Shown piece by piece: positions 1 through 64,000 of a stretch of DNA of 64,000 nucleotides. The stretch comes from Algibacter sp. L1A34 (GTDB taxonomy: Bacteria; Bacteroidota; Bacteroidia; Flavobacteriales; Flavobacteriaceae). The stretch spans positions 1,994,501 to 2,058,500 of the forward strand of contig NZ_CP047029.1 in assembly GCF_009796805.1 (NCBI RefSeq). The letters are read 5' to 3'. The stretch's first letter is position 1; each line of letters begins with the position of its first letter. The notes beneath the pieces are model-generated. The model did no database searches. It was not told the origin of the DNA and saw nothing but the letters and a program-made list of their open reading frames with translations. The position numbers and the translations under genes are program-made.

Positions 1-914
1 ACCATATTGCCAATAACGGAAGTCATTTGCGAATCAAAAATACAAGAGTGTGTATTACCTACAATATCAATAGATACAATAGGATCTTCTGTATATTCTA
101 AAACCCCTTTATAATTTGTGTTAGCGGCTTCCTTAAAGGCAGAATTAATTTCTTCAATAGTAACTGTTCGTTTTACATTTAAAGTAATATCGGTTAGCGA
201 TCCATTAATAACTGGAACCCGAATACCACAACCACCAATAACGTTGGCTAGTTCTGGAAATATTTTAGTTAATGCTTTTGCTGCTCCAGTAGTTGTTGGA
301 ACAATAGATTGGCTAGCAGCACGTGATCTCCTTAAATCACGATGTGGTTGGTCATGCAAACTTTGGTCGGTGGTGTAGGAGTGAACTGTTGTAATATATG
401 CCTGATCAATACCGCAGAGTTTATTGATAATATCAATCATTGGTGCGGCATTATTTGTTGTACACGATGCATTTGATATTATAGTTTCGGTGCCATCAAT
501 ACTATCTCCATTAACACCGAGTACAATGGTTTTTATATCATCTTCAATAGGTGGAACACTTAAAATAACTTGCTTTGCTCCGTTTTTAATATGAAGTTCT
601 AATTCTGGAATTGTTTTAAACTTTCCGGTAGATTCAATAACGAAATCAACATTAAAAGGTTCCCAATTAATGTTTTTCGGATGGTTTTCGTTTAAGAGCG
701 CTACCTTTTCGTTATTTACTATAATATGATTTTCATCTGAAGAAACTGTACCATTAAAACGCCCATGAACACTATCGTATTTTAGTAAATGACTTAGTGT
801 TTTAGTATCGGCTAAATCATTTATGGCAACAACTTTTATATTGTCATGACTTTGAAGCAATCTAAAAACACGACGTCCTATCCTACCAAAGCCATTTATT
901 GCAATGTGAATCAT
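1..914 (-). CDS. gap: Glyceraldehyde-3-phosphate dehydrogenase (C-terminus cut by window edge)
   Basis: Oxidises glyceraldehyde 3-phosphate to 1,3-bisphosphoglycerate in glycolysis, or the reverse in gluconeogenesis, in the cytoplasm. About 304 codons are visible, starting at the ATG at 914. The N-terminal Rossmann motif (INGFGRIGRR, residues 6-15) is present, and Asp33 in INDLAD fits NAD rather than NADP use. The catalytic cysteine lies in SNASCTTN (Cys151), followed by HSYTTDQ, the basic RRSRAA segment and PTTTGAAKA. The last roughly 30 residues lie outside the window. The gene starts two bases after the lipA stop codon, so the two are probably cotranscribed. The family assignment is secure; whether it is the glycolytic or gluconeogenic paralogue cannot be told from this fragment. 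Confidence 0.97.
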   Translation of the reverse strand, partial: MIHIAINGFGRIGRRVFRLLQSHDNIKVVAINDLADTKTLSHLLKYDSVHGRFNGTVSSDENHIIVNNEKVALLNENHPKNINWEPFNVDFVIESTGKFKTIPELELHIKNGAKQVILSVPPIEDDIKTIVLGVNGDSIDGTETIISNASCTTNNAAPMIDIINKLCGIDQAYITTVHSYTTDQSLHDQPHRDLRRSRAASQSIVPTTTGAAKALTKIFPELANVIGGCGIRVPVINGSLTDITLNVKRTVTIEEINSAFKEAANTNYKGVLEYTEDPIVSIDIVGNTHSCIFDSQMTSVIGNM

Positions 915-916
915 GT

Positions 917-1795
917 TTAGTTAATGTGTTTTTGAGCTTTGTAAGAAGATCTTACAAGTGCGCTACTTTCAACATGACGGAAGCCTAACTCCAATCCAAT
1001 TTCTTCGTATTCTTTAAATTGATCTGGATTTATAAACTGTTTTACTGGTAAGTGTTTTTTACTCGGTTGTAAGTATTGGCCAATAGTAACAACGTCTACG
1101 TCATGAGCTTTTAAATCGTGTAAAGTTTCAATAACTTCTTCACGTTGCTCTCCTAAACCAAGCATAATACCAGATTTTGTTCTACGCTGCCCTTGTTGTT
1201 TTAAATATTTTAAAACGTCCATACTTCTGTCGTATTTGGCTTGTATACGTACTTCTCTACTTAATCGTCTAACCGTTTCTATGTTATGCGATACTACTTC
1301 TGGAGCAACATCAATAATTCTATCAAGATGTTGTTCTATACCTTGAAAATCTGGAATTAAAGTTTCTAGAGTCGTTTCAGGATTCATTCTACGGACTGCC
1401 TTTACGGTTTCACTCCACATTATGCTTCCCATATCTTTTAAATCATCGCGATCTACACTAGTTAAAACCGCATGTTTAATTTTCATTAAATTTATAGAGC
1501 GTGCTACTTTTTCAGGTTCATCCCAATCTACAGTTTCTGGTCGGCCGGTTTTAACGCCACAAAACCCGCAAGAGCGCGTGCAAACATTACCTAAAATCAT
1601 AAAGGTTGCAGTTCCTTCTCCCCAGCATTCGCCCATGTTAGGGCAACTTCCAGAGGTGCAAATGGTGTTTAAGCTGTATTTATCAACTAAACCACGTAAT
1701 TCTGTGTATTTTTTTCCGGTAGGTAGTTTAACGCGAAGCCATTTTGGTTTGGCTTGACGTTCTGGTAGTATATTTGAAATCGTTTCGCTATTCAT
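917..1795 (-). CDS. lipA: Lipoyl synthase
   Basis: Radical SAM enzyme that inserts two sulfur atoms into octanoyl groups on the lipoyl domains of 2-oxoacid dehydrogenases and the glycine cleavage system. The 292-residue protein has the two expected cysteine sets: [12 protein letters not shown] (CX4CX5C, auxiliary iron-sulfur cluster) and CTRSCGFC (CX3CX2C, radical SAM cluster). The C-terminal RSSY segment of the family is also present. The start at 1795 gives the usual bacterial length. It lies directly upstream of gap on the same strand, with a two-base gap. No lipB is seen in the window. Confidence 0.97.
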
Positions 1796-1850
1796 ATCTA
1801 TAAAATGTAGAAAGCAAATATACGAAGTATTCTATAAAAAGCAGTCCTGT

Positions 1851-2396
1851 TTACTTATCTTGAATAATCTCGGCAAGTAGTTTTTTTGCTCGTAAAAGTT
1901 TAACTTTTATATTATTCATGGGTTCGTTTAGTTGTTTCGATATTTCTTTGTAGCTTAACTCTTGAAAATAGCGCAGATTTATAATTTCTTGATAATGGGG
2001 TTTTAGCTTTTTAATATCACGAAGTAACTTGGCTAGATGTTGCTCGGTAATAAGGATGTCTTCTGGAGAAGGAGACTCGTCTAAAACTTGAAAAGCTTTT
2101 TTATCCGAGTTAGAAATAACTTGGGTGATTGAGTTTTTTTCTTTCCGAAGTAAATCGATATGAAGGTTTTTAGAAATTGCAATTAACCACGTTTTAAAGG
2201 TGTACTTTTCATCGAAAGTTTCAATTTTATCAAAAGCTCTCGAGAAAGTTTGAATAGTAACATCTTCAGCATCATTTTCATTTTGAATACGTTTTAACTG
2301 AAAACCATAAACATCATCCCAATATAAATTTAATAAAAAATTAAAGGCTTTCTGGTCGTTAGACTTTGCTCGTTTTATGGCTTCGTTTATTTCCAA
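1851..2396 (-). CDS. ECF RNA polymerase sigma factor
   Basis: A 181-residue extracytoplasmic-function sigma factor that would direct RNA polymerase to a specific promoter set. Region 2 covers about residues 15-85 (YGFQLKRIQNENDAEDVTIQTF...TWLIAISKNLHIDLLR) and region 4 about 125-178, with the helix-turn-helix ELSYKEISKQLNEPMNNIKVKL. Its start overlaps the end of the upstream glycosyltransferase gene by 10 bases, which implies translational coupling. No anti-sigma gene is adjacent; the nearest anti-sigma gene belongs to a different sigma gene at 5554-6084. The family call is firm, the regulon is unknown. Confidence 0.92.
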   Translation of the reverse strand: MEINEAIKRAKSNDQKAFNFLLNLYWDDVYGFQLKRIQNENDAEDVTIQTFSRAFDKIETFDEKYTFKTWLIAISKNLHIDLLRKEKNSITQVISNSDKKAFQVLDESPSPEDILITEQHLAKLLRDIKKLKPHYQEIINLRYFQELSYKEISKQLNEPMNNIKVKLLRAKKLLAEIIQDK

Positions 2397-3499
2397 AAAT
2401 TAGGTTTTGAGATTAAGTTATTAATAAAAATGGCAAATTGTGAAATGATAAGAGAAATTTCTAAGATAGGAAGTAATAGTAAAATATCTATTTCCTTTAA
2501 TTTTTTCGACGAAAAACCAATAATTAGATATTGAATACTTAATCGAAGTAAAAATAAGCTTAAAACAATAGGCCAGCTATATGCGATTGTTAATAGTGTT
2601 ATTGTCAATACCCAAAATAACACGTTTGACAAATAAAACAATCCTAGTAAAAATTTATGTTTCGATTTGTATAAGTGCGCTGTTGAAACGTGACGTCTTT
2701 TTTGTTTATACCAAGCCTTAAAATTAGATTTTGGTATCGAGGTGGTAAAACTGTTATTTGAAAAATTAATGGCAGTGTTTTTAGAGTTTGCCACTTGGTT
2801 TATAAACAAATCGTCGTCGCCAGAGCGTACCTTTATATGTTTTATAAAACCATTGGCTTTAAAGAACTCGTTTTTCGTATAAGCTAAATTTCTGCCAACA
2901 CCCATATAAGGCATTCCTAATTTTGCAAATGAAAAATATTGAACGGCTGTCATAACCGTTTCAAAACGAATAAGTTTATTTAAAAACGAATATTTAATTT
3001 TTGAATAGCCACCGTAACCTAGAATAATTGATTTTTCATTACTGAAATATGCGCTCATTTCCTTAATCCAATGCTTAGAAACGGGCTCGCAATCGGCATC
3101 TGTAAATAAAAGATAATCGTGTTTTGATGCTTTTATACCTAGCGTTAAAGCGTATTTTTTATTACCCCAAAAGGCTTCAATACTTTTTACATCAACAATT
3201 TTTATATTGTTATGTTTTTTTGCAAAATTTTCAAGAACATCTAGAGTTTCATCATACGATCCGTCATTGATTAAAACAATTTCAAACTCGGGATAATCTT
3301 GATTTATTATAGAAGGAATGAACGTTTTTAAATTTTCAGCTTCGTTTTTAGCGCAAATAATTACAGAAACAGCAAAGTTTTTGGAAGATGGTTTTTTTTG
3401 TTTTAGAAAAGCAAAGTTTCCAAAAATAAAAAGATAATAAACCACTTGAATAAAGACTACGACAATAAATGCGTAGAGTAGCACATCAAGTATAATCAT
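2387..3499 (-). CDS. Family 2 glycosyltransferase, membrane-associated
   Basis: Predicted inverting GT-A glycosyltransferase of 370 residues that transfers sugar from a nucleotide-sugar donor at the inner membrane. One N-terminal membrane helix (about 3-25) precedes the catalytic domain, which carries VLINDGSYDET, the metal-binding FTDADCEP (DxD type), a GDDD segment and a basic KQKRRHVS in the position of the QxxRW motif of processive enzymes. About three hydrophobic helices follow (about 280-365). This layout resembles polysaccharide or glycolipid synthases; the substrate cannot be told. It overlaps the downstream sigma gene and follows a 67-residue membrane protein gene by seven bases. Confidence 0.88.
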   Translation of the reverse strand: MIILDVLLYAFIVVVFIQVVYYLFIFGNFAFLKQKKPSSKNFAVSVIICAKNEAENLKTFIPSIINQDYPEFEIVLINDGSYDETLDVLENFAKKHNNIKIVDVKSIEAFWGNKKYALTLGIKASKHDYLLFTDADCEPVSKHWIKEMSAYFSNEKSIILGYGGYSKIKYSFLNKLIRFETVMTAVQYFSFAKLGMPYMGVGRNLAYTKNEFFKANGFIKHIKVRSGDDDLFINQVANSKNTAINFSNNSFTTSIPKSNFKAWYKQKRRHVSTAHLYKSKHKFLLGLFYLSNVLFWVLTITLLTIAYSWPIVLSLFLLRLSIQYLIIGFSSKKLKEIDILLLLPILEISLIISQFAIFINNLISKPNFWK

Positions 3500-3505
3500 T
3501 AAAAT

Positions 3506-3709
3506 TTAAGAATGTTGAGGTTCGTTACAATCGGCATATTGGTCTGGTGTTTTTCCACAAAACCCACAGGCTTCTCCATCTTTATTAAGCATTGGGTTTT
3601 GGCTTGCGCAAGTACCTGCAAATTTACCGTCTTTTTTTGCCCATATTTTAATGGCAATTCCAGCAACACCAACTCCTAACAAGACAATAGTTATTAGTAA
3701 AAGTTTCAT
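3506..3709 (-). CDS. Small membrane-anchored cysteine-containing protein
   Basis: Unrecognised 67-residue protein with one N-terminal hydrophobic helix (about 2-23) followed by a short soluble tail. The tail holds four cysteines: one in GTCASQNP, a CGFC pair and one near the end (ADCNEPQ). The spacing could suit metal binding or disulfides. I recall similar short proteins being common and unnamed in Flavobacteriaceae. It lies seven bases upstream of the glycosyltransferase gene and probably shares its transcript. No function is assigned. Confidence 0.75.
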   Translation of the reverse strand: MKLLLITIVLLGVGVAGIAIKIWAKKDGKFAGTCASQNPMLNKDGEACGFCGKTPDQYADCNEPQHS

Positions 3710-3933
3710 AATAAAATGTGATTTTGGTTCTTAAATGAGTCGAAAAAAGTTTTATAAAATAACAAAAACATGTCGCTTTTCAAGCTAACAATATAATTGG
3801 CTGCAAAGATATGATTTTAACATGTAATAAAAGAACTGATAATTAAGGAATTGTGACCTATTAGATGTTTTAGTGTCTAAAGTTAAAATAGACAGCACAT
3901 TAGGTGTTATTTAACCAATTAAAATTATTAATT

Positions 3934-4620
3934 ATGAAGAAATTATTTGCAGAGTTTTTTGGAACGTTTTGGCTTGTTTTTGGAGGCTGTGGTAGTGCTA
4001 TTTTTGCTGCGGGTTACCCAGAACTAGGAATTGGTTTTTTCGGTGTAGCTTTCGCATTTGGTCTTACGGTTTTAACTATGGCTTTTGCTGTTGGACATAT
4101 TTCTGGCGGACATTTTAATCCTGCTGTTTCTATTGGTTTATGGGCTGGAGGAAAGTTTGATGCTAAAGATTTGATAGGCTATGTTGCTTCTCAATTAATT
4201 GGTGCGGTTGCTGCGGCTGGAGCATTATATTTAATTGTTAGTAATAAAGCAGATTTTGAAACTGTAGGCGGTTTTGCTGCAAATGGTTATGGTAATTTGT
4301 CTCCTGGCGGTTATTCTATGACGGCTGCTTTAATAGCAGAATTTCTATTAACTATGTTTTTCCTCCTAATTATTTTAGGAAGTACAAATTCTAGAGCACC
4401 CAAAGGTTTTGCACCAATAGCTATTGGTTTAGGCTTAACCGTAATTCACTTAATAAGTATTCCAATTACTAATACATCTGTTAATCCTGCTCGTTCTACT
4501 AGTCAAGCCTTATTTGCTGGTGGCGAGTTTACTGGACAACTTTGGTTGTTTTGGGTAGCTCCAATTGCTGGTGCTATTGTTGCTGGATTTATACATAAAG
4601 CATTATTCGATAAAGAATAG
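3934..4620 (+). CDS. aqpZ: Aquaporin Z
   Basis: Inner-membrane water channel of 228 residues. Both half-helix NPA motifs are intact (HFNPAVSIG, residues 60-68, and [10 protein letters not shown], 183-192). The aromatic/arginine filter can be read as Phe42, His172, Thr181 and Arg187, the same set as the water-selective AqpZ, which argues against a glycerol facilitator. Six membrane helices are evident. The ATG at 3934 is chosen because [11 protein letters not shown] is the normal family start; an in-frame codon at 3904 would only add ten residues. The gene is monocistronic, with a strong terminator hairpin at 4685-4720. Confidence 0.96.
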
Positions 4621-4684
4621 AAAAGAATAAACCCTATTAGCAATTCGTGTAGAATTGTATAAGACGTTTATTAATAGCAAGAAG

Positions 4685-4720
4685 AAAGCCTCATTTATTT
4701 GTAAATGAGGCTTTTAAATT
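4685..4720. terminator. Bidirectional Rho-independent terminator
   Basis: Perfect 13-bp stem (4685-4697 with 4702-4714) with a TTTG loop, A-rich on the left and T-rich on the right. It lies between the converging aqpZ and anti-sigma genes and can serve both. Confidence 0.85.
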
Positions 4721-4752
4721 TAGTTTAGTTTACGTGCTGCTCAAAAGTACTT

Positions 4753-5541
4753 TTAATGTAAAGTAATTTCTGCAACAGAGTTTTCAACAGAAGCAACGGT
4801 GTTTCCACCCTTTGGTTCAATAGTTATATTTAAAGCTAATGCGTTTTCAGCATAAGGTAAATTCATTAGTTTACGGTCGGTTTCGTTTAAAATACCTAAG
4901 CTTACCATTTGTCCTTGTAAATCTGCCCATATTTGGTAGCATTGTTCTTCTGGTAATTTAGGTAGGGATACTACATCAATCATAGAAGTTTTTTCTTTAG
5001 GATTTATATAAGCCACCGTTTTTAAATCTTTTGCACGTGCATTACCCGATATAATATACTTTTCAGTTTCAGGATTATTAAGTTTTAGAAGTTGTCTCAT
5101 AACATTATCGAGCATGATGTTGTTTTGCTCAATATCGCTTCTTAAGTCAAAGATTTCATCTACAACAACTTGATTTTCCTTAGAAAGCTTTATGTTTTGA
5201 TTGTAAAAGGAAAAAGATGTTCCAGCAAAAATAAACGCAACAAAACTAGCCGCAATAGTGTATTTGTACCATGATTTGTATTTCTTTTTTGCATTTAGAT
5301 TTACAACAGGTTTCTCGTCTAGTTCGGCTAAAATATTATCTAAAATAAATTTAGGCGCTTCTACAGCATTTGTTTTTGTAACAATTTCTAGGTTATGTTG
5401 CAAACTGTTGTAGGCATTCTGTACATCTGGGTATTTTGAAATAAAAGACTCGACTTGTTCTGTTTCCGCAGAAGTTGTGTCACCAATTAGATATTTTTCT
5501 AATAGGCCAGAATTTAAAAAAGCAGTTATTTTTTCATTCAT
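4753..5541 (-). CDS. RskA-type transmembrane anti-sigma factor
   Basis: A 262-residue membrane protein that would hold the sigma factor encoded just upstream in an inactive state. The cytoplasmic N-terminus (about 1-85) resembles an anti-sigma domain (LLEKYLIGDTTSAETEQVE). A single membrane helix lies near 91-112, a short coiled coil follows (about 113-150), and the periplasmic C-terminus fits the RskA family (LPKLPEEQCYQIWADLQGQMVSLGIL). It begins 12 bases after the sigma gene stop, the usual order for sigma and anti-sigma pairs. The inducing signal is unknown. Confidence 0.9.
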   Translation of the reverse strand: MNEKITAFLNSGLLEKYLIGDTTSAETEQVESFISKYPDVQNAYNSLQHNLEIVTKTNAVEAPKFILDNILAELDEKPVVNLNAKKKYKSWYKYTIAASFVAFIFAGTSFSFYNQNIKLSKENQVVVDEIFDLRSDIEQNNIMLDNVMRQLLKLNNPETEKYIISGNARAKDLKTVAYINPKEKTSMIDVVSLPKLPEEQCYQIWADLQGQMVSLGILNETDRKLMNLPYAENALALNITIEPKGGNTVASVENSVAEITLH

Positions 5542-5553
5542 GACGTTAATAAT

Positions 5554-6084
5554 TTAAGGATTGTAAATTTTTTTCAATTCACGTAATCCAATTTTTAATC
5601 TCGATTTTATAGTCCCTAACGGAATGTCTAGTTCATCACTAGCTTCTTGTTGGGTCATGCCTTCAAAAAAGAGGGCGTTTATTACAATTTGATATTTTTC
5701 TTCTAAAGTACTTAGATGTTTTTGAATATCTAAAACATCATCGTTTAGTTGGTTGGTAGTTATTTTATATACGGTTGAAGTTTCTATCTGGACTTCTTTG
5801 TTCGTTTTATTTTTTAGAGACCTTACTTTATCTATTGCTGTGTTGTATGCTATACGATAAAGCCATGTGAATAGCTTGGCTTTACTCGAATCGTACTTTT
5901 TAGCATAGCGCCAAATTTTTACAAAAGTTTCTTGTAGAACATCTTGGGCGGTATCCTCGTCGCTAATAATTTTCTGAATTACACCATATAGAGAGTCCGC
6001 ATAGTTCTCATACAATAGCGTAATAGCTTTTTTATCACCACGTTCTAATAAATAAACTATGTCTTTTTCTATAGCTGAAATCAA
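5554..6084 (-). CDS. ECF sigma factor (SigK-like), partner of the downstream RskA-type anti-sigma
   Basis: A 176-residue sigma-70 family protein. Region 2 is at about 12-85 (LYGVIQKIISDEDTAQDVLQETFVKIW...WLYRIAYNTAIDKVR) and region 4 at about 120-172, with the helix-turn-helix GMTQQEASDELDIPLGTIKSRL. The gene is immediately followed by the anti-sigma gene in an apparent two-gene operon. By analogy with SigK/RskA pairs it is probably released after proteolysis of the membrane partner; that step and the regulon are inferred only. Confidence 0.92.
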   Translation of the reverse strand: MISAIEKDIVYLLERGDKKAITLLYENYADSLYGVIQKIISDEDTAQDVLQETFVKIWRYAKKYDSSKAKLFTWLYRIAYNTAIDKVRSLKNKTNKEVQIETSTVYKITTNQLNDDVLDIQKHLSTLEEKYQIVINALFFEGMTQQEASDELDIPLGTIKSRLKIGLRELKKIYNP

Positions 6085-6138
6085 TGTAAAGTTGGTTTTA
6101 TGATATGCAAATATACCAAAGTTAAGATTGTCTTTTTA

Positions 6139-7158
6139 TTATAAGATATTTACTTCGGCTTCAATTGAAATATTAAAAAGTCGTTTCACCGTTTTTTGAA
6201 TGAGTTTTGAGAGTTTAAAAATATCCGAGCCTTTTGCATCTCCGTAATTTACTAAAACCAAAGCTTGCTTTTTATGAACGCCATAATTGCCAAATTGTTT
6301 TCCTTTGAAACCAGATTTTTCAATTAACCAACCTGCCGGAACTTTTACTTCATTATCCGAAATGGTATAACTAGGCATATCCGGGAAGTTTTCAATTAAT
6401 TTATCAAATTCCGATTTTTGAATAATTGGGTTTTTAAAAAAGCTACCACTGTTTCCAATATCTTTTGGATTTGGTAGTTTGCTTTCGCGAATAGCAATTA
6501 CAGCTTTTGAAATATCTTGAATAGTGGGGTTTTTAATACCGTTTTCTTGAAGTTCGTTAGCAATAGTGCCGTAATTTATGTTAAGTTTATGGTTCTTTTT
6601 TGAGAGTTTAAAGCAAACGCTTGTAACAATATATTTATCCTTATTTTTTTGTTTAAATGTGGAGTTACGATACCCGAAATTACATTCTTCTTTTGTGAAA
6701 TTTTCAAATTCAAGACTTTTTAAATTGATGGCTTCGCAAGATTCAAAAGTGTCTTTTATTTCAACACCGTAAGCACCTATGTTTTGAATAGGTGTAGTGC
6801 CAACATTTCCAGGAATTAACGATAAGTTTTCAAGACCTCCAAAATTATGCTCTAAACACCATAGTACAAACTCATGCCAGTTCTCGCCAGCTTGAGCTTT
6901 TACAATTGCGCTGTTTTCATCTTCAGAAATTATTTCAATTCCTTTTAAATTAATATGAAGCGCTAAACCTTCATAATCTTTGGTGAGTAACATGTTGCTT
7001 CCGCCACCAAGAATAAGTTTGTTTGGAAATCTATCTAATTCTAAAACTTGTTTTAAATCATTAATAGATGATACCGATGTAAAATGTTTTGCAACGGCAT
7101 CAATACCAAATGTGTTATATGGTTTTAAGGATATGTTGTTAAGTATTTGCACTTGCAC
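6139..7158 (-). CDS. murB: UDP-N-acetylenolpyruvoylglucosamine reductase
   Basis: FAD enzyme that reduces UDP-GlcNAc-enolpyruvate to UDP-MurNAc with NADPH in peptidoglycan synthesis. The 339-residue length matches type I MurB. Visible motifs include the FAD-binding LGGGSNMLL, IPGNVGTTPIQNIGAYGVE, the substrate Tyr-containing GYRNSTFK, and SGSFFKNP with the catalytic serine. The start is a GTG at 7158, giving (M)QVQILNN. Its first base is also the last base of the TAG stop of the upstream aminotransferase gene, so the two are coupled. Confidence 0.96.
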   Translation of the reverse strand: MQVQILNNISLKPYNTFGIDAVAKHFTSVSSINDLKQVLELDRFPNKLILGGGSNMLLTKDYEGLALHINLKGIEIISEDENSAIVKAQAGENWHEFVLWCLEHNFGGLENLSLIPGNVGTTPIQNIGAYGVEIKDTFESCEAINLKSLEFENFTKEECNFGYRNSTFKQKNKDKYIVTSVCFKLSKKNHKLNINYGTIANELQENGIKNPTIQDISKAVIAIRESKLPNPKDIGNSGSFFKNPIIQKSEFDKLIENFPDMPSYTISDNEVKVPAGWLIEKSGFKGKQFGNYGVHKKQALVLVNYGDAKGSDIFKLSKLIQKTVKRLFNISIEAEVNIL

Positions 7159-8348
7159 TAGTCTTTATAAACTTTTAAAGCTTGTTTTAAAATATTGACA
7201 GCTTTTATTAAGCTTTCCTTCTTAAGTACGTAAGCAATACGAATTTGGTTTAGACCAACACCTGGAGTTGAGTAAAATCCGGCCGCAGGAGCAACCATAA
7301 CCGTTTCACCGTCTAAATCAAAAGACTCTAAAAGCCATTTAGCAAAATGATCGGAATCTTTTATTGGTAATTCAACTATACAGTAAAAAGCACCATTAGG
7401 TTTCGCTACTTTTAAGCCTTCTATTTTTTGTAATTCATTAATTAAAGTATTTCTTCTTTCAACATATTCCTCAATAACGTCATCAAAATAACTTTGTGGC
7501 GTTTCCAAAGCAGCCTCACTTGCAATTTGCGCATAAGTTGGTGGGCTTAATCTTGCTTGAGCAAATTTTAAAACCGTTTGCATAACTGCTTTGTTTTTCG
7601 AGACTAAACAGCCTACACGAGCACCGCACATACTGTAGCGTTTAGAAACTGAATCTATTATTATGGCATGCTCATCTACACCTTTTTCTTGTAAAACAGA
7701 ATAATGTGTATGGCCATCATAAACAAATTCTCGGTAAACTTCATCGGCAATTAAGTATAAATCATGCTTAATTGCTATACTTGCCAATTGGTTAATTTCT
7801 TCTTTCGAATATAAATATCCTGTTGGATTGCCTGGATTGCATATTAAAATCGCTTTTGTTTTCGGAGTAATTAATTTTTCGAAAGCAGCAATTGTGGGTA
7901 ATGCGAAATTATCATCTATTTTGCAAACTGCAGGTACAACTTTTACGCCAGCAGCAATTGAGAATGCAGTATAATTTGCGTAAAATGGTTCTGGAATGAT
8001 AACTTCATCGTCAGGATTGATAACGCTACTAAATAAAAACTGTAATGCTTCACTAGCGCCTGTGGTTACAACTATATCGTCTAGGGTTACATTAATTTGA
8101 TGTTTAGCATAATAGTTTGCAAGTTTTTCTCTATAGGTGTCCGAACCTTGAGACCTTGAATATGCAAGAGTTTCAATTGTATTGTTCTTAACAGCGTTTA
8201 GAGCGACTTCGGGAGTTTTAATATCTGGTTGACCAATGTTTAAATGGTAGATATATTTTCCTTTTTTAATAGCATCTTCTGCATAAGGAACTAATTTACG
8301 GATTGGAGACTCAGGCATTAAGAGCCCTTTTTTGGATATTGTTGGCAT
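7158..8348 (-). CDS. Class I/II PLP-dependent aminotransferase (aspartate aminotransferase-like)
   Basis: Fold-type I aminotransferase of 396 residues. The pyridoxal phosphate lysine is in DSVSKRYSMCGARVG. The substrate-binding arginine is expected in the C-terminal IRIAYV segment, and the ICNPGNPTGY and LIADEVYREF motifs are clear. The family usually makes aspartate or aromatic amino acids from 2-oxoacids. The N-terminus MPTISKKGLLMPESPIRKL is typical of flavobacterial members, so the first ATG is used. It overlaps murB by one base. Exact substrate range cannot be decided here. Confidence 0.92.
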   Translation of the reverse strand: MPTISKKGLLMPESPIRKLVPYAEDAIKKGKYIYHLNIGQPDIKTPEVALNAVKNNTIETLAYSRSQGSDTYREKLANYYAKHQINVTLDDIVVTTGASEALQFLFSSVINPDDEVIIPEPFYANYTAFSIAAGVKVVPAVCKIDDNFALPTIAAFEKLITPKTKAILICNPGNPTGYLYSKEEINQLASIAIKHDLYLIADEVYREFVYDGHTHYSVLQEKGVDEHAIIIDSVSKRYSMCGARVGCLVSKNKAVMQTVLKFAQARLSPPTYAQIASEAALETPQSYFDDVIEEYVERRNTLINELQKIEGLKVAKPNGAFYCIVELPIKDSDHFAKWLLESFDLDGETVMVAPAAGFYSTPGVGLNQIRIAYVLKKESLIKAVNILKQALKVYKD

Positions 8349-8465
8349 ATGTATGGCTTTACATGCAAAGTTGCAAAAATTATCCTATATATTTTTTAAA
8401 ACGGGGCTTAAATAGTTTAGTTCTTATAATGTTTAGTAAATTGTTAGGGATTAGTTTTATTTTAT

Positions 8466-9803
8466 ATGAAAAAGGCTCTTTTTGTTATGATTTTATTGGT
8501 TTTAGCGAGTGGTCTTTGCCATTCACAAGGGCAATTTATTATAAACAATAAAAAAGGCAAGGATAAAATAAAGTTTAAGCTTATTCATAATTTAATAATT
8601 ATTCCTGTTGAAATTAACGGAGTTACCTTGTCTTTTTTGGTTGACACAGGCGTAAGTAAGCCAATAGTTTTTAATTTTCTGAATATTTCGGATTCTTTAA
8701 AAATTAAAAACCCTCAAAAAATATATTTAAAAGGATTAGGCGAAGGAGAATCTATTGAAGCGTTGCGGTCAAAAAATAATATTTTTAAAATTGGAGAGGC
8801 TATTAATATTAATCAGGATTTATATGCCATTCGCGATTCTAATTTAAACTTCAGCCCCAAATTAGGAGTACCTGTACATGGTATTATTGGTTACGATTTG
8901 TTTAAAGACCTAGTTGTCGAAATTAATTATGCAAAAGGTTTTTTAAAACTTATTAATCAAGCAGATTATAATAATAAATTATGCAGAAACTGTGAGATGT
9001 TAAGGTTAGAGTTTTATAAAAACAAACCTTATCTCAATGCCGAAGTTGAAATAGATGAAAGCCGTATTCCTGTGAAAATGCTTATAGATTCAGGTGGAAG
9101 TGATGCGCTTTGGTTGTTTGAAAATGAAGCAGATAATATTACATCAAGTAATCCCTCTTTTTATGATTTTTTAGGCCATGGTTTAAGCGGAAGTGTTTAT
9201 GGTAAGCGTTCTAGAATTAAGGCGTTTCATTTAAATAAATTCACAATTAAAACCCCTAATGTAGCTTTTCCAGACTCTGTATCAATCGGGCAGGCTTTAA
9301 ATCATAAAGAGCGTCATGGTAGTGTTTCTGGGAATATTTTGAAGCGTTTCAATCTGGTTTTTAATTATCGAAAAGCTAACGTAACACTCAAAAAAAATAG
9401 ATTCTTCAAAGAATCATTTAAATATAATAAAAGCGGAATTGAATTAGAACATAATGGTGTGCGAATAATAAAAGAGGCTGAAAACTTTATTTCTAAAAAT
9501 AAAATAAAGAATAAAACTATGGATAATGATAACACTAAAGTTGTGATTAGTCCAAGTTATAGAATGAGTATAAAACCAGCTTATGTTATTGTCGAATTAC
9601 GAGCAGATTCACCAGCGCATAAAGCTGGATTGCAGATAGGGGATAATATTTTAAGTATAAATAATAAGCCAGCTTATCAGTTTACTTTACAAAAGTTAAT
9701 AGAGTTATTTTACGATGATCACGGTAAACGCATAAAACTTAAAATAGAACGGGCAGGAACCGTTTTAACTTATAATTTTAAATTGGTAGATGTTTTGAAA
9801 TAA
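8466..9803 (+). CDS. Secreted retropepsin-like aspartyl protease with C-terminal PDZ domain
   Basis: A 445-residue exported protein. A signal peptide (about 1-20, MKKALFVMILLVLASGLCHS) is followed by two copies of a retropepsin-like half: LVDTGVS near residue 58 and LIDSGGSD near residue 203. Each supplies the D-T/S-G catalytic triad, so a single chain could form the two-aspartate site that retroviral proteases build by dimerisation. A PDZ domain follows (about 365-440, AGLQIGDNILSINNKPAY). The likely role is periplasmic or surface proteolysis; the target is unknown. It is monocistronic and ends at a strong terminator. Confidence 0.85.
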   Translation: MKKALFVMILLVLASGLCHSQGQFIINNKKGKDKIKFKLIHNLIIIPVEINGVTLSFLVDTGVSKPIVFNFLNISDSLKIKNPQKIYLKGLGEGESIEALRSKNNIFKIGEAININQDLYAIRDSNLNFSPKLGVPVHGIIGYDLFKDLVVEINYAKGFLKLINQADYNNKLCRNCEMLRLEFYKNKPYLNAEVEIDESRIPVKMLIDSGGSDALWLFENEADNITSSNPSFYDFLGHGLSGSVYGKRSRIKAFHLNKFTIKTPNVAFPDSVSIGQALNHKERHGSVSGNILKRFNLVFNYRKANVTLKKNRFFKESFKYNKSGIELEHNGVRIIKEAENFISKNKIKNKTMDNDNTKVVISPSYRMSIKPAYVIVELRADSPAHKAGLQIGDNILSINNKPAYQFTLQKLIELFYDDHGKRIKLKIERAGTVLTYNFKLVDVLK

Positions 9804-9839
9804 AAAAGGCTTAAAATCTTGAGATTTTAAGCCTTTTTT
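9802..9839. terminator. Bidirectional Rho-independent terminator
   Basis: An 11-bp stem (GGCTTAAAATC at 9808-9818 with its complement at 9823-9833), flanked by A6 on the left and T6 on the right, between the converging aspartyl-protease and DUF1573 genes. Confidence 0.85.
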
Positions 9840-9855
9840 AAAATTATTCTAGAGT

Positions 9856-10272
9856 TTATTGTTGAACAATACTCTTATCTTTTTTTTCTAACACACTTTG
9901 AGTTTTAGAATCTACAACTAGACCTTTAATTTTTAAGGCAACAGTTGGAGTCTCTGCATTAGAAATTACAGTAATTGTTTTTCTAATTGGGTTAACTCGG
10001 TTCGTGTCGTACTTTACTTCAATTACACCCGTTTTTCCTGGCATAATAGGAGCGTCTGGTTTTTTAGGTATAGTACAACCACAACTAGATGATACTTTAG
10101 ATACAATTAATGGCTCATTTCCTGTATTGGTGAATTCAAATTCGCGAACACCATTAGATCCTTTTTGGATAGTACCATAATCGACTGTATCCGATTTAAA
10201 CTCAATTTTAGCTTGTGCATTTACCGAAAAACTTACTAATCCGATAAATAAAATTGTAATAATTTGTTTCAT
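9856..10272 (-). CDS. DUF1573 secreted protein
   Basis: A 138-residue exported protein. The ATG at 10272 opens a clear signal peptide (MKQIITILFIGLVSFSVNAQ); an upstream in-frame ATG at 10311 would put 13 residues before it and is not favoured. The mature part is one immunoglobulin-like DUF1573 domain, recognised by VDYGTIQKGSNGVREFEFTN, SSCGCTIP and the VKYDTN segment. The family is abundant in Bacteroidota and its function is unknown. It stands alone and is transcribed divergently from valS. Confidence 0.9.
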   Translation of the reverse strand: MKQIITILFIGLVSFSVNAQAKIEFKSDTVDYGTIQKGSNGVREFEFTNTGNEPLIVSKVSSSCGCTIPKKPDAPIMPGKTGVIEVKYDTNRVNPIRKTITVISNAETPTVALKIKGLVVDSKTQSVLEKKDKSIVQQ

Positions 10273-10537
10273 GATTTTTTTATTTAATATTCTATAGGTT
10301 ACAATTATCATCCTAAAAACTTAGGATATTTTATTGTCAATAATTTTAAAATCAAGTCAAACATACTCACTTTTTCCATCATCTGCAAAAATAATAGATG
10401 TATTACATGTTTATTAACATATTCAACTTGGTTGAGAGTACTTACAACGTTTTAGTGAATTCATTTAAAAATGCTAAAGTGTATTGTTTTAAAATTTTCA
10501 ATACGGCTTATTGCTTTCACAGAAAAAGAAATATAAG

Positions 10538-10545
10538 TACTTTTG
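10538..10545 (+). promoter_or_regulatory. Candidate valS promoter -7 box
   Basis: TACTTTTG matches the Bacteroidota -7 consensus TAnnTTTG, 30 bases upstream of the chosen valS start. A clear -33 TTTG at the standard spacing is not seen. Confidence 0.5.
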
Positions 10546-10575
10546 CAATTCAATATTCAAAAACTATTCCAAAGT

Positions 10576-13212
10576 ATGCAAATTCCATCAAAATATGATG
10601 CAAGTCAGGTAGAAAGTAAGTGGTACGATTACTGGATGAAAAATAATTATTTTCATTCAACACCAGATGAAAGAGAACCTTACACCATTGTAATCCCTCC
10701 GCCAAACGTTACTGGCGTCTTGCACATGGGGCATATGCTAAACAATACTATCCAAGATGTTTTAATACGTCGTGCTCGTTTATTGGGTAAAAATGCGTGT
10801 TGGGTTCCTGGAACCGATCATGCATCTATTGCTACAGAGGCAAAGGTTGTTGCTAAATTAAAGGAACAAGGTATTGATAAAAACGATTTAACAAGAGAAG
10901 AGTTTTTAGAACACGCTTGGGAATGGACTCATGAATATGGAGGTGTAATTCTAGAGCAGTTAAAAAAACTAGGTTGCTCTTGCGATTGGGATAGAACAAA
11001 GTTTACTATGGACGACGATATGTCTCAAGCAGTAATAAAAGTTTTTATCGATTTACATGAAAAAGGACTTATCTATCGTGGTTACCGTATGGTAAATTGG
11101 GATCCTGAGGCTAAAACAACTTTATCTGATGAAGAGGTTATTCATGAAGAGCGTCAAGGAAATTTATACTATATCAATTATAAAATAGAAGGTAGTGACG
11201 ATGTTTTAACCATTGCAACTACAAGACCAGAAACTATTTTTGGCGATTCTGCTATTTGTATTAATCCTAATGATGAACGTTTTGTTCACTTACGTGGAAA
11301 AAAAGCGATTGTTCCAATTTGTGGAAGAGTAATTCCTATAATTGAAGATGAATATGTCGATTTAGAATTTGGTACAGGTTGTTTAAAAGTAACGCCTGCA
11401 CACGATGAAAATGATAAGGTTTTAGGTGATAAGCACAATTTAGAAGTAATTGATATTTTTAATGAAGATGCTTCTTTAAACAGTTTTGGTTTACAATTTG
11501 AAGGTCAAGACCGTTTTGTAGCCAGAAAAACTGTTGCAAAAGAACTTGAAACTTTAGGTGTTTTAATTAAAACAGAAATACATATTAATAAAGTAGGAAC
11601 TTCTGAAAGAACAAAAGCTGTAATCGAACCGCGTTTAAGTGATCAATGGTTTCTTAAAATGGAAGAGTTGGTAAAACCTGCTATTGAAGCTGTTTTAGGT
11701 GAGAATGCTGAGATAAAGTTATTTCCAAAGAAATTTGAAAACACTTACCGTCACTGGTTGGAAAATATTCGCGATTGGAATATTTCACGTCAGTTACTTT
11801 GGGGACAACAAATTCCAGCCTATTTCTACGGAGATGGAAAAGAAGATTTTGTAGTTGCTGAAAATATAGAATCAGCATTAGAAAAAGCGCAAAAAGTAAC
11901 GAATAACGCAGCTTTAACAACTGCCGATTTACGTCAAGATACCGATGCGTTAGATACTTGGTTTTCGTCTTGGTTATGGCCAATGTCTGTTTTCGATGGT
12001 ATTAGAAACCCTGAAAACGAAGAGATAAAATATTATTACCCAACCAACGATTTGGTTACAGGTCCAGATATTTTATTCTTTTGGGTTGCAAGAATGATTA
12101 TTGCAGGTTACGAATATAAAGATGAAAAACCGTTTAATAATGTATACTTAACAGGTCTAGTTCGTGATAAGCAACGCCGAAAAATGAGTAAAAGTTTAGG
12201 GAACTCTCCAGATGCTTTAAAACTTATTGAGCAATACAGTGCCGATGGTGTTCGTGTTGGACTTTTGTTAAGTTCTGCAGCCGGAAACGATTTAATGTTT
12301 GATGAAACTCTTTGTCAACAAGGGAAAGGTTTCGGGAATAAAATATGGAATGCTTTTAATTTAACCAACCTTTGGGAAGTTAGTGATAGTATTAAGCAAC
12401 CAAACTCTAGTAAAATTGCATTAGAATGGTATGAAGCTAAATTTAGTTCTGCTTTAGTTGAAATTGAAGATCACTTTAGTAAATACCGTTTAAGCGATGC
12501 TTTAATGGCGATTTATAAATTAATTTATGATGATTTCTGCGGATGGTTATTAGAAATTGTAAAGCCGGCATACCAACAACCAATTGATGCAACGACTTAC
12601 CATAAAGTAATGGCTGCTTTTGAAGATAATTTAAAAATATTACACCCATTTATGCCTTTCTTAACGGAAGATATCTGGCAATATATTTCTGAAAGAACAC
12701 CAGATGAGGCTTTAATAGTTTCAAAATGGCCAGAAGCTAAACCTATTAATACGGAGTTGATTGCTCAGTTTGAATTTGCTTCAGAAGTTATTTCTGGAAT
12801 TCGTACTATTAGAAAAGAAAAAAATATAGCTTTTAAAGATGCTATTAGTTTTTCTGTAATTAATAATGAAAACTCAGATACTACATTTGATGAGGTTATT
12901 GCAAAGCTTGGTAATTTAGAGACTTTAGAGTATGTAAAAGAGCCAGTGGAAGGTGCATTAACGTTTAGAGTAAAATCTAACGAGTATTTTATTCCAATGG
13001 ATGGTGCGATTGATGTGGAAGCTGAAATAAAGAAACTTACTGAAGAGTTAAGCTATACTGAAGGTTTTCTTAAATCTGTACAGAAAAAACTTTCTAACGA
13101 ACGTTTTGTAGCCGGTGCTCCAGAACAAGTTATAGCTAATGAACGTAAAAAAGAAGCCGATGCTTTAGCTAAAATTGAAACGTTAAAAGCGAGTTTAGCA
13201 AGTTTGGCATAA
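10576..13212 (+). CDS. valS: Valine--tRNA ligase
   Basis: Charges tRNA-Val in the cytoplasm. The 878-residue protein has the class I signatures HMGH (residues 50-53, in PPPNVTGVLHMGH) and KMSKS (536-540), the CP1 editing domain (TTRPETIFGDSA), and the ValS C-terminal coiled-coil arm (about 810-878, SYTEGFLKSVQKKLSNERFV). The ATG at 10576 (MQIPSKYDAS) is preferred to the one at 10543 because it is the conserved family start and lies downstream of the putative -7 box. It is a single-gene unit followed by a terminator hairpin. Confidence 0.97.
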   Translation: MQIPSKYDASQVESKWYDYWMKNNYFHSTPDEREPYTIVIPPPNVTGVLHMGHMLNNTIQDVLIRRARLLGKNACWVPGTDHASIATEAKVVAKLKEQGIDKNDLTREEFLEHAWEWTHEYGGVILEQLKKLGCSCDWDRTKFTMDDDMSQAVIKVFIDLHEKGLIYRGYRMVNWDPEAKTTLSDEEVIHEERQGNLYYINYKIEGSDDVLTIATTRPETIFGDSAICINPNDERFVHLRGKKAIVPICGRVIPIIEDEYVDLEFGTGCLKVTPAHDENDKVLGDKHNLEVIDIFNEDASLNSFGLQFEGQDRFVARKTVAKELETLGVLIKTEIHINKVGTSERTKAVIEPRLSDQWFLKMEELVKPAIEAVLGENAEIKLFPKKFENTYRHWLENIRDWNISRQLLWGQQIPAYFYGDGKEDFVVAENIESALEKAQKVTNNAALTTADLRQDTDALDTWFSSWLWPMSVFDGIRNPENEEIKYYYPTNDLVTGPDILFFWVARMIIAGYEYKDEKPFNNVYLTGLVRDKQRRKMSKSLGNSPDALKLIEQYSADGVRVGLLLSSAAGNDLMFDETLCQQGKGFGNKIWNAFNLTNLWEVSDSIKQPNSSKIALEWYEAKFSSALVEIEDHFSKYRLSDALMAIYKLIYDDFCGWLLEIVKPAYQQPIDATTYHKVMAAFEDNLKILHPFMPFLTEDIWQYISERTPDEALIVSKWPEAKPINTELIAQFEFASEVISGIRTIRKEKNIAFKDAISFSVINNENSDTTFDEVIAKLGNLETLEYVKEPVEGALTFRVKSNEYFIPMDGAIDVEAEIKKLTEELSYTEGFLKSVQKKLSNERFVAGAPEQVIANERKKEADALAKIETLKASLASLA

Positions 13213-13236
13213 TATTATAGAGTAATAGATTTATTT

Positions 13237-13275
13237 AAAAAGGGTGTTTTGATTTCGGTCAAAATACTCTTTTTT
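13237..13275 (+). terminator. Rho-independent terminator of valS
   Basis: A 16-bp stem with two G-T pairs (13237-13252 with 13259-13274), loop TTTCGG, then a T run, 25 bases after the valS stop. Confidence 0.8.
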
Positions 13276-13535
13276 GTTTTAATATATTAGGATAGGTTAA
13301 AGGTGTTTTAGAGTGTTTTTTGAAAAAAAGGAGTAAGTAGTGTACAAGGTTTGTTTAAAACTCTAAAATTTTATTTCAAATGTTTTAAATGGTTAGAGGC
13401 AAGGTGTGAAAAGAAATAGTTGTAATGATTTAGGAAAAAATATCCTGATTATTAAAATTCTAGAATAATTAAACCATTTATAAGAAATTAAATTGCCTTG
13501 ACGAAATTTCTTCAGAAGTAAAATGAAAAAACGAT
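13276..13535. other. Gene-free spacer
   Basis: About 260 AT-rich bases between the valS terminator and the stop of the acyl-CoA-binding gene. I see no open reading frame with coding character, no repeat and no structured element here. Confidence 0.5.
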
Positions 13536-13802
13536 TTACTCGCGATATAAAAAGTAGTTATCTACAAGTTCAATATAAGTTTCCATAGCTTCACTCTCGC
13601 TAATATTCTTCACCTGAAATAAAGCATTAGTTTTAAAAGCATTGATAATAGGTTTCTTACTTTTTGGGCGACTATAATCGTTTGTTGCTTTTTTGTAATA
13701 GGCGTATAGTTTTAATAACGTATCTGCAGGAAATGGCTCTGTATGCGCATTTACCCGACTTACGGCGTCTTCAAACAGTATTTCTAAGTCTTTGCTAATC
13801 AT
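13536..13802 (-). CDS. Acyl-CoA-binding protein
   Basis: An 88-residue protein of the ACBP family, small helical proteins that bind long-chain acyl-CoA esters. Family features are the LLKLYAYYKKATN segment with its ligand-contacting tyrosines and lysine, a basic stretch where eukaryotic members have the conserved RPG...KWDAW segment (here weakened to a Lys-rich sequence), and a C-terminal amphipathic helix (SESEAMETYIELVDNYF). The ATG at 13802 (MISKDLEIL) overlaps the end of the psd gene by eight bases; the upstream in-frame ATG at 13838 lies well inside psd. Its place after psd and cdsA suggests a role in lipid supply. Confidence 0.8.
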   Translation of the reverse strand: MISKDLEILFEDAVSRVNAHTEPFPADTLLKLYAYYKKATNDYSRPKSKKPIINAFKTNALFQVKNISESEAMETYIELVDNYFLYRE

Positions 13803-14451
13803 TAATTTCTGCAATAATACTTTCGCCTCCGCGAACAACTTGATTAAGTTCTACTTTAATTTTAGTGTCCAAAGGTAAGAATAAATCAACTCTTGAACCA
13901 AATTTAATAAAACCAGAATCGGCGCCTTGTATGGCTTTATCGTCTACTTTTGCGTAGTTTACAATACGTTTAGCTAAAGCTCCAGCAATTTGTCTGTACA
14001 ATACCTTTCCGTAGGTCTCGTTTTCAACAACTACTGTTGTACGTTCATTTTCTTCACTCGCTTTTGGGTGCCATGCTACTAAAAATTTACCGGGATGATA
14101 TTTACTAAAAATAATATTTCCAGCAATAGGATAACGTGTTACATGTACATTTATTGGAGACATAAAAACGCTGACTTGTAATCGTTTTTCTTTAAAAAAT
14201 TCTTTTTCAAAAACTTCTTCTATAACTACAACTTTACCATCTACAGGAGAAACTACTGTTTTTGGGTCTGCTACTGTTTTACGCTTTGGGTTTCTAAAAA
14301 ATTGAAGTACTATTATTAAAAAAGCTAATACAGTAATCATTAATGCAATTCTAAGCCATGAGATAGCTATAAAATTATCAATTAATAGAAATAGTGCCAC
14401 GACTAAAATTAGTGTGATAACTATAATTTTATTTCCTTCTTTATGAAACAT
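13795..14451 (-). CDS. psd: Phosphatidylserine decarboxylase family protein
   Basis: Makes phosphatidylethanolamine from phosphatidylserine. At 218 residues it is the short form found in Bacteroidota and many other bacteria. Two N-terminal membrane helices (about 10-50) precede the catalytic part with VVSPVDGKVV, the HVTRYP and YHPGKF segments, and FIKFGSRVDLFLP, where the Gly-Ser pair is the self-cleavage site that yields the pyruvoyl cofactor. It overlaps the upstream cdsA gene by 11 bases and the downstream ACBP gene by eight. Confidence 0.94.
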   Translation of the reverse strand: MFHKEGNKIIVITLILVVALFLLIDNFIAISWLRIALMITVLAFLIIVLQFFRNPKRKTVADPKTVVSPVDGKVVVIEEVFEKEFFKEKRLQVSVFMSPINVHVTRYPIAGNIIFSKYHPGKFLVAWHPKASEENERTTVVVENETYGKVLYRQIAGALAKRIVNYAKVDDKAIQGADSGFIKFGSRVDLFLPLDTKIKVELNQVVRGGESIIAEIND

Positions 14452-15262
14452 AGTGCAAAATTCTTAAAAACAAATATATAAAAGGTGCTGCAAATATAAT
14501 ACTATCTAATCGATCTAATAGGCCACCATGCCCAGGCATTATGGTTCCACTATCTTTTACTTTAGCTTGGCGCTTAAATTTAGACTCTATTAAATCGCCC
14601 AAAGTACCTGTAACACTTACAATTATACTTAACATAAGCCAATGCGTCGAGTTTAAGGTTTTTGTGCAACTTGCAATAAAAAAACTTGCTATACAGGCAA
14701 AAAAGAGGCCTCCTAAAAAGCCTTCTACTGTTTTTTTAGGTGATATTTTTTCGAAAAGCTTCTGTTTTCCAAAGTTTTTCCCGACCAAATAGGCGAAAGT
14801 ATCGTTTACCCAAACTAAAATAAAGGAGCCTAATAAAATATTAGGATTGTAGCTTTTAAAATAATGAGCAATTAAAAATAAGAATGAAAACCCACTTGTG
14901 ATATAAAACGTGGTGAGTAAAAAACGTTTTGAGATAAATAGTGGAATGGTTTTTCTTGAAAATAAATCTCGTATTAAAAACAGTAAAACGAAAATGGTGA
15001 GTACTGTAAATATCCGAATGAATTCGTCTGCGGCAACATGTTTAACTTGAAAATGTTTAAAGTAGGCTATTAATCCAAAAATAAAAATAAATATAAAATA
15101 TGGAATTTTACTTTTCAGCTGAATCAATTTTAAGAATTCATTCATACTAATTAGTCCAAAAACAAATAGAAGTACGGTTATAGATTGCTCAAACCATAAA
15201 CAAGTAATAAGTATTACAACATAAAGCAAGCCTGAAAATGATCGGGTAATGGTTTCTTTCAT
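14441..15262 (-). CDS. cdsA: Phosphatidate cytidylyltransferase
   Basis: Integral membrane enzyme that makes CDP-diacylglycerol from phosphatidic acid and CTP, the precursor of all phospholipids. The 273-residue protein has about eight membrane helices. The C-terminal family signature runs from TLGDLIESKFKRQAKVKDSG to MPGHGGLLDRLDSIIFAAP. WVNDTFAYLVGKNFGKQKLF and SPKKTVEGFLGG are also typical. The gene is coupled to psd, so two consecutive steps of phospholipid synthesis are made together. Confidence 0.96.
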   Translation of the reverse strand: MKETITRSFSGLLYVVILITCLWFEQSITVLLFVFGLISMNEFLKLIQLKSKIPYFIFIFIFGLIAYFKHFQVKHVAADEFIRIFTVLTIFVLLFLIRDLFSRKTIPLFISKRFLLTTFYITSGFSFLFLIAHYFKSYNPNILLGSFILVWVNDTFAYLVGKNFGKQKLFEKISPKKTVEGFLGGLFFACIASFFIASCTKTLNSTHWLMLSIIVSVTGTLGDLIESKFKRQAKVKDSGTIMPGHGGLLDRLDSIIFAAPFIYLFLRILHYVS

Positions 15263-15355
15263 GTGCTTTTAATTATGGTTTTTTATAACAACACATGTAA
15301 TATACATAACAGTTCTCTTTTGTGCAATTAAGATTTTAATCATAGACGATTTAGC

Positions 15356-15964
15356 TTATAAATCTTCTAGAAGTAATAGGTATAAGTTTTTAGCACTGCT
15401 ACCATAGGTTAAAAAATCTTTGTCATCCTGAGTCTTAAACTGTTTAATTGTAGTAATATTAGTAGGGATTTTTTGACGATTTTTAGATTTAATACCTCGT
15501 AAACCTTCGCCAATATTTTCTACCATTTGGCTTGTGGTACCAAATACAACAAAGTTTAAAGGTAGTTCGTTAAGTTTCTTCTCAAAGATTTGATTGGATG
15601 AAATTAGTAAAGAACCATCGTTAGCAATCAGGTTTTCACAAGTAGTTAAAAAATAGGTGGATTCACTTATCACTCTTGTCGATTTTAAAGACGAATTTTT
15701 AAACTTGTCTTTTAAGTTTGGATCAAGAAGCAATACTTTCTTAGAATCCCAGGCATTTTCTTCAACTATGTTTTGAAGATTTTGAAAAACTTCCGATAAA
15801 TTTTCACAATACAGAAATTTACCGCCATTAGCTTTAAAGTTTATAGTAAACCTTTCGTCTATTGGCAACTTTACTTCAGGCATATATCTGCCTCGATCCG
15901 CGGATTTTATATCCTCGGTTTTTTTGTCAGCTTTTAAACCAAAAAATTTTCTAAAAAGACTCAT
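15356..15964 (-). CDS. LUD domain protein
   Basis: A 202-residue cytoplasmic protein of the LUD (lactate utilisation, LutB/LutC-like) family, recognised by the C-terminal half with LIANDGSLLISSNQ, LNFVVFGTTSQMVENIGEGL and the end DDKDFLTYGSSAKNLYLLLLEDL. True lactate-utilisation operon partners are absent; instead it sits between ftsH and cdsA. That context argues against simple transfer of a lactate role, and the function in this clade is open. Confidence 0.8.
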   Translation of the reverse strand: MSLFRKFFGLKADKKTEDIKSADRGRYMPEVKLPIDERFTINFKANGGKFLYCENLSEVFQNLQNIVEENAWDSKKVLLLDPNLKDKFKNSSLKSTRVISESTYFLTTCENLIANDGSLLISSNQIFEKKLNELPLNFVVFGTTSQMVENIGEGLRGIKSKNRQKIPTNITTIKQFKTQDDKDFLTYGSSAKNLYLLLLEDL

Positions 15965-16012
15965 TTAGCTGGGTGCTATTAACTGTTTTTTTTGAGAGAA
16001 TTATCAAATATA

Positions 16013-16052
16013 AAAAATCTTAAATTAACCATACGATTAATTTAAGATTTTT
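16013..16052 (-). terminator. Terminator of ftsH
   Basis: A perfect 16-bp stem (16013-16028 with 16037-16052) with an eight-base loop and a T-rich 3' side on the minus strand, 20 bases after the ftsH stop. Confidence 0.75.
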
Positions 16053-16071
16053 GTTTAAGGTTAACAGTTTT

Positions 16072-18021
16072 TTAGGAAATAATATCAGGTCTACTTATCG
16101 GTTCTTCTTTAAGAAAAGTACGTTCTCCAAATATTTTTTCTAAATTATCTTTGAAAATAACCTCTTTTTCAAGAAGAACTTCTGCAAGTTCTGTAAGTTT
16201 ATCTTTATTTTCTTCGAGTAAAGCTATAGCACGTTGATATTGTTTTTCAATAATATCTGAAATTTCATTATCAATTAATTCTGCTGTTTGCTCACTATAA
16301 GGTTTAGTAAAACCATATTCGCTTTGACCAGAATCGTAATATGTTAAGTTTCCAATTTTTTCACTAAGACCATAGATAGTAACCATGGCTCTAGCCTGTT
16401 TTGTAACTTTTTCTAAATCACTTAAAGCACCAGTAGATATTTGATTGAAAATAACTTTTTCTGCAGCACGACCACCAAGAGCAGCACACATTTCGTCTAG
16501 CATTTGTTCTGGACGAACAATTAAACGTTCTTCTGGTAAATACCAAGCAGCACCTAAAGAACGACCACGAGGCACAATAGTAACTTTTACTAAAGGTGCA
16601 GCATGTTCTAACATCCAACTTACAGTAGCGTGACCGGCTTCGTGGAATGCTACAGCGCGTTTTTCGCTAGGTGTAATTATTTTGTTTTTCTTTTCTAGAC
16701 CGCCAATAATTCTATCAACAGCATCTAAAAAGTCTTGTTTGTCAACTGCTTTTTTACCATTTCTGGCAGCAATTAAAGCAGCTTCGTTACAAACGTTAGC
16801 TATATCTGCTCCAGAGAATCCTGGTGTTTGTTTCGATAAGAAATCTAAATCTAATCCTGGTTCTTTTTTCAAAGGACGCAAGTGTACTTCAAAAATCTCT
16901 TTACGTTCACGAACATCTGGTAAATCAACAAAAATTTGTCTATCAAAACGTCCAGCACGCATTAAAGCTTTATCTAAAATATCGGCTCTGTTGGTTGCAG
17001 CAATAACAATTACGTTTGTATTGGTACCAAAACCATCCATCTCAGTTAATAACTGGTTCAAAGTATTTTCACGCTCATCATTACTTCCTGACATGGCATT
17101 TTTACCTCTGGCACGACCAATAGCATCAATTTCATCTATAAAAATAATTGAAGGCGATTTTTCTTTGGCTTGTTTAAATAAATCTCGAACACGAGATGCA
17201 CCTACACCAACAAACATTTCAACAAAATCTGAACCCGATAAAGAGAAAAATGGCACTTTAGCTTCACCGGCAACGGCTTTAGCTAATAAGGTTTTACCTG
17301 TTCCAGGAGGGCCAACTAGCAATGCTCCTTTTGGTATTTTTCCACCAAGAGTTGTATATTTCTCAGGGAATTTAAGGAAGTCTACAATTTCTTGTACTTC
17401 TTCTTTAGCACCTTCTAAACCAGCCACATCTTTAAAAGTTGTTTTAACTTCTGTGTTCTCGTCAAAAAGTTTTGCTTTAGATTTTCCTATGTTGAAAATT
17501 TGTCCGCCTGCTCCACCACCGGCGCCACCAGACATTCTACGCATAATGAATACCCAAACACCAATAAGTAAAATAAATGGTAAAATCCCCATTAATAAAT
17601 TACTCCAGTCGTTAGTTTCTGTATCAAACTTTACAACAGGTTTTGTTGCTAAAGTGGCTGTAGCTGTGTTTAATTCATTTTCAAAATTTTGTAAGTCACC
17701 AAATTCAAATTTGTAATTAGGTAATTTAGTTGCCGAAGGAATAAAAGTTTCTGGTGTAGAATTTTTATGAATTTCCTTTTCTTGAGCTTCTTTGGTTAAA
17801 TATACTTTTGCAACTCGTGTGTTTTTTATAATATCAACACGTGCTACATCTCCATCTTTTAAGTATTTAAAAAAATCTGATGGTGTAGTAATATTACCTT
17901 CTTGATAATTTGCGCCACTAAACAGTTGAAACCCTAAAAATAGAGCGATTATAATTCCGTAAATCCAATAGGGACTGAATTTAGGCTTCTTTTCTTTTAC
18001 GTTTTTTTTATCTTTTGCCAT
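16072..18021 (-). CDS. ftsH: ATP-dependent zinc metalloprotease FtsH
   Basis: Membrane-anchored AAA+ protease that degrades misfolded membrane proteins and selected soluble ones. The 649 residues comprise membrane helices at about 18-36 and 141-161 around a periplasmic domain, a Gly-rich stretch at 165-173, the AAA module with Walker A GPPGTGKT (237-244), Walker B IIFIDEID (292-299) and second-region-of-homology arginines (355-361), and the M41 protease with HEAGH (His460, Glu461, His464) and the third zinc ligand in ALSDLEKV. It follows rsfS by nine bases in the same unit. Confidence 0.98.
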   Translation of the reverse strand: MAKDKKNVKEKKPKFSPYWIYGIIIALFLGFQLFSGANYQEGNITTPSDFFKYLKDGDVARVDIIKNTRVAKVYLTKEAQEKEIHKNSTPETFIPSATKLPNYKFEFGDLQNFENELNTATATLATKPVVKFDTETNDWSNLLMGILPFILLIGVWVFIMRRMSGGAGGGAGGQIFNIGKSKAKLFDENTEVKTTFKDVAGLEGAKEEVQEIVDFLKFPEKYTTLGGKIPKGALLVGPPGTGKTLLAKAVAGEAKVPFFSLSGSDFVEMFVGVGASRVRDLFKQAKEKSPSIIFIDEIDAIGRARGKNAMSGSNDERENTLNQLLTEMDGFGTNTNVIVIAATNRADILDKALMRAGRFDRQIFVDLPDVRERKEIFEVHLRPLKKEPGLDLDFLSKQTPGFSGADIANVCNEAALIAARNGKKAVDKQDFLDAVDRIIGGLEKKNKIITPSEKRAVAFHEAGHATVSWMLEHAAPLVKVTIVPRGRSLGAAWYLPEERLIVRPEQMLDEMCAALGGRAAEKVIFNQISTGALSDLEKVTKQARAMVTIYGLSEKIGNLTYYDSGQSEYGFTKPYSEQTAELIDNEISDIIEKQYQRAIALLEENKDKLTELAEVLLEKEVIFKDNLEKIFGERTFLKEEPISRPDIIS

Positions 18022-18030
18022 GTCTTTTTT

Positions 18031-18402
18031 TTAGTAACTCGTTTCTATAGCTGTCATTTTCGCATCTCCCCAAAGGCTTTCAATATCGTAGTATTCTCTA
18101 ATTTGTTTCTGAAAAACATGTACTACAACATTTACATAATCCATTAACACCCATTCGGCATTATCTAAGCCTTCAGTGTGCCATGGATGATCTTTAAGTT
18201 CTTTGCTTACTTTTTTCTGAACAGAATTTACTATAGCGCTTACTTGTGTATTTGAAGTCCCCTCGCAAACTATAAAGTAGTCACAAACCGTGTTTTCAAT
18301 TTCTCGTAAATCTAGTATATTTATTTCTTTTCCTTTAACTTCTTCAATTCCACTGATTATTACAGATATTAATTGGTCTGAGTTTATATTTTGTTTCGCC
18401 AT
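18031..18402 (-). CDS. rsfS: Ribosome silencing factor
   Basis: A 123-residue RsfS/Iojap-family protein that binds ribosomal protein uL14 and blocks subunit joining when nutrients fall. Family hallmarks are GKEINILDLREIENTVCDYFIVCEGTS (start of the domain), WHTEGLDNAEWVLMDYVNVVVHVF and the end REYYDIESLWGDA. The gene is first in the rsfS-ftsH unit and is divergent from birA; the 93-base gap between them must hold both promoters. Confidence 0.96.
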   Translation of the reverse strand: MAKQNINSDQLISVIISGIEEVKGKEINILDLREIENTVCDYFIVCEGTSNTQVSAIVNSVQKKVSKELKDHPWHTEGLDNAEWVLMDYVNVVVHVFQKQIREYYDIESLWGDAKMTAIETSY

Positions 18403-18495
18403 TAATTTTATTTAATTTGTGCAAAGTTATTATTTTTTTAGTTCTTTATGGTTTAAAATAATCATAAGATTTTATAGTACTGCAATAACTTCCAT

Positions 18496-19227
18496 ATGCG
18501 AATAATCAAACTTGATGCCACCAATTCCACAAATAGCTATTTACGCGAACTAATTAGCAAAGGGAAAGTGGATGATTTTACTGTTGTTTCAACAAAAAAA
18601 CAAACCAAAGGCCGTGGGCAAATGGGGACAGTCTGGGAGTCTAGTACGTCCAAAAACCTTACGTTTAGTGTGTTTAAGGATGTTTCGTTTCTTGAGATGG
18701 AGCAGTGCTTTTATATTAGTATGGTTACGGCTTTAGCGGCTTTAAAAACTTTGAAGGAATTGGCTATTCCTAAATTAAGTGTGAAATGGCCTAACGACAT
18801 TTTGTCAGAAAATAAAAAAGTTTGCGGAGTTTTAATTGAAAATGTCATAAAACAAAGTCAGTTACAAGGCTCAATAATAGGAATTGGCTTAAATGTTAAT
18901 CAAACCGATTTCGAAAATCTACCAAAAGCATCATCTTTAAAATCAATATCTGGTAAATTTTTTGTTTTAGATGAAGTGTTAGTGGCGTTAATTTTAAATT
19001 TGAAATATTACTTCGGAATTTTAGAAGCTGGTAATTTGAAGGTTTTGAAGGACGAGTATGAAACCAATTTGTTTCGAAAAGATAAACCTTCAACATTTAA
19101 AGATGCTGAAGGTTTAATGTTTTCTGGTTTTATAACTGGAATTTCTTCTGATGGAAAACTTGAAGTTTTGCTAGAAGATGAAATTATAAAAACATTCGAT
19201 TTAAAAGAAATTTCACTGCTATATTAA
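18496..19227 (+). CDS. birA: Biotin--[acetyl-CoA-carboxylase] ligase
   Basis: Attaches biotin to the carrier protein of acetyl-CoA carboxylase and related enzymes. The 243 residues hold the catalytic domain only: the biotinyl-AMP loop appears as KGRGQMGTVWES and the KWPNDI motif is intact. There is no N-terminal helix-turn-helix, so this is a monofunctional ligase and not a BirA-type repressor. Its stop overlaps the end of the converging SRPBCC gene by four bases. Confidence 0.94.
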   Translation: MRIIKLDATNSTNSYLRELISKGKVDDFTVVSTKKQTKGRGQMGTVWESSTSKNLTFSVFKDVSFLEMEQCFYISMVTALAALKTLKELAIPKLSVKWPNDILSENKKVCGVLIENVIKQSQLQGSIIGIGLNVNQTDFENLPKASSLKSISGKFFVLDEVLVALILNLKYYFGILEAGNLKVLKDEYETNLFRKDKPSTFKDAEGLMFSGFITGISSDGKLEVLLEDEIIKTFDLKEISLLY

Positions 19228-19619
19228 ATAGATTTTGGCATATTAGAAGCCAACGTCTCAATAAATTTTGTGATTGGGCCTTTAATCATCATGGCCATCA
19301 TTGGGTTAAAATCTCCCGAAAATTGTAATTGTACTTCGCTATTACCATCAGCAGTTTCAACAATGTTTCCAATTAAAGAAAAATCTAATTTTCCGCCTGC
19401 GGCACCTAAAATAATTTTATTTGGAGGAATAACTTCTTTCTTTTTTAAAATAATTTCAGGCATTCCTTTTAAAGCAAAAAGGAATTTATTATTATCTATA
19501 ACTTCAAATTTGCTTATGTTTTCAGGCATTAAAGTTTCAAAATTTTTAATATCTTCTAAAAAGTTAAAGACTTCTTGAGGAGATTTAGTAACGTTAACTT
19601 TTGGGGATTCTAAATTCAT
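19224..19619 (-). CDS. SRPBCC (START-like) superfamily protein
   Basis: A 131-residue small soluble protein with a helix-grip fold signature of the SRPBCC/CoxG-like type: VNVTKSPQEVFNFLEDIKNFETLMPENI at the start and a C-terminal helix MMIKGPITKFIETLASNM. These domains bind hydrophobic ligands, but the ligand is not predictable. It lies 82 bases downstream of pyrE on the same strand and overlaps birA tail to tail. Confidence 0.82.
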   Translation of the reverse strand: MNLESPKVNVTKSPQEVFNFLEDIKNFETLMPENISKFEVIDNNKFLFALKGMPEIILKKKEVIPPNKIILGAAGGKLDFSLIGNIVETADGNSEVQLQFSGDFNPMMAMMIKGPITKFIETLASNMPKSI

Positions 19620-19701
19620 TGTATTGTAATTTGTGTTTCGTTAAGCGATAAAATTGGTCGTCTCTAAACAACTTACAGTTTTATAACATACGTATTTTAT
19701 A

Positions 19702-20346
19702 TCAAATAGCGTTCCATTCACTAGGGTTGGAATTCCATTCGGATAAGGTTTTTAATTCTTTTTGAGAAATGTAGTTGGTATCTAGAGCTTGTTCTAGTAA
19801 ATTTTCATAATTACTTAGGGTATTTAAGGTAATACCTGCTTCTTCAAAATTTTTGGTAGCTACATCAAACCCGTAAGTAAAAATAGCAACCATGCCTTTT
19901 ACATTTACTTTAGCTTCTTTTAGAGCTTTTACAGCATTTAAGCTACTTTTTCCGGTACTTATTAAATCTTCGACCACAACAACATTTTGTCCGCCTTCAA
20001 TAAAGCCTTCAATTTGATTTTTACGGCCGTGTCCTTTTGCATCTGGCCTAACATAAATAAATGGAAGCCCTAAATATTCGGCAACCAACATACCAATGCC
20101 AATAGCGCCTGTGGCTACTCCGGCAATAGCATCTGGTTTTCCATATTGGTTTTCAATATGTTTAGCCATGGTTTCGCGAACGTAATTACGTATTGGTGGA
20201 TACGATAGAATAATACGGTTATCGCAATAAATTGGTGATTTCCAGCCGGAAGCCCAAGTGAAAGGTTCTTTCGGGCTTAGTTTTATGGCATGAACTTGCA
20301 ATAAAACTTCGGCAGTTTTTTTAGCGGTGTCTTTGTTGAATATCAT
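19702..20346 (-). CDS. pyrE: Orotate phosphoribosyltransferase
   Basis: Converts orotate and PRPP to orotidine 5'-phosphate in pyrimidine synthesis. The 214-residue protein has the PRPP-binding motif VVVVEDLISTGKSS, the N-terminal FTWASGWKSPIYCDNR substrate segment, and the catalytic loop with KGHGRKNQIEG. It is divergent from the Nudix gene. No other pyr gene is in the window. Confidence 0.96.
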   Translation of the reverse strand: MIFNKDTAKKTAEVLLQVHAIKLSPKEPFTWASGWKSPIYCDNRIILSYPPIRNYVRETMAKHIENQYGKPDAIAGVATGAIGIGMLVAEYLGLPFIYVRPDAKGHGRKNQIEGFIEGGQNVVVVEDLISTGKSSLNAVKALKEAKVNVKGMVAIFTYGFDVATKNFEEAGITLNTLSNYENLLEQALDTNYISQKELKTLSEWNSNPSEWNAI

Positions 20347-20473
20347 GCTGTAAAATTACGGATAAATTTGCTTTTATTCTGAAGTTGTAAATGGAATAAA
20401 ATTTTTTTTTCTACAATAAGCAGATTGTAAGTAAAAATGATATTTTTACCATATCATTAAATCAAACCTAACC

Positions 20474-21055
20474 ATGCACAAGATTTTTGTAAATAACAAG
20501 CCGATAACATTAACAACGAACACCGAAAAAGGTGAAGGGTATAAAACATATAAGCTAAAACGGGTAGGTCTTTATCGAGCTATCAGGAAGTTAAACCGTA
20601 CAAATTTACAGGAAGTAAGGCTTACACATAAAAACGAAAGTAAGCTGCTTTCTAAGTTTTTAAAGAAGTTACCAAACGTAATTGCTGGTGGCGGAAAAGT
20701 TTATAATGATGAAGGAAAAGTGTTATTTATCTATAGAAATGATAAATGGGATTTGCCTAAAGGAAAAGCAGAAGGCAATGAAACCATTGAAGAAACAGCT
20801 ATTCGTGAAGTTGAAGAAGAGACGAAAGTAGAAGGTTTGGAAATTGTGAAACCTTTAGAAACTACATATCATATTTTTAAACGAAACGGCCGCTATAGAA
20901 TAAAAGTAACTTATTGGTTTGAGATGAAAACAAGTTTTAAGGGTGAGCTTAAACCTCAAAAAAAGGAAGGCATCACTAAAGTAAAATGGTTGGGTAAAAA
21001 GAAAACGGCAAAAGCATTAGAGAATTCTTATGCTAATATTAAGTTATTGTTTTAG
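20474..21055 (+). CDS. Nudix hydrolase family protein with N-terminal extension
   Basis: A 193-residue protein. The Nudix domain starts near residue 72 (AGGGKVYNDEGKVLFIYR) and the Nudix box is GKAEGNETIEETAIREVEEETKV. The glutamates of the REUxEE core are intact, but the usual glycine two residues later is lysine. About 70 residues of basic, unrecognised sequence precede the domain. Such enzymes cleave nucleoside diphosphates linked to another moiety; the substrate is unknown. It ends at a strong terminator. Confidence 0.88.
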   Translation: MHKIFVNNKPITLTTNTEKGEGYKTYKLKRVGLYRAIRKLNRTNLQEVRLTHKNESKLLSKFLKKLPNVIAGGGKVYNDEGKVLFIYRNDKWDLPKGKAEGNETIEETAIREVEEETKVEGLEIVKPLETTYHIFKRNGRYRIKVTYWFEMKTSFKGELKPQKKEGITKVKWLGKKKTAKALENSYANIKLLF

Positions 21056-21076
21056 GTTGAAGAAGTAAAGAAAATG

Positions 21077-21120
21077 AAATAAAAAAAGCATAAGATTTTA
21101 AACCTTATGCTTTTTTTATT
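21077..21120. terminator. Bidirectional terminator
   Basis: A 17-bp stem (within 21077-21094 pairing with 21104-21120), A-rich and T-rich at its outer ends, between the converging Nudix and DUF192 genes. Confidence 0.85.
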
Positions 21121-21148
21121 TTGTAATTAAGAGATATCTGGTGATTTT

Positions 21149-21640
21149 TTAATTAGAAACTTCACTAAAAACAATAGAATCGCCAACAGAAAGGTTCCAG
21201 ATATCCACCAAGCCCACATTTACTTCTAAAACGTATTTAGCAGGTGCATTTGATGGAAGTGATGTCTCATCAAATGGTTTAGCATTTTTCTGAAAACTCA
21301 CAATGCTTTTATTTTCATCAATATAAATAAGATCTAATGGTATTTTTGTATTCTTCATATAGAAATAACGCTCCGTTACATCTTCAAAGATAAATAACAT
21401 ACCTTGATTCATTTTCATAGAATTTCGGTACATCAAACCCGTTTGAACATCAAAATCGGTATCAGCAATTTCAATATCTAAAACTACTTTGGAGTTATCT
21501 GCTTTAGTAATCGTTAATTCACCTTCTTTTGTGAAATGAACTTCGGTTTGAGTAATTACCTTATTATCATCTTTACAATTTGAAAGTGATAATAAAGATA
21601 TACTTAGTACTAAAATGAAACCAAATCGTTTTAAAACCAT
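21149..21640 (-). CDS. DUF192 lipoprotein
   Basis: A 163-residue protein with a lipoprotein signal (MVLKRFGFILVLSISLLSLSNC, lipid-modified Cys22) and a DUF192 domain (about 50-160), recognised by QTGLMYRNSMKMNQGMLFIFE, FYMKNTKIPLDLIYID and VLEVNVGLVDIWNLSVGD. The family has no settled function. It begins one base after lgt on the same strand; fittingly, Lgt is the enzyme that would lipidate it. Confidence 0.9.
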   Translation of the reverse strand: MVLKRFGFILVLSISLLSLSNCKDDNKVITQTEVHFTKEGELTITKADNSKVVLDIEIADTDFDVQTGLMYRNSMKMNQGMLFIFEDVTERYFYMKNTKIPLDLIYIDENKSIVSFQKNAKPFDETSLPSNAPAKYVLEVNVGLVDIWNLSVGDSIVFSEVSN

Positions 21641-21641
21641 C

Positions 21642-22568
21642 TTATTTTACTGCGTTTTTTGGTTTGTAAACAAACATAAAATACAATCCTATCAGTACAA
21701 ACGGAATACTTAACCATTGCCCTGTGTTTAATGCCCAGGTAGAACGAACATCAACTTGTGCTTCTTTTACAAATTCAACAAAGAATCTAACAGTCCAAAG
21801 TAAAACTAAAAATAAGCCGAATAAAAAGCCTGTTTGATTTCTTTTTTCTGTTTTTACATAGAAATATAACAGAATTAAAAACACAAAAATATAACAAAAC
21901 GATTCGTATAATTGTGCAGGATGTCTATATGGAACAGCATCTAACAGGTTTTGAAATTTAGGGTTATCAGTAACGGCGTTGTAGGCTTTTTGCACATCTT
22001 TGATTCCTGTGCGTTGCATGATTTCATTTTTGTAATACTGATCTTGAATGAAACGAACACCAAAATTCGAATCTGTGATTTTTCCTATAATTTCAGAATT
22101 TATAAAGTTTCCAATTCTAATAAAAATTGCTCCAGAAGCTACTGGAATTACAATGCGGTCTAAAATCCATAAAATCGATTTGTAGTTATATTTTCGTCTG
22201 TATAAATACATCCCAATAATAATTCCGATAGCGGCACCATGACTGGCTAAACCCTGAAATCCTGTAAACTCAAAGCCTCCTTTAAATTTAACAGGTAGAA
22301 AAACACTGAAAAAATCTTCAGATAATAATTCCGATTGATAAAATATAACGTGACCTAAACGCGCGCCAATCATGGTAGAAAGCACAGTGTAAATAAATAA
22401 AGGGTCTAAATATTCTAATGATACTTTTTCTTTTGTAAAAATCCTTTTCATAATATACCAGCCAATAACAAAGGCAGTAACCCACATAAGGCTGTAAAAA
22501 TGGATTTTAAAATTCCCGATTATATCGATTCCTGTTATAGGGTTCCAATCAAATTTTAATAATTGCAT
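21642..22568 (-). CDS. lgt: Prolipoprotein diacylglyceryl transferase
   Basis: Inner-membrane enzyme that adds diacylglycerol to the lipobox cysteine of prolipoproteins. The 308-residue protein has about seven membrane helices and the family motifs GARLGHVIFY, the Lgt signature RIGNFINSEIIGK, HPAQLYES and the C-terminal WTVRFFVEFVKE. Compared with proteobacterial Lgt there is an insertion around residues 150-190. It sits between genes for several lipoproteins (DUF192, the cyclophilin fusion, GldI). Confidence 0.96.
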   Translation of the reverse strand: MQLLKFDWNPITGIDIIGNFKIHFYSLMWVTAFVIGWYIMKRIFTKEKVSLEYLDPLFIYTVLSTMIGARLGHVIFYQSELLSEDFFSVFLPVKFKGGFEFTGFQGLASHGAAIGIIIGMYLYRRKYNYKSILWILDRIVIPVASGAIFIRIGNFINSEIIGKITDSNFGVRFIQDQYYKNEIMQRTGIKDVQKAYNAVTDNPKFQNLLDAVPYRHPAQLYESFCYIFVFLILLYFYVKTEKRNQTGFLFGLFLVLLWTVRFFVEFVKEAQVDVRSTWALNTGQWLSIPFVLIGLYFMFVYKPKNAVK

Positions 22569-22622
22569 AGGTTTTGTTTTTCAGTGCGAAATTAAGTGTT
22601 TCAGACTGTTTTTGTATTATGT

Positions 22623-23750
22623 TTATTTAAGAAGTTCTAAAATTTCAACTTCAAAAACAATATTTGTTTTTCCAGGAATACCTCTAGTACCAGATTCTCC
22701 GTAAGCCAAGTGGTACGGTATAAATAAAGTGGCTTTATCACCAACACTTAATTGTTGTAAGCCTTCTTTAAAGCCTGCAATCATTCTTGCGTCTGGCCCT
22801 ATTTCAGCGGTAATAGGTTGGTAGCCGTCTTGTTCTTTACGACGTTCGTTTACAATATCTAACGCTTCGGCTATTTCTAGTTTACTCGTTTCTAGTATCT
22901 TTCCGTTTTCAAAATAGACGGCATAATGGGTTAATAGCTCGGCAGTTTCTGGCAATTTTTCTCCAGTACCTTTTTCTGTAATAATATATTTTAATCCTGA
23001 AGGAAGTGTAATTGCTTTTTCTTTTAAGGCTTTAAATTTATCTTGAGTTGCTTTCAAAATAGCCGCTGCTTTAGCTACCTTTTCTTTTTCTAATCTTTCA
23101 GCTTCGGCTAAAGAATTTATAAAAACCTTAGGCGCATCGAAGTTTTTAGCAGCTTTTCCTTTTCTTATAATGTTTAATTCTTCGATAACCACATCTTCAA
23201 TTGGTCTATCATTTCTGTCAACTTCTACGTTCGAAATACTATCTTGAACATCTAAACCTAATACTAATTCGCCAAAAACACTATGTTTGTTGTCTAAGTT
23301 GGGTTTTGGGATTTCTGTTATAAAAAACTGAGACCCGTTGGTGTTTCGGCCAGAATTTGCCATGGATAAAATACCTGGTTTGTCGTGTTTTAAATCTGGA
23401 GAAAACTCATCCATAAACTTGTATCCAGCATCGCCAGAACCTGTTCCTGTCGGGTCGCCACCTTGTATCATAAATCCATCTATAACGCGGTGAAAAATTA
23501 GTCCATTGTAAAATTTCTTTTTCTTGAAAGCTTTATCGACCATTGTGTTTTCACCTTCGGCTAGGGAAACAAAATTAGCAACTGTTAGCGGCGTTTTTTC
23601 GTAACTTAATTTGGCAACCATAACACCTTTTGTGGTAACGAATTCAGCATACATACCGTCTTCTAAGTCGGGATACTGCGCTTTGCAAGATGTTAGGTTT
23701 AATACTAATGTAAACAGAACGAGTTTTAAAACGTTTTTAAATAAATACAT
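22623..23750 (-). CDS. Peptidyl-prolyl isomerase lipoprotein: cyclophilin fused to FKBP
   Basis: A 375-residue protein with two different prolyl isomerase domains in one chain. A lipoprotein signal (MYLFKNVLKLVLFTLVLNLTSC) is followed by a cyclophilin domain (about 30-195: FHRVIDGFMIQGGDPTGTGSGD, MANSGRNTNGSQFFIT), a charged linker, and an FKBP domain (about 260-373: VGDKATLFIPYHLAYGE, NIVFEVEILELLK). The start at 23750 is chosen because it gives the signal peptide; an upstream in-frame ATG at 23795 lies inside gldI. The protein probably assists folding of exported proteins. Confidence 0.92.
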   Translation of the reverse strand: MYLFKNVLKLVLFTLVLNLTSCKAQYPDLEDGMYAEFVTTKGVMVAKLSYEKTPLTVANFVSLAEGENTMVDKAFKKKKFYNGLIFHRVIDGFMIQGGDPTGTGSGDAGYKFMDEFSPDLKHDKPGILSMANSGRNTNGSQFFITEIPKPNLDNKHSVFGELVLGLDVQDSISNVEVDRNDRPIEDVVIEELNIIRKGKAAKNFDAPKVFINSLAEAERLEKEKVAKAAAILKATQDKFKALKEKAITLPSGLKYIITEKGTGEKLPETAELLTHYAVYFENGKILETSKLEIAEALDIVNERRKEQDGYQPITAEIGPDARMIAGFKEGLQQLSVGDKATLFIPYHLAYGESGTRGIPGKTNIVFEVEILELLK

Positions 23751-23751
23751 A

Positions 23752-24297
23752 TTAGTTGCTTTGATTTGGGGTAATAGAGTTGACAGTAACTTCACAAATT
23801 AGAGGTGTGTTTGGTCCAATTTTATTTTCATCACCATAGTAACCGTAAGCACGATCGGATGGAAAAATAAAGGTAACTGTTTCACCAATTTTCATAAGCT
23901 TTAAGCCATGGCGTAAACCTGTAAAAAGTTCTTGCTTATCCATAGCGTAATTCTGTGTTTTTAAATCTGCTTTAGAATAAATTTCATTACCATTTAGAGT
24001 TTTAATATTATAATCGTAGTTAATAATATCACCAAAATTTGGAGTGCTTAAGCTATCGTTTTCTGCTTTTGTTTGGTATTTATACCAAAAGCCAGTATCC
24101 GATGCTAAGTATTCATCGGTGTCAGCTTCCATTATTTTTTCAATAACCGCTTTTTCTTTGGCAAAACGTTTTTTATTTAGAGCAATAGAGGCGTCTATAT
24201 AAGATCCAGATTTTGTAGAAACTGGTCGTCTTGCTTCTGGGCTTTTACAGCTAAAAACGAGAAGCACAAGTAGGGCTGTGGTAATTAATTTATTCAT
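23752..24297 (-). CDS. gldI: Gliding-motility-associated prolyl isomerase GldI
   Basis: A 181-residue lipoprotein (MNKLITTALLVLLVFSC, Cys17) with an FKBP-like domain in the C-terminal half (FTGLRHGLKLMKIGETVTFIFPSDRAYGYYGDENKIGPNTPLICEV). Context and composition match GldI, needed for gliding and for the type IX secretion apparatus in Flavobacteriia. It overlaps nrnA by eight bases at its start and is followed after one base by a second prolyl isomerase lipoprotein, so the two foldases are made together. Confidence 0.88.
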   Translation of the reverse strand: MNKLITTALLVLLVFSCKSPEARRPVSTKSGSYIDASIALNKKRFAKEKAVIEKIMEADTDEYLASDTGFWYKYQTKAENDSLSTPNFGDIINYDYNIKTLNGNEIYSKADLKTQNYAMDKQELFTGLRHGLKLMKIGETVTFIFPSDRAYGYYGDENKIGPNTPLICEVTVNSITPNQSN

Positions 24298-25309
24298 TGT
24301 TTAATGCATCGTTATAACTAGGTAATATACTAATAAATTTATCAACGGTTTCTGTTAGGGATAAATCGCTTTTTCCTCCCGCAGCATTGGTGTGCCCTCC
24401 TCCATGAAAGTGCGCACGAGACATTTCGTTTACCGAAAAACTTCCTTTAGAACGTAAAGAGATTTTAATAATCCCTTCTTGCTTATCCTCGATAAAAATG
24501 GCCGCAAGTACAACTCCGTTTAGTGATAAAGCATAATTTACAATACCTTCTGTATCTCCTTTTTTATAATTAAAACGATTAAGTTCCTCTTGAGATAGCG
24601 TAATATAAGCTGCTCTCGATTCGGGAACAACTTTTAGGTTACTAAGCGCACAACCTAATAATTGTAAGCTTTCATAACTATTTGTATCGTAAATGTTATT
24701 ATGAATATTGGTGTTATCTGCTCCTTTTTCAATAAGCTTAGCAATAATGTCGTGTGTTTTATTCGTAGTTGAACGGAATCTAAACGAGCCCGTATCTGTC
24801 ATGATTCCAACATAAATACAAGTAGCAATATTGGCATCAACTAATTCTGCATCACTTAGCATGTTTATAAAGTTATATACCATTTCGCAGGTAGAACTCA
24901 TGGTTGTATCGCTATAAGTGTAAGTGGCATAGTCGTCTGGAGATTGGTGATGATCAATCATGATTTTTAAAGCTTTACTTTCAGAAAGTACCTTTTCCAT
25001 ATTGCCTGTTCTATGGAACGCATTAAAATCTAAAGTAAAAATAATATCTGCAGATTCTATTAAACTGTCGCAAGTTTTAGTTTGGTGGTCGTAAACAGAA
25101 ATCATGTCATTACCCGGAATCCATTTTAAAAAAGTAGGATAGTCATTAGGTACAATAACCGTTGCGTTATGATTTCCTTTTAAAAGATAATGGTAAAGTG
25201 CTAAAGTTGATCCAATAGCATCGCCATCAGGGTTTTTATGCGGAACAATAACTATTTTTTTAGGACTAGATAATAGTTGTTTTATATTGGTAATGTCTTC
25301 TTTTTTCAT
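24290..25309 (-). CDS. nrnA: DHH-family phosphoesterase (NrnA-like oligoribonuclease / pAp phosphatase)
   Basis: A 339-residue cytoplasmic enzyme. The DHH domain holds the metal-binding motifs VPHKNPDGDAIGSTLAL, TLDFNAFHRTGN, MIDHHQSPDD and MTDTGSFRFR; the DHHA1 domain ends with RAHFHGGGHTNAAGG. NrnA-type enzymes degrade very short RNA and dephosphorylate 3'-phosphoadenosine 5'-phosphate. It is the first gene of the nrnA-gldI-PPIase group, an arrangement I know from other Flavobacteriia. Confidence 0.92.
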   Translation of the reverse strand: MKKEDITNIKQLLSSPKKIVIVPHKNPDGDAIGSTLALYHYLLKGNHNATVIVPNDYPTFLKWIPGNDMISVYDHQTKTCDSLIESADIIFTLDFNAFHRTGNMEKVLSESKALKIMIDHHQSPDDYATYTYSDTTMSSTCEMVYNFINMLSDAELVDANIATCIYVGIMTDTGSFRFRSTTNKTHDIIAKLIEKGADNTNIHNNIYDTNSYESLQLLGCALSNLKVVPESRAAYITLSQEELNRFNYKKGDTEGIVNYALSLNGVVLAAIFIEDKQEGIIKISLRSKGSFSVNEMSRAHFHGGGHTNAAGGKSDLSLTETVDKFISILPSYNDALNNE

Positions 25310-25388
25310 AGGAAACGAAGATACAATTTAATAATATAGACTTAAAATAGAATACAGTACTTTTATGTAAAAATTAACGGTGAATTAC

Positions 25389-26426
25389 ATGAAAAATAGA
25401 TTAATATTTAGTGTCTTTATAATGATGTTTTGTTTTATGTCTTGTAAAACGACTCTAATTAAAGCTGAAAAGGAGAAAGAAATGGTATATGATGCTACTA
25501 TTGCTTTTGGCTCTTGTAATAAGCAGGATTTAGAAAATAAACTTTGGGTTGAAATTGTGAAAAATAAACCAGATTTGTGGATTTGGGGAGGTGATATTGT
25601 ATATGCCGATACAGATAACATGGTAAAATTAAAAGCGGAATATGATAAATTACTAGCTAATGAAGGCTATAAAAAGTTAAAAGAAACGACCCTAATCACA
25701 GGTACTTGGGACGATCACGATTATGGTTTAAATGATGGAGGTGTGGAGTTTCATGCAAAAAGGGGGAGTGAACAATTATTTTTAGATTTTTTAGGGGTTT
25801 CTGAAAATGATAAACGCCGAGATCAAGAAGGTGTTTATAGTTCTCAAGTTATAAATACACCTAAAGGAAAAATAAAAGTGATTGTTTTAGATACGCGTTA
25901 TTTTAGATCAGCTTTAACCAAAGCTAGAGGTTCTAAAAAAAGATATGAGCCAAGTGTTTATGGTGAAGGGACTATTCTAGGTGAGCAACAATGGAGTTGG
26001 TTAGAGGGTGAATTGAAATCTTCTGAAGCTGATTTTAATATTATTGTGAGTAGTATTCAGGTTCTATCTGCCGAGCACGGTTTTGAGACTTGGGGTAATT
26101 TCCCTCATGAAGTGGATAGGTTAAAATTATTGATAAAAGATTCTAAAGCAAATGGAGTTGTTGTTCTTTCGGGAGATCGGCATATTTCTGAATTTTCAAA
26201 AACCAAAATTAAAGGTGTCTCTTTTCCTTTAATCGATTTTACATCTAGCGGCTTAACTCATGTATACAGTGGTTTTACTTCGGAGGCAAATAAAAATCGC
26301 ATATTAAAAGTGGTTCCAGAATTAAGCTTTGGAGTTTTGAAATTTAATTTTGAAAGAAAAACAATACTGATGGAAATGCGAGGTGTAAACAATATTTTGC
26401 AACAAAAACTTTTACAAACCTATTAA
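25389..26426 (+). CDS. PhoD-like alkaline phosphatase family lipoprotein
   Basis: A 345-residue exported phosphatase-like protein. The ATG at 25389 opens a lipoprotein signal (MKNRLIFSVFIMMFCFMSC); a GTG at 25380 is the only upstream alternative. Metallophosphatase motifs can be followed in order: IAFGSCNKQ, IWGGDIVYAD, TGTWDDHDYGLND, VIVLDTRYFR and VVLSGDRHISEF. PhoD enzymes are phosphodiesterases or monoesterases that scavenge phosphate, with calcium and iron in the characterised member. No pho-type operon surrounds it. Confidence 0.9.
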   Translation: MKNRLIFSVFIMMFCFMSCKTTLIKAEKEKEMVYDATIAFGSCNKQDLENKLWVEIVKNKPDLWIWGGDIVYADTDNMVKLKAEYDKLLANEGYKKLKETTLITGTWDDHDYGLNDGGVEFHAKRGSEQLFLDFLGVSENDKRRDQEGVYSSQVINTPKGKIKVIVLDTRYFRSALTKARGSKKRYEPSVYGEGTILGEQQWSWLEGELKSSEADFNIIVSSIQVLSAEHGFETWGNFPHEVDRLKLLIKDSKANGVVVLSGDRHISEFSKTKIKGVSFPLIDFTSSGLTHVYSGFTSEANKNRILKVVPELSFGVLKFNFERKTILMEMRGVNNILQQKLLQTY

Positions 26427-26448
26427 GGTGTAAATAAATATAAAAATG

Positions 26449-26456
26449 TATTTTTG
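26449..26456 (+). promoter_or_regulatory. Candidate ndk promoter -7 box
   Basis: TATTTTTG fits the TAnnTTTG consensus and ends 21 bases before the ndk start. It overlaps the in-frame upstream ATG at 26454, which supports starting the protein at 26478. Confidence 0.5.
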
Positions 26457-26477
26457 CAGAAATTTAAAAAAATAAAA

Positions 26478-26897
26478 ATGGCAACAAATAGAACATTTAC
26501 AATGCTTAAGCCAGACGCTGTTGAAAACGGACACATTGGTGCAATATTAGAAAAGATTTCAGCTTCAGGATTTAGAATTGTAGCTATGAAATTAACACAA
26601 ATGACAAAAGCTGACGCTGAAGCATTTTATGCTGTACATAACGAACGTCCATTTTTTGGAGAATTAGTTGAGTTTATGACAAGAGGTCCAATAGTTGCTG
26701 CTATTTTAGAAAAAGAAAACGCAGTGAACGATTTTAGAACTTTAATTGGGGCTACAAATCCTGCTGATGCTGCAGAAGGTACTATTCGTAAAATGTATGC
26801 AACATCTATGGGTGAAAATGCTGTACATGGTAGTGATAGTGATGAAAACGCATTTATTGAAGGTGAGTTTCATTTCGCTGGAAGAGAGCAGTTTTAA
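26478..26897 (+). CDS. ndk: Nucleoside-diphosphate kinase
   Basis: Balances nucleoside triphosphate pools by passing phosphate from ATP through a phosphohistidine. The 139-residue protein has the ATP-site MLKPDAVE and the active-site histidine in NAVHGSDS (His117). The start at 26478 ([13 protein letters not shown]) is the family start and lies just after a -7 box. It is a single-gene unit. Confidence 0.98.
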
Positions 26898-26909
26898 TTA
26901 GGAAATTAT

Positions 26910-26940
26910 TTAAAGGCTTACCTTTAAGTTTTTTTTTTTT
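26910..26940 (+). terminator. Terminator of ndk
   Basis: A short 7-bp stem (TTAAAGG / CCTTTAA with loop CTTA) followed by an uninterrupted T run, 13 bases after the ndk stop. Confidence 0.8.
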
Positions 26941-26992
26941 TGAAAGTGGTTCCTATTAATTGGGAACCTTAATTCTGAAAATATATTATATA

Positions 26993-27024
26993 AAAAATCC
27001 CGCAACATTTGTTGCGGGATTTTT
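26993..27024. terminator. Bidirectional terminator between ndk and the first cold-shock gene
   Basis: A perfect 14-bp stem (26993-27006 with 27011-27024), core TCCCGCAAC, loop ATTT, with A and T runs outside. It mainly serves the minus-strand cold-shock gene. Confidence 0.88.
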
Positions 27025-27050
27025 GTTTTAAAAAAGTTTACTAGTATATA

Positions 27051-27242
27051 CTAAATTACTTTTACGTTTACGGCGTTTAATCCTTTTTTGCCTTCCTGTA
27101 AATCGAATTCTACTAAGTCGCCTTCGCGAATTTCATCGATTAATCCAGAAATGTGAACAAAATGTTCGTTGTTTGAACCTTCTTCTGTTATAAATCCGAA
27201 TCCTTTAGAATCGTTGAAGAATTTTACTGTTCCTTTACTCAT
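27051..27242 (-). CDS. Cold-shock domain protein (copy 1)
   Basis: A 63-residue single cold-shock domain, an OB-fold that binds single-stranded RNA and DNA and melts RNA structure. RNP1 is KGFGFI and RNP2 is EHFVHI. It differs from the second copy at only a handful of positions, mainly in the EEGSNNE loop and near EGDLVEF. It has its own terminator. Cold induction is not shown by the sequence. Confidence 0.95.
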   Translation of the reverse strand: MSKGTVKFFNDSKGFGFITEEGSNNEHFVHISGLIDEIREGDLVEFDLQEGKKGLNAVNVKVI

Positions 27243-27333
27243 TGTATTATAAATATTAAATTATTAATATATGTAATACAAAAGTGATGCCACAAATTAT
27301 TTAGGCAAATAGGTTAGTGTAAGTTTTTAAAGC

Positions 27334-27368
27334 AAAAAAGTCTGTCAAAATAAATTGACAGACTTTTA
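27334..27368 (-). terminator. Terminator of the second cold-shock gene
   Basis: A 13-bp stem with core AGTCTGTCAA (27335-27348 with 27355-27367) and a T run on the minus strand. It separates the two cold-shock genes into independent transcripts. Confidence 0.85.
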
Positions 27369-27394
27369 AAGTTGTAATTGTTAAAGTATAAATC

Positions 27395-27586
27395 TTAGAT
27401 TACTTTTACGTTTACGGCGTTTAATCCTTTTCTACCTTCTTGTAGATCGAATTCAACTGCATCACCTTCACGAATTTCATCGATAAGTCCTGAAATGTGT
27501 ACGAAATGTTCTTTGTTGTTGTCATCTTCTGTGATAAATCCAAAACCTTTAGAATCGTTGAAGAATTTTACGGTACCTTTACTCAT
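27395..27586 (-). CDS. Cold-shock domain protein (copy 2)
   Basis: A 63-residue cold-shock domain nearly identical to the protein encoded 150 bases downstream, with the same RNP1 (KGFGFI) and RNP2 (EHFVHI). The pair looks like a tandem duplication. A promoter matching the Bacteroidota consensus is present upstream (27616-27648), so the gene can be expressed independently of its neighbours. Confidence 0.95.
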   Translation of the reverse strand: MSKGTVKFFNDSKGFGFITEDDNNKEHFVHISGLIDEIREGDAVEFDLQEGRKGLNAVNVKVI

Positions 27587-27615
27587 TTTAATGTGTATTA
27601 TAAATAATTAAGTGC

Positions 27616-27648
27616 CAAAGATAATGTAAAAAATAATAAATAACCAAA
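27616..27648 (-). promoter_or_regulatory. Candidate promoter of the second cold-shock gene
   Basis: On the minus strand, TTTG at 27648-27645 and TATCTTTG at 27623-27616 are separated by 21 bases, fitting the Bacteroidota -33/-7 pattern (TTTG, TAnnTTTG). The start codon lies about 30 bases downstream. The -33 box falls inside the palindrome at 27641-27679. Confidence 0.55.
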
Positions 27649-27679
27649 ATATATTAAAAATTTTAATATATTTTGGTTA
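27641..27679. repeat. Perfect 19-bp palindrome (terminator of the DUF721 gene, possible operator)
   Basis: 19 bases (27641-27659) and their exact reverse complement (27661-27679) around a single A. As RNA it would form a stem at the end of the DUF721 gene, whose stop is seven bases away. It also overlaps the -33 box of the cold-shock gene, so a protein-binding role is possible but unproven. Confidence 0.6.
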
Positions 27680-27685
27680 GTCTAA

Positions 27686-27982
27686 TTATCTTAAAACCAG
27701 TTTTTTAATAATATCCTTGCCTAACTCTTCATTTAGCATGTTAATTATTTTTTGTTTACCATAACTTAATTCTTCTCGAAGTACACTAGAACTTAGTTCT
27801 ATATATAGTGTTTCGCGTTCCAGAGCAACAGAACTCGTGTAGTTGTTTACGCCGTTACCCATAAGTTTTGCCCAAGCATCGGCAACATTAACTTTATCTA
27901 AACCTTTTTCTAATCTGTTTGTTGTTACAAATTCCTTTAATGCGTCTTGTATACTTAAGTTGTCGTTAATGCGTTTTGCCAT
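27686..27982 (-). CDS. DUF721 (DciA-like) protein
   Basis: A 98-residue protein with the DUF721 domain (about 8-97: SIQDALKEFVTTNRLEKGLDKVNVADAWAKLMG, TLYIELSSSVLREELSYGKQKIINMLNEELG). Members of this family include DciA, which loads the replicative helicase in bacteria without DnaC, and the gene often sits next to recF. That neighbourhood holds here, interrupted by a broken gene. The role is inferred from the family. Confidence 0.85.
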   Translation of the reverse strand: MAKRINDNLSIQDALKEFVTTNRLEKGLDKVNVADAWAKLMGNGVNNYTSSVALERETLYIELSSSVLREELSYGKQKIINMLNEELGKDIIKKLVLR

Positions 27983-28065
27983 GAGGTTAAATATGTGAGA
28001 GTTCTGTAGCTTATATGTTGAAATTGAACGGTGTTTTTACGTGTTCTTTTTTTTGAAGCCAACCG

Positions 28066-28340
28066 CTAAAAATAATTTCTAATGGCCTCAACTTTAAAAG
28101 TACCAAAATTATAGTTTTTAAACGATTCTATCTCTGTTAAAAATGTTGTTTTTTTAATTAAGGAATCTCGATGAGTTTCAAAAACTTCAAGATTTTTTTG
28201 TTTTACTTCCGCAGACGCGCGAAGTATAAATGTAATTACAAAACGTCTGTCGGTAGATTGTGGATTAATATATCAATTTGATAATCGTTGGCTTTTATTT
28301 CTTCAATAGTGGGTTCATCTAAAACTTTGATAATAACATT
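28066..28340 (-). pseudogene. Frameshifted remnant of an unidentified gene
   Basis: Two pieces of clear coding character in different minus-strand frames. The upstream piece reads VIIKVLDEPTIEEIKANDYQ and ends in a stop shortly after IDILI; one frame over, the sequence continues smoothly as NPQSTDRRFVITFILRASAE and so on for about 60 residues to a TAG at 28066-28068. Joining them needs one frameshift near 28258-28270. The upstream piece also lacks a start, being preceded by a stop. I do not recognise the family. Sequencing error could explain the shift but not the missing start. Confidence 0.6.
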
Positions 28341-28355
28341 CTAAATGCATCCCTA

Positions 28356-29435
28356 TTATAATTTAAAAATCTCATATGACTGATGTACTTGTTTTACAGC
28401 GTTTTCGGTGCGTTCGGCATGTGTATCACTTATAAAAAGTTGTCCAAAATTCTCATCATCAACCAATTTAATTATTTGAGATACACGTTGTTCATCTAGT
28501 TTATCAAAAATATCATCTAATAATAATATTGGGTTTACGCCGCTTTGCGCTTTTATAAAATCGAATTGTGCCAATTTTAAAGCAATTAAGAATGATTTTT
28601 GCTGACCTTGACTTCCAAATTTCTTTATTGGATGTCCGGAAATATTAAAATGTAAATCATCCTTATGTATACCAACGCTTGTGTATTGCAATGCCTTGTC
28701 TTTATTAATAACCTTATTTAAAAGAGTATTTAAATCACTTTCAAATAAATCACTATGGTAATTTAAATCAACGTTTTCATTACCATTACTAATGGCTTCG
28801 TATCTAGATTTAAAAATGGGGATGAATTCTTTTAAAAAGGCATCACGTTTTTCGAAAATTTTAGTTCCAAAGTCTGTTAATTGGCTGTTATAAACGTCTA
28901 GCGTATCTTTGTTAAAAGTGTGGTTTAATGCAAAATACTTCAACAATGCATTACGTTGCGCTAAAATTTTATTATAATTAATTAAAGAACTCAAATAGCT
29001 ATTATCACTTTGCGAAATCACACTGTCAATAAATTTTCGACGTGTGGTACTGCCTTCCGTAATTAAATCTCTATCGGCTGGCGAAATAATAACTAAAGGT
29101 AAAAAACCAATGTGTTCGCTAAATTTATCATAAGCTTTACCATTACGTTTAATTACTTTTTTTTGTCCGCGTTTTAAACTGACTATTACTTTTTCTGGTT
29201 TTTCATCTTTTTCATAGTCACCATTCACTACAAAAAACTCTTCGTTATGCTTAATATTTTGAGTTGCGACTGGATTAAAATAACTTTTTCCGAAGGATAA
29301 ATGATAAATAGCATCGAGTACATTGGTCTTTCCGATGCCATTATTTCCAACAATGCAGTTAATTTTCTCATTGAAAGCAAATGTTTTGCTATCAAAATTT
29401 TTATAATTGAGTAACGAAAGTGATTTTAAAATCAT
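28356..29435 (-). CDS. recF: DNA replication and repair protein RecF
   Basis: SMC-like ATPase that helps load RecA at gapped DNA. The 359-residue protein has Walker A GNNGIGKT, an ABC signature in [19 protein letters not shown], and Walker [13 protein letters not shown] followed by the D-loop and FISDTHAER. It is not beside dnaA or dnaN here but beside a DUF721 gene, which I know from other Bacteroidota. It is divergent from the TPR protein gene. Confidence 0.96.
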
Positions 29436-29538
29436 ATAAATAGCAACTTAAAGCGCATAAAGAGGGTGAAGTCTTGAAAAGAAGTGCAAATTATTGAAAA
29501 ATATCAAATAAATACCCTTTTAGTTCTGAAGAAAATTA

Positions 29539-29546
29539 TATTTTTG
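29539..29546 (+). promoter_or_regulatory. Candidate promoter -7 box of the TPR protein gene
   Basis: TATTTTTG matches TAnnTTTG and lies 24 bases before the ATG at 29571. Confidence 0.5.
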
Positions 29547-29570
29547 CGCCACATTAATAGAATATAGAAC

Positions 29571-30341
29571 ATGGCTACATATAATAAGAGAGGTTACAAA
29601 CCAAAAACAAAAGTTGAAAAGGAACACGATATTGAAGAAGGATCAACAACGGCTGAAGTTTTTAACACCCTTGATGAAACAGCTTCGAAAACGGAAGACT
29701 TTGTAGCAAAAAACCAAAAATATATTTTTATCATTATTGGTGTTGTTGCATTAGTTGTTTTAGGGTCTTTAGCATACAAAGAATTTGTTGCTAGTCCGAA
29801 GCAAGAAAATGCAATGAACGATATGTTCCAAGCTCAAAAATATTTTGACCAAGCTGTAACAGGTGTGGCTAAAGATTCACTTTATAATCTAGCCTTAAAT
29901 GGTGGTGAAGGTAAATTTGGAATGTTAGATATTATTGAAGAGTATAGCGGTACAGAAGCAGCTAACTTAGCAAGCTATTATGCTGGAACAGCGTATTTAA
30001 GATTGAAAGATTATAAGAATGCGGTTGAGCATTTAAGTGATTTTGATAGTGATGATGAAGTTTTAGCACCTTTAGCAAAAGGAAATATTGGTGATGCCTT
30101 TGTGCAATTAAACCAAAAAGAGGATGCTTTAGGGTATTATGAAGAGGCTGCTAACATGAGAGATAACGAATATACCACACCAATGTATTTATACAAGGCA
30201 GGTGCTATCGCTCTAGATTTAGGAAAAGCTGATAAAGCGTTGTCTTACTTTACTCAAATTAAAGAAAAATATCCAAACGCTACCGAAGCATCTACTGTAG
30301 ATGTGTTTATCGGAAAAGCGCAGGTGTTGGCTAACAAGTAA
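29571..30341 (+). CDS. Membrane-anchored tetratricopeptide repeat protein (YfgM-like)
   Basis: A 256-residue protein with a charged cytoplasmic N-terminus (about 1-48), one membrane helix (about 49-67, YIFIIIGVVALVVLGSLAY) and a periplasmic TPR array (about 110-250: LASYYAGTAYLRLKDYKNAVEHL, LAKGNIGDAFVQLNQKEDALGYYEEA, MYLYKAGAIALDLGKADKALSYF). The layout is like YfgM, which associates with the translocon and periplasmic chaperones; the same partner here is only inferred. ribH follows 14 bases later and is probably cotranscribed. Confidence 0.85.
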   Translation: MATYNKRGYKPKTKVEKEHDIEEGSTTAEVFNTLDETASKTEDFVAKNQKYIFIIIGVVALVVLGSLAYKEFVASPKQENAMNDMFQAQKYFDQAVTGVAKDSLYNLALNGGEGKFGMLDIIEEYSGTEAANLASYYAGTAYLRLKDYKNAVEHLSDFDSDDEVLAPLAKGNIGDAFVQLNQKEDALGYYEEAANMRDNEYTTPMYLYKAGAIALDLGKADKALSYFTQIKEKYPNATEASTVDVFIGKAQVLANK

Positions 30342-30355
30342 TAGTTTTACCATAT

Positions 30356-30841
30356 ATGGCAACAGTAAATAAAAATTTATCGGATTACGATAAAACAACA
30401 ATCCCAAATGCGAAAGATTTTCGATTTGGGATTGTTGTTTCTGAATGGAATGATACCATTACCGAAGGTTTGTATAAAGGCGCATATGATGCTTTGATAG
30501 AAAATGGTGTAGAGCCAGACAATATTGTGCGCTGGGATGTGCCAGGAAGTTTTGAGCTAATTTACGGATGTAAAAAAATGCAGGAGCAAATGGTAAATGC
30601 CGTTATAGCAATTGGCTGTGTAATACAAGGCGAAACCAAGCATTTCGATTTTGTTTGTGAAGGTGTAACTCAAGGTATTAAAGATTTAAACGTACAGAAA
30701 GAAACTCCGGTTATTTTCTGTGTACTTACCGATAACATCATGCAACAATCTATAGATCGTTCTGGTGGCAAACACGGTAATAAAGGTACTGAAGCTGCTA
30801 TTGCGGCGATTAAAATGGCAGAATTACGTAAAAATAGTTAA
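30356..30841 (+). CDS. ribH: 6,7-dimethyl-8-ribityllumazine synthase
   Basis: Penultimate enzyme of riboflavin synthesis, forming the lumazine from 5-amino-6-ribitylaminouracil and 3,4-dihydroxybutanone phosphate. The 161 residues contain RFGIVVSEWNDTITEGL, VPGSFELIYG, AIGCVIQGETKHFDFVCEGVTQGI with the catalytic histidine, and GGKHGNKGTEAA. No FMN riboswitch is seen upstream. A hairpin at 30864-30900 may end the transcript. Confidence 0.96.
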   Translation: MATVNKNLSDYDKTTIPNAKDFRFGIVVSEWNDTITEGLYKGAYDALIENGVEPDNIVRWDVPGSFELIYGCKKMQEQMVNAVIAIGCVIQGETKHFDFVCEGVTQGIKDLNVQKETPVIFCVLTDNIMQQSIDRSGGKHGNKGTEAAIAAIKMAELRKNS

Positions 30842-30863
30842 GGCCAGCTTTAAAATTTATTGA

Positions 30864-30900
30864 AAATTCCAAAGATGTTTTATTATATCCTTTGGAATTT
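30864..30900 (+). terminator. Likely terminator of ribH
   Basis: An 11-bp stem (AAATTCCAAAG at 30864-30874 with its complement at 30890-30900). The 3' side is T-rich but lacks a long T run, so termination is less certain than at other hairpins here. Confidence 0.55.
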
Positions 30901-31019
30901 GATATTTTAATTGGGTTAGGTTTACCGATTTTACTGTCTAAATTTTAGATATTTTTAGCATTTCAAAGCCCAGTTTCTCCCTATTTTTAAGTATTTTTGG
31001 AAGATAACACTACTAGATT

Positions 31020-31253
31020 TTGTTTAAACAGCGTAAACATAGAACCTTTGATTATCAGTCTCGTTTTTCAAAAGAAAACAGAACAGATTCTAGTTTAAAT
31101 GATGATTCTAATACCAAAGATTATATTTCTAAATGGAAAGAAAATCGTGAAGTTAAGCGTAAAGTACGTGGTACTATGCCAGTAAAAACCTTACTTTTAT
31201 TTTTGGTATTATTATTGATTTGTATGTATTTACTAGAAAAAAAGTATATGTAA
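31020..31253 (+). CDS. Small C-tail-anchored membrane protein
   Basis: An unrecognised 77-residue protein starting at a TTG (31020), reading (M)FKQRKHRTFDYQSRFSKE. A basic, hydrophilic N-terminal part of about 50 residues is followed by one membrane helix (about 54-71, VKTLLLFLVLLLICMYLL) and a short basic end. The opening RKHRTFDYQSRF resembles KKNKKFSYTPRY of the next gene, suggesting a related pair. The TTG start is inferred from that match, because no ATG occurs in frame near it. Confidence 0.65.
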   Translation: MFKQRKHRTFDYQSRFSKENRTDSSLNDDSNTKDYISKWKENREVKRKVRGTMPVKTLLLFLVLLLICMYLLEKKYM

Positions 31254-31282
31254 TACAAATTACTTAAAAAAACTCGCGAATT

Positions 31283-31570
31283 ATGGGAATCTTAAAGGCA
31301 AAAAAAAACAAGAAATTTAGTTATACACCGCGTTATTTTGATGATAAAGGCGAAGGAAACCCTTTTGAAATTAAACATAAGTTCGATGAATACAGAACAA
31401 CTGTTGGTGCAAATAAAAATTTTAAGTCAAAATTAAATAATGCTTTAAACGAATTAAAGCACAACAGAGATCATGAAGCTAACCGTCGCGTTTTAATTAT
31501 TGTGGGCATTTTGTTAGTTATATTTTTATTCATCATCGATTTCGATTTATCTATATTCTTTTCTAAATAA
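31283..31570 (+). CDS. Small C-tail-anchored membrane protein (often mislabelled riboflavin synthase subunit)
   Basis: A 95-residue protein with a basic N-terminus (MGILKAKKNKKFSYTPRYF), a charged middle part and one C-terminal membrane helix (about 72-92, VLIIVGILLVIFLFIIDF). Proteins like this in databases sometimes carry the name riboflavin synthase subunit beta, which I believe is carried over from the ribH neighbour; nothing in the sequence resembles a riboflavin enzyme. It is four bases upstream of mutL and probably translated with it. Confidence 0.8.
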   Translation: MGILKAKKNKKFSYTPRYFDDKGEGNPFEIKHKFDEYRTTVGANKNFKSKLNNALNELKHNRDHEANRRVLIIVGILLVIFLFIIDFDLSIFFSK

Positions 31571-31574
31571 TTAT

Positions 31575-33425
31575 ATGGCAGACATTATACAGCTTTTACC
31601 CGACCACGTCGCAAACCAAATTGCTGCTGGAGAAGTTGTTCAACGTCCAGCATCTGTAGTCAAAGAATTGCTTGAAAATGCAATTGATGCAGGAGCGGAC
31701 TCTATTAAACTCATAATAAAAGACGCCGGAAAAACATTGGTTCAGGTTATCGATAACGGTAAAGGAATGAGTACTACCGATGCCCGATTAAGTTTTGAGC
31801 GTCATGCAACATCTAAAATCCGAAGTGCGGAAGATTTATTTCAACTACATACCAAAGGCTTTCGTGGAGAGGCTTTGGCAAGTATAGCGGCTATTGCGCA
31901 TGTAGAATTGAAAACCAAGCAACCTCAAGATGATGTTGGGAATACCATAATTATAGAGGGGAGTAAAGTAACCGATCAAGATGTGGTAGTTACGCCACAA
32001 GGAACTTCGGTTTCTGTTAAAAATCTATTTTTTAATATTCCTGCCAGACGAAATTTTTTAAAATCGGATAATGTAGAATTACGTCATATTATTGATGAGT
32101 TTCACCGTGTAGCATTAGCGCATCCAGGGATTGCTTTTGCTTTTTATAATAACGGAAATGAAGCTTTCAATTTACCAATTAGTAATTACAGACAACGTAT
32201 TGTAAATATCTTCGGAACAAAAACTAATGAAAAATTAGTACCTGTAGAAGAAGAAACAGAGGTGCTTAAAATATCTGGATTTGTTGGCAAACCGGAATTT
32301 GCTAAAAAAACTAGAGGAGAGCAATACTTTTTTGTAAATGATAGATTTATAAAAAGCGCTTATTTAAATCATGCTATAGCTTCGGCTTATGATGGTTTAC
32401 TTAAAAGTGGAACACATGCAAGTTATTTTTTAAACCTAACTGTAGATCCGCAAACCATAGATATTAATATTCATCCAACAAAAACGGAAATAAAGTTTGA
32501 TGATGAGCATACACTTTATGCCATTCTTCGTTCGGCAGTTAAGCATAGTCTAGGCCAGTTTAATATCGCGCCAGTTTTAGATTTTGACCGTGACGCAAAT
32601 CTAGATACACCATACGGACTTAAAAAAGAAGCGACTAGAACAAATACACCAAGTATTGAGGTGGATAGGAGTTTTAATCCATTTCAAGATGAAGCTCCAA
32701 TTAAACCTAGAACCGTTTCTTATAAAAAAGAACCAACCGAAAGTTGGGAGAGTTTATACGTTGGCTTAGAATCTAAAGGCACAAAAACGCAACACGATTT
32801 TAGTGAAGTGCATTTTGAAACTGAAGAGTCTACAGTTTCCATGTTCGATAAAGATATCGAGAGAACGCATACCACGTATCAATTACATAATAAATATATT
32901 GTTAGTACTATAAAATCGGGTATGTTGGTTATCGATCAACATCGTGCCCATCAACGAATTTTGTATGAAGATTATCTTCAACATCTTACTATAAAAGGAG
33001 CGCTAAGTCAGCAATTATTATTCCCGTTAGATTTACATTTTTCAAATCAAGAAATAGCTGTTATTATTCAATTGAAAGAAGATTTAGAACATACCGGTTT
33101 TGTGTTTTCAAACGTTAAAGAGGAGTCTATTGAGATTATAGGGGTTCCCGTTGGCGTTCCAGAAAGCGAAGTTTCTATTATTTTAGAACAACTAATTAGT
33201 GATGTAGAAAACGAAGTACCAGACAGTAACTTCTCGGCAACCGATTTATTAGCAAAATCTATGGCAAAAAGTTTAGCCATAAAAACAGGGCAGTCATTAC
33301 AGAAAGATGAACAGGAACATTTAGTAAATAAGCTGTTTGCTTGTAAAGCGCCTAATGTTTCGCCTACTAATAGAACAACATTTGTAACCATGAGTGTTGA
33401 CGAATTAGATAAAAAATTTATATAA
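31575..33425 (+). CDS. mutL: DNA mismatch repair protein MutL
   Basis: Couples mismatch recognition to strand removal. The 616-residue protein has the GHKL ATPase motifs ELLENAIDAGAD, IDNGKGM and GFRGEALASIAAI in its N-terminal third, then a linker rich in charged residues (about 335-430) and the dimerisation domain. The endonuclease motif DQHA(x)2E(x)4E is altered: the region reads DQHRAHQRILYE, with Gln for the first Glu. The late CPHGRP-type motif is absent (ACKAPNVSPTNR). So nicking activity is doubtful. It is followed after three bases by a rhomboid gene. Confidence 0.96.
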   Translation: MADIIQLLPDHVANQIAAGEVVQRPASVVKELLENAIDAGADSIKLIIKDAGKTLVQVIDNGKGMSTTDARLSFERHATSKIRSAEDLFQLHTKGFRGEALASIAAIAHVELKTKQPQDDVGNTIIIEGSKVTDQDVVVTPQGTSVSVKNLFFNIPARRNFLKSDNVELRHIIDEFHRVALAHPGIAFAFYNNGNEAFNLPISNYRQRIVNIFGTKTNEKLVPVEEETEVLKISGFVGKPEFAKKTRGEQYFFVNDRFIKSAYLNHAIASAYDGLLKSGTHASYFLNLTVDPQTIDINIHPTKTEIKFDDEHTLYAILRSAVKHSLGQFNIAPVLDFDRDANLDTPYGLKKEATRTNTPSIEVDRSFNPFQDEAPIKPRTVSYKKEPTESWESLYVGLESKGTKTQHDFSEVHFETEESTVSMFDKDIERTHTTYQLHNKYIVSTIKSGMLVIDQHRAHQRILYEDYLQHLTIKGALSQQLLFPLDLHFSNQEIAVIIQLKEDLEHTGFVFSNVKEESIEIIGVPVGVPESEVSIILEQLISDVENEVPDSNFSATDLLAKSMAKSLAIKTGQSLQKDEQEHLVNKLFACKAPNVSPTNRTTFVTMSVDELDKKFI

Positions 33426-33428
33426 ATT

Positions 33429-34160
33429 ATGATGCGAATTTCAGAAACTGTTAAACACTTAATAATCATAAACGTGATTATGTTTATAGGGACCTTGTTT
33501 ATAGGGAACGGTGTTTTATTTTTCGATTTATTTGCCATGCATTTTCCGAAAAATGAAGCCTTTCAGCCATGGCAAATAATTACGCACATGTTTATTCATG
33601 GAGGATTTCAGCATTTGTTTTTTAATATGCTGATGCTATATTTCTTTGGTTCTATGTTAGAGTCAGCCATAGGAAGGAATAAATTCTTGTTTTTATATAT
33701 ATCTGCTGGATTAGGGGCTTTGGCATTGCAAATGGGTGAACAATATATTCGATATCTATTAATGGAAAGGCAAGCATTAGATCTTGGATATTCTTCATCT
33801 CAAGTTATCCAAGTTTTCAAAGAAGGAAAAATATTTGTTGATATTGGGCAAGACTTTAATGATATATATCGAACCATCACTTTTGGTGCTTCGGGCGCAA
33901 TTATGGGAGTGCTTGCTGCAAGTGCTTATGTGTTTCCAAATGCAGAAATTATGTTGTTATTTCCACCAATTCCTATAAAACTTAAGTATTTAGCTGTAGG
34001 TATGATTGGTGCGGATTTACTTTCGGCAATTTTAACAGGTACACCATTAATGGCAAATAGTAATGTTGGATATTTGGCGCACGTTGGAGGAGCAATCACA
34101 GGCTTTTTAATTATGTATTTTTGGAAAAAAACACAGTTTAATAATAACCGTTGGAACTAA
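33429..34160 (+). CDS. Rhomboid family intramembrane serine protease (first of two)
   Basis: A 243-residue polytopic membrane protease with about six helices. The catalytic dyad is Ser155 in FGASGAIMG and His218 in LAHVGGAITG, and the TM2 motif HMFIHGGFQHLFFNMLMLYFFG is intact. It has a long insertion between helices 3 and 4 (about 105-150). Rhomboids cut substrate helices within the membrane. It lies three bases after mutL and its TAA overlaps the ATG of the second rhomboid gene. A second in-frame ATG at 33432 is equally possible. Confidence 0.94.
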   Translation: MMRISETVKHLIIINVIMFIGTLFIGNGVLFFDLFAMHFPKNEAFQPWQIITHMFIHGGFQHLFFNMLMLYFFGSMLESAIGRNKFLFLYISAGLGALALQMGEQYIRYLLMERQALDLGYSSSQVIQVFKEGKIFVDIGQDFNDIYRTITFGASGAIMGVLAASAYVFPNAEIMLLFPPIPIKLKYLAVGMIGADLLSAILTGTPLMANSNVGYLAHVGGAITGFLIMYFWKKTQFNNNRWN

Positions 34161-35011
34161 TGAGTTTAACTACAGACATAAAATATAAGTTAACGCGACT
34201 TAATATATTAGAAAAAATAATTGCGGTAAACGTCGTTATTTTTCTAGTAGGTTTAATTTTTAGATCGGCATTAAGTTGGTTCGAATTACCTAGTGATTTT
34301 TTCAACGCTTTAGTAAATCCATGGACAATAGTTAGTTATGCCTTTGTGCATTACGATTTTATTCATCTGTTGTTTAATATGCTTTGGCTCTACGTTATTG
34401 GGCGCATGTTTTTAAATCTTTTTAGTCCAAAAACAGCATTAAATATATATTTTTTAGGAGCAATTTCTGGTGGCGCTATGTTTCTTATCGGCTATGCCTT
34501 GTTGCCTAGTTTTTTTGGAGTAAACTCAAGTTTGGTGGGAGCATCGGCTGCTGTTCGTGCCTTGTTAATTTTTATGTGTGCTTATATGCCCAACCAAGAT
34601 GTTCGTGTATTTACGTTCAATCTTAAGCTTTGGTATATTGGTGCGGCCATTGTTGTTTTAGATATTGTGGGTCTGTTTGGCGTAAATGCTGGCGGGAATT
34701 TAGCACATATTGGAGGTGCTTTATTGGGCTATTTCTATGCCACGCAATTGGTTAAAGGCAATGATATTGGTAGCGGATTCGAGCGTTTTGCCAATGCTAT
34801 TACAAATATGTTTAAATCTTCATCCTCTAAAAAAGGACCTTTAAAAACCGTTCATAAAAATAAAAGTAAAGTAGGTGGTTATAAAAAATCGGATTATAGT
34901 GAATTTAATAACCAGAAAAAAATTGATGTTATTTTAGATAAAATCAGTAAAAGCGGTTATGATAGTTTAACAGCCGAAGAAAAAGAATTACTTTTTCGAG
35001 CAGGTAAATAG
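34160..35011 (+). CDS. Rhomboid family intramembrane protease (second of two) with C-terminal extension
   Basis: A 283-residue polytopic protein. The catalytic residues appear as Ser129 in LVGASAAVRALL and His183 in NLAHIGGALLGYF, so activity is plausible although the usual GASG is GASA. A soluble tail of about 80 residues ends in VDVILDKISKSGYDSLTAEEKELLFRAGK, a short helical domain that often follows flavobacterial rhomboids. The ATG at 34160 uses the last base of the stop of the first rhomboid gene (TAATG), so the two are coupled. Confidence 0.9.
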   Translation: MSLTTDIKYKLTRLNILEKIIAVNVVIFLVGLIFRSALSWFELPSDFFNALVNPWTIVSYAFVHYDFIHLLFNMLWLYVIGRMFLNLFSPKTALNIYFLGAISGGAMFLIGYALLPSFFGVNSSLVGASAAVRALLIFMCAYMPNQDVRVFTFNLKLWYIGAAIVVLDIVGLFGVNAGGNLAHIGGALLGYFYATQLVKGNDIGSGFERFANAITNMFKSSSSKKGPLKTVHKNKSKVGGYKKSDYSEFNNQKKIDVILDKISKSGYDSLTAEEKELLFRAGK

Positions 35012-35027
35012 TTCATTATAAACATTT

Positions 35028-35124
35028 GGGCGTTACCCGAAAAGGGTCGGGCTTTCACTACTCAATCTTTTTGTTTTGAAGGAAAACAAAAAGGATTTCA
35101 AACAAACCGTTCAATCCCTAACGC
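35028..35124 (+). repeat. Dispersed hairpin element, copy A
   Basis: Begins GGGCGTTACCCGAAAAGGG, continues TCGGGCTTTCACTACTC, holds a central 11-bp hairpin (CTTTTTGTTTT with AAAACAAAAAG around a five-base loop), and ends CCGTTCAATCCCTAACGC. GCGTTA at one end and TAACGC at the other form terminal inverted repeats. It lies between the second rhomboid and EEP genes. Three further copies are at 48478-48561, 52998-53099 (reverse) and 60236-60321. Confidence 0.9.
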
Positions 35125-35194
35125 GGGAGAACTTCTGGTAATGGTAGTAACAAAGCAATTAAAAGTGTATGTTTACAAGGATAAATAAAGCAAA

Positions 35195-36217
35195 ATGAAA
35201 AATTTAAGTTTCATTAATAAAATAATATATATCGTCAACAGTATTGTGGCGATGTTGTTGTTGCTTTCAATGGTTTTTCCTTATTTACCACCCAAAACAT
35301 TTTCGTTTTTATCAGTAATAAATTTAGGGGTTTCATTTTTAATTATCATCAATGTTATATTCTTTATATATTGGTTAATTCGTTTAAAAAAGCAATTTCT
35401 AATCTCGCTTTTAGTGTTAATTATAGCTTATATAACTTTTGGGTCTTTATATAAGTTTTCGTCATCTAAAAACATCGAGTCGGTACAGAATTTCAAAGTC
35501 ATGAATTATAATGTTCGGCTTTTCAATCTTTATAAGTGGATTCCTGAAGATCACATTGAAACTAATATTGTAGATTTTATAAAAGCAGAAGCTCCAGATA
35601 TATTAAGTATTCAGGAATATCACCCGCATAAAAATGTTAATTTATCTAATTTTAAATATAAATTCGAAAAATTATCGGGTAAAAAATTTAAACACGGACA
35701 AGCAATTTTCTCAAAGTTTCCAATAATAAATTCAGGATCTGTTGAATTTCCCAACACAGCAAACAATGCTATATTTGCCGATGTGGTAAAAGGCAAAGAC
35801 ACCATTAGAATTTACAACATCCATCTAGAATCTTTAAGAATAAACACGAAGATAGAGAGCTTGAAAAAAGAAGATTCCGAACGCCTTTTATTACGTATAG
35901 GTACTGCATTTAAAACGCAACAGAATCAAGCAGAATTGTTTTTGGCACATAAAAAGAACTGTAAATATAAAATGATTATTTGTGGGGATTTTAATAATAC
36001 GGCTTTCTCGTATGTATATAGAAAAATTAGAGGTGATTTAAACGATACTTTTAAGGAAGGCGGAAATGGTTTCGGACGTACGCACGATTTTTTCCTTTTT
36101 CCGATGCGTATTGATTTTATTTTTGCAGATAAAGCCTTTTCTGTAAATGGCTATAAAAGTTATAACGAGCACTTTTCCGATCATTTCCCATTAAGTACAA
36201 CCTTGAGTCTAGAATAG
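35195..36217 (+). CDS. Membrane-anchored endonuclease/exonuclease/phosphatase (EEP) family protein
   Basis: A 340-residue protein. Three N-terminal membrane helices (about 8-30, 38-62 and 68-87) are followed by an EEP catalytic domain (about 98-338). Motifs in order are MNYNVRLFN, SIQEYH (metal-binding Glu), IYNIHLES, ICGDFNNTAFS, RIDFIFAD and the terminal SDHFPL. The family includes nucleases, sphingomyelinases and inositol phosphatases; with a membrane anchor and outward domain a phosphodiesterase role is plausible, but the substrate is unknown. Confidence 0.9.
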   Translation: MKNLSFINKIIYIVNSIVAMLLLLSMVFPYLPPKTFSFLSVINLGVSFLIIINVIFFIYWLIRLKKQFLISLLVLIIAYITFGSLYKFSSSKNIESVQNFKVMNYNVRLFNLYKWIPEDHIETNIVDFIKAEAPDILSIQEYHPHKNVNLSNFKYKFEKLSGKKFKHGQAIFSKFPIINSGSVEFPNTANNAIFADVVKGKDTIRIYNIHLESLRINTKIESLKKEDSERLLLRIGTAFKTQQNQAELFLAHKKNCKYKMIICGDFNNTAFSYVYRKIRGDLNDTFKEGGNGFGRTHDFFLFPMRIDFIFADKAFSVNGYKSYNEHFSDHFPLSTTLSLE

Positions 36218-36308
36218 TTGTTCAATATATAAATGGAGCTTCATAACGGTTTTTATGATTTCTCTTGAATAAAAGAAATACTTTAGTAATACTAGTTAAG
36301 TATTAAGC

Positions 36309-36617
36309 TTACATAAAAGAACAATCTACCACATCGGCTATAATGTGTATAACTAATCCCAAACCAACCAGACGTGTTTTCTTAAAGAACAATAAAAGAA
36401 TATAAACGGCAAGCGCATAATATGTATGCAACGGGTGGTAGTTTATACTACATCTATTTGGATCGAAAACGGGGGTAGCTAGCAAATGATCTAAATCGAT
36501 TAACATACCACAAATCATTATAAAATATGCCGTTTTCCAATTCGGTTTAAACCAAATAAGTGCCACTGCTAGCGGAAGTAGAAAATGACAACCATAATGT
36601 GCGATAGATTGTAGCAT
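36309..36617 (-). CDS. DUF6122 membrane protein
   Basis: A 102-residue integral membrane protein with three to four helices and conserved-looking polar residues within them: HYGCHFLLP near the start, MLIDLDHLLATPVFDPNRCS in the middle, YHPLHTYYA and the end HIIADVVDC. The histidine and aspartate pattern (GMLIDLDH) recalls membrane metal-dependent hydrolases of the YdjM type, but that is only a resemblance. Its start touches the WbqC gene stop. Confidence 0.82.
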   Translation of the reverse strand: MLQSIAHYGCHFLLPLAVALIWFKPNWKTAYFIMICGMLIDLDHLLATPVFDPNRCSINYHPLHTYYALAVYILLLFFKKTRLVGLGLVIHIIADVVDCSFM

Positions 36618-37240
36618 TATTGAGGTGTAATAGTTTGAGATTCTAAATAGTTTAGAGCATTCGGACCTTCATTAAATAGTAAATCAAGAATACTTAAATT
36701 AGAAATAAAACCATGTTTGTTACTAAAAACCTGTGTGTATTTTTCGAAGTTTTGAGGTTGTTCTTTTTTAGCGTTTACTAAAAACCTAAAATCTTTAGTA
36801 TCATTAACATCTGTTTGGTATGTTTCCGTTTTAGAGGTGTTAATGTCTAGTTGTAAACATTCAGTAATAACTTCAAAACACTTCAAATTAAAATCTAAAA
36901 TAAAATCGGTTTTCATTTCAAATAAGGGGAGAAGTTCATCTTCATAATATTCGAAAAATGGTGATGTCCTGTAAGCGGAAAGTAAAGATTTCCAGTGTAA
37001 ACTCTGCCAATTCTCTTCATTGAAAATCTTGACATCGCGATACTTTTGTCTGTTTTTTTGAGAATGAATTACCGGAATGTTTAAAGTTAGTTTTCCATTA
37101 GCTGCATAAATATAAGTACGGTTCCTATAAGTTTGTTTTAAAAAATTATCATCCATTTCAAATACCAAATCATCGGCATTTGCAATAACAACAAAATGCG
37201 CAATACTCGGAAAATATGTAGGGTGAATTAAAATACTCAT
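36617..37240 (-). CDS. WbqC family protein
   Basis: A 207-residue soluble protein of the WbqC family, named after a gene in an O-antigen cluster and of unproven function. It is recognised by the N-terminal IHPTYFPSIAHF, FLKQTYRNRTYIYAANGKLTLNIPV and ENWQSLHWKSLLSAYRTSPFFEYY. The ATG at 37240 is used because its first base is also the last base of the upstream gene stop and because the family begins at this methionine; the longer frame to 37444 runs inside the neighbour. It is part of the parA-to-DUF6122 chain. Confidence 0.88.
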   Translation of the reverse strand: MSILIHPTYFPSIAHFVVIANADDLVFEMDDNFLKQTYRNRTYIYAANGKLTLNIPVIHSQKNRQKYRDVKIFNEENWQSLHWKSLLSAYRTSPFFEYYEDELLPLFEMKTDFILDFNLKCFEVITECLQLDINTSKTETYQTDVNDTKDFRFLVNAKKEQPQNFEKYTQVFSNKHGFISNLSILDLLFNEGPNALNYLESQTITPQ

Positions 37241-38469
37241 TATTTTGTGAAAAAATTGCTTAACCAAGTGTACGCAATAAACATAACACCAACTGTAATA
37301 CCAATACTTGCTATAGAGCTTCCAATTAAAGACATTACTACGGCTGCTGCTAACATGATACCGCCATAAATTAGATTGATTATTTTTGATTTTTCGGTAT
37401 TTGCTAAAACGCCACGTGTTAATGGCAATACAGCTGCTAAACATGTTAAACTAAGCATAGTGAAATAGTCGTTTTTTGTAAATACATTACAAAGAAACAT
37501 AATTAATGCTCCAACAAGTAATCCAAAAAATATTTGACCGCTTAGCTTTTCATTTTTATCGAGTAAATATTTACCGTATTTATCTAAAATAAGCAACATG
37601 TTGGATAGTGGTTCCATAATCCAGCTGCCTAAAGCAAACAAAAGATAAGCGATAATTAAAGGGATAAGTAAAAAGGTATAACCAGAAACAGAAATTAATT
37701 TGGCTGAAAGTTTATAGGCAATGTAAATTCCAATAATAAAAATCCATTGGTTTTTACCCGATTGTTTATTCATCCAAAATGAATAACGCAAATAGAGTTT
37801 GTAAACCTTGTTTTTGGATTTTATTGCGGTAACCATTCCCGATCGCGCATAATCTAAATTAGGATTCAGCGATAACGCTTCTTTAAAATGGGTTAAAGCT
37901 TTTTTTGTGTCGTTATGTTCAAGATAACTCCAGCCAACGTTAGCGTGTGAGTGCGCGTCTTCTGGGTCATCTTCTAATAGATTTTCAATAGTGGATTTTG
38001 CTTCTTCCTTTCTGTTTAATTTAGTTAACGCCGTAGTTCGTGCATTTAAACAGAAATTACTTTTTGGATTAATCCTTAATCCTTCATTAGCAAAATTTAA
38101 AGCGGCTTCAAAATTCTTTTTCGTTATTTGAATGTATGCTTTTTGTCCGAAAGCATGTTCATCATGAGGCTCCAATTCTATCGATTTATCAATATTTTCT
38201 TCTGCCTCTTTTATTTTATCTTGATGTAAATAAATTTGTGATAATAAAAAATAAACATTAGACCAATTCGGGATTTCTGATCGAAGGTCTAAAGCTAAAA
38301 TTAAAGCTTTGTCTAAATCTTTGGTTAAAAAAAAAGACTGTGCTAGAAAATATTTAGCATTACTGTTATTAACATCTTCGGTTAGAGCTGTTTGAAAATA
38401 GGGGATAGCATCTTGATATCTGCCAATTTCAAAAAGTTGAATACCACGTTCTAGATTTGGGCTATCCAT
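37240..38469 (-). CDS. TPR-repeat integral membrane protein, partner of the adjacent AAA+ ATPase
   Basis: A 409-residue protein of unrecognised specific function. Residues 1-210 form about six tetratricopeptide repeats (for example RGIQLFEIGRYQDAIPYFQT and HANVGWSYLEHNDTKKALTH). Residues 240-405 hold about six membrane helices (near 242-258, 263-287, 312-330, 336-352, 364-384 and 386-404). The TPR part would lie in the cytoplasm as a docking platform. Its ATG overlaps the stop of the upstream AAA+ gene (TAATG), and its own stop overlaps the WbqC start, so all three are coupled. Confidence 0.85.
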   Translation of the reverse strand: MDSPNLERGIQLFEIGRYQDAIPYFQTALTEDVNNSNAKYFLAQSFFLTKDLDKALILALDLRSEIPNWSNVYFLLSQIYLHQDKIKEAEENIDKSIELEPHDEHAFGQKAYIQITKKNFEAALNFANEGLRINPKSNFCLNARTTALTKLNRKEEAKSTIENLLEDDPEDAHSHANVGWSYLEHNDTKKALTHFKEALSLNPNLDYARSGMVTAIKSKNKVYKLYLRYSFWMNKQSGKNQWIFIIGIYIAYKLSAKLISVSGYTFLLIPLIIAYLLFALGSWIMEPLSNMLLILDKYGKYLLDKNEKLSGQIFFGLLVGALIMFLCNVFTKNDYFTMLSLTCLAAVLPLTRGVLANTEKSKIINLIYGGIMLAAAVVMSLIGSSIASIGITVGVMFIAYTWLSNFFTK

Positions 38470-39773
38470 TATTTTTTCATCTTTAAATAGACCAAAATAT
38501 CATCGTATAAACCAGAATCGTTGGAGTATAAGGCGTAGTTTTTAGCAGAATTAAACCATTCTCGGGTAGATGCTTTCATTTTGCCAAAAGCTTTTAAAAT
38601 ATCTTTAGTTGTTAATGGTTTTGGAATACCATCTTTAAATGATTCTACTAATTTTTGCTCAATAGCAATATCAATACTCGCTTTAATATCAGCTCCAGAA
38701 AATTCTTTACTTTTTTTAGCTAAATCTTGTAATTTAATGTTTTCTGTTGGTTTGTCTTTCAACTCAATTTTAAAGATAGATTCTCGTGCAGCTTCGTCTG
38801 GTGGTGCTACAAAAATGATTCTATCAAAACGTCCTGGTCTTCTAAATGCAGGATCTATATACCAAGGTGCATTAGTTGCTCCTAAAACAAGAATACCTTC
38901 GTTGTCTGAATCAATACCATCAAGTTCCGATAGAAATTGATTGATAACGGTTCTTCCTGCCGTTTTATTAACGTCATTTCTGTTAGCGCCTAAAGCATCG
39001 ATTTCATCTATAAAAATGACACAAGGCGTATTGGCTCTGGCTGTTTCGAATATTTCGTGTAAGTTCCTTTCAGAGCTACCTAGCCACATATCCAAAATGT
39101 CATTAATACCTATATTTATAAAGTTGGCGTTAATTTGGCCAGCTGTGGCTCGTGCAATATGAGTTTTTCCACAACCTGGTGGGCCGTAAAGTAAAATACC
39201 TCCACCAATTTTTTTACCATATGCTTTGTATAAATCTTTATGTAAAAGGGGTTTGATTATTTTTAAATCAATTTCCTCCTTTACTTTTTCCATCCCCCCA
39301 ACATTGTCAAAATTAATATCGGGTTTTTTTAAGAATGAAATACCATCTTCATCGAAAAAATCGTCATCAAAGTCTTGGACAGGAACGCGAAATAAATTTT
39401 CGAACTCTTCATTTCTAAACGTTTTATCAATTTCAAGAATACGCTGGTACGTAGCTAGCGCATCTTCCGTTTGGTTTTGATCTATATAACAAAAACATTG
39501 AAGTTCTAAGTAATTAGGGGCTTCGTTGTTTTCAATAAGCTCCTCAAGTATAACTTCTGTTAAATTGTATTTTTTCTGTTTATAATAGCATTCTGCTAAT
39601 AGAAATTTGTGAGCATCTGTTGGTTGTTTATCTAAGATAAATAATAGGTGCTTTTCTGCCTCTTCATAATTTAAGCCATCGGAATATAGTTTTGCTATTT
39701 GAAAACGCAATTCAATATTTTCTGGCGAAAATTCTAAGGCTTTAAGTAGACTTTCTAATAGTGTGTTATCCAT
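38469..39773 (-). CDS. TPR-AAA+ ATPase (classical AAA clade)
   Basis: A 434-residue protein. Residues 1-118 are TPR-like helices; an acidic linker follows (133-144); the AAA module covers about 155-400. Walker A is GPPGCGKT (197-204), Walker B VIFIDEID (252-259), sensor 1 Asn301 in LGATNAPW, and the arginine fingers lie in DPAFRRPGRFDR (308-318). The aromatic pore loop is MWLGSSE (229-235), as in katanin/Vps4-type unfoldases, and the C-terminal REWFNSAKNYALYSNDSGLY also fits that clade. No protease domain is attached. It is probably a substrate remodelling motor; the target is unknown. Confidence 0.9.
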   Translation of the reverse strand: MDNTLLESLLKALEFSPENIELRFQIAKLYSDGLNYEEAEKHLLFILDKQPTDAHKFLLAECYYKQKKYNLTEVILEELIENNEAPNYLELQCFCYIDQNQTEDALATYQRILEIDKTFRNEEFENLFRVPVQDFDDDFFDEDGISFLKKPDINFDNVGGMEKVKEEIDLKIIKPLLHKDLYKAYGKKIGGGILLYGPPGCGKTHIARATAGQINANFINIGINDILDMWLGSSERNLHEIFETARANTPCVIFIDEIDALGANRNDVNKTAGRTVINQFLSELDGIDSDNEGILVLGATNAPWYIDPAFRRPGRFDRIIFVAPPDEAARESIFKIELKDKPTENIKLQDLAKKSKEFSGADIKASIDIAIEQKLVESFKDGIPKPLTTKDILKAFGKMKASTREWFNSAKNYALYSNDSGLYDDILVYLKMKK

Positions 39774-39789
39774 AAGCGTAAGTCAATAA

Positions 39790-41370
39790 TTAGCTATTGT
39801 CTGCTTTTCGTTTTTTCCATTTTGTAAATCCGAAATATCCTGCTAACAGAATTAGGAACGGGATAAAAAATGAAGTCGCCTTTCCGCTACCGCTAACTGT
39901 TGTAAAGAAACGCTCCCAGCGTGGGCTAGATCCATCCCAACTCATCCAAATAAATACTGGTTTACCAACAACGTGATCGAAAGGTACAAAGCCCCATCGT
40001 CTCGCATCAATAGAGTTATGGCGGTTATCACCCATCATCCAGTAATAATTTTGTTTGAATGTATAGGTTTTAGCGACCTCGCCATTTATTAAAATTTGGT
40101 TTCCTTTTACTTTTACATCATTACCTTCATACTCGCTAATAACGCGTTTGTACAGAGGTAAAACATCTAAGTTGATATCGATTGTTTTTCCTTCTTCTGG
40201 AATATATAAAGGTCCGAAGAAATCTACATTCCAGTCGTAATTTGGATCTTGAGGGAAAATATTAGCATCTGGAACACCTTTTACGGCTTTATTAGGCGTT
40301 ATACTAGCAACATTAGGATGATTTTTAAACTGAGATAAAGCTTCATCGGAAATAGCTGAAAAGTAGTATGTGTTCTTATCGTTTATTATTCCAAAACCAT
40401 CAGTAATATCGTAACGTTCTTTTAAATATGCCGGGTTGAATTGGTTCGTTTTTGGTTGAACCAAATAGCTAAACTGTAAATGTGCGCGATCTGGTAATTC
40501 GTTTTTCTTTCCATTAATATAAACATAACCATCGCGAACTTCTAAACTATCTCCAGCAATACCAACACAACGTTTTACTAGGTTAGTTTTTTTGTCGATG
40601 GGTTTGTAATAATTTCTATCTGGTGTAAAATCGTTCATATCCAACAGCGTATCTGCGGGTTGATTGAAAACCACAATATCATTTCTCTCTATGTTTTCGA
40701 AACCAGGAAAACGTAAGTAGGGAAGTTGTAATTTATTGATTAAAGACGTTTTGCGTTCTTCAAACCTATCGTTAAATAAATATGATTTCTTTTTTAAGCC
40801 AGGAATAGTATCATGAACCATAGGAGCTCCAATGGTTGTCATTGGTACCCTAGCGCCGTAATGAAACTTGCTTACAAATAAGAAATCACCAACTAATAGC
40901 GATTTTTCTAAAGATGAAGAAGGAATTGTAAATGGCTGAATAAAATACGTATGTACAATAGTTGCTGCAACAATTGCAAATAGAATTGAGCTAACCCAAT
41001 CTCCAGTTGCCGATTTTGGATGTAAACTACGTTCTCTAATATAAGTTACATCGGCAACATAATTAAGGTAATAGTTGTAAAAACCTAATGTAATAACAGC
41101 TAAAACAGTATCTAAAGTTGTGTTTTTTCCAAAACTACGAGCTGTTTCTACCCATACAACAGGAAACATAATCATGTTTACAATGGGAAGAAAAAGAAGA
41201 ATAACCCACCAAACAGGGCGATTAATTATTTTCATTAAAACCACTCCATTATAAACAGGGATAAAGGCTTCCCAGGCTTGGCGGCCGGCTTTAATATATA
41301 ATTTCCAAGTTCCTAATCCATGAATAACCTGAGTTATCAAAATGAATATAAACCACTGCATTAACGTCAT
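39790..41370 (-). CDS. lepB: Signal peptidase I with N-terminal DUF5684-like membrane region
   Basis: Removes signal peptides from exported proteins. At 526 residues it is longer than proteobacterial LepB. The first 105 residues hold about three membrane helices (WKLYIKAGRQAWEAFIPVYN) of the DUF5684 type, common in Bacteroidota. The catalytic serine is in FTIPSSSLEKSLLVGDFLFV and the catalytic lysine in LVKRCVGIAGDSLEV; YYWMMGDNRHNSIDARRWGFVP is the late signature. A long insertion lies between the last two motifs. A C-terminal membrane helix follows (about 500-518). Confidence 0.95.
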   Translation of the reverse strand: MTLMQWFIFILITQVIHGLGTWKLYIKAGRQAWEAFIPVYNGVVLMKIINRPVWWVILLFLPIVNMIMFPVVWVETARSFGKNTTLDTVLAVITLGFYNYYLNYVADVTYIRERSLHPKSATGDWVSSILFAIVAATIVHTYFIQPFTIPSSSLEKSLLVGDFLFVSKFHYGARVPMTTIGAPMVHDTIPGLKKKSYLFNDRFEERKTSLINKLQLPYLRFPGFENIERNDIVVFNQPADTLLDMNDFTPDRNYYKPIDKKTNLVKRCVGIAGDSLEVRDGYVYINGKKNELPDRAHLQFSYLVQPKTNQFNPAYLKERYDITDGFGIINDKNTYYFSAISDEALSQFKNHPNVASITPNKAVKGVPDANIFPQDPNYDWNVDFFGPLYIPEEGKTIDINLDVLPLYKRVISEYEGNDVKVKGNQILINGEVAKTYTFKQNYYWMMGDNRHNSIDARRWGFVPFDHVVGKPVFIWMSWDGSSPRWERFFTTVSGSGKATSFFIPFLILLAGYFGFTKWKKRKADNS

Positions 41371-41437
41371 AATCCTAATATTTTATTTATTGATGTAAGT
41401 AGCCAAACGGGGTTTTGCGTTACATTAATTTTGTTTT

Positions 41438-42142
41438 TTAACCAATGTTTAACACATCGTTCATTGTGAAAATCCCTGTTTTTCCAACAATCCATTCTGC
41501 AGCAATTACAGCGCCTAAGGCAAAACCTTGGCGATTGTGAGCTATATGCTCTATTGTTACAGTATCCACTTCGCTTTCGTAAGTAACAGAGTGTGTCCCT
41601 GGAACATCTCCAATTCGTTTTGCAACAATAGGAATGTTTTTTTCTACTTGTTCATCAAGTTTCCAACCTTCATATTTATCGCTATTAGATATAATATCTT
41701 TGGCTAAAGAAATAGCTGTGCCACTAGGCGCATCTAATTTTTTTGTATGATGAATTTCTTCCATAGAAACATTGTATTGTTCTAAAGCACGCATCATTTT
41801 AGCTAGTGTTTTATTTAATTCAAAAAAGATATTTACACCTAAGCTGAAGTTTGAGGCATAGATAAAAGCTCCCTTTTTTTCTTCGCATAGCGCCACAGCG
41901 TTATCATAATTAGCTAACCAACCCGTTGTACCCGAAATAACAGGGACATTGTTGTTTATGCAGTTTTGAATATTGTTGAAAGCCACATCTGGAATACTGA
42001 AATCTATGGCTACATCTGCTTTAGTGATATCGTAATCTTTGTCGTTTTTATCAACCTTTAAAACAATGTTATGGCCACGTTTAACAGCAATTTGTTCTAT
42101 GGTCTGACCCATTCTCCCGTATCCGAGTAAAGCAATATTCAT
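41438..42142 (-). CDS. dapB: 4-hydroxy-tetrahydrodipicolinate reductase
   Basis: Reduces the cyclic product of DapA in lysine and diaminopimelate synthesis. The 234-residue protein has the nucleotide motif LLGYGRMGQTIEQ, the SGTTGW segment, the catalytic EIHHTKKLDAPSGTA and GTHSVTYES. It lies one base after the DUF5683 gene and upstream of lepB, a chain I know from other Flavobacteriaceae. Confidence 0.96.
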   Translation of the reverse strand: MNIALLGYGRMGQTIEQIAVKRGHNIVLKVDKNDKDYDITKADVAIDFSIPDVAFNNIQNCINNNVPVISGTTGWLANYDNAVALCEEKKGAFIYASNFSLGVNIFFELNKTLAKMMRALEQYNVSMEEIHHTKKLDAPSGTAISLAKDIISNSDKYEGWKLDEQVEKNIPIVAKRIGDVPGTHSVTYESEVDTVTIEHIAHNRQGFALGAVIAAEWIVGKTGIFTMNDVLNIG

Positions 42143-42143
42143 A

Positions 42144-42785
42144 TTAAAATTTAAAATTTAAAGTTAATCCAAGGTTGCTAGTTGCGTCGACCTCATTGAA
42201 TTGGTAGTGTGGTGCCAAAGATAAATTTTCATCTACGTTATACTGCAGTAAATGTGCATCTACATTGGCTTCTATTATATTTAAAGCATACAGACCAATA
42301 GTTACAAGAAGTGAAATTTCTTTGTTTTTTCGGTAGAATTCTTGTGCTGTTTCTAATCTATCTGTACTTACACGTGGTTCGTCTAGTTTTGTTCCAGAGG
42401 AATCGTAATAAAATTCATCAGTTTCAAATCCGGCTAAACGACTTTTATAGGCATCGCGATATCTCGTGTATTCATTACTGTTATTTATGTAAAAATAAAC
42501 TCCCGTTCCTAATGCAGCATATACAATAGGGATTTTCCAATATTTTTTATTGTAAGCTTGTCCTAAACCTGGCAGAATGGCTGAGTAAAATGCTGCTTTT
42601 GCAGGTCTTAAAGGATCGTAAGCTTCTGTTATTTGTAGAACAGAGTCTATCACAAATTCTTTAGGCAGTTCTTTTGTTTTTTCCTTCGGAAGAGGATCTT
42701 CCTTTGGAGCTTTATCTTGAGCAAATAAAGAAACGCAGCATAGAAAAGTGCATAGACTTGTTATTAGAAATTTATTTTGAATCAC
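42144..42785 (-). CDS. DUF5683 exported membrane protein
   Basis: A 213-residue protein with a signal peptide (about 1-22, FLITSLCTFLCCVSLFAQ), a Pro/Lys-rich acidic spacer, and a DUF5683 domain with AAFYSAILPGLGQAYNKKYWKIP and two hydrophobic helices, ending in a beta-rich part (LGLTLNFKF) that suggests outer-membrane contact. Function unknown. It overlaps parB by 14 bases and leads into dapB, so partition and envelope genes are linked here. Confidence 0.87.
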   Translation of the reverse strand: MIQNKFLITSLCTFLCCVSLFAQDKAPKEDPLPKEKTKELPKEFVIDSVLQITEAYDPLRPAKAAFYSAILPGLGQAYNKKYWKIPIVYAALGTGVYFYINNSNEYTRYRDAYKSRLAGFETDEFYYDSSGTKLDEPRVSTDRLETAQEFYRKNKEISLLVTIGLYALNIIEANVDAHLLQYNVDENLSLAPHYQFNEVDATSNLGLTLNFKF

Positions 42786-43686
42786 CTTCTACTAATTTTT
42801 TAATACGGTTAAAATCTTCTTCGGAATGGAATGGAATTGTAATTTTTCCTTTTCCGTTCTTAGAGACTTTAACGTCTATTTTATGTCCAAAGTATTCCGA
42901 AAACGAGCTAATGCCTGTTTTAACAAAATTTGGCATGGCACTATTTGTTTCCTTTTTTACAGGTGTTTCTAATGTTTCGCCATTGTTGTAATTACGAACT
43001 AAAACTTCGGTGTCTCTAACCGATAATTTATTCGTCAAGATTTTTTCGTAAATATCTAATTGAATCGATTGATCTTCAACAGTAATTAAAGCACGGCCAT
43101 GACCCATAGAAATAAAGCTGTCCCGCATGCCTGTTTGGATAATGGGGTCTAATTTTAGTAAACGTAAATAATTAGCAATAGTAGAACGTTTTTTTCCAAC
43201 ACGATCACTCATTTGCTCTTGAGTTAGATTTATTTCATCTATTAAGCGTTGGTATGAAAGTGCTATTTCAATAGGATCTAAATCCTGACGTTGAATGTTT
43301 TCAACCAAAGCCATTTCTAGCGATTCTTGGTCGTTCGCAATTCTTACGTAAGACGTAATGGTTTCTAAACCTAATAATTTAGTGGCTCTATATCGACGTT
43401 CACCAGAAACGAGTTGATATTTATTTAAGCCTAATTTTCTAACAGTTATAGGTTGGATAATGCCCAACTCTTTTATAGAAGAAGCTAATTCTCGTAAGCT
43501 TTCTTCGCTAAAATTACTTCGCGGTTGAAACGGGTTAACTTCTATAAAATCGATATCTAAATCAACAATATTTCCAATAACTTTATCTGCATTCTTGTCT
43601 TCAGCTGATTTTATATCGTTACTCGGGTCATTTAAAAGAGCCGATAAACCTCTTCCTAAAGCTTGTTTTTTTGTTGCCTTCGCCAT
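42772..43686 (-). CDS. parB: Chromosome partitioning protein ParB
   Basis: CTP-dependent DNA clamp that loads at parS and spreads. The 304 residues comprise the CTPase/nuclease-like N-terminal domain (NPFQPRSNF; VSGERRYRATKLLG with the GERRYRA motif; MALVENIQRQDLDPIE), the helix-turn-helix domain (MSDRVGKKRSTIANYLRLLKL) and a short C-terminal dimer domain. It follows parA by two bases. I could not find a convincing parS copy in the window. Confidence 0.96.
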   Translation of the reverse strand: MAKATKKQALGRGLSALLNDPSNDIKSAEDKNADKVIGNIVDLDIDFIEVNPFQPRSNFSEESLRELASSIKELGIIQPITVRKLGLNKYQLVSGERRYRATKLLGLETITSYVRIANDQESLEMALVENIQRQDLDPIEIALSYQRLIDEINLTQEQMSDRVGKKRSTIANYLRLLKLDPIIQTGMRDSFISMGHGRALITVEDQSIQLDIYEKILTNKLSVRDTEVLVRNYNNGETLETPVKKETNSAMPNFVKTGISSFSEYFGHKIDVKVSKNGKGKITIPFHSEEDFNRIKKLVEGDSK

Positions 43687-43688
43687 AA

Positions 43689-44453
43689 TTAAGCGTTTTT
43701 AGTAATAATTTCTCTAGCTAAACTCAGGTAATTTGTTGCTCCTTTGCTGCTTGCGTCATAATTAATAATGCTTTCTCCATAACTTGGAGCTTCACTTAAA
43801 CGCACATTACGTTGAATAATGGTTTTAAAAACCATATCGTTAAAGTGTTTTTGTACTTCTTCAACTACTTGATTTGATAATCGTAAACGAGAATCGTACA
43901 TCGTTAGTAGTAAACCTTCAATGTCTAATTCTGGGTTGTGTATTTTTTGAACACTTTTTATCGTGTTTAATAATTTCCCTAAACCTTCTAGCGCAAAATA
44001 TTCACATTGAATTGGAATGAGAACCGAGTCGGCAGCTGTTAATGCATTTAAAGTTAATAGACCTAATGATGGTGCACAATCAATTAATATATAATCGTAA
44101 TCGTCTTTAATTTCTTGTAACGATTTTTTTAACATGTATTCGCGTTCTTCCTTATCAACAAGTTCTATTTCAATAGCAACTAAGTCAATATGTGCCGGGA
44201 TAATGTCTAGATTTGGTGTGTCTGTCTTGCGTATAGCTTCTCTTGCAGTGCTAGAATGTTCTAAAAGTTGGTAGGTTCCAATTTCTACACTATCTACATC
44301 TATACCAATTCCGGAACTGGCGTTTGCCTGAGGATCTGCATCTATAAGTAATACTTTTTTTTCTAATACGCCTAGTGATGCCGCAAGGTTTACTGACGTG
44401 GTGGTTTTTCCAACGCCTCCTTTTTGGTTAGCAACTGCAATGATTTTACCCAT
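43689..44453 (-). CDS. parA: Chromosome partitioning ATPase ParA (Soj)
   Basis: Deviant Walker-type ATPase that forms gradients on the nucleoid and moves ParB-parS. The 254 residues have the deviant P-loop KGGVGKTT (near 11-18), VLLIDADPQANASSGIG and YILIDCAPSLGLLTLNAL. It is the first gene of the chain parA-parB-DUF5683-dapB-lepB-AAA-TPR-WbqC-DUF6122. Confidence 0.97.
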   Translation of the reverse strand: MGKIIAVANQKGGVGKTTTSVNLAASLGVLEKKVLLIDADPQANASSGIGIDVDSVEIGTYQLLEHSSTAREAIRKTDTPNLDIIPAHIDLVAIEIELVDKEEREYMLKKSLQEIKDDYDYILIDCAPSLGLLTLNALTAADSVLIPIQCEYFALEGLGKLLNTIKSVQKIHNPELDIEGLLLTMYDSRLRLSNQVVEEVQKHFNDMVFKTIIQRNVRLSEAPSYGESIINYDASSKGATNYLSLAREIITKNA

Positions 44454-44534
44454 TAAATGATTTGGTTTTATTAGCTGTAAAAATACGATTATTTATTAGG
44501 AATAAAAATGTAGCATGTTATAATTAATTTATAA

Positions 44535-44563
44535 AAAAAAAGACAGCTTATTTGGCTGTCTTT
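44535..44563 (-). terminator. Terminator of the EF-hand gene
   Basis: A 9-bp stem (AAAGACAGC at 44539-44547 with 44555-44563) with a T run on the minus strand, downstream of the EF-hand gene and upstream of parA. Confidence 0.8.
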
Positions 44564-44586
44564 CAATTATAAAATGATAGCTAATA

Positions 44587-44904
44587 TTACTCAGCTTTTT
44601 TCTTTTTCTTGTTGTTTCCTTGGCCTTTTCCTTTTGCCATTCCTGCTTTAAATTCATCTAAAGTTAACGTACCATTGCTATCTGTATCAATTTTAGCAAA
44701 GCGTTTTTCTAAAACGGCTGCTTCCATTTCTTTCTTACGTTTTTTTGATTTAAACTCATCTAAGCTTATAAGTTTGTCCTCGTCGGTATCGTAAGAAGCA
44801 AACATTTTCTCTGGATCTGGCTTCTTTTTGTCTTGAGCATTAGTAATAGAAACAGCACATAATGCTACAATAACTAAACCGAATTTTAAATTTTTTGATG
44901 TCAT
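44587..44904 (-). CDS. Exported EF-hand protein
   Basis: A 105-residue protein with a signal peptide (about 1-23, LVIVALCAVSITNAQ) and two EF-hand loops, DTDEDKLISLDEF (about 39-51) and DTDSNGTLTLDEF (about 73-85). Both have acidic residues at the calcium positions and end in Glu at position 12. The C-terminus is very basic (GQGNNKKKKKAE). It probably binds calcium in the periplasm or outside; the partner is unknown. It has its own terminator. Confidence 0.88.
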   Translation of the reverse strand: MTSKNLKFGLVIVALCAVSITNAQDKKKPDPEKMFASYDTDEDKLISLDEFKSKKRKKEMEAAVLEKRFAKIDTDSNGTLTLDEFKAGMAKGKGQGNNKKKKKAE

Positions 44905-45013
44905 TTATATTAGTTTTATAGTTAAACTTTATGTTTAGACACTTTTTTTAAAAATAGGTTTAATAGATGAAAAAATATTTTTATTTTTTTTTGAATTCAA
45001 TTTCCTGATGGAT

Positions 45014-45472
45014 TTATTTAGAGTTTAACTTGCTTAATCCTGCATAAGTAACAATACTTACGGCATTGGCTAAATTTAAACTCCGAACATGCTCGCTGTA
45101 AAGCGGTATTTTATAAAGTTGTTCAGAATAGGTTTCAATTACGGATTTTGGTAACCCAACCGATTCTTTTCCGAAGATTAAAAACAATTCATCTTCAAAA
45201 GGAATATCCCAATGATTTTTTTCGCCATGGCTGGAAAGAAAAGCCATTTTTTTATCTTTATTTATTTTGAAGAAGTCCTCAATGTTTTCGTAGTAGGTTA
45301 TCGAAAGATGTTTCCAATAATCTAGTCCAGCACGTTTTAAGCGGGAATCGCTAATTTCAAAACCAAACGGTTTTACTAAGTGTAAATGCGAACCTGAACC
45401 TAGCGCTAAACGACCAATGTTTCCTGTGTTATTCGGTATTTCTGGTTCTATTAAAACAATGTTTAAAGGCAT
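45014..45472 (-). CDS. trmL: tRNA (cytidine/uridine-34 2'-O)-methyltransferase
   Basis: SPOUT-class enzyme that methylates the wobble ribose of certain leucine tRNAs. The 152 residues contain IEPEIPNNTGNIGRLALG, LIFGKESVGLP and IPLYSEHVRSLNLANAVSIV, the three motifs that build the knotted SAM site. It is transcribed in the same direction as the DUF805 gene but separated from it by a terminator. Confidence 0.94.
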   Translation of the reverse strand: MPLNIVLIEPEIPNNTGNIGRLALGSGSHLHLVKPFGFEISDSRLKRAGLDYWKHLSITYYENIEDFFKINKDKKMAFLSSHGEKNHWDIPFEDELFLIFGKESVGLPKSVIETYSEQLYKIPLYSEHVRSLNLANAVSIVTYAGLSKLNSK

Positions 45473-45487
45473 AATTATAGTAAATAA

Positions 45488-45517
45488 AAAACCTATTCTA
45501 CTAATAGAATAGGTTTT
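45488..45517 (-). terminator. Terminator of the DUF805 gene
   Basis: A perfect 13-bp stem (45488-45500 with 45505-45517), loop CTAA, followed by a T run on the minus strand. Confidence 0.85.
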
Positions 45518-45541
45518 GTTAATATGTATTAAGTTGAAATA

Positions 45542-45934
45542 TTATGCCTCAACTTGAGGTTTACCTATTTCTTCTATTTCTACAGCGTTTTCGGCTTTTG
45601 GATCTTCACCATATTGGTTAGAACCTTTATCTCCTTCTGTAACAGCAAGTATAAAGCTATAAATAGGAATTAAAAGATACCAACCACTTTTGCCAACGTC
45701 ATGCATTCTTCGAACTGATACAGCAATTGAAGGGATTAAGACTCCAAAAGCATATGCAGCATAAATAATCATAAATGCTGAAGATTCGGTTACGGCTACA
45801 AGAGCTCCAGAAATAAAGGCTAACGCATAAATGAAAATCATATTCAATAAAAAGAACATCCAATATTCCTTTCGTCTCGCTCGTCCTGAAAAATTTGCGT
45901 AATTGTCTCGTACTACTTTTAAATACCATTTCAT
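45542..45934 (-). CDS. DUF805 membrane protein
   Basis: A 130-residue inner-membrane protein. The opening WYLKVVRDNYANFSGRARRKEYW and the RRMHDVGKSGWYLLIPIY segment are diagnostic of DUF805. Three to four membrane helices are predicted, and the acidic C-terminus is cytoplasmic or periplasmic. The family is widespread and unassigned. It is a single-gene unit. Confidence 0.93.
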   Translation of the reverse strand: MKWYLKVVRDNYANFSGRARRKEYWMFFLLNMIFIYALAFISGALVAVTESSAFMIIYAAYAFGVLIPSIAVSVRRMHDVGKSGWYLLIPIYSFILAVTEGDKGSNQYGEDPKAENAVEIEEIGKPQVEA

Positions 45935-46045
45935 AGATAAAGTGTTTTAATTTGGGGTTATAATGAGCCAAATATAAAATTTTTTTATCATTATTGGGTA
46001 TTTTATTCTATAATAGACGTTAGTTTTATGAAACTGATATTAAAA

Positions 46046-47326
46046 TTAATCTTCTTTTTTAGTTTTTACTTTAACAATTACAGGTTTCATTATAATTCGC
46101 AAAGTACTATCGTTGTTAAAATAACTAATCATCCAATTCATGAAAATAAGGAGCTTGTTTTTTATACTTAAAATAAGCATTAAGTGGATAAACATCCATG
46201 TAAACCAAGCCAAACGTCCTTGAAAACTGAATTTAGGCAAATCTACCACAGCCTTCCGTTTTCCAATAGTTGCCATGGAGCCTTTATCTATGTATTCATA
46301 ATCTTTTACAGGTTTGTTTTTAATTATTTTCTTCAAGTTTTCGGCTAAAAGTGAAGCTTGTTGCAAGGCTACACTAGCAACTTGTGCATGCCCTTTAGGG
46401 TGTTTTGGTGTTTCCATATACGAAATGTCACCTAAAGCATAAACATGTTTTAAACCCACTACCTCATTTTGCCGATTAACAATAAGGCGGTTACCACGCG
46501 TTATGCAGCTTTCAGGGAAACCTTTAATAACGTTTCCTGTTACACCGGCTGCCCAAATTACGTTTTTCGAGTTTATTTTTTCACCCGTATTTAATGTTAC
46601 AATAGTACCGTCGTAATCTTTTACAAAGGTATTTGTAACTACAGAAACACCTAATTCTTCCAAGTATTTTTGCGACATTTTTTGTGAGCCTTTACTCATT
46701 GGGCTTAGTGTATGTGGACTGCCTTCTAGTAAATAGATGGTAAGTTTCGAGAAATCCTTATCGGGATAATCTTTAGGTAAAATGTTTTCTTTCATCTCGG
46801 CCAAAGCACCTGCTAATTCTACTCCAGTTGGGCCGCCACCAACAATTACAAAATTTAATAAAGTTTGTAATTTGTCTGGATCTGTAGTGTTTAAAGCATT
46901 TTCAAAAGTTTGTAAAATTCTATTTCTAAGCTGTATCGCTTCAGGAATAGTTTTCATGGGGTAAGCAAAATCTTGTAGATTCTTATTGCCAAAATAGTTT
47001 GTGGTACAACCAATAGCAATTACTAAATGGTTGTAATCAAAGTTTCCGATAGGTGTAGCAACAAATTGTTTGTCGAAATTAATTTCAGAAACTTCGGTAA
47101 TTCTTATTTTAACGTTTTTAGCCTTTTGAAAAACTTTTCGCAACGGAAAAGAAATACTAGCGGGCTCCAGACGTGCAGTTGCCACCTGATACATTAATGG
47201 CTGAAATTGGTGGTAATTTTGTTTATCAATTAAATAAACCTCGTAGTTTGGATGGTTAATCAAGTCTTGAGCAAGACGTAATCCAGCAAAACCGGCACCA
47301 ACAATTACAACTTTTTCTGTTTTCAT
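46046..47326 (-). CDS. ndh: Type II NADH dehydrogenase (NDH-2-like FAD oxidoreductase)
   Basis: Non-proton-pumping NADH:quinone oxidoreductase on the inner membrane. The 426 residues have the FAD motif IVGAGFAGLRLAQ near the start, the NADH motif IVGGGPTGVELAGALAEM in the middle, and YALGDISYM. A hydrophobic C-terminal stretch (FTWMFIHLMLILSIKNKLLIF interrupted by charges) would anchor it to the membrane. It stands alone between the DUF805 gene and the trp-operon tail. Confidence 0.92.
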   Translation of the reverse strand: MKTEKVVIVGAGFAGLRLAQDLINHPNYEVYLIDKQNYHQFQPLMYQVATARLEPASISFPLRKVFQKAKNVKIRITEVSEINFDKQFVATPIGNFDYNHLVIAIGCTTNYFGNKNLQDFAYPMKTIPEAIQLRNRILQTFENALNTTDPDKLQTLLNFVIVGGGPTGVELAGALAEMKENILPKDYPDKDFSKLTIYLLEGSPHTLSPMSKGSQKMSQKYLEELGVSVVTNTFVKDYDGTIVTLNTGEKINSKNVIWAAGVTGNVIKGFPESCITRGNRLIVNRQNEVVGLKHVYALGDISYMETPKHPKGHAQVASVALQQASLLAENLKKIIKNKPVKDYEYIDKGSMATIGKRKAVVDLPKFSFQGRLAWFTWMFIHLMLILSIKNKLLIFMNWMISYFNNDSTLRIIMKPVIVKVKTKKED

Positions 47327-47406
47327 ATTATCTTATTTTTAGGCAAGAATAAATTTTTATTAATTTATAATATTAGCACGTGCTTATCTAGTTGTTTGGT
47401 TAGAAC

Positions 47407-47631
47407 TTAGTTTGTTTTTGTTTGAAATATTTTTATAATAACAATGCGTAATAAAAGTACAAAAGGAAAACCATGTAACAAAACATCAAACCAGTCCTTA
47501 AATTGCATTCCAGTTGCTCCACCAGATATCCATTTAAGTTTGCCGATAATATGAGGTTCTGGAAAAAAGGGGGCCAAACCTAGCGTTAAGCAAAGTAAGC
47601 AAATAAGTTTCCAGTCGTTAAGCAGTTTCAT
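47407..47631 (-). CDS. Small two-helix membrane protein
   Basis: A 74-residue protein with two membrane helices (about 7-23 and 49-67) joined by a loop with EPHIIGKLKWISGGATGM. Similar flavobacterial proteins are, as I recall, sometimes labelled RND transporter, but this is far too short for that family and no transport motif is visible. It starts one base after the trpA stop and is probably the last gene of the trp transcript. Confidence 0.7.
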   Translation of the reverse strand: MKLLNDWKLICLLCLTLGLAPFFPEPHIIGKLKWISGGATGMQFKDWFDVLLHGFPFVLLLRIVIIKIFQTKTN

Positions 47632-47632
47632 G

Positions 47633-48397
47633 TTAGCTAAGTATAGATTTTACAAATGCATCTGTTTTGTTTATTCCGCTATTTGTAATATGTTTTATAA
47701 AAGCACTACCAATAATGGCACCTTTCGCATATTCTGTAGCTTGAGTAAAAGTTTCATTATCCGAAATTCCAAACCCAATAACCTGTGGGTTTTTTAAATT
47801 CATATCGGCAATACGTTTAAAATAGCTTGTTTGCTCGTCTCCAAAACCAGAATTACTTCCTGTAACACTAGCGCTACTTACCATGTAGATAAACCCATTC
47901 GAGATAGAATCTATAAAATTAATACGCTCCACCGATGTTTGTGGTGTAATTAGAAACACGTTTATTAATCCGTATTTTTCAAAAATAGTTTGATATTCCT
48001 CATGATAAACATCCACTGGTAAATCTGGAATTATCAAACCATCAACACCAATTTCTTGACATTTTTTACAGAATGCCTCCACACCATATTGTAGCATGGG
48101 GTTGAAATATCCCATAATTATTAACGGAATAGAAACGGTTTTTCTAACATTTTTTAATTGATCAAAAAGCACTTCAGTCGTCATGCCATTCTGTAAAGCC
48201 TTAGTTGAACTTGCTTGAATAGTAGGGCCATCGGCTAGCGGATCACTAAATGGAAGTCCAATTTCTATCATATCTACCCCGTTTTTTTCTAAATCTTCAA
48301 TAATAGAAACGGTATCTGTTAAACTTGGGTAACCAGCTGTAAAATAGATCGATAATAACTTTTTATCTTCTTGTAATTTTTGGTTTATTCTATTCAT
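47633..48397 (-). CDS. trpA: Tryptophan synthase alpha subunit
   Basis: Releases indole from indole-3-glycerol phosphate for the beta subunit. The 254 residues have the catalytic MIEIGLPFSDPLADGP (Glu and Asp), FLITPQTSVERI and GFGISDNETF. The ATG at 48397 is chosen as the family start; a longer frame to 48487 runs into the dispersed repeat and is rejected. It is separated from trpF-trpB by 180 bases that contain repeat copy B. Confidence 0.96.
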   Translation of the reverse strand: MNRINQKLQEDKKLLSIYFTAGYPSLTDTVSIIEDLEKNGVDMIEIGLPFSDPLADGPTIQASSTKALQNGMTTEVLFDQLKNVRKTVSIPLIIMGYFNPMLQYGVEAFCKKCQEIGVDGLIIPDLPVDVYHEEYQTIFEKYGLINVFLITPQTSVERINFIDSISNGFIYMVSSASVTGSNSGFGDEQTSYFKRIADMNLKNPQVIGFGISDNETFTQATEYAKGAIIGSAFIKHITNSGINKTDAFVKSILS

Positions 48398-48477
48398 AAT
48401 AAGAATATTTTTTTCATTCCCTCGAGTAAATCCTATTTTACTACGATTGAATATGTTTTTGCTTTTTTTGTTTTTTT

Positions 48478-48561
48478 GCGTTACCACAAGGGTTGGGCTT
48501 TCACTACTCGCTCCTTCCTAAAAAGTCGGGGAGCTCAAACATGCCGTTCAATCCCTAACGC
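48478..48561 (+). repeat. Dispersed hairpin element, copy B
   Basis: GCGTTACCACAAGGG, TTGGGCTTTCACTACTC, a central hairpin closed by GCTCC and GGAGC, then CCGTTCAATCCCTAACGC. The ends match the other copies while the hairpin differs. It lies within the trp operon between trpF-trpB and trpA, in the antisense orientation to the operon. Confidence 0.9.
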
Positions 48562-48577
48562 GGTATTCCCTGTTATT

Positions 48578-50404
48578 TTATATTTTAAAATATTCAATAT
48601 AATTCTGTAAATCTTTATCACCACGACCAGAAAGACTCACCACAACCACATCGTCTGGTTTAAAGGTTCTTTCTTCAAAAATAGCTAAAGCATGCGAGCT
48701 TTCAATGGCAGGAATAATACCTTCCAGTTTACATAAATCTAAACCAGCATTCATAGCTTGGTCGTCGGTAATCGACATAAATTCTGCACGCCCTGTTTTG
48801 CATAAGTGCGCATGCATAGGTCCAACGCCAGGATAATCCAGCCCAGCCGAAATAGAGTAGGGCTCTGTGATTTGTCCGTCTTTGGTTTGCATCAGCAATG
48901 TTTTACAACCGTGAATAACACCTTCGTGTCCTAAAACCGAAGTGGCAGCACTTTCACCAGAATCTACTCCTAAACCAGCAGCTTCTACCGAAATAATTTT
49001 TACATCAGGTTCGTGTAGATAGTGGTAATATGTTCCTGCGGCATTGCTTCCTCCACCAATACAGGCTACAACATAATCGGGGTTTTCACGACCAATTTGT
49101 TCTTTTAATTGCCATTTTATTTCTTCAGAAATTATCGATTGGAATCTCGTAACCATATCAGGATAAGGATGCGGGCCAATAGCCGAGCCAATAATGTAAT
49201 GTGTGTTTACAGGATTGTTAATCCAATCACGAATGGCTTCGTTTGTAGCATCTTTTAGCGTACGGCTTCCTGAAAGCGCAGGTACTACAGTAGCTCCTAA
49301 CATTTTCATTCTCGCTACGTTTGGAGCTTGGCGTGCAATATCGATTTCGCCCATGTAAACAATACATTCTAAACCCATTAATGCACAAACGGTAGCTGTA
49401 GCAACACCATGTTGCCCTGCACCTGTTTCTGCTATAATTCGAGTTTTTCCAAGGCGTTTAGCCATAAGGATTTGCCCGATAGTATTGTTGATTTTATGAG
49501 CGCCAGTGTGGTTTAAATCTTCACGCTTTAAATATATTTTTGTGTTATATTTTTCTGAAAGGCGTTTTGCAAAATACAGAGGCGATGGACGGCCAACATA
49601 ATCTTTTAAAAGTTGATCGAACTCTTTTTTAAAGTCCGGCTCCGCCATTATTTTTAAATAGTTTTGGCGTAATTCTTCCACATTTGGGTAAAGCATTTCT
49701 GGGATGAAAGCGCCACCAAATTCACCGTAATAGCCTTTTTCGTTTACGTTATAATTCATAACCTGTTCTTTTTTATGGTATAAAATTGTGCTAAGGTTTG
49801 TTTTAAATTCTTGTAATAATGTTATGTTTTTTAATCCGGGTTCTATTTCAAATTTACTGTTTACATCTAATGCGTAGCAGTATTTTGAAGCTTTACTATT
49901 CCGGAATTTTTTAATATCTTCTGTTTGATCAACACCAATGCCTCCACTTAAAAAGAATGGTTTTGTTGATGGGTATTGGTTTAAAACATTCCAATTGAAG
50001 GTATAGCCATTTCCGCCTGGGTGTTTTCCTTTGGTATCAAATAAAAAGTAATCGCAGACATTTTCGTAGGGTTTTAATACTTCGAAATTGAATTCGTTTT
50101 TAATAGAGAATACTTTAATGATCTCGAGTACTTCGCCTTTTAAAGTAGCACAATATTCTGGAGATTCTTCACCGTGTAATTGAACAGTTTGTAAGTCGAA
50201 TGTTTTTATTTTTTCAATAACAACTTGCAAGTCTTCATTAACAAAAACACCTGTCTTTTTTATGGTGCTAGATATTTTTGGAATGGATGTATTGAAATTT
50301 CTAGACGATTTACCGTAGAATATAAAACCTAAATAGTCTGGCTGTAAAGCTGCGACCTCGGTCATATTATCTTGATATTTCATTCCGCAAACTTTCAGTT
50401 TCAT
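48578..50404 (-). CDS. trpFB: Phosphoribosylanthranilate isomerase - tryptophan synthase beta fusion
   Basis: One 608-residue frame covers two enzymes. Residues 1 to about 205 are Trp[33 protein letters not shown] and [11 protein letters not shown]. After a link of about ten residues ([11 protein letters not shown]), TrpB begins at [18 protein letters not shown] and is complete: the PLP lysine is in HTGAHKINN and the phosphate loop is GGGSNAAG. No stop separates them. The internal ATG at 49759 could also start a separate 393-residue TrpB. The first ATG of TrpF is at 50404; a TTG at 50413 is not favoured. Two pathway steps would thus be joined. Confidence 0.92.
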
Positions 50405-50446
50405 GATGCTCAATTTATGTGGTTTTAAAATAAATTTAGTGAAATT

Positions 50447-51232
50447 TTATTTATTCAATTGGTTAATAAATTCAGTAGCACTTGCACCAGGATTATCGGT
50501 TTTCATAAAGTTTTCACCTATTAAAAATCCTTGATATCCAAAAGGTTTAAGCTCTTTAATGGCTTCAATGTTACTAATGCCACTTTCGGAGACTTTTACA
50601 AAATCGTTTGGTATTTGTGTGCTTAATAATTTACTAGTTTCTAAACTTACTTCGAAGGTTTTTAAATTTCTATTATTCACACCAAGCATATCTAAGCTTG
50701 GCATAATAGATTTTTGCAATTCGGCCTCGTTATGCACTTCTAAAAGAACATCGAGGTTTAAGCTTTTTGCAAATTCCGAATATTGTTTAATTTCTTCTCG
50801 GGTTAAAACAGCAGCGATAAGTAAAATTACATCGGCGCCATAAGCTTTGGCTTCCAATATTTGATAAGTGTCTATGATGAACTCTTTACGTAGAAGCGGT
50901 AAATTACAACTTGCACGAGCAGTTAATAAATCGTCTAAACTTCCGCCAAAATATTTTCCATCGGTTAAAACGGACATGCCACAAACACCTGCATTTTCGT
51001 AACCCGAAGCCACATCTTGAACATTGAGAGTGTTGTTAATTACAGATTTTGAAGGTGAACGTCTTTTGTGTTCAGCGATAATACCAGTTTTGCTATTTCG
51101 TAAGTTATTGGCTAAAGAAACCGTTGCGCGTTCAAATAAAACAGATTGCTCCAATTGCGAAACGGGAATAAGTTGCTTTCTTAAGGCGACTTCATTTCTT
51201 TTATCGATTACTATTTTGTCTAAAATATTCAT
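50447..51232 (-). CDS. trpC: Indole-3-glycerol phosphate synthase
   Basis: Closes the indole ring. The 261-residue barrel has IIAEHKRRSPSKSVIN with the substrate lysine, LPLLRKEFIIDTYQI with the catalytic Lys-Glu, and LLEVHNEAEL, LGVNNRNL and SESGI. It stands separately from trpF, unlike the TrpC-TrpF fusion of enteric bacteria; here TrpF is joined to TrpB instead. Spacing to trpD is 15 bases. Confidence 0.97.
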   Translation of the reverse strand: MNILDKIVIDKRNEVALRKQLIPVSQLEQSVLFERATVSLANNLRNSKTGIIAEHKRRSPSKSVINNTLNVQDVASGYENAGVCGMSVLTDGKYFGGSLDDLLTARASCNLPLLRKEFIIDTYQILEAKAYGADVILLIAAVLTREEIKQYSEFAKSLNLDVLLEVHNEAELQKSIMPSLDMLGVNNRNLKTFEVSLETSKLLSTQIPNDFVKVSESGISNIEAIKELKPFGYQGFLIGENFMKTDNPGASATEFINQLNK

Positions 51233-51247
51233 TTTCAGTATACTGTT

Positions 51248-52240
51248 TTACTTGCTTAATGCTACTAATTTATCTAAACTCATTTTTGCTTTTCCTGAAA
51301 ACAGAGATTCTTTTGCTATTTGAAAACCTTCTTGATGTGAAATTTGTTTTGAAGTGGCAATGGCTAATCCTGCATTGGCACAAACAACATTGTTTTGAGC
51401 TTCTGTTCCTTTTCCACTAATAATTTCGACAAATATATTTGCTGCATCTTTTATGGTATCTCCACCAAAAATAGCGTTTTGTTTAATTTTTGAAACGCCT
51501 AAATCTTCAGGTGAAAAAAGTTTTTCGGTATGATTAGAAATAATTTTTGCTTTTCCTGTTAATGAAATTTCATCGTAGCCATCTAAAGCATAAACGATAT
51601 TATAATTGTGTTCTGTATTTTGAAATAAGAAACTATAAAGCCTTAAAACTTCTAAATTAAAAACCCCTAGAACATGGTTTTTTGGAAAGGACGGATTAAC
51701 CAAAGGCCCTAACATATTGAAAAAAGTTTTAACACCTAGTTCTTTTCGAATAGGAGCAACGTTTTTCATTGCTGGGTGAAACAATGGTGCGTGTAAAATA
51801 CATATTCCTGCTTGGTCTAAAGCGCGTTTTAAAAAATCTTCATTATTAGAAAATTTCACACCTAAATGTTCCATAACATTCGATGAGCCAGAAGTTGATG
51901 ATACACCGTAATTTCCATGTTTAGAAACATGAACACCAGCACCTGCGGTTATAAAAGCCGATAGGGTAGAAATGTTGAAGGTGTTTTTACCGTCTCCGCC
52001 AGTTCCTACAATATCGATAGCATTAAAATCGGTAAGATTTATAGGTAAGCACAGTTCTAGAAGCGCGTCTCTAAAGCCTTTTAGCTCTTCTATAGTAATA
52101 CTGCGCATCATGAAAACCGATAAAAAACAGGTTATTTGGCTAGGATTATACATATCGTTTGATATGTTTACCAAGACTTGTTTTGCCTCTTCGGTTGAAA
52201 GTGTTTCGTGGTTTATTAGTCTGTTTAATAAATGTTTCAT
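51248..52240 (-). CDS. trpD: Anthranilate phosphoribosyltransferase
   Basis: Transfers phosphoribose from PRPP to anthranilate. The 330 residues include the PRPP-binding DIVGTGGDGKNTFNIST, the HGNYGVSSTSGSSNVMEHLG segment and the metal-binding LDGYDEIS. It is unfused to trpG. It lies in the order E-G-D-C-FB-A, about 100 bases after trpG. Confidence 0.97.
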   Translation of the reverse strand: MKHLLNRLINHETLSTEEAKQVLVNISNDMYNPSQITCFLSVFMMRSITIEELKGFRDALLELCLPINLTDFNAIDIVGTGGDGKNTFNISTLSAFITAGAGVHVSKHGNYGVSSTSGSSNVMEHLGVKFSNNEDFLKRALDQAGICILHAPLFHPAMKNVAPIRKELGVKTFFNMLGPLVNPSFPKNHVLGVFNLEVLRLYSFLFQNTEHNYNIVYALDGYDEISLTGKAKIISNHTEKLFSPEDLGVSKIKQNAIFGGDTIKDAANIFVEIISGKGTEAQNNVVCANAGLAIATSKQISHQEGFQIAKESLFSGKAKMSLDKLVALSK

Positions 52241-52341
52241 TTCTTTTTTATTTCCGTAAAGCGAGAATTGTTGTTGGTTATTTTGTTTTCATTGGAGTAA
52301 GCACTGTTTTACTGAGATTGAAAACTGAATACTGTTTTTTT

Positions 52342-52905
52342 TTAATTCTCAATCCAATTTTTTAAAATTGCTTTTCCGTTTGGAGTTAATACCGATTCTG
52401 GGTGATATTGTACGCCACGAACATCGTATGTTTTATGGCGAAGAGACATGATTTGTCCGTTAATATCTACCGATGTTGCTTCTAAACTTTCTGGTAAATT
52501 CGGGTTTACTACCCATGAGTGATAGCGCCCGACTTCTATGTTTTTATCTAAGCCTTTAAAAAGGATTTCATCGTCTACGGTTATGGTAACGTTTGTTGCT
52601 ACACCATGATAAACTTCATCTAGGTTTATTAATGAGCCTCCGAAAACTTCACCTATGGCTTGTTGGCCTAAGCATACGCCAAGAATACTTTTTGTTGGAG
52701 CATATCTTTCTATAATGGCTTTTAGTAATCCTGCTTCGTCTGGAATTCCTGGGCCTGGAGATAATACTATTTTATGGTATGGTTCAACATCGTCAAGGGT
52801 AAGTTTGTCGTTTCGGACTACGGTAACATCGCAATTTAAATCTTCTAGGTAATGAACTAGATTGTATGTAAAACTGTCGTAATTGTCTATGACTAGTACT
52901 TTCAT
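52342..52905 (-). CDS. trpG: Anthranilate synthase component II (glutamine amidotransferase)
   Basis: Supplies ammonia from glutamine to TrpE. The 187-residue class I amidotransferase has the nucleophile cysteine in LGVCLGQQAIGEVFGG and the His-Glu pair in VQYHPES. DNYDSFTYNLVHYL is the N-terminal signature. In many bacteria the same protein serves p-aminobenzoate synthesis; which applies here is not visible. The 200 bases between trpE and trpG contain repeat copy C. Confidence 0.96.
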   Translation of the reverse strand: MKVLVIDNYDSFTYNLVHYLEDLNCDVTVVRNDKLTLDDVEPYHKIVLSPGPGIPDEAGLLKAIIERYAPTKSILGVCLGQQAIGEVFGGSLINLDEVYHGVATNVTITVDDEILFKGLDKNIEVGRYHSWVVNPNLPESLEATSVDINGQIMSLRHKTYDVRGVQYHPESVLTPNGKAILKNWIEN

Positions 52906-52997
52906 AAGTTTATTTTTTTTCAGATGAATCTGAATTTTATTTATTTTGTTATTCGAGTAGGTGTTGCTTTACTGCTACTTTTTCCGTGGATTGCTCC

Positions 52998-53099
52998 GCG
53001 TTAGGGATTGAGGCTTTGTTGAAGCTCTTTTTGTGTTGTTGCACCTATGCAACACAAAAAAGCGACTGCCGAAAGCCCGACCCTTTTCGGGTAACGCCC
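52998..53099 (-). repeat. Dispersed hairpin element, copy C
   Basis: Read on the minus strand: GGGCGTTACCCGAAAAGGG, TCGGGCTTTCGGCAGTCG, a long central hairpin (TTTTGTGTTG... pairing with CAACACAAAA), then CTCAATCCCTAACGC. It lies between trpE and trpG in the sense orientation of the operon, so it would be part of the trp mRNA. Confidence 0.9.
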
Positions 53100-53106
53100 A
53101 ATTTAT

Positions 53107-54513
53107 TTATATGTCTTCGGCTACTTTTATGGCTTTTGTTAATGCACCGAGTTTATGAAATACTTCTTGCAATTCGTTTTCGGCATTAGATTTTGATACC
53201 ATTCCGGCGCCTGCTTGCCAGTTTAATTTGTAATCTTTACTTAAAAAGGTACGGATCATGATGGCGTGATTAAAATTGCCTTCGAAATCCATGAACCCGA
53301 TTGCGCCACCGTAATAGCCGCGACTTGTTTTTTCGTATTGTTCAATAAGTTGCATAGCACGGTGTTTTGGTGCGCCACTTAATGTTCCTGCAGGAAAAGT
53401 ATCTGCCACAACTTGCATCGTTGAGGTGCTTTTGTGTTTATGGCCTGTTACTTTACTTACTAGGTGAATTACGTGCGAGAAAAACTGCACTTCACGATAG
53501 GTTTCTACTTTTACTTGGCTGCCGTGACGACTTAAATCGTTTCGGGCTAGGTCGACAAGCATAACGTGTTCTGCGTTTTCTTTATCGTCATTTTTTAATT
53601 GTTCGGCAAGAATTTCGTCTTGTTCCTCATCGCCTGTTCGTTTAAATGTTCCTGCAATAGGGTGAATTTCGGCCAGACCATTTGTTACAACAAGTTGGGC
53701 TTCGGGTGAACTACCAAATATTTTAAAATCTCCATAATCGAAATAAAATAGATATGGTGATGGATTTATGCTACGTAAGGCGCGATAAATATTAAAATCG
53801 TCTCCTGTGAATTCTTGTGAAAAACGACGAGAAAGTACGAGTTGAAAAACATCGCCTCGAGCACAATGTTTTTGAGCTAAATCTACTTGAGCTTTAAATT
53901 CGTCATCGGTTAAATTAGATTTTATTTCGCCTTTAGATTTGAAATTATAAGATGCGAAATTTTGCACGTTTATTAGCTGGTCGATGTCGTGTATGTTGTT
54001 TTCGGCATCGTTAAAGCAGTGTGCAAAAATATAAGCTTCGTTTTTATAGTGGTTTATGGCGATAATATTTTTATAAACAGCATAGTAAATATCTGGTATT
54101 ACTACAGAATCGTCTTTTTTGCTAATTTGAACATCCTCGAAATACCGAACAGCATCGTAAGCAGTGTAACCAAATATACCGTTGTTAATGAATTTGAAAT
54201 CTTCGTCGGATTGGGGATCGAAACGTTTTGTGAAATCATGGATTTCGTTCGCTACGTTTATATCTTTTGTTATGTTTAAAGACGTGGTGCTCCCATCGGG
54301 AAAGGTTTGCGAAATAACTTCGTTTTCTACCTTTATAGATGCGATTGGGTTGAAACAGATATACGAGAAGTTTTTGTGATTACGGTGGTAATCACCACTT
54401 TCTAGCAAAATACTGTTTGGGTATTTATCGCGTATTTTATAGTAAACAGATACAGGTGTTATAGTATCTGTTAATATTTTTTTGTGGTGGGTGTATAGAC
54501 TAAATTTTTCCAT
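53107..54513 (-). CDS. trpE: Anthranilate synthase component I
   Basis: First committed enzyme of tryptophan synthesis, turning chorismate into anthranilate with TrpG. The 468 residues have the chorismate-binding C-terminal domain: FQLVLSRRFSQ, PSPYLFYFDYG, EIHPIAGTFKRTGDEEQD, LVDLARNDLSRHGS, DTFPAGTLSGAPKHRAM and ESGxD-like N-terminal feedback region LLESGDYHRN (about 35-44), the site where tryptophan inhibits other TrpE proteins. It is the first structural gene after the leader and terminator at 54561-54690. Confidence 0.95.
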   Translation of the reverse strand: MEKFSLYTHHKKILTDTITPVSVYYKIRDKYPNSILLESGDYHRNHKNFSYICFNPIASIKVENEVISQTFPDGSTTSLNITKDINVANEIHDFTKRFDPQSDEDFKFINNGIFGYTAYDAVRYFEDVQISKKDDSVVIPDIYYAVYKNIIAINHYKNEAYIFAHCFNDAENNIHDIDQLINVQNFASYNFKSKGEIKSNLTDDEFKAQVDLAQKHCARGDVFQLVLSRRFSQEFTGDDFNIYRALRSINPSPYLFYFDYGDFKIFGSSPEAQLVVTNGLAEIHPIAGTFKRTGDEEQDEILAEQLKNDDKENAEHVMLVDLARNDLSRHGSQVKVETYREVQFFSHVIHLVSKVTGHKHKSTSTMQVVADTFPAGTLSGAPKHRAMQLIEQYEKTSRGYYGGAIGFMDFEGNFNHAIMIRTFLSKDYKLNWQAGAGMVSKSNAENELQEVFHKLGALTKAIKVAEDI

Positions 54514-54560
54514 TTAATGTTTTTAATATTTCGGCAAACACCGAAAATGTAAACTTTTTT

Positions 54561-54597
54561 AATAAAAAAAAGGCTTGTCGTGAATGACAAGCCTTTT
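54561..54597 (-). terminator. trp attenuator terminator
   Basis: A perfect 12-bp stem (54568-54579 with 54586-54597), core GGCTTGTC, six-base loop, followed on the minus strand by eight T residues. It lies between the leader peptide stop and trpE, 48 bases before the trpE ATG, where a terminator would block the operon unless its formation is prevented. Confidence 0.88.
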
Positions 54598-54642
54598 GGA
54601 TATTTTAAGTTTTAAATATACTTGGGTTTTACTTCACGAATT

Positions 54643-54690
54643 TTAGTTTCGAAAGCTCCACCACCATGTATTATTTAAAAATATGTTCAT
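54643..54690 (-). CDS. trpL: trp leader peptide with three consecutive Trp codons
   Basis: A 15-codon frame from the ATG at 54690 to the TAA at 54645-54643 reads MNIFLNNTWWWSFRN. The three TGG codons are positions 9-11. It begins about 14 bases after the predicted transcription start and lies upstream of a strong terminator and trpE. Three adjacent codons for the rarest amino acid in such a short frame are very unlikely by chance, and the layout is that of ribosome-mediated attenuation: stalling at the Trp codons when charged tRNA-Trp is scarce would favour read-through into trpE. Translation of the peptide is inferred. Confidence 0.85.
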   Translation of the reverse strand: MNIFLNNTWWWSFRN

Positions 54691-54710
54691 TGTTATTGTT
54701 TTAACTGGTT

Positions 54711-54742
54711 CAAATATAAAGATTGAAAAAGTATTATACAAA
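54711..54742 (-). promoter_or_regulatory. Candidate trp operon promoter
   Basis: On the minus strand, TTTG at 54742-54739 and TATATTTG at 54718-54711 are separated by 20 bases, a full match to the Bacteroidota -33/-7 consensus. Transcription would start near 54704, shortly before the leader peptide. Confidence 0.7.
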
Positions 54743-54803
54743 ACTTTGTGCTTTTTTTACGAATAAAGAAGAATTAGGACTAATTTGTTAGGGATTCCTC
54801 TTT

Positions 54804-54836
54804 AAAAAAGACTGCTATAACAAGTACAACAGTCTT
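54804..54836 (-). terminator. Hairpin terminator after the MarR remnant
   Basis: AAGACTG and CAGTCTT (54808-54814, 54830-54836) with a run of T on the minus strand. It stands 18 bases after the stop of the MarR remnant and before the trp promoter, and looks like the leftover terminator of that gene. Confidence 0.6.
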
Positions 54837-54853
54837 GGTTGGTTACTATTGGT

Positions 54854-54970
54854 TTAGGGAAACCTACTTGCTATTAACCGTAATTTGCGTAAAAGTGAAG
54901 TTAATTCAGCTTTTTCGTTGGTGGTTAAGTGAGCCACTAATTTATTTTCTATTATTGCTAGTGTTTTGTT
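54854..54970 (-). pseudogene. C-terminal remnant of a MarR-family regulator
   Basis: An uninterrupted 38-codon stretch on the minus strand ends at the TAA at 54856-54854 and reads, in its core, NKLVAHLTTNEKAELTSLLR. That matches the last two helices of MarR regulators (LT..E..EL..LL.KLR). A stop precedes it and no winged-helix part remains. A TAcaTTTG box (55081-55074) upstream and a terminator downstream look like the original gene ends, so an internal deletion is likely. Neighbouring redox genes are common MarR targets. Confidence 0.6.
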
Positions 54971-55168
54971 TTATATAATTACAACTAAAAGTTGACTTTT
55001 ATTTAATGATAGTTTGAGTTCGATTGTAAAAAAATCTTACTTGTTTACGAGCCGAAAACAACTGCTGTACATACAAATGTATATAAAATTCCGAATAACG
55101 CTGCGTTTTTATATAAAAGTTTGTTAAACAGGAGAAGAAACAAAATAGTATTAATTAATTTTATGATT

Positions 55169-55714
55169 ATGAAACGATACTTATTTATGGCAACCTTACT
55201 TTTTGTTTTTGGTTGTGGGAATAAAAATAAACAAACCAATTTAATTAGTAGTGCTCCTGAAGTAAAAGAAATTGATGCTTTTATGAAAAATGATATAGCT
55301 TTGGAAGTCTATGATTTTAATGGTTTAAAGAAGTTTTTGAATAGGACTGATGATAAGATTCATGTTATTAACTTTTGGGCCACTTGGTGTGCGCCCTGTG
55401 TGAAAGAATTGCCCTATTTTGAGAAGTTGAAGTCTGAATACGCAAATGAGAACGTAGATATTACATTGGTGAGTTTAGATTTCCCACATTTATATGAATC
55501 TAAATTGAAGCCTTTTATTTTGAAGGAAAAACTGAAATCTAAAGTTGTTGCTTTGGATGATGTTGATAGTAATTCTTGGATTCCGCAGGTAGATGAAACA
55601 TGGTCTGGAGCAATACCAGCAACTATTATTTATAAAAATGGAAAGCGTAAGTTTTATGAGAAATCGTTTACTTACGAAGAGTTAGAGCATGAGTTAAAGC
55701 AATTCTTAAATTAA
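55169..55714 (+). CDS. TlpA/ResA-like thioredoxin-fold lipoprotein
   Basis: A 181-residue exported thiol-disulfide protein. The ATG at 55169 gives a lipoprotein signal (MKRYLFMATLLFVFGC); ATGs at 55163 and 55121 are alternatives. The redox motif is WCAPC in NFWATWCAPCVKELPYF, and the cis-proline segment AIPATIIYKNGK is present. It probably reduces or oxidises periplasmic thiols. The next gene encodes a second thioredoxin-fold protein six bases downstream. Confidence 0.92.
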   Translation: MKRYLFMATLLFVFGCGNKNKQTNLISSAPEVKEIDAFMKNDIALEVYDFNGLKKFLNRTDDKIHVINFWATWCAPCVKELPYFEKLKSEYANENVDITLVSLDFPHLYESKLKPFILKEKLKSKVVALDDVDSNSWIPQVDETWSGAIPATIIYKNGKRKFYEKSFTYEELEHELKQFLN

Positions 55715-55720
55715 ATAGTT

Positions 55721-56341
55721 ATGAAAAAAACAATGAAAATAATATCGGTAATTATGGTTGTACTTTGTGTAAGCGCATTTACTGTAAAGACTGAAACTGT
55801 TAGTGATGGTTATGGAATTGGTGACGTGGCTGAAGATTTTTCGTTAAAAAATATTGATGGAAACATGGTTTCGCTATCAGATTATAAAGAAGCTAAAGGT
55901 TTTATAGTAACATTTACTTGTAATACCTGCCCTTATGCTGTAATGTATGAAGATCGTATTGTAGAACTCGATAAAAAATATGCGAAGTTAGGTTACCCTG
56001 TAATTGCAATAATGCCGAATAATACAGATATTAAGCCAGATGATAACTTAGAGGCTATGAAAAAACGCGCAGTAGAAAAAGGCTTTACATTTCCTTATTT
56101 AATTGATAAGGATCAAAAAATATATCCAAAATTTGGAGCAACTAAAACACCTCATGTTTTTGTTTTAGAGAAAACAAGTAAAGGTAATGAGGTAAAGTAT
56201 ATTGGAGCAATCGATGATAATTATAAAGATGCTACGGCAGTTACAACTAAATATGTTGAAAATGCAGTAGATGCTTTGCTTGATGGAAAAGAAGTGAAAA
56301 CAACTGAAACTAGAGCTATTGGCTGTGGTATTAAAGTATAA
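55721..56341 (+). CDS. Exported redoxin (AhpC/TSA-like) protein with CNTCP motif
   Basis: A 206-residue protein with a signal peptide (IISVIMVVLCVSAFTVKT) and a peroxiredoxin-like fold (GDVAEDFSLKNIDGNMVSLSDY). The redox motif is TCNTCPYAVMYEDRI, a CxxC unlike the usual peroxidatic site, typical of a subgroup often labelled thioredoxin family. TKTPHVFVL supplies the cis-proline. Another methionine at 55733 could also start it. Activity is unproven. Confidence 0.88.
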   Translation: MKKTMKIISVIMVVLCVSAFTVKTETVSDGYGIGDVAEDFSLKNIDGNMVSLSDYKEAKGFIVTFTCNTCPYAVMYEDRIVELDKKYAKLGYPVIAIMPNNTDIKPDDNLEAMKKRAVEKGFTFPYLIDKDQKIYPKFGATKTPHVFVLEKTSKGNEVKYIGAIDDNYKDATAVTTKYVENAVDALLDGKEVKTTETRAIGCGIKV

Positions 56342-56472
56342 TGAATCAGTAATATAGAATAGGTAGTAAAAAAATCTGGAGTGTAATACTTTGGGTTTTT
56401 TTTCGTCTATCACTTTAGAAATATTAAATTTGTTTTCATTAAAATAATAAAACAAAAAATAACAACATAATA

Positions 56473-56787
56473 ATGGAAGATTTATCACAAGAAGAGTGGA
56501 CAGAGCAACTAGCTAAGGACGATAACGCTGTAATTTTAGATGTAAGAACAGATGCAGAAGTAGCGGAAGGTATTATTCCAGGAGCTAAACATATCGATAT
56601 ATACAAAGGGCAAGAGTTTGTAAGCGAAATCGAAAAATTAGACAAGAGCAAAAACTTTTATGTGTATTGCCGTTCTGGAAATCGTAGTGGGCAGGCTTGT
56701 GCAATAATGGAACAAATGGGGTTTGAAAACGCCTATAATTTAGAAGGAGGCATGTTAGATTGGGCTGGAGATGTTGTAGATTTATAA
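56473..56787 (+). CDS. Rhodanese-like sulfurtransferase (cytoplasmic)
   Basis: A 104-residue single rhodanese domain without a signal peptide. It has the N-terminal VILDVRTDAEVAEGIIPGAKHID and the active-site loop YCRSGNRSG, where the cysteine would carry the persulfide. GlpE/PspE-type enzymes move sulfur from thiosulfate to cyanide or thiols. It is six bases upstream of an exported rhodanese gene, so sulfur handling on both sides of the membrane is likely. Confidence 0.93.
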   Translation: MEDLSQEEWTEQLAKDDNAVILDVRTDAEVAEGIIPGAKHIDIYKGQEFVSEIEKLDKSKNFYVYCRSGNRSGQACAIMEQMGFENAYNLEGGMLDWAGDVVDL

Positions 56788-56793
56788 TAATAT

Positions 56794-57192
56794 ATGAAAT
56801 CAATTTCAATTTTTATAATCATCTTTTTTTGTGCTACTTTATTTAATTGTAAAGCACAAAAGGATGATATTGTTACCGAAATTACTCCAGAGGAGCTTAA
56901 TGTGATTTTAAAAGAACAAAACGGTATCCGAATGCTAGACGTAAGGACTCCTAAAGAATTTAAAATAAGTCATATTTCGGGAGCTGAAAATATTAACTTT
57001 TTATCAGATAATTTTTCGAAATCTTTGGAAGTATTGAATAGGGAAGAGCCACTAATAATTTACTGTAAATCAGGACGAAGAAGCGGTAAAAGTATTGCTG
57101 TTTTTAAAAAATTAGGATTCCTTAAAGTTTATGAGTTGGAGGGTGGAATTTTAAATTGGAAGGCTAATGGTTTTGATACTGAGCTAAAATAA
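56794..57192 (+). CDS. Rhodanese-like lipoprotein (exported)
   Basis: A 132-residue rhodanese with a lipoprotein signal (SIFIIIFFCATLFNC, then KAQKDD). The domain has MLDVRTPKEFKISHISGAENI and the active-site loop YCKSGRRSG with an intact cysteine. Together with the preceding cytoplasmic rhodanese and the two thioredoxin-fold proteins it forms a four-gene redox and sulfur cluster on the plus strand. Confidence 0.92.
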   Translation: MKSISIFIIIFFCATLFNCKAQKDDIVTEITPEELNVILKEQNGIRMLDVRTPKEFKISHISGAENINFLSDNFSKSLEVLNREEPLIIYCKSGRRSGKSIAVFKKLGFLKVYELEGGILNWKANGFDTELK

Positions 57193-57334
57193 AATTTATT
57201 TTTACGTTTATCTGTTTTTATTTACTGATTGTCTTTTTTATTCTTAATTAGGCACTGTTTTTTTTAACTTTATAAATTAAAATTCAGTCTAACCAATTGA
57301 TTTTTTTATTCTAATTAATCCCTCATAGAATTCA

Positions 57335-57604
57335 ATGGAAAACGGTTATGTTATTATCGGTATAATAGCTTTGCTTTTTTTAAGCATGTATGGCTATTCA
57401 TATTTGTCTGTTTTAAAAGAAAAGGCAAAACAAAAAGAAGAAAGTCAGAAGCAAAAAGAAGCTCAAGAAATAAGGCGAAAGGCACGAATAGAAAAGCAGG
57501 ATGCTTTATTGGAGCGCGTACGTTTGTTTAATGAACGAAAAGAAGAAAATCGAGCAGAGTTAATGATGCTCGGAAAAGATAAGAAGAATCAAAAAGTGGG
57601 CTAA
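57335..57604 (+). CDS. Small membrane protein with coiled coil
   Basis: An unrecognised 89-residue protein: one N-terminal membrane helix (about 5-24, VIIGIIALLFLSMYGYSYL) followed by a highly charged helix (about 30-80, rich in Lys, Glu, Gln and Arg) that should form a cytoplasmic coiled coil. A terminator hairpin follows, so it is a single-gene unit. No function can be assigned. Confidence 0.72.
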   Translation: MENGYVIIGIIALLFLSMYGYSYLSVLKEKAKQKEESQKQKEAQEIRRKARIEKQDALLERVRLFNERKEENRAELMMLGKDKKNQKVG

Positions 57605-57625
57605 AAAGCTCGTTAAATATTTTTT

Positions 57626-57663
57626 AAAACCATGTATATTTACGAATGTACATGGTTTTTTTG
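57626..57663 (+). terminator. Terminator of the small coiled-coil gene
   Basis: An 11-bp stem (AAAACCATGTA at 57626-57636 with 57649-57659) followed by a T run. Confidence 0.82.
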
Positions 57664-57716
57664 TGCCCTAAAAAGATATTTTCTAAGTAAATATAGGGAT
57701 TCATAAAAATAAATTT

Positions 57717-57748
57717 TATATTTGCATACCGGACCAGACCAGTACGGT
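57717..57748 (+). promoter_or_regulatory. xyl promoter -7 box and overlapping candidate operator
   Basis: TATATTTG (57717-57724) is a -7 box. Four bases later, 57728-57748 holds ACCG...CGGT as inverted ends around a direct repeat GACCAGACCAGT. Lying at the expected transcription start and nine bases before the GntR start codon, it is where a repressor would block its own operon. Confidence 0.6.
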
Positions 57749-57756
57749 TTATAAAT

Positions 57757-58743
57757 ATGGATTTTAAAATCAACATAAACAGCGAAACACCTAAGTATCA
57801 GCAGCTTGTTAATGCTATAAATAACGAGTTGGCAAACAATAGGTTGGCTAGTGGTGATGCGTTACCATCAGTTAATTCGGTATGCAAATCTCATAAACTT
57901 TCTCGCGATACTGTTTTTAAAGCCTATTCTATTTTAAAAGAACATGGCGTTATAGAATCTGTGCCAAATAAAGGCTATTACGTAGCCAACGAAACTAGAA
58001 AAGTGCTTTTGCTTTTAGATACCTTTAAGGCTTATAAAGAAGTGTTATATCACGCGTTTGTAAATAATTTGCCCGAAAATGTTATTACAGATATTCAGTT
58101 TCATCATTATAATATTGATAATTTTAAAACCATAATTAATAATAGTAAAGGGAAGTATTATAAGTATGTAGTGATGACTTTTGATAACAAAGAAGTTGCC
58201 GAAGTTTTAAAAGATATTGATGATAGTAAATTATTGTTAATCGATTGGAATATTCACGCAAACAAGCATAATAATTTTGTGTTTCAAGATTTTGGAAAAT
58301 CTTTTTATGATACTTTAAAAGAAGCAAATCAGGCATTTAAGAAATACAGAAAATTAGTGTTAGTGTATCCCACATTTACACATCACCCAGCAGAAACGGT
58401 AGATTATTTTAAAGCATACTGCAAAGAGGAAGGTTTCAGTTTTGAAATTATTACAGATTCTAAAGATTTTAATATCAAAAAAGGCGAGGCCTACATCAGC
58501 GTAAGCGATAGAATTCTCGGTATCTTTTTAGAACAATGCCGCTCCAGTAATTTTGAACCAGGCACCGATGTCGGGTTTTTATCTTACAATGAAACCCCAA
58601 TGAAACAATTCATTTATAAAGGGATTTCAGTTATTTCAACAGATTTTAAACAATTAGGCGCCAAAGCAGCCGAGTTTGTAAGCGAAGACAAGGTTATTCA
58701 AGAATATATACCAACCAAACTAATTTTAAGAGACTCATTATAA
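57757..58743 (+). CDS. GntR-family regulator with periplasmic-binding-protein-like sensor (xylose operon)
   Basis: A 328-residue transcription factor. The N-terminal GntR winged helix (about 8-75) reads PKYQQLVNAINNELANNRLA, ALPSVNSVCKSHKLSRDTVF and VIESVPNKGYYV. Instead of a FadR or UTRA domain, the C-terminal 250 residues resemble a LacI-type sugar-binding domain, the architecture of Bacteroidota sugar regulators. It overlaps xylB by one base (TAATG), so the probable effector is xylose or a phosphorylated product. Autoregulation is likely from the site at 57728-57748. Confidence 0.9.
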   Translation: MDFKININSETPKYQQLVNAINNELANNRLASGDALPSVNSVCKSHKLSRDTVFKAYSILKEHGVIESVPNKGYYVANETRKVLLLLDTFKAYKEVLYHAFVNNLPENVITDIQFHHYNIDNFKTIINNSKGKYYKYVVMTFDNKEVAEVLKDIDDSKLLLIDWNIHANKHNNFVFQDFGKSFYDTLKEANQAFKKYRKLVLVYPTFTHHPAETVDYFKAYCKEEGFSFEIITDSKDFNIKKGEAYISVSDRILGIFLEQCRSSNFEPGTDVGFLSYNETPMKQFIYKGISVISTDFKQLGAKAAEFVSEDKVIQEYIPTKLILRDSL

Positions 58744-60227
58744 TGAATTATAATTTAGGAATAGACATTGGCAGTTCGTCAATAAAAGTAGCATTAGTAG
58801 ATGTAGAAACAGGTAAAAGCTTAGGCGTTGTACAAGAACCCAAAGAAGAGATGGGTATGTTTGCTCAACAAAATGGTTGGGCAGAGCAAGATCCAAACGA
58901 CTGGTGGTTTCATATTTGCAATGCTATTAGAACGTTAAAAAAACAATATAGCATAAACCGCTCTCAAATAAAAGGTATTGGTATAGCTTACCAAATGCAT
59001 GGGTTAGTTGTGGTCGATAAAAATGGAAAGCCACTGCGTAAAAGCATCATTTGGTGCGATAGTCGTTCGGTAGAAATTGGACATAAAGCTTTCGCTGAAA
59101 TAGGTGAGGCGAAGTGCGCTGAGCATCTGTTAAACTCACCAGCTAATTTTACGGCTTCAAAATTAAAATGGGTAAAAGATAATGAGCCCGATATTTATAG
59201 TGAAATTCATAAATTTATGCTACCTGGCGATTATGTAGCGTATAAGTTTTCGAATAAAATGAATACAACAATTTCGGGACTTTCCGAAGGCATATTCTGG
59301 GATTTTAAAAATGATAGCGTAGCCGATTTTCTTTTAGAATATTACGGTATAAGTGCAGATTTAGTTCCCGATATAGTAGATACTTTTGGTAACCAATCTG
59401 TGGTTGATGAGCAAGGTGAAAATGAAAGCGGACTCGCTGCTGGAACCCCAATTTATTACCGCGCCGGCGATCAACCAAATAATGCATTATCGCTTAATGT
59501 TTTCAATCCAGGAGAAGTTGCTGCAACTGGTGGAACTTCGGGTGTTGTATATGCTTTAACAGATAGTCTTTCGGGAAAGGAAAGCACGCGAGTAAACAAT
59601 TTTGCGCACGTAAATTATACAAAAGAAAATAAAAATATAGGTAAATTATTAAATATTAATGGTGCTGGTATTCAATACCGTTGGTTGCTAAATAATCTTG
59701 ATGTAAGCTCTTACGAGGAAATGAATAATTTGGCATCAGAAATCCCAATAGGATCTGGAGGTGTATGTATTTTACCTTTCGGAAATGGCGCCGAGCGTAT
59801 GTTAAACAACCAACGCATTGGTACGCGTTTGGTAAACATAAACCTAAACAATCACAACAAAGCGCATTTGTGTCGTGCTGCGCTCGAAGGCATTGCGTTT
59901 TCATTCCTTTATGGCATGGAAATCTTGAAATCCGATGGCATTAAAGCCAGTGTTATTCGTGCGGGAAATGATAATTTATTCCGTTCCGAGATTTTTGCAA
60001 ACACCGTAGCAACACTCATTGAGCAAGAAATTGAAATTTATAATACCACAGGAGCCATAGGCGCTGCCCGTGCTGCTAATTTATATAAAGGCGATTTCGA
60101 AGCTTTCGGAAAAAGTATAATGGACAACGATCATGTCATGACGTTTATGCCGTTTAAAGACAAAACACCATATATAGAAGCATATAACAATTGGAAAAAA
60201 GAACTAGAACTCGTTTTAAATAAATAA
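58743..60227 (+). CDS. xylB: Xylulokinase
   Basis: Phosphorylates D-xylulose to xylulose 5-phosphate for the pentose phosphate pathway. The 494-residue FGGY-family protein has LGIDIGSSSIKVALVD (phosphate 1 loop), GIAYQMHGLVVVD, WCDSRS, the catalytic aspartate in YYRAGDQPNNALS, and AATGGTSGVVYAL. The C-terminal ATP-binding half includes AGNDNLFRSEIFA. Its partner xylA follows after 143 bases that contain repeat copy D. Confidence 0.94.
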   Translation: MNYNLGIDIGSSSIKVALVDVETGKSLGVVQEPKEEMGMFAQQNGWAEQDPNDWWFHICNAIRTLKKQYSINRSQIKGIGIAYQMHGLVVVDKNGKPLRKSIIWCDSRSVEIGHKAFAEIGEAKCAEHLLNSPANFTASKLKWVKDNEPDIYSEIHKFMLPGDYVAYKFSNKMNTTISGLSEGIFWDFKNDSVADFLLEYYGISADLVPDIVDTFGNQSVVDEQGENESGLAAGTPIYYRAGDQPNNALSLNVFNPGEVAATGGTSGVVYALTDSLSGKESTRVNNFAHVNYTKENKNIGKLLNINGAGIQYRWLLNNLDVSSYEEMNNLASEIPIGSGGVCILPFGNGAERMLNNQRIGTRLVNINLNNHNKAHLCRAALEGIAFSFLYGMEILKSDGIKASVIRAGNDNLFRSEIFANTVATLIEQEIEIYNTTGAIGAARAANLYKGDFEAFGKSIMDNDHVMTFMPFKDKTPYIEAYNNWKKELELVLNK

Positions 60228-60235
60228 TAAAATGT

Positions 60236-60321
60236 GGGCGTTACCACAAGGGTCGGGCTTTCACTACTCGCTCCCTCCCAAAAGGTCGGGGAGCTTAAAC
60301 AAACCGTTCAATCCCTAACGC
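60236..60321 (+). repeat. Dispersed hairpin element, copy D
   Basis: GGGCGTTACCACAAGGG, TCGGGCTTTCACTACTC, a central hairpin closed by GCTCCC and GGGAGC, then AAACAAACCGTTCAATCCC and TAACGC. It lies between xylB and xylA in the sense orientation, nine bases after the xylB stop, and would be part of the xyl mRNA. Confidence 0.9.
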
Positions 60322-60370
60322 AAACAAACATTGTAAAGTAAAAAATAATATCAACTAATAATTAAAAATT

Positions 60371-61687
60371 ATGGCTACTAAAGAGTATTTTAAAGGCATT
60401 AACAACATTGCGTTTGAAGGCAAAGATTCCGATAATCCATTAGCATTCAAATATTACAATCCAGACCAAGTGGTTGCTGGAAAAACCATGAAAGAATGGT
60501 TTAAATTTTCTATTGCTTACTGGCATACATTCTGCGGACAAGGATCGGATCCATTTGGACCGGGAACACAAAGTTTTGAGTGGGATAAAGCTTCAGATCC
60601 AATTCAAGCAGCAAAAGATAAAGCAGATGCTGCTTTCGAATTTATTGGAAAAATGGGCTTTGATTATTTCTGTTTTCACGATTTCGATTTAGTTCAAGAA
60701 GGCGCAACATTCGCAGAGTCGGAACAACGTTTAGAAACTATTACCGATTATATAAAAGGTAAACAAGCCGAAAGTGGTGTAAAATTACTTTGGGGAACAG
60801 CAAACTGTTTTTCAAATCCACGTTACATGAACGGAGCTTCTACTAACCCAGATTTCGATGTGGTTGCTAGAGCAGGCGGACAAATAAAACTAGCTTTAGA
60901 TGCTACCATTAAATTAGGTGGTGAAAATTATGTATTCTGGGGAGGTCGTGAAGGTTACATGTCTTTATTAAATACAGATATGGGGCGTGAACTAGACCAC
61001 ATGGGGCAGTTTTTATCCATGGCTAGAGATTATGCAAGAGCGCAAGGTTTTAAAGGGAACTTCTTTATTGAGCCAAAGCCAATGGAGCCATCAAAACACC
61101 AATACGATTTCGATTCAGCTACAGCTATCGGTTTCTTAAGAGAATACGGTTTAGATAAAGATTTCAAAATAAATATTGAAGTAAATCATGCAACATTAGC
61201 GCAACATACATTTCAACACGAAATTGAAACGGCGGCAAAAGCAGGCATGTTAGGTAGTTTAGATGCTAACCGTGGTGATTACCAAAATGGTTGGGATACC
61301 GATCAATTCCCAAATAATATTCAAGAAACTACCGAGGCTATGCTTGTATTTATGAAAGCAGGTGGCTTACAAGGTGGAGGTGTTAATTTCGATGCTAAAA
61401 TTAGAAGAAATTCAACCGATTTAGACGATGTTTTTCATGCACACATTGGAGGCGCAGATACCTTTGCTAGAGCGTTGTTAACAGCAGACAGAATCATTAC
61501 ATCTTCAGCTTACGATAAATTAAGAACAGAGCGTTACAGTTCTTTCGATGGAGGAAAAGGTAAAGATTTTGAAAACGGTAAATTAAACTTACAAGATTTA
61601 TATAAAATTGCTCAAGAAAATGGTGAGTTGCAGTTAAAAAGCGGTAAGCAAGAAATGTTTGAGAATATTATTAACCAATATATATAA
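60371..61687 (+). CDS. xylA: Xylose isomerase
   Basis: Interconverts D-xylose and D-xylulose. The 438 residues match the longer class II enzymes. Visible are the catalytic histidine in [11 protein letters not shown], the metal-binding [18 protein letters not shown] and [17 protein letters not shown], and SLDANRGD, with [13 protein letters not shown] near the end. With xylB and the GntR regulator it forms a compact xylose operon; no transporter gene is present, so uptake must be encoded elsewhere. Confidence 0.97.
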
Positions 61688-61711
61688 TCCCTCTAGAGGT
61701 TTTATTATCAT

Positions 61712-61752
61712 TAAAAAGAGCTCGGAAATCAATAGGTTTTCGGGCTCTTTTA
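61712..61752. terminator. Bidirectional terminator
   Basis: A stem of about 15 bp with G-T pairs (AAAAGAGCTCGGAAA pairing with TTTTCGGGCTCTTTT), A-rich before and T-rich after, between the converging xylA gene and the hypothetical gene at 61760. Confidence 0.8.
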
Positions 61753-61759
61753 TTTCAAA

Positions 61760-62140
<381 letters not shown>

Positions 62141-62206
62141 CTAGGCGTGAATTTCTTTAAAAAGGGCCATACTATTCTAGAAATGTTTAAATTGGAGCAT
62201 TATTAC

Positions 62207-64000
62207 ATGATTAAATTCTTACGAAAATTAATTTCATTTAAAAATAAAATTTTGATTAAATACATTTACTTTTTATTGTTCTCTGTGACTTTGTTTGCTC
62301 AAGAAATTAGTATACCTACTAAGTTTTTAGAAGATGGTAATTTATATAAAAATTTGAACAAGAGTTCAAATCAATTATCGGGACCTTTAGCAGCATTTAG
62401 TATAGATGAAAAATGTGTGGTTATTGGCTTTTTAGGAAGAGATAATTATAAAGTTAAATACAAGGAATGGGAAGGTGTTGTTAAGGATATCGATTTGTTG
62501 GTTAACGAAAAAATGTCCGATTTATATTTCGATTTTCAAGAAAAGGAAAGTAAAAAAGCAATTGAGTTGGAAAACACTCGAAAGAAGAAAATGCGGGAGC
62601 TTATTAAGTATGGCGAAGTGCTCTCTGACGAAAAAAGACAACAAATAATTAATGATTCTATTGCTAAAAGAAAGGCTGAAAATTTAGAGAAATTACGAGT
62701 TGCCGATTCTATTTCACAAGCTAAAGCTGCTCAAGAAAAACAGTTGCAGTTTATGCGTGCACAGGCTTTAAAGCAAGCTGAGGAACTTGAGGCTAAGCGT
62801 GTAAAAGATTCAATAGCTAAAGCAAAGGAAGTTGAGCGATTACGTTTTAATAATATAAAAGCTCAAGAATTAAAATTAGCGGTAGAGCGAGAAGCAGAGC
62901 GTGTTAAAGATTCTGTTTTAAAAGTAGAAAAGGTAGAAAAAGAACGGCTAGAAAAAGAGCGAATTTCGACTTTAAAACTAGAAGCTCAACTAGAAGTTGA
63001 GCGTATAAAAGATTCTATTTCTCGGGTAAAAAAAGAAGAGAAAGAACGATTAGAGTTTGAAAAGGCACAAGAAAAGGCTTTGGAAAAAGCAGCCGAATTA
63101 GAAGTTAAGCGTGTTAACGATTCTATAACTAAGGCTGAAGTTGCTGAGAAAAAGCGATTAGATTTTGAAATGGATCAAATAAAAGCTTTGAATAAAGCCG
63201 CAGAGCAAAAGAGAGAACGTGTAAAGGATTCAATTATAAAAATCAAAGAAGCAGATGATAAACGTTTAGAGTTGGAGCGAACAAAAGCTTTAGCCTTAAA
63301 GGAAGCTGAAAAGTTGGAAGCTAAGCGTATAAGTGATTCAATCGCTAAAGTAAAAGCCATTGAGAAAAAGAAGTTGGAGTTTGAAAAAGAACAAGCTGCA
63401 ATCAAGAAAAGAGCAGAAGAACTTGAATCTAAACGTGTTAATGATTCTTTGGTTAAAGTAGAAGAAGTTAGGTTACAGCGTTTAGAGAACGAGCGAGTGG
63501 CTGCTTTAAAGCGAGAAGTAGAGTTAGAGCGAATACGCTTAAAAGATTCGGCTTTTCAAGCAAAGGTAGATGAGAATAAGCGTTTGGAGGATTTGGCTTT
63601 AAAGAAAGCAGCTGATGAAAAACGTTTAATTTTTGAAAAGGAAAGAGCTAAAGCTCAAGAACGTGCATTTGAATTGGAGACTAAGCGTGTAAAAGATTCT
63701 CTTAATAAAGCTGAGGTTAATGAGAATAAACGATTAGAAATTGAAAGAGAAAGCGCGAAAGCGCAAAAAAGAGCGACCGAGTTAGAAGCTAATCGATTAA
63801 AAGAGGCACTAGAAAAGGCGGAAGCTGAAGCTTTGAAAAAAGAACGTTTGGAGGTTGAGCAAAATCAAGCTCTAAAGCAAGAGAAGGAAATTGAAACTGC
63901 TCGAGTGAGCGATTCGATAAATAAAGTGAATGCGGCACATATTGAGCGTTTAAAAAGTGAGCATGCCGTAGCTTTAAAAGAAGCTGAAGAGAAGCAGCAG
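62207..64000 (+). CDS. Exported long coiled-coil protein with 34-36-residue repeats (3' end outside window)
   Basis: About 598 codons are visible without a stop. A long signal peptide (cleavage expected after LLFSVTLFAQ, near residue 32) is followed by about 90 residues of mixed sequence (SIPTKFLEDGNLYKNLNKSS, FSIDEKCVVIGFLGRDNYKV) and then an uninterrupted charged helix. From about residue 200 a unit recurs with spacing 34, 34, 36, 36, 36, 36 and 34 residues, each starting R(V/I)xDS(I/L)xK and containing EKxRLExE and AAELE. The C-terminal domain is unseen. An in-frame ATG at 62183 would add eight residues. Function unknown; a periplasm-spanning rod is plausible. Confidence 0.82.
   Translation, partial: MIKFLRKLISFKNKILIKYIYFLLFSVTLFAQEISIPTKFLEDGNLYKNLNKSSNQLSGPLAAFSIDEKCVVIGFLGRDNYKVKYKEWEGVVKDIDLLVNEKMSDLYFDFQEKESKKAIELENTRKKKMRELIKYGEVLSDEKRQQIINDSIAKRKAENLEKLRVADSISQAKAAQEKQLQFMRAQALKQAEELEAKRVKDSIAKAKEVERLRFNNIKAQELKLAVEREAERVKDSVLKVEKVEKERLEKERISTLKLEAQLEVERIKDSISRVKKEEKERLEFEKAQEKALEKAAELEVKRVNDSITKAEVAEKKRLDFEMDQIKALNKAAEQKRERVKDSIIKIKEADDKRLELERTKALALKEAEKLEAKRISDSIAKVKAIEKKKLEFEKEQAAIKKRAEELESKRVNDSLVKVEEVRLQRLENERVAALKREVELERIRLKDSAFQAKVDENKRLEDLALKKAADEKRLIFEKERAKAQERAFELETKRVKDSLNKAEVNENKRLEIERESAKAQKRATELEANRLKEALEKAEAEALKKERLEVEQNQALKQEKEIETARVSDSINKVNAAHIERLKSEHAVALKEAEEKQQ

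Follow-up and report, generated by a model that had tools for sequence, protein, structure and literature searches.

The closest described element is the RNA named Bacteroid-trp (Weinberg et al., 2010), whose only mention in the main text of its source (PMC2864571) is a table row. A Bacteroid-trp RNA has also been named ahead of the trp operon of F. psychrophilum (PMC6414381), where the portion of the article that deals with it offers a remark only, with neither a leader experiment nor a named antiterminator. Short frames resembling leader peptides have been described in B. thetaiotaomicron, in an article whose accessible portion has no word beginning with "trp" (PMC7366714). The terms leader peptide, tryptophan and attenuat- are all absent from the main text of a F. 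johnsoniae study (PMC6847099), and the accessible portions of PMC4833913 and PMC8305728 contain nothing concerning this leader. The first-pass annotation of the present locus knew of no detailed experimental study of such an attenuator in Flavobacteriia, and no experimental study of the element was found in one open-licence library of papers; the element itself is already catalogued, as Rfam family RF01692.

The DNA analysed here (hereafter the window) is a stretch of 64,000 nucleotides from Algibacter sp. L1A34. The leader of its trp operon matches RF01692 ("Bacteroid-trp") with 58.1 bits (gathering cut-off 49) over positions 1-131 of 131; the match spans 54710-54586 and has an E value of 1.2e-6 in a search of 421 bases. 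The attenuator is a member of this family, already catalogued and not new as such. The match stops within the 5' arm of the terminator, at 54586; the loop and the 3' arm lie outside it, so that the antiterminator we propose cannot be part of it. Our main reading, to which we assign a probability of about 0.8, is that of a ribosome-mediated trp attenuator in which segment 1 and the apex of the terminator would compete for segment 2 (Table 1).

Table 1. Features of the trp attenuator and operon, with their coordinates in the window
Feature	Position	Strand	Basis
Promoter -33 element TTTG	54742-54739	(-)	sequence; followed by a 20-nt spacer
Promoter -7 element TATATTTG	54718-54711	(-)	sequence
Leader frame MNIFLNNTWWWSFRN and stop, 15 codons	54690-54643	(-)	sequence; comparable Trp-rich frames in relatives
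Outer protector stem, 5' side, reaching into the Trp codons	54680-54660	(-)	minimum-energy fold; permutation test
TGG TGG TGG, adjacent Trp codons in the leader frame	54666-54658	(-)	sequence
Segment 1 (GCUUUCGAA), 5' arm of the inner protector hairpin	54656-54648	(-)	minimum-energy fold; permutation test
Segment 2, proposed antiterminator strand UCGUGAA	54639-54633	(-)	fold, apex tests, pair count
Outer protector stem, 3' side	54627-54610	(-)	minimum-energy fold; permutation test
Intrinsic terminator hairpin AAAAGGCTTGTC / ATTCAC / GACAAGCCTTTT	54597-54568	(-)	sequence and fold
Proposed target of segment 2, UUCACGA: five loop bases and the first two of the 3' arm	54584-54578	(-)	apex tests, pair count
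T-run of eight, four T inside the stem	54571-54564	(-)	sequence
trpE, first gene under control	54513-53107	(-)	frame and best NCBIfam match TIGR00564
Remaining operon: trpG, trpD, trpC, trpF-trpB in a single frame, trpA	47633-52905	(-)	frames and NCBIfam matches

Among the features that mark leader-peptide attenuation are a short frame with adjacent codons for the amino acid of the operon and an intrinsic terminator between that frame and the first gene, and both are found here. All the parts listed in the first-pass annotation (a promoter, a 15-codon leader with three TGG, a 12-bp terminator with eight T, and then trpE) are present on the minus strand. Its statement that the ATG lies about 14 bases past the start of transcription is right if transcription begins some 6 nt beyond the -7 element; from the element itself to the ATG (54690) there are 20 nt. 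The terminator stem has 12 perfect pairs closing a 6-nt loop (AUUCAC), and the leader RNA as a whole folds with a z score of -4.5, none of 200 shuffled versions folding equally well.

By TrpE the nearest named relatives are Algibacter species, the identity to A. pacificus being 93%. The trpE frame, separated from the terminator stem by a gap of 54 nt, matches TIGR00564 with 426.9 bits, below the NCBIfam cut-off of 517.7. Farther down, trpF and trpB make up one frame of 611 codons (48578-50413, minus strand) that matches the bifunctional model NF010376 with 782.9 bits (cut-off 819). TTTG and the -7 element we take to be the promoter, going by the generally known consensus. In 103 of the 123 leader-terminator units described below, the string TAnnTTTG lies no farther than 60 nt ahead of the leader ATG, against 7 of 114 control windows placed farther upstream. 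Only 4-8 nt separate it from the ATG in 31 of these 103 units (e.g. G036, G030 and G022), so that the RNA translated into some leader peptides may be nearly leaderless. Between the terminator and trpE, the sequence TACATTTT at 54551-54544 (minus strand) differs from the -7 consensus by one base and could possibly be a weak internal promoter.

The conservation of the leader was assessed in upstream regions picked by the TrpE protein, independently of any RNA model. TrpE matches came from 85 of 119 relatives (E <= 1e-80) and, within the class, from 63 of 197 genomes (E <= 1e-60), giving 84 and 60 usable regions respectively, 144 altogether; excluded beforehand were G093, whose contig starts inside trpE, and G170 and G234, with incomplete upstream sequence. 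Of the 144 regions, 120 have, upstream of trpE, a short frame in which two or more TGG codons are adjacent, 117 of them with a terminator found by our script; the other three (G079, G098 and G151) have a leader without such a terminator and are outside the 123 units, and in G079 the canonical pairing is not matched by eye. The Trp codons are interrupted (WRW, WLW, WCW) in 6 more regions, and in 4 more (G216, G186, G272 and G246) there is an RF01692 match located farther upstream, with a trpB-like frame between it and trpE, by eye, in G216 and G186. No Trp leader was seen in 14 of the 144 regions upstream of trpE, three of these being the genomes of about 600 kb G106, G097 and G114. Among 80 named close relatives the script detects leader and terminator in 71, and both are recognisable by eye in 8 of the remaining 9; at locus L235 adjacent TGG codons are absent within 800 nt. 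The RF01692 covariance model matches 31 of 60 relatives (27 above the cut-off) and 12 of the 197 class genomes, the latter being fewer than those with a Trp leader in the TrpE-anchored search.

Two variants of this arrangement were observed. The 600-kb genomes just mentioned (L104, L106 and L107) carry an imperfect terminator-like relic, GGCTTGTC...GAC.GGCC-TTTT, without a Trp leader frame. In G037 and G052, members of one genus of the same order (L097 and L098), two Trp-leader frames stand in tandem before trpE, each with its own terminator.

A way to look for the antiterminator is to ask which part of each terminator is complementary to the linker of its own leader. Of the 123 leader-terminator units used, the TrpE-anchored sets supplied 119 and RF01692 the other 4; three units judged spurious (G083_0, G242_0 and G105_1) had been removed from the tests. 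The apex was defined as the loop with 5 nt of the 5' arm and 5 nt of the 3' arm, ungapped helices were scored between linker and apex, and family labels were those given by the search tool. A gapped duplex prediction over the whole hairpin (49 of 115 units with p < 0.05, 12 under 0.01) had been abandoned for the ungapped helices because it strung short helices together and said little about place. Compared with shuffled linkers, the best helix reaches p <= 0.05 in 66 of the 123 units and p <= 0.01 in 16, and the signal is absent (p > 0.3) in 19 taken singly. The picture is different between families. When each of 26 families was represented by a single unit, the linkers fitted their own apexes with a mean score of 16.6 against 13.3 for permuted ones, and in none of the 15 draws did any of the 20,000 permutations do as well (z 5.1-6.7); the own apex was the sole best match in just 1-5 of the 26 units. 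The apex fit is weak in single units; the comparison between families is not weak. It persists over 5 draws made without the three families of the window's type, where 0-1 of 20,000 permutations do as well (z 4.4-5.4), and within the window's family it is seen in the 11 units whose apex lacks CACGA (3 of 20,000 permutations).

Both partners have also changed together. Segment 2 and apex read TCGTGAA/TTCACGA in the window, GAGAAGC/GCTTCTC in G050 and G096, GAACAGC/GCTGTTC in G253, TTGTCGCAAT/ATTGCGACAA in G070, GGATTCAG/CTGAATCC in G069 and GTCGTGAG/CTTACGAC in G272, and between the congeners G037 and G052 the second leaders differ in a compensatory way (TGCGGGA/TTCCGCA and TGTGGG/CCCACA). In a plain alignment of the window's family (69 units, 39 rows after a redundancy filter) 81.4% of the cells of the seven proposed pairs are paired, against 20.7-47.1% in slid registers, and only 1 of 500 shuffles is as high; the covariation score of the seven pairs is equalled by 2 of 500 shuffles. 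Two-sided change is found in 5 of the 7 pairs, a count equalled by 15 of 500 shuffles. Against the proposed register stands the one slid by -2, in which two-sided change is more frequent (6 against 5 pairs, 13 against 10 cells), though no more than 41.4% of its cells are paired; several divergent rows of this alignment are, by eye, out of register, which is a further point against the pairing. The first-pass annotation had suggested aligning relatives for conservation of the Trp run and covariation in the stems, and the Trp run is conserved, in the 120 of 144 regions, and segment 2 covaries with the apex.

Segment 2 starts 14-22 nt past the last TGG in 105 of the 123 units, namely in 60 of 60 with a CACGA apex and in 45 of the 63 without it, for which shuffled linkers give a mean of 11.5 and a maximum of 24 (200 rounds). 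If the footprint of a ribosome reaches about 13 nt beyond the first base of its A site, segment 2 would just clear a ribosome that has a Trp codon in the A site.

The place on the hairpin at which the linker pairs bears on the alternative that comes first to mind, the classical enteric form, in which the antiterminator would pair with the 5' arm of the terminator (e.g. CCCAAG with CTTG) and complementarity to the loop would be incidental. The 5' arm does fit its own linker above chance across families, a weaker signal than that of the apex (z 2.4-3.7, up to 255 of 20,000 permutations), while the 3' arm taken whole has no steady preference for its own linker (z -0.9 to 2.2). The centre of the best helix over the whole hairpin falls on the loop in 76 units, on the 5' arm in 33 and on the 3' arm in 14, so that the phylum does include the classical form. 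What speaks against an antiterminator restricted to the 5' arm is that in 112 of the 123 units the best helix takes in loop bases. The pairing CCCAAG/CTTG, present in the window and put forward in the first-pass annotation as a possible antiterminator, is only 4 bp long and persists as a wobble version (CCCGAG) in just three congeners (G001, G002 and G004); we have set it aside, since within the window's family the congener G003 (CCCTAG) disrupts it and G088 (CCTAG), for example, lacks it, whereas segment 2 and the apex covary. For the window we regard the classical form as improbable.

The minimum-energy fold of the window leader consists of the protector hairpin and the terminator, and segment 2, which adjoins the leader stop, doubles in it, together with flanking bases, as the 3' arm of the inner protector hairpin. 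The weak stem drawn in the first-pass annotation between CTTTCG and CGTGAAG belongs to this fold, so that the stem stands, as the protector hairpin and not as an antiterminator. Segment 1 fits its own segment 2 (109 units, 23 families; z 5.0-7.3), with 0 of 5,000 permutations as good in any of 15 draws, and for the outer stem reaching into the Trp codons 0-9 of 5,000 permutations do as well (z 3.2-6.0).

We then folded the leaders with a 30-nt ribosome mask and with the last 10 nt hidden in the polymerase, a constrained equilibrium that approximates kinetic co-transcriptional folding. In the window leader the predicted pairing of the apex is 0.00 without a ribosome, 0.72-0.85 with a ribosome on any of the Trp codons, and 0.00 with a ribosome at the stop; in the stalled state it lasts to 4 nt past the stem, which is the end of the T-run. 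By +8 the terminator prevails wherever the ribosome is placed, and since the finished terminator wins at equilibrium in all states of the window leader the switch must be kinetic. With 8, 10, 12 or 14 nt hidden, the stalled window leader keeps the antiterminator over a shifting range of positions, and with 8 nt hidden it is gone by +4. In these model folds, then, the attenuation logic follows from energies for the window leader. Averaged across the 123 units, apex pairing amounts to 0.08 without a ribosome, 0.46 when stalled and 0.02 at the stop. A switch of at least 0.3 is predicted in 77 of the 123 against 41 of 615 shuffled leaders, with a matching fall of the terminator in 62 of the 77 against 29 of 615 shuffled; 46 of the 123 have no switch in mask folding. 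Five units were looked at more closely, and in two of these, G070 and G096, the antiterminator also forms with no ribosome present.

The steps of the switch could be as follows. When Trp is plentiful, the ribosome would reach the stop codon and mask segment 2, so that the terminator forms; the leader stop of the window lies a few bases ahead of segment 2, and a finishing ribosome would therefore cover it. When the leader is not translated, the outer stem and the protector hairpin of segments 1 and 2 would conceal segment 2, and again the terminator would form. When charged tRNA-Trp is scarce, a ribosome stalled on the Trp codons would open the protector hairpin and stop just short of segment 2, which, once freed, would capture the apex of the terminator on its exit from the polymerase and hinder nucleation of the hairpin, letting transcription proceed into trpE. 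We infer the start site, the translation and stalling of the ribosome, the behaviour of the polymerase, and the lowering of termination by apex pairing.

The same complementarity could have the opposite meaning, a pseudoknot between segment 2 and the loop that would form on the finished terminator and tune or strengthen termination. Loop bases make up five of the seven of the window target, and therefore a shorter pairing could coexist with the stem. Yet the targets often include stem bases of either arm (five 5'-arm bases in G253, five 3'-arm bases in G272), and segment 2 would be free only under an upstream stall, when termination promoted by shortage of Trp would run backwards for a biosynthetic operon. 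We consider this pseudoknot unlikely, about as much so as the classical form. Very unlikely indeed is control by a Trp-binding protein or a T-box, or by a downstream trpE promoter that would make the leader irrelevant: the near -7 element TACATTTT between terminator and trpE fits the last of these, but no T-box covariance model is among the Rfam matches of the window leader up to E = 1, a TRAP-regulated trp leader is an array of GAG/UAG repeats and 54710-54586 holds, by inspection, one GAG and no UAG, and therefore no TRAP-type repeats, and 120 of the 144 regions preserve the Trp run as codons within a short frame, with 6 more doing so in interrupted form.

Extending the competition for segment 2 beyond the window, we think it rather probable that capture of the apex is common to the Trp attenuators of Bacteroidota. 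The loop and suitable neighbouring stem bases would be paired, blocking nucleation while the polymerase is still over the 3' arm and most of the 5' arm is free, and the register would slide between lineages from the 5' arm over the loop to the 3' arm, with the distance from the Trp codons remaining fixed. The members of family f5 (G107, G099, G040, G115 and G053) have longer leader peptides with the common core WWW(L/F)SNSSSG; the apex complementarity of these genomes is no better than chance (p 0.395-0.854), and their antiterminator may be of another kind. The proposal would turn a catalogued leader RNA with an incomplete switch into a model with named, exchangeable bases. Ribosome and polymerase would have to be closely coupled, in a phylum where mRNAs lack Shine-Dalgarno sequences (PMC6847099), and the proposal raises the question for RNA polymerase of whether capture of the tip of a terminator hairpin suffices against termination.

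Other leader peptides were looked for in the same genome at three places only, hisG, a prephenate dehydratase gene and ilvD. Upstream of hisG (L270) the short frame MTFIQIHHHFHICFQAN, with four His codons, precedes a terminator-like hairpin and is likely a His leader. A Phe/Tyr-rich short frame, MSMTVYYTYFNNWFYFFFSEKNEALYV, also followed by a terminator-like hairpin, lies upstream of the prephenate dehydratase gene (L271), and about 300 nt ahead of ilvD (L272) there is an Ile-rich one, MKNKSLINASINVIMIIS, and then a T-rich hairpin region. A second RF01692 match in this genome (46.1 bits, below the cut-off) overlaps the start of a long frame resembling, by eye, a FAD-dependent oxidoreductase, is without a Trp leader and was discarded as a chance match. 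Likewise rejected were the Rfam matches to Atu_C9, tsr26, GibS, mir-70 and AbsR25 near the terminator, to SNORD123 and isrF elsewhere and to Flavo-1 at 52988-53086, all of them below their gathering scores.

The segment scheme of E. coli trpL offers the natural comparison. The window leader shares with it the short peptide with adjacent Trp codons, the protector pairing, the terminator and, as proposed here, an antiterminator strand near the stop, which in E. coli begins 14 nt past the Trp codons. The difference lies in the target: by the same measure, applied to this one leader, the best E. coli helix joins CGGGC to GCCCG of the 5' arm and leaves the loop untouched, whereas in the window the loop and the 3' arm are the proposed target. 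The phylum spans a range of helix positions, with the window on the loop and 3' side. The likening of this locus to classical enteric trp attenuation in the first-pass annotation is supported for its ribosome-mediated character, by a conserved Trp run, a terminator and mutually exclusive pairings, but not for the target of the proposed antiterminator: the attenuator of the window would work like classical attenuation, without the strict geometry of E. coli trpL.
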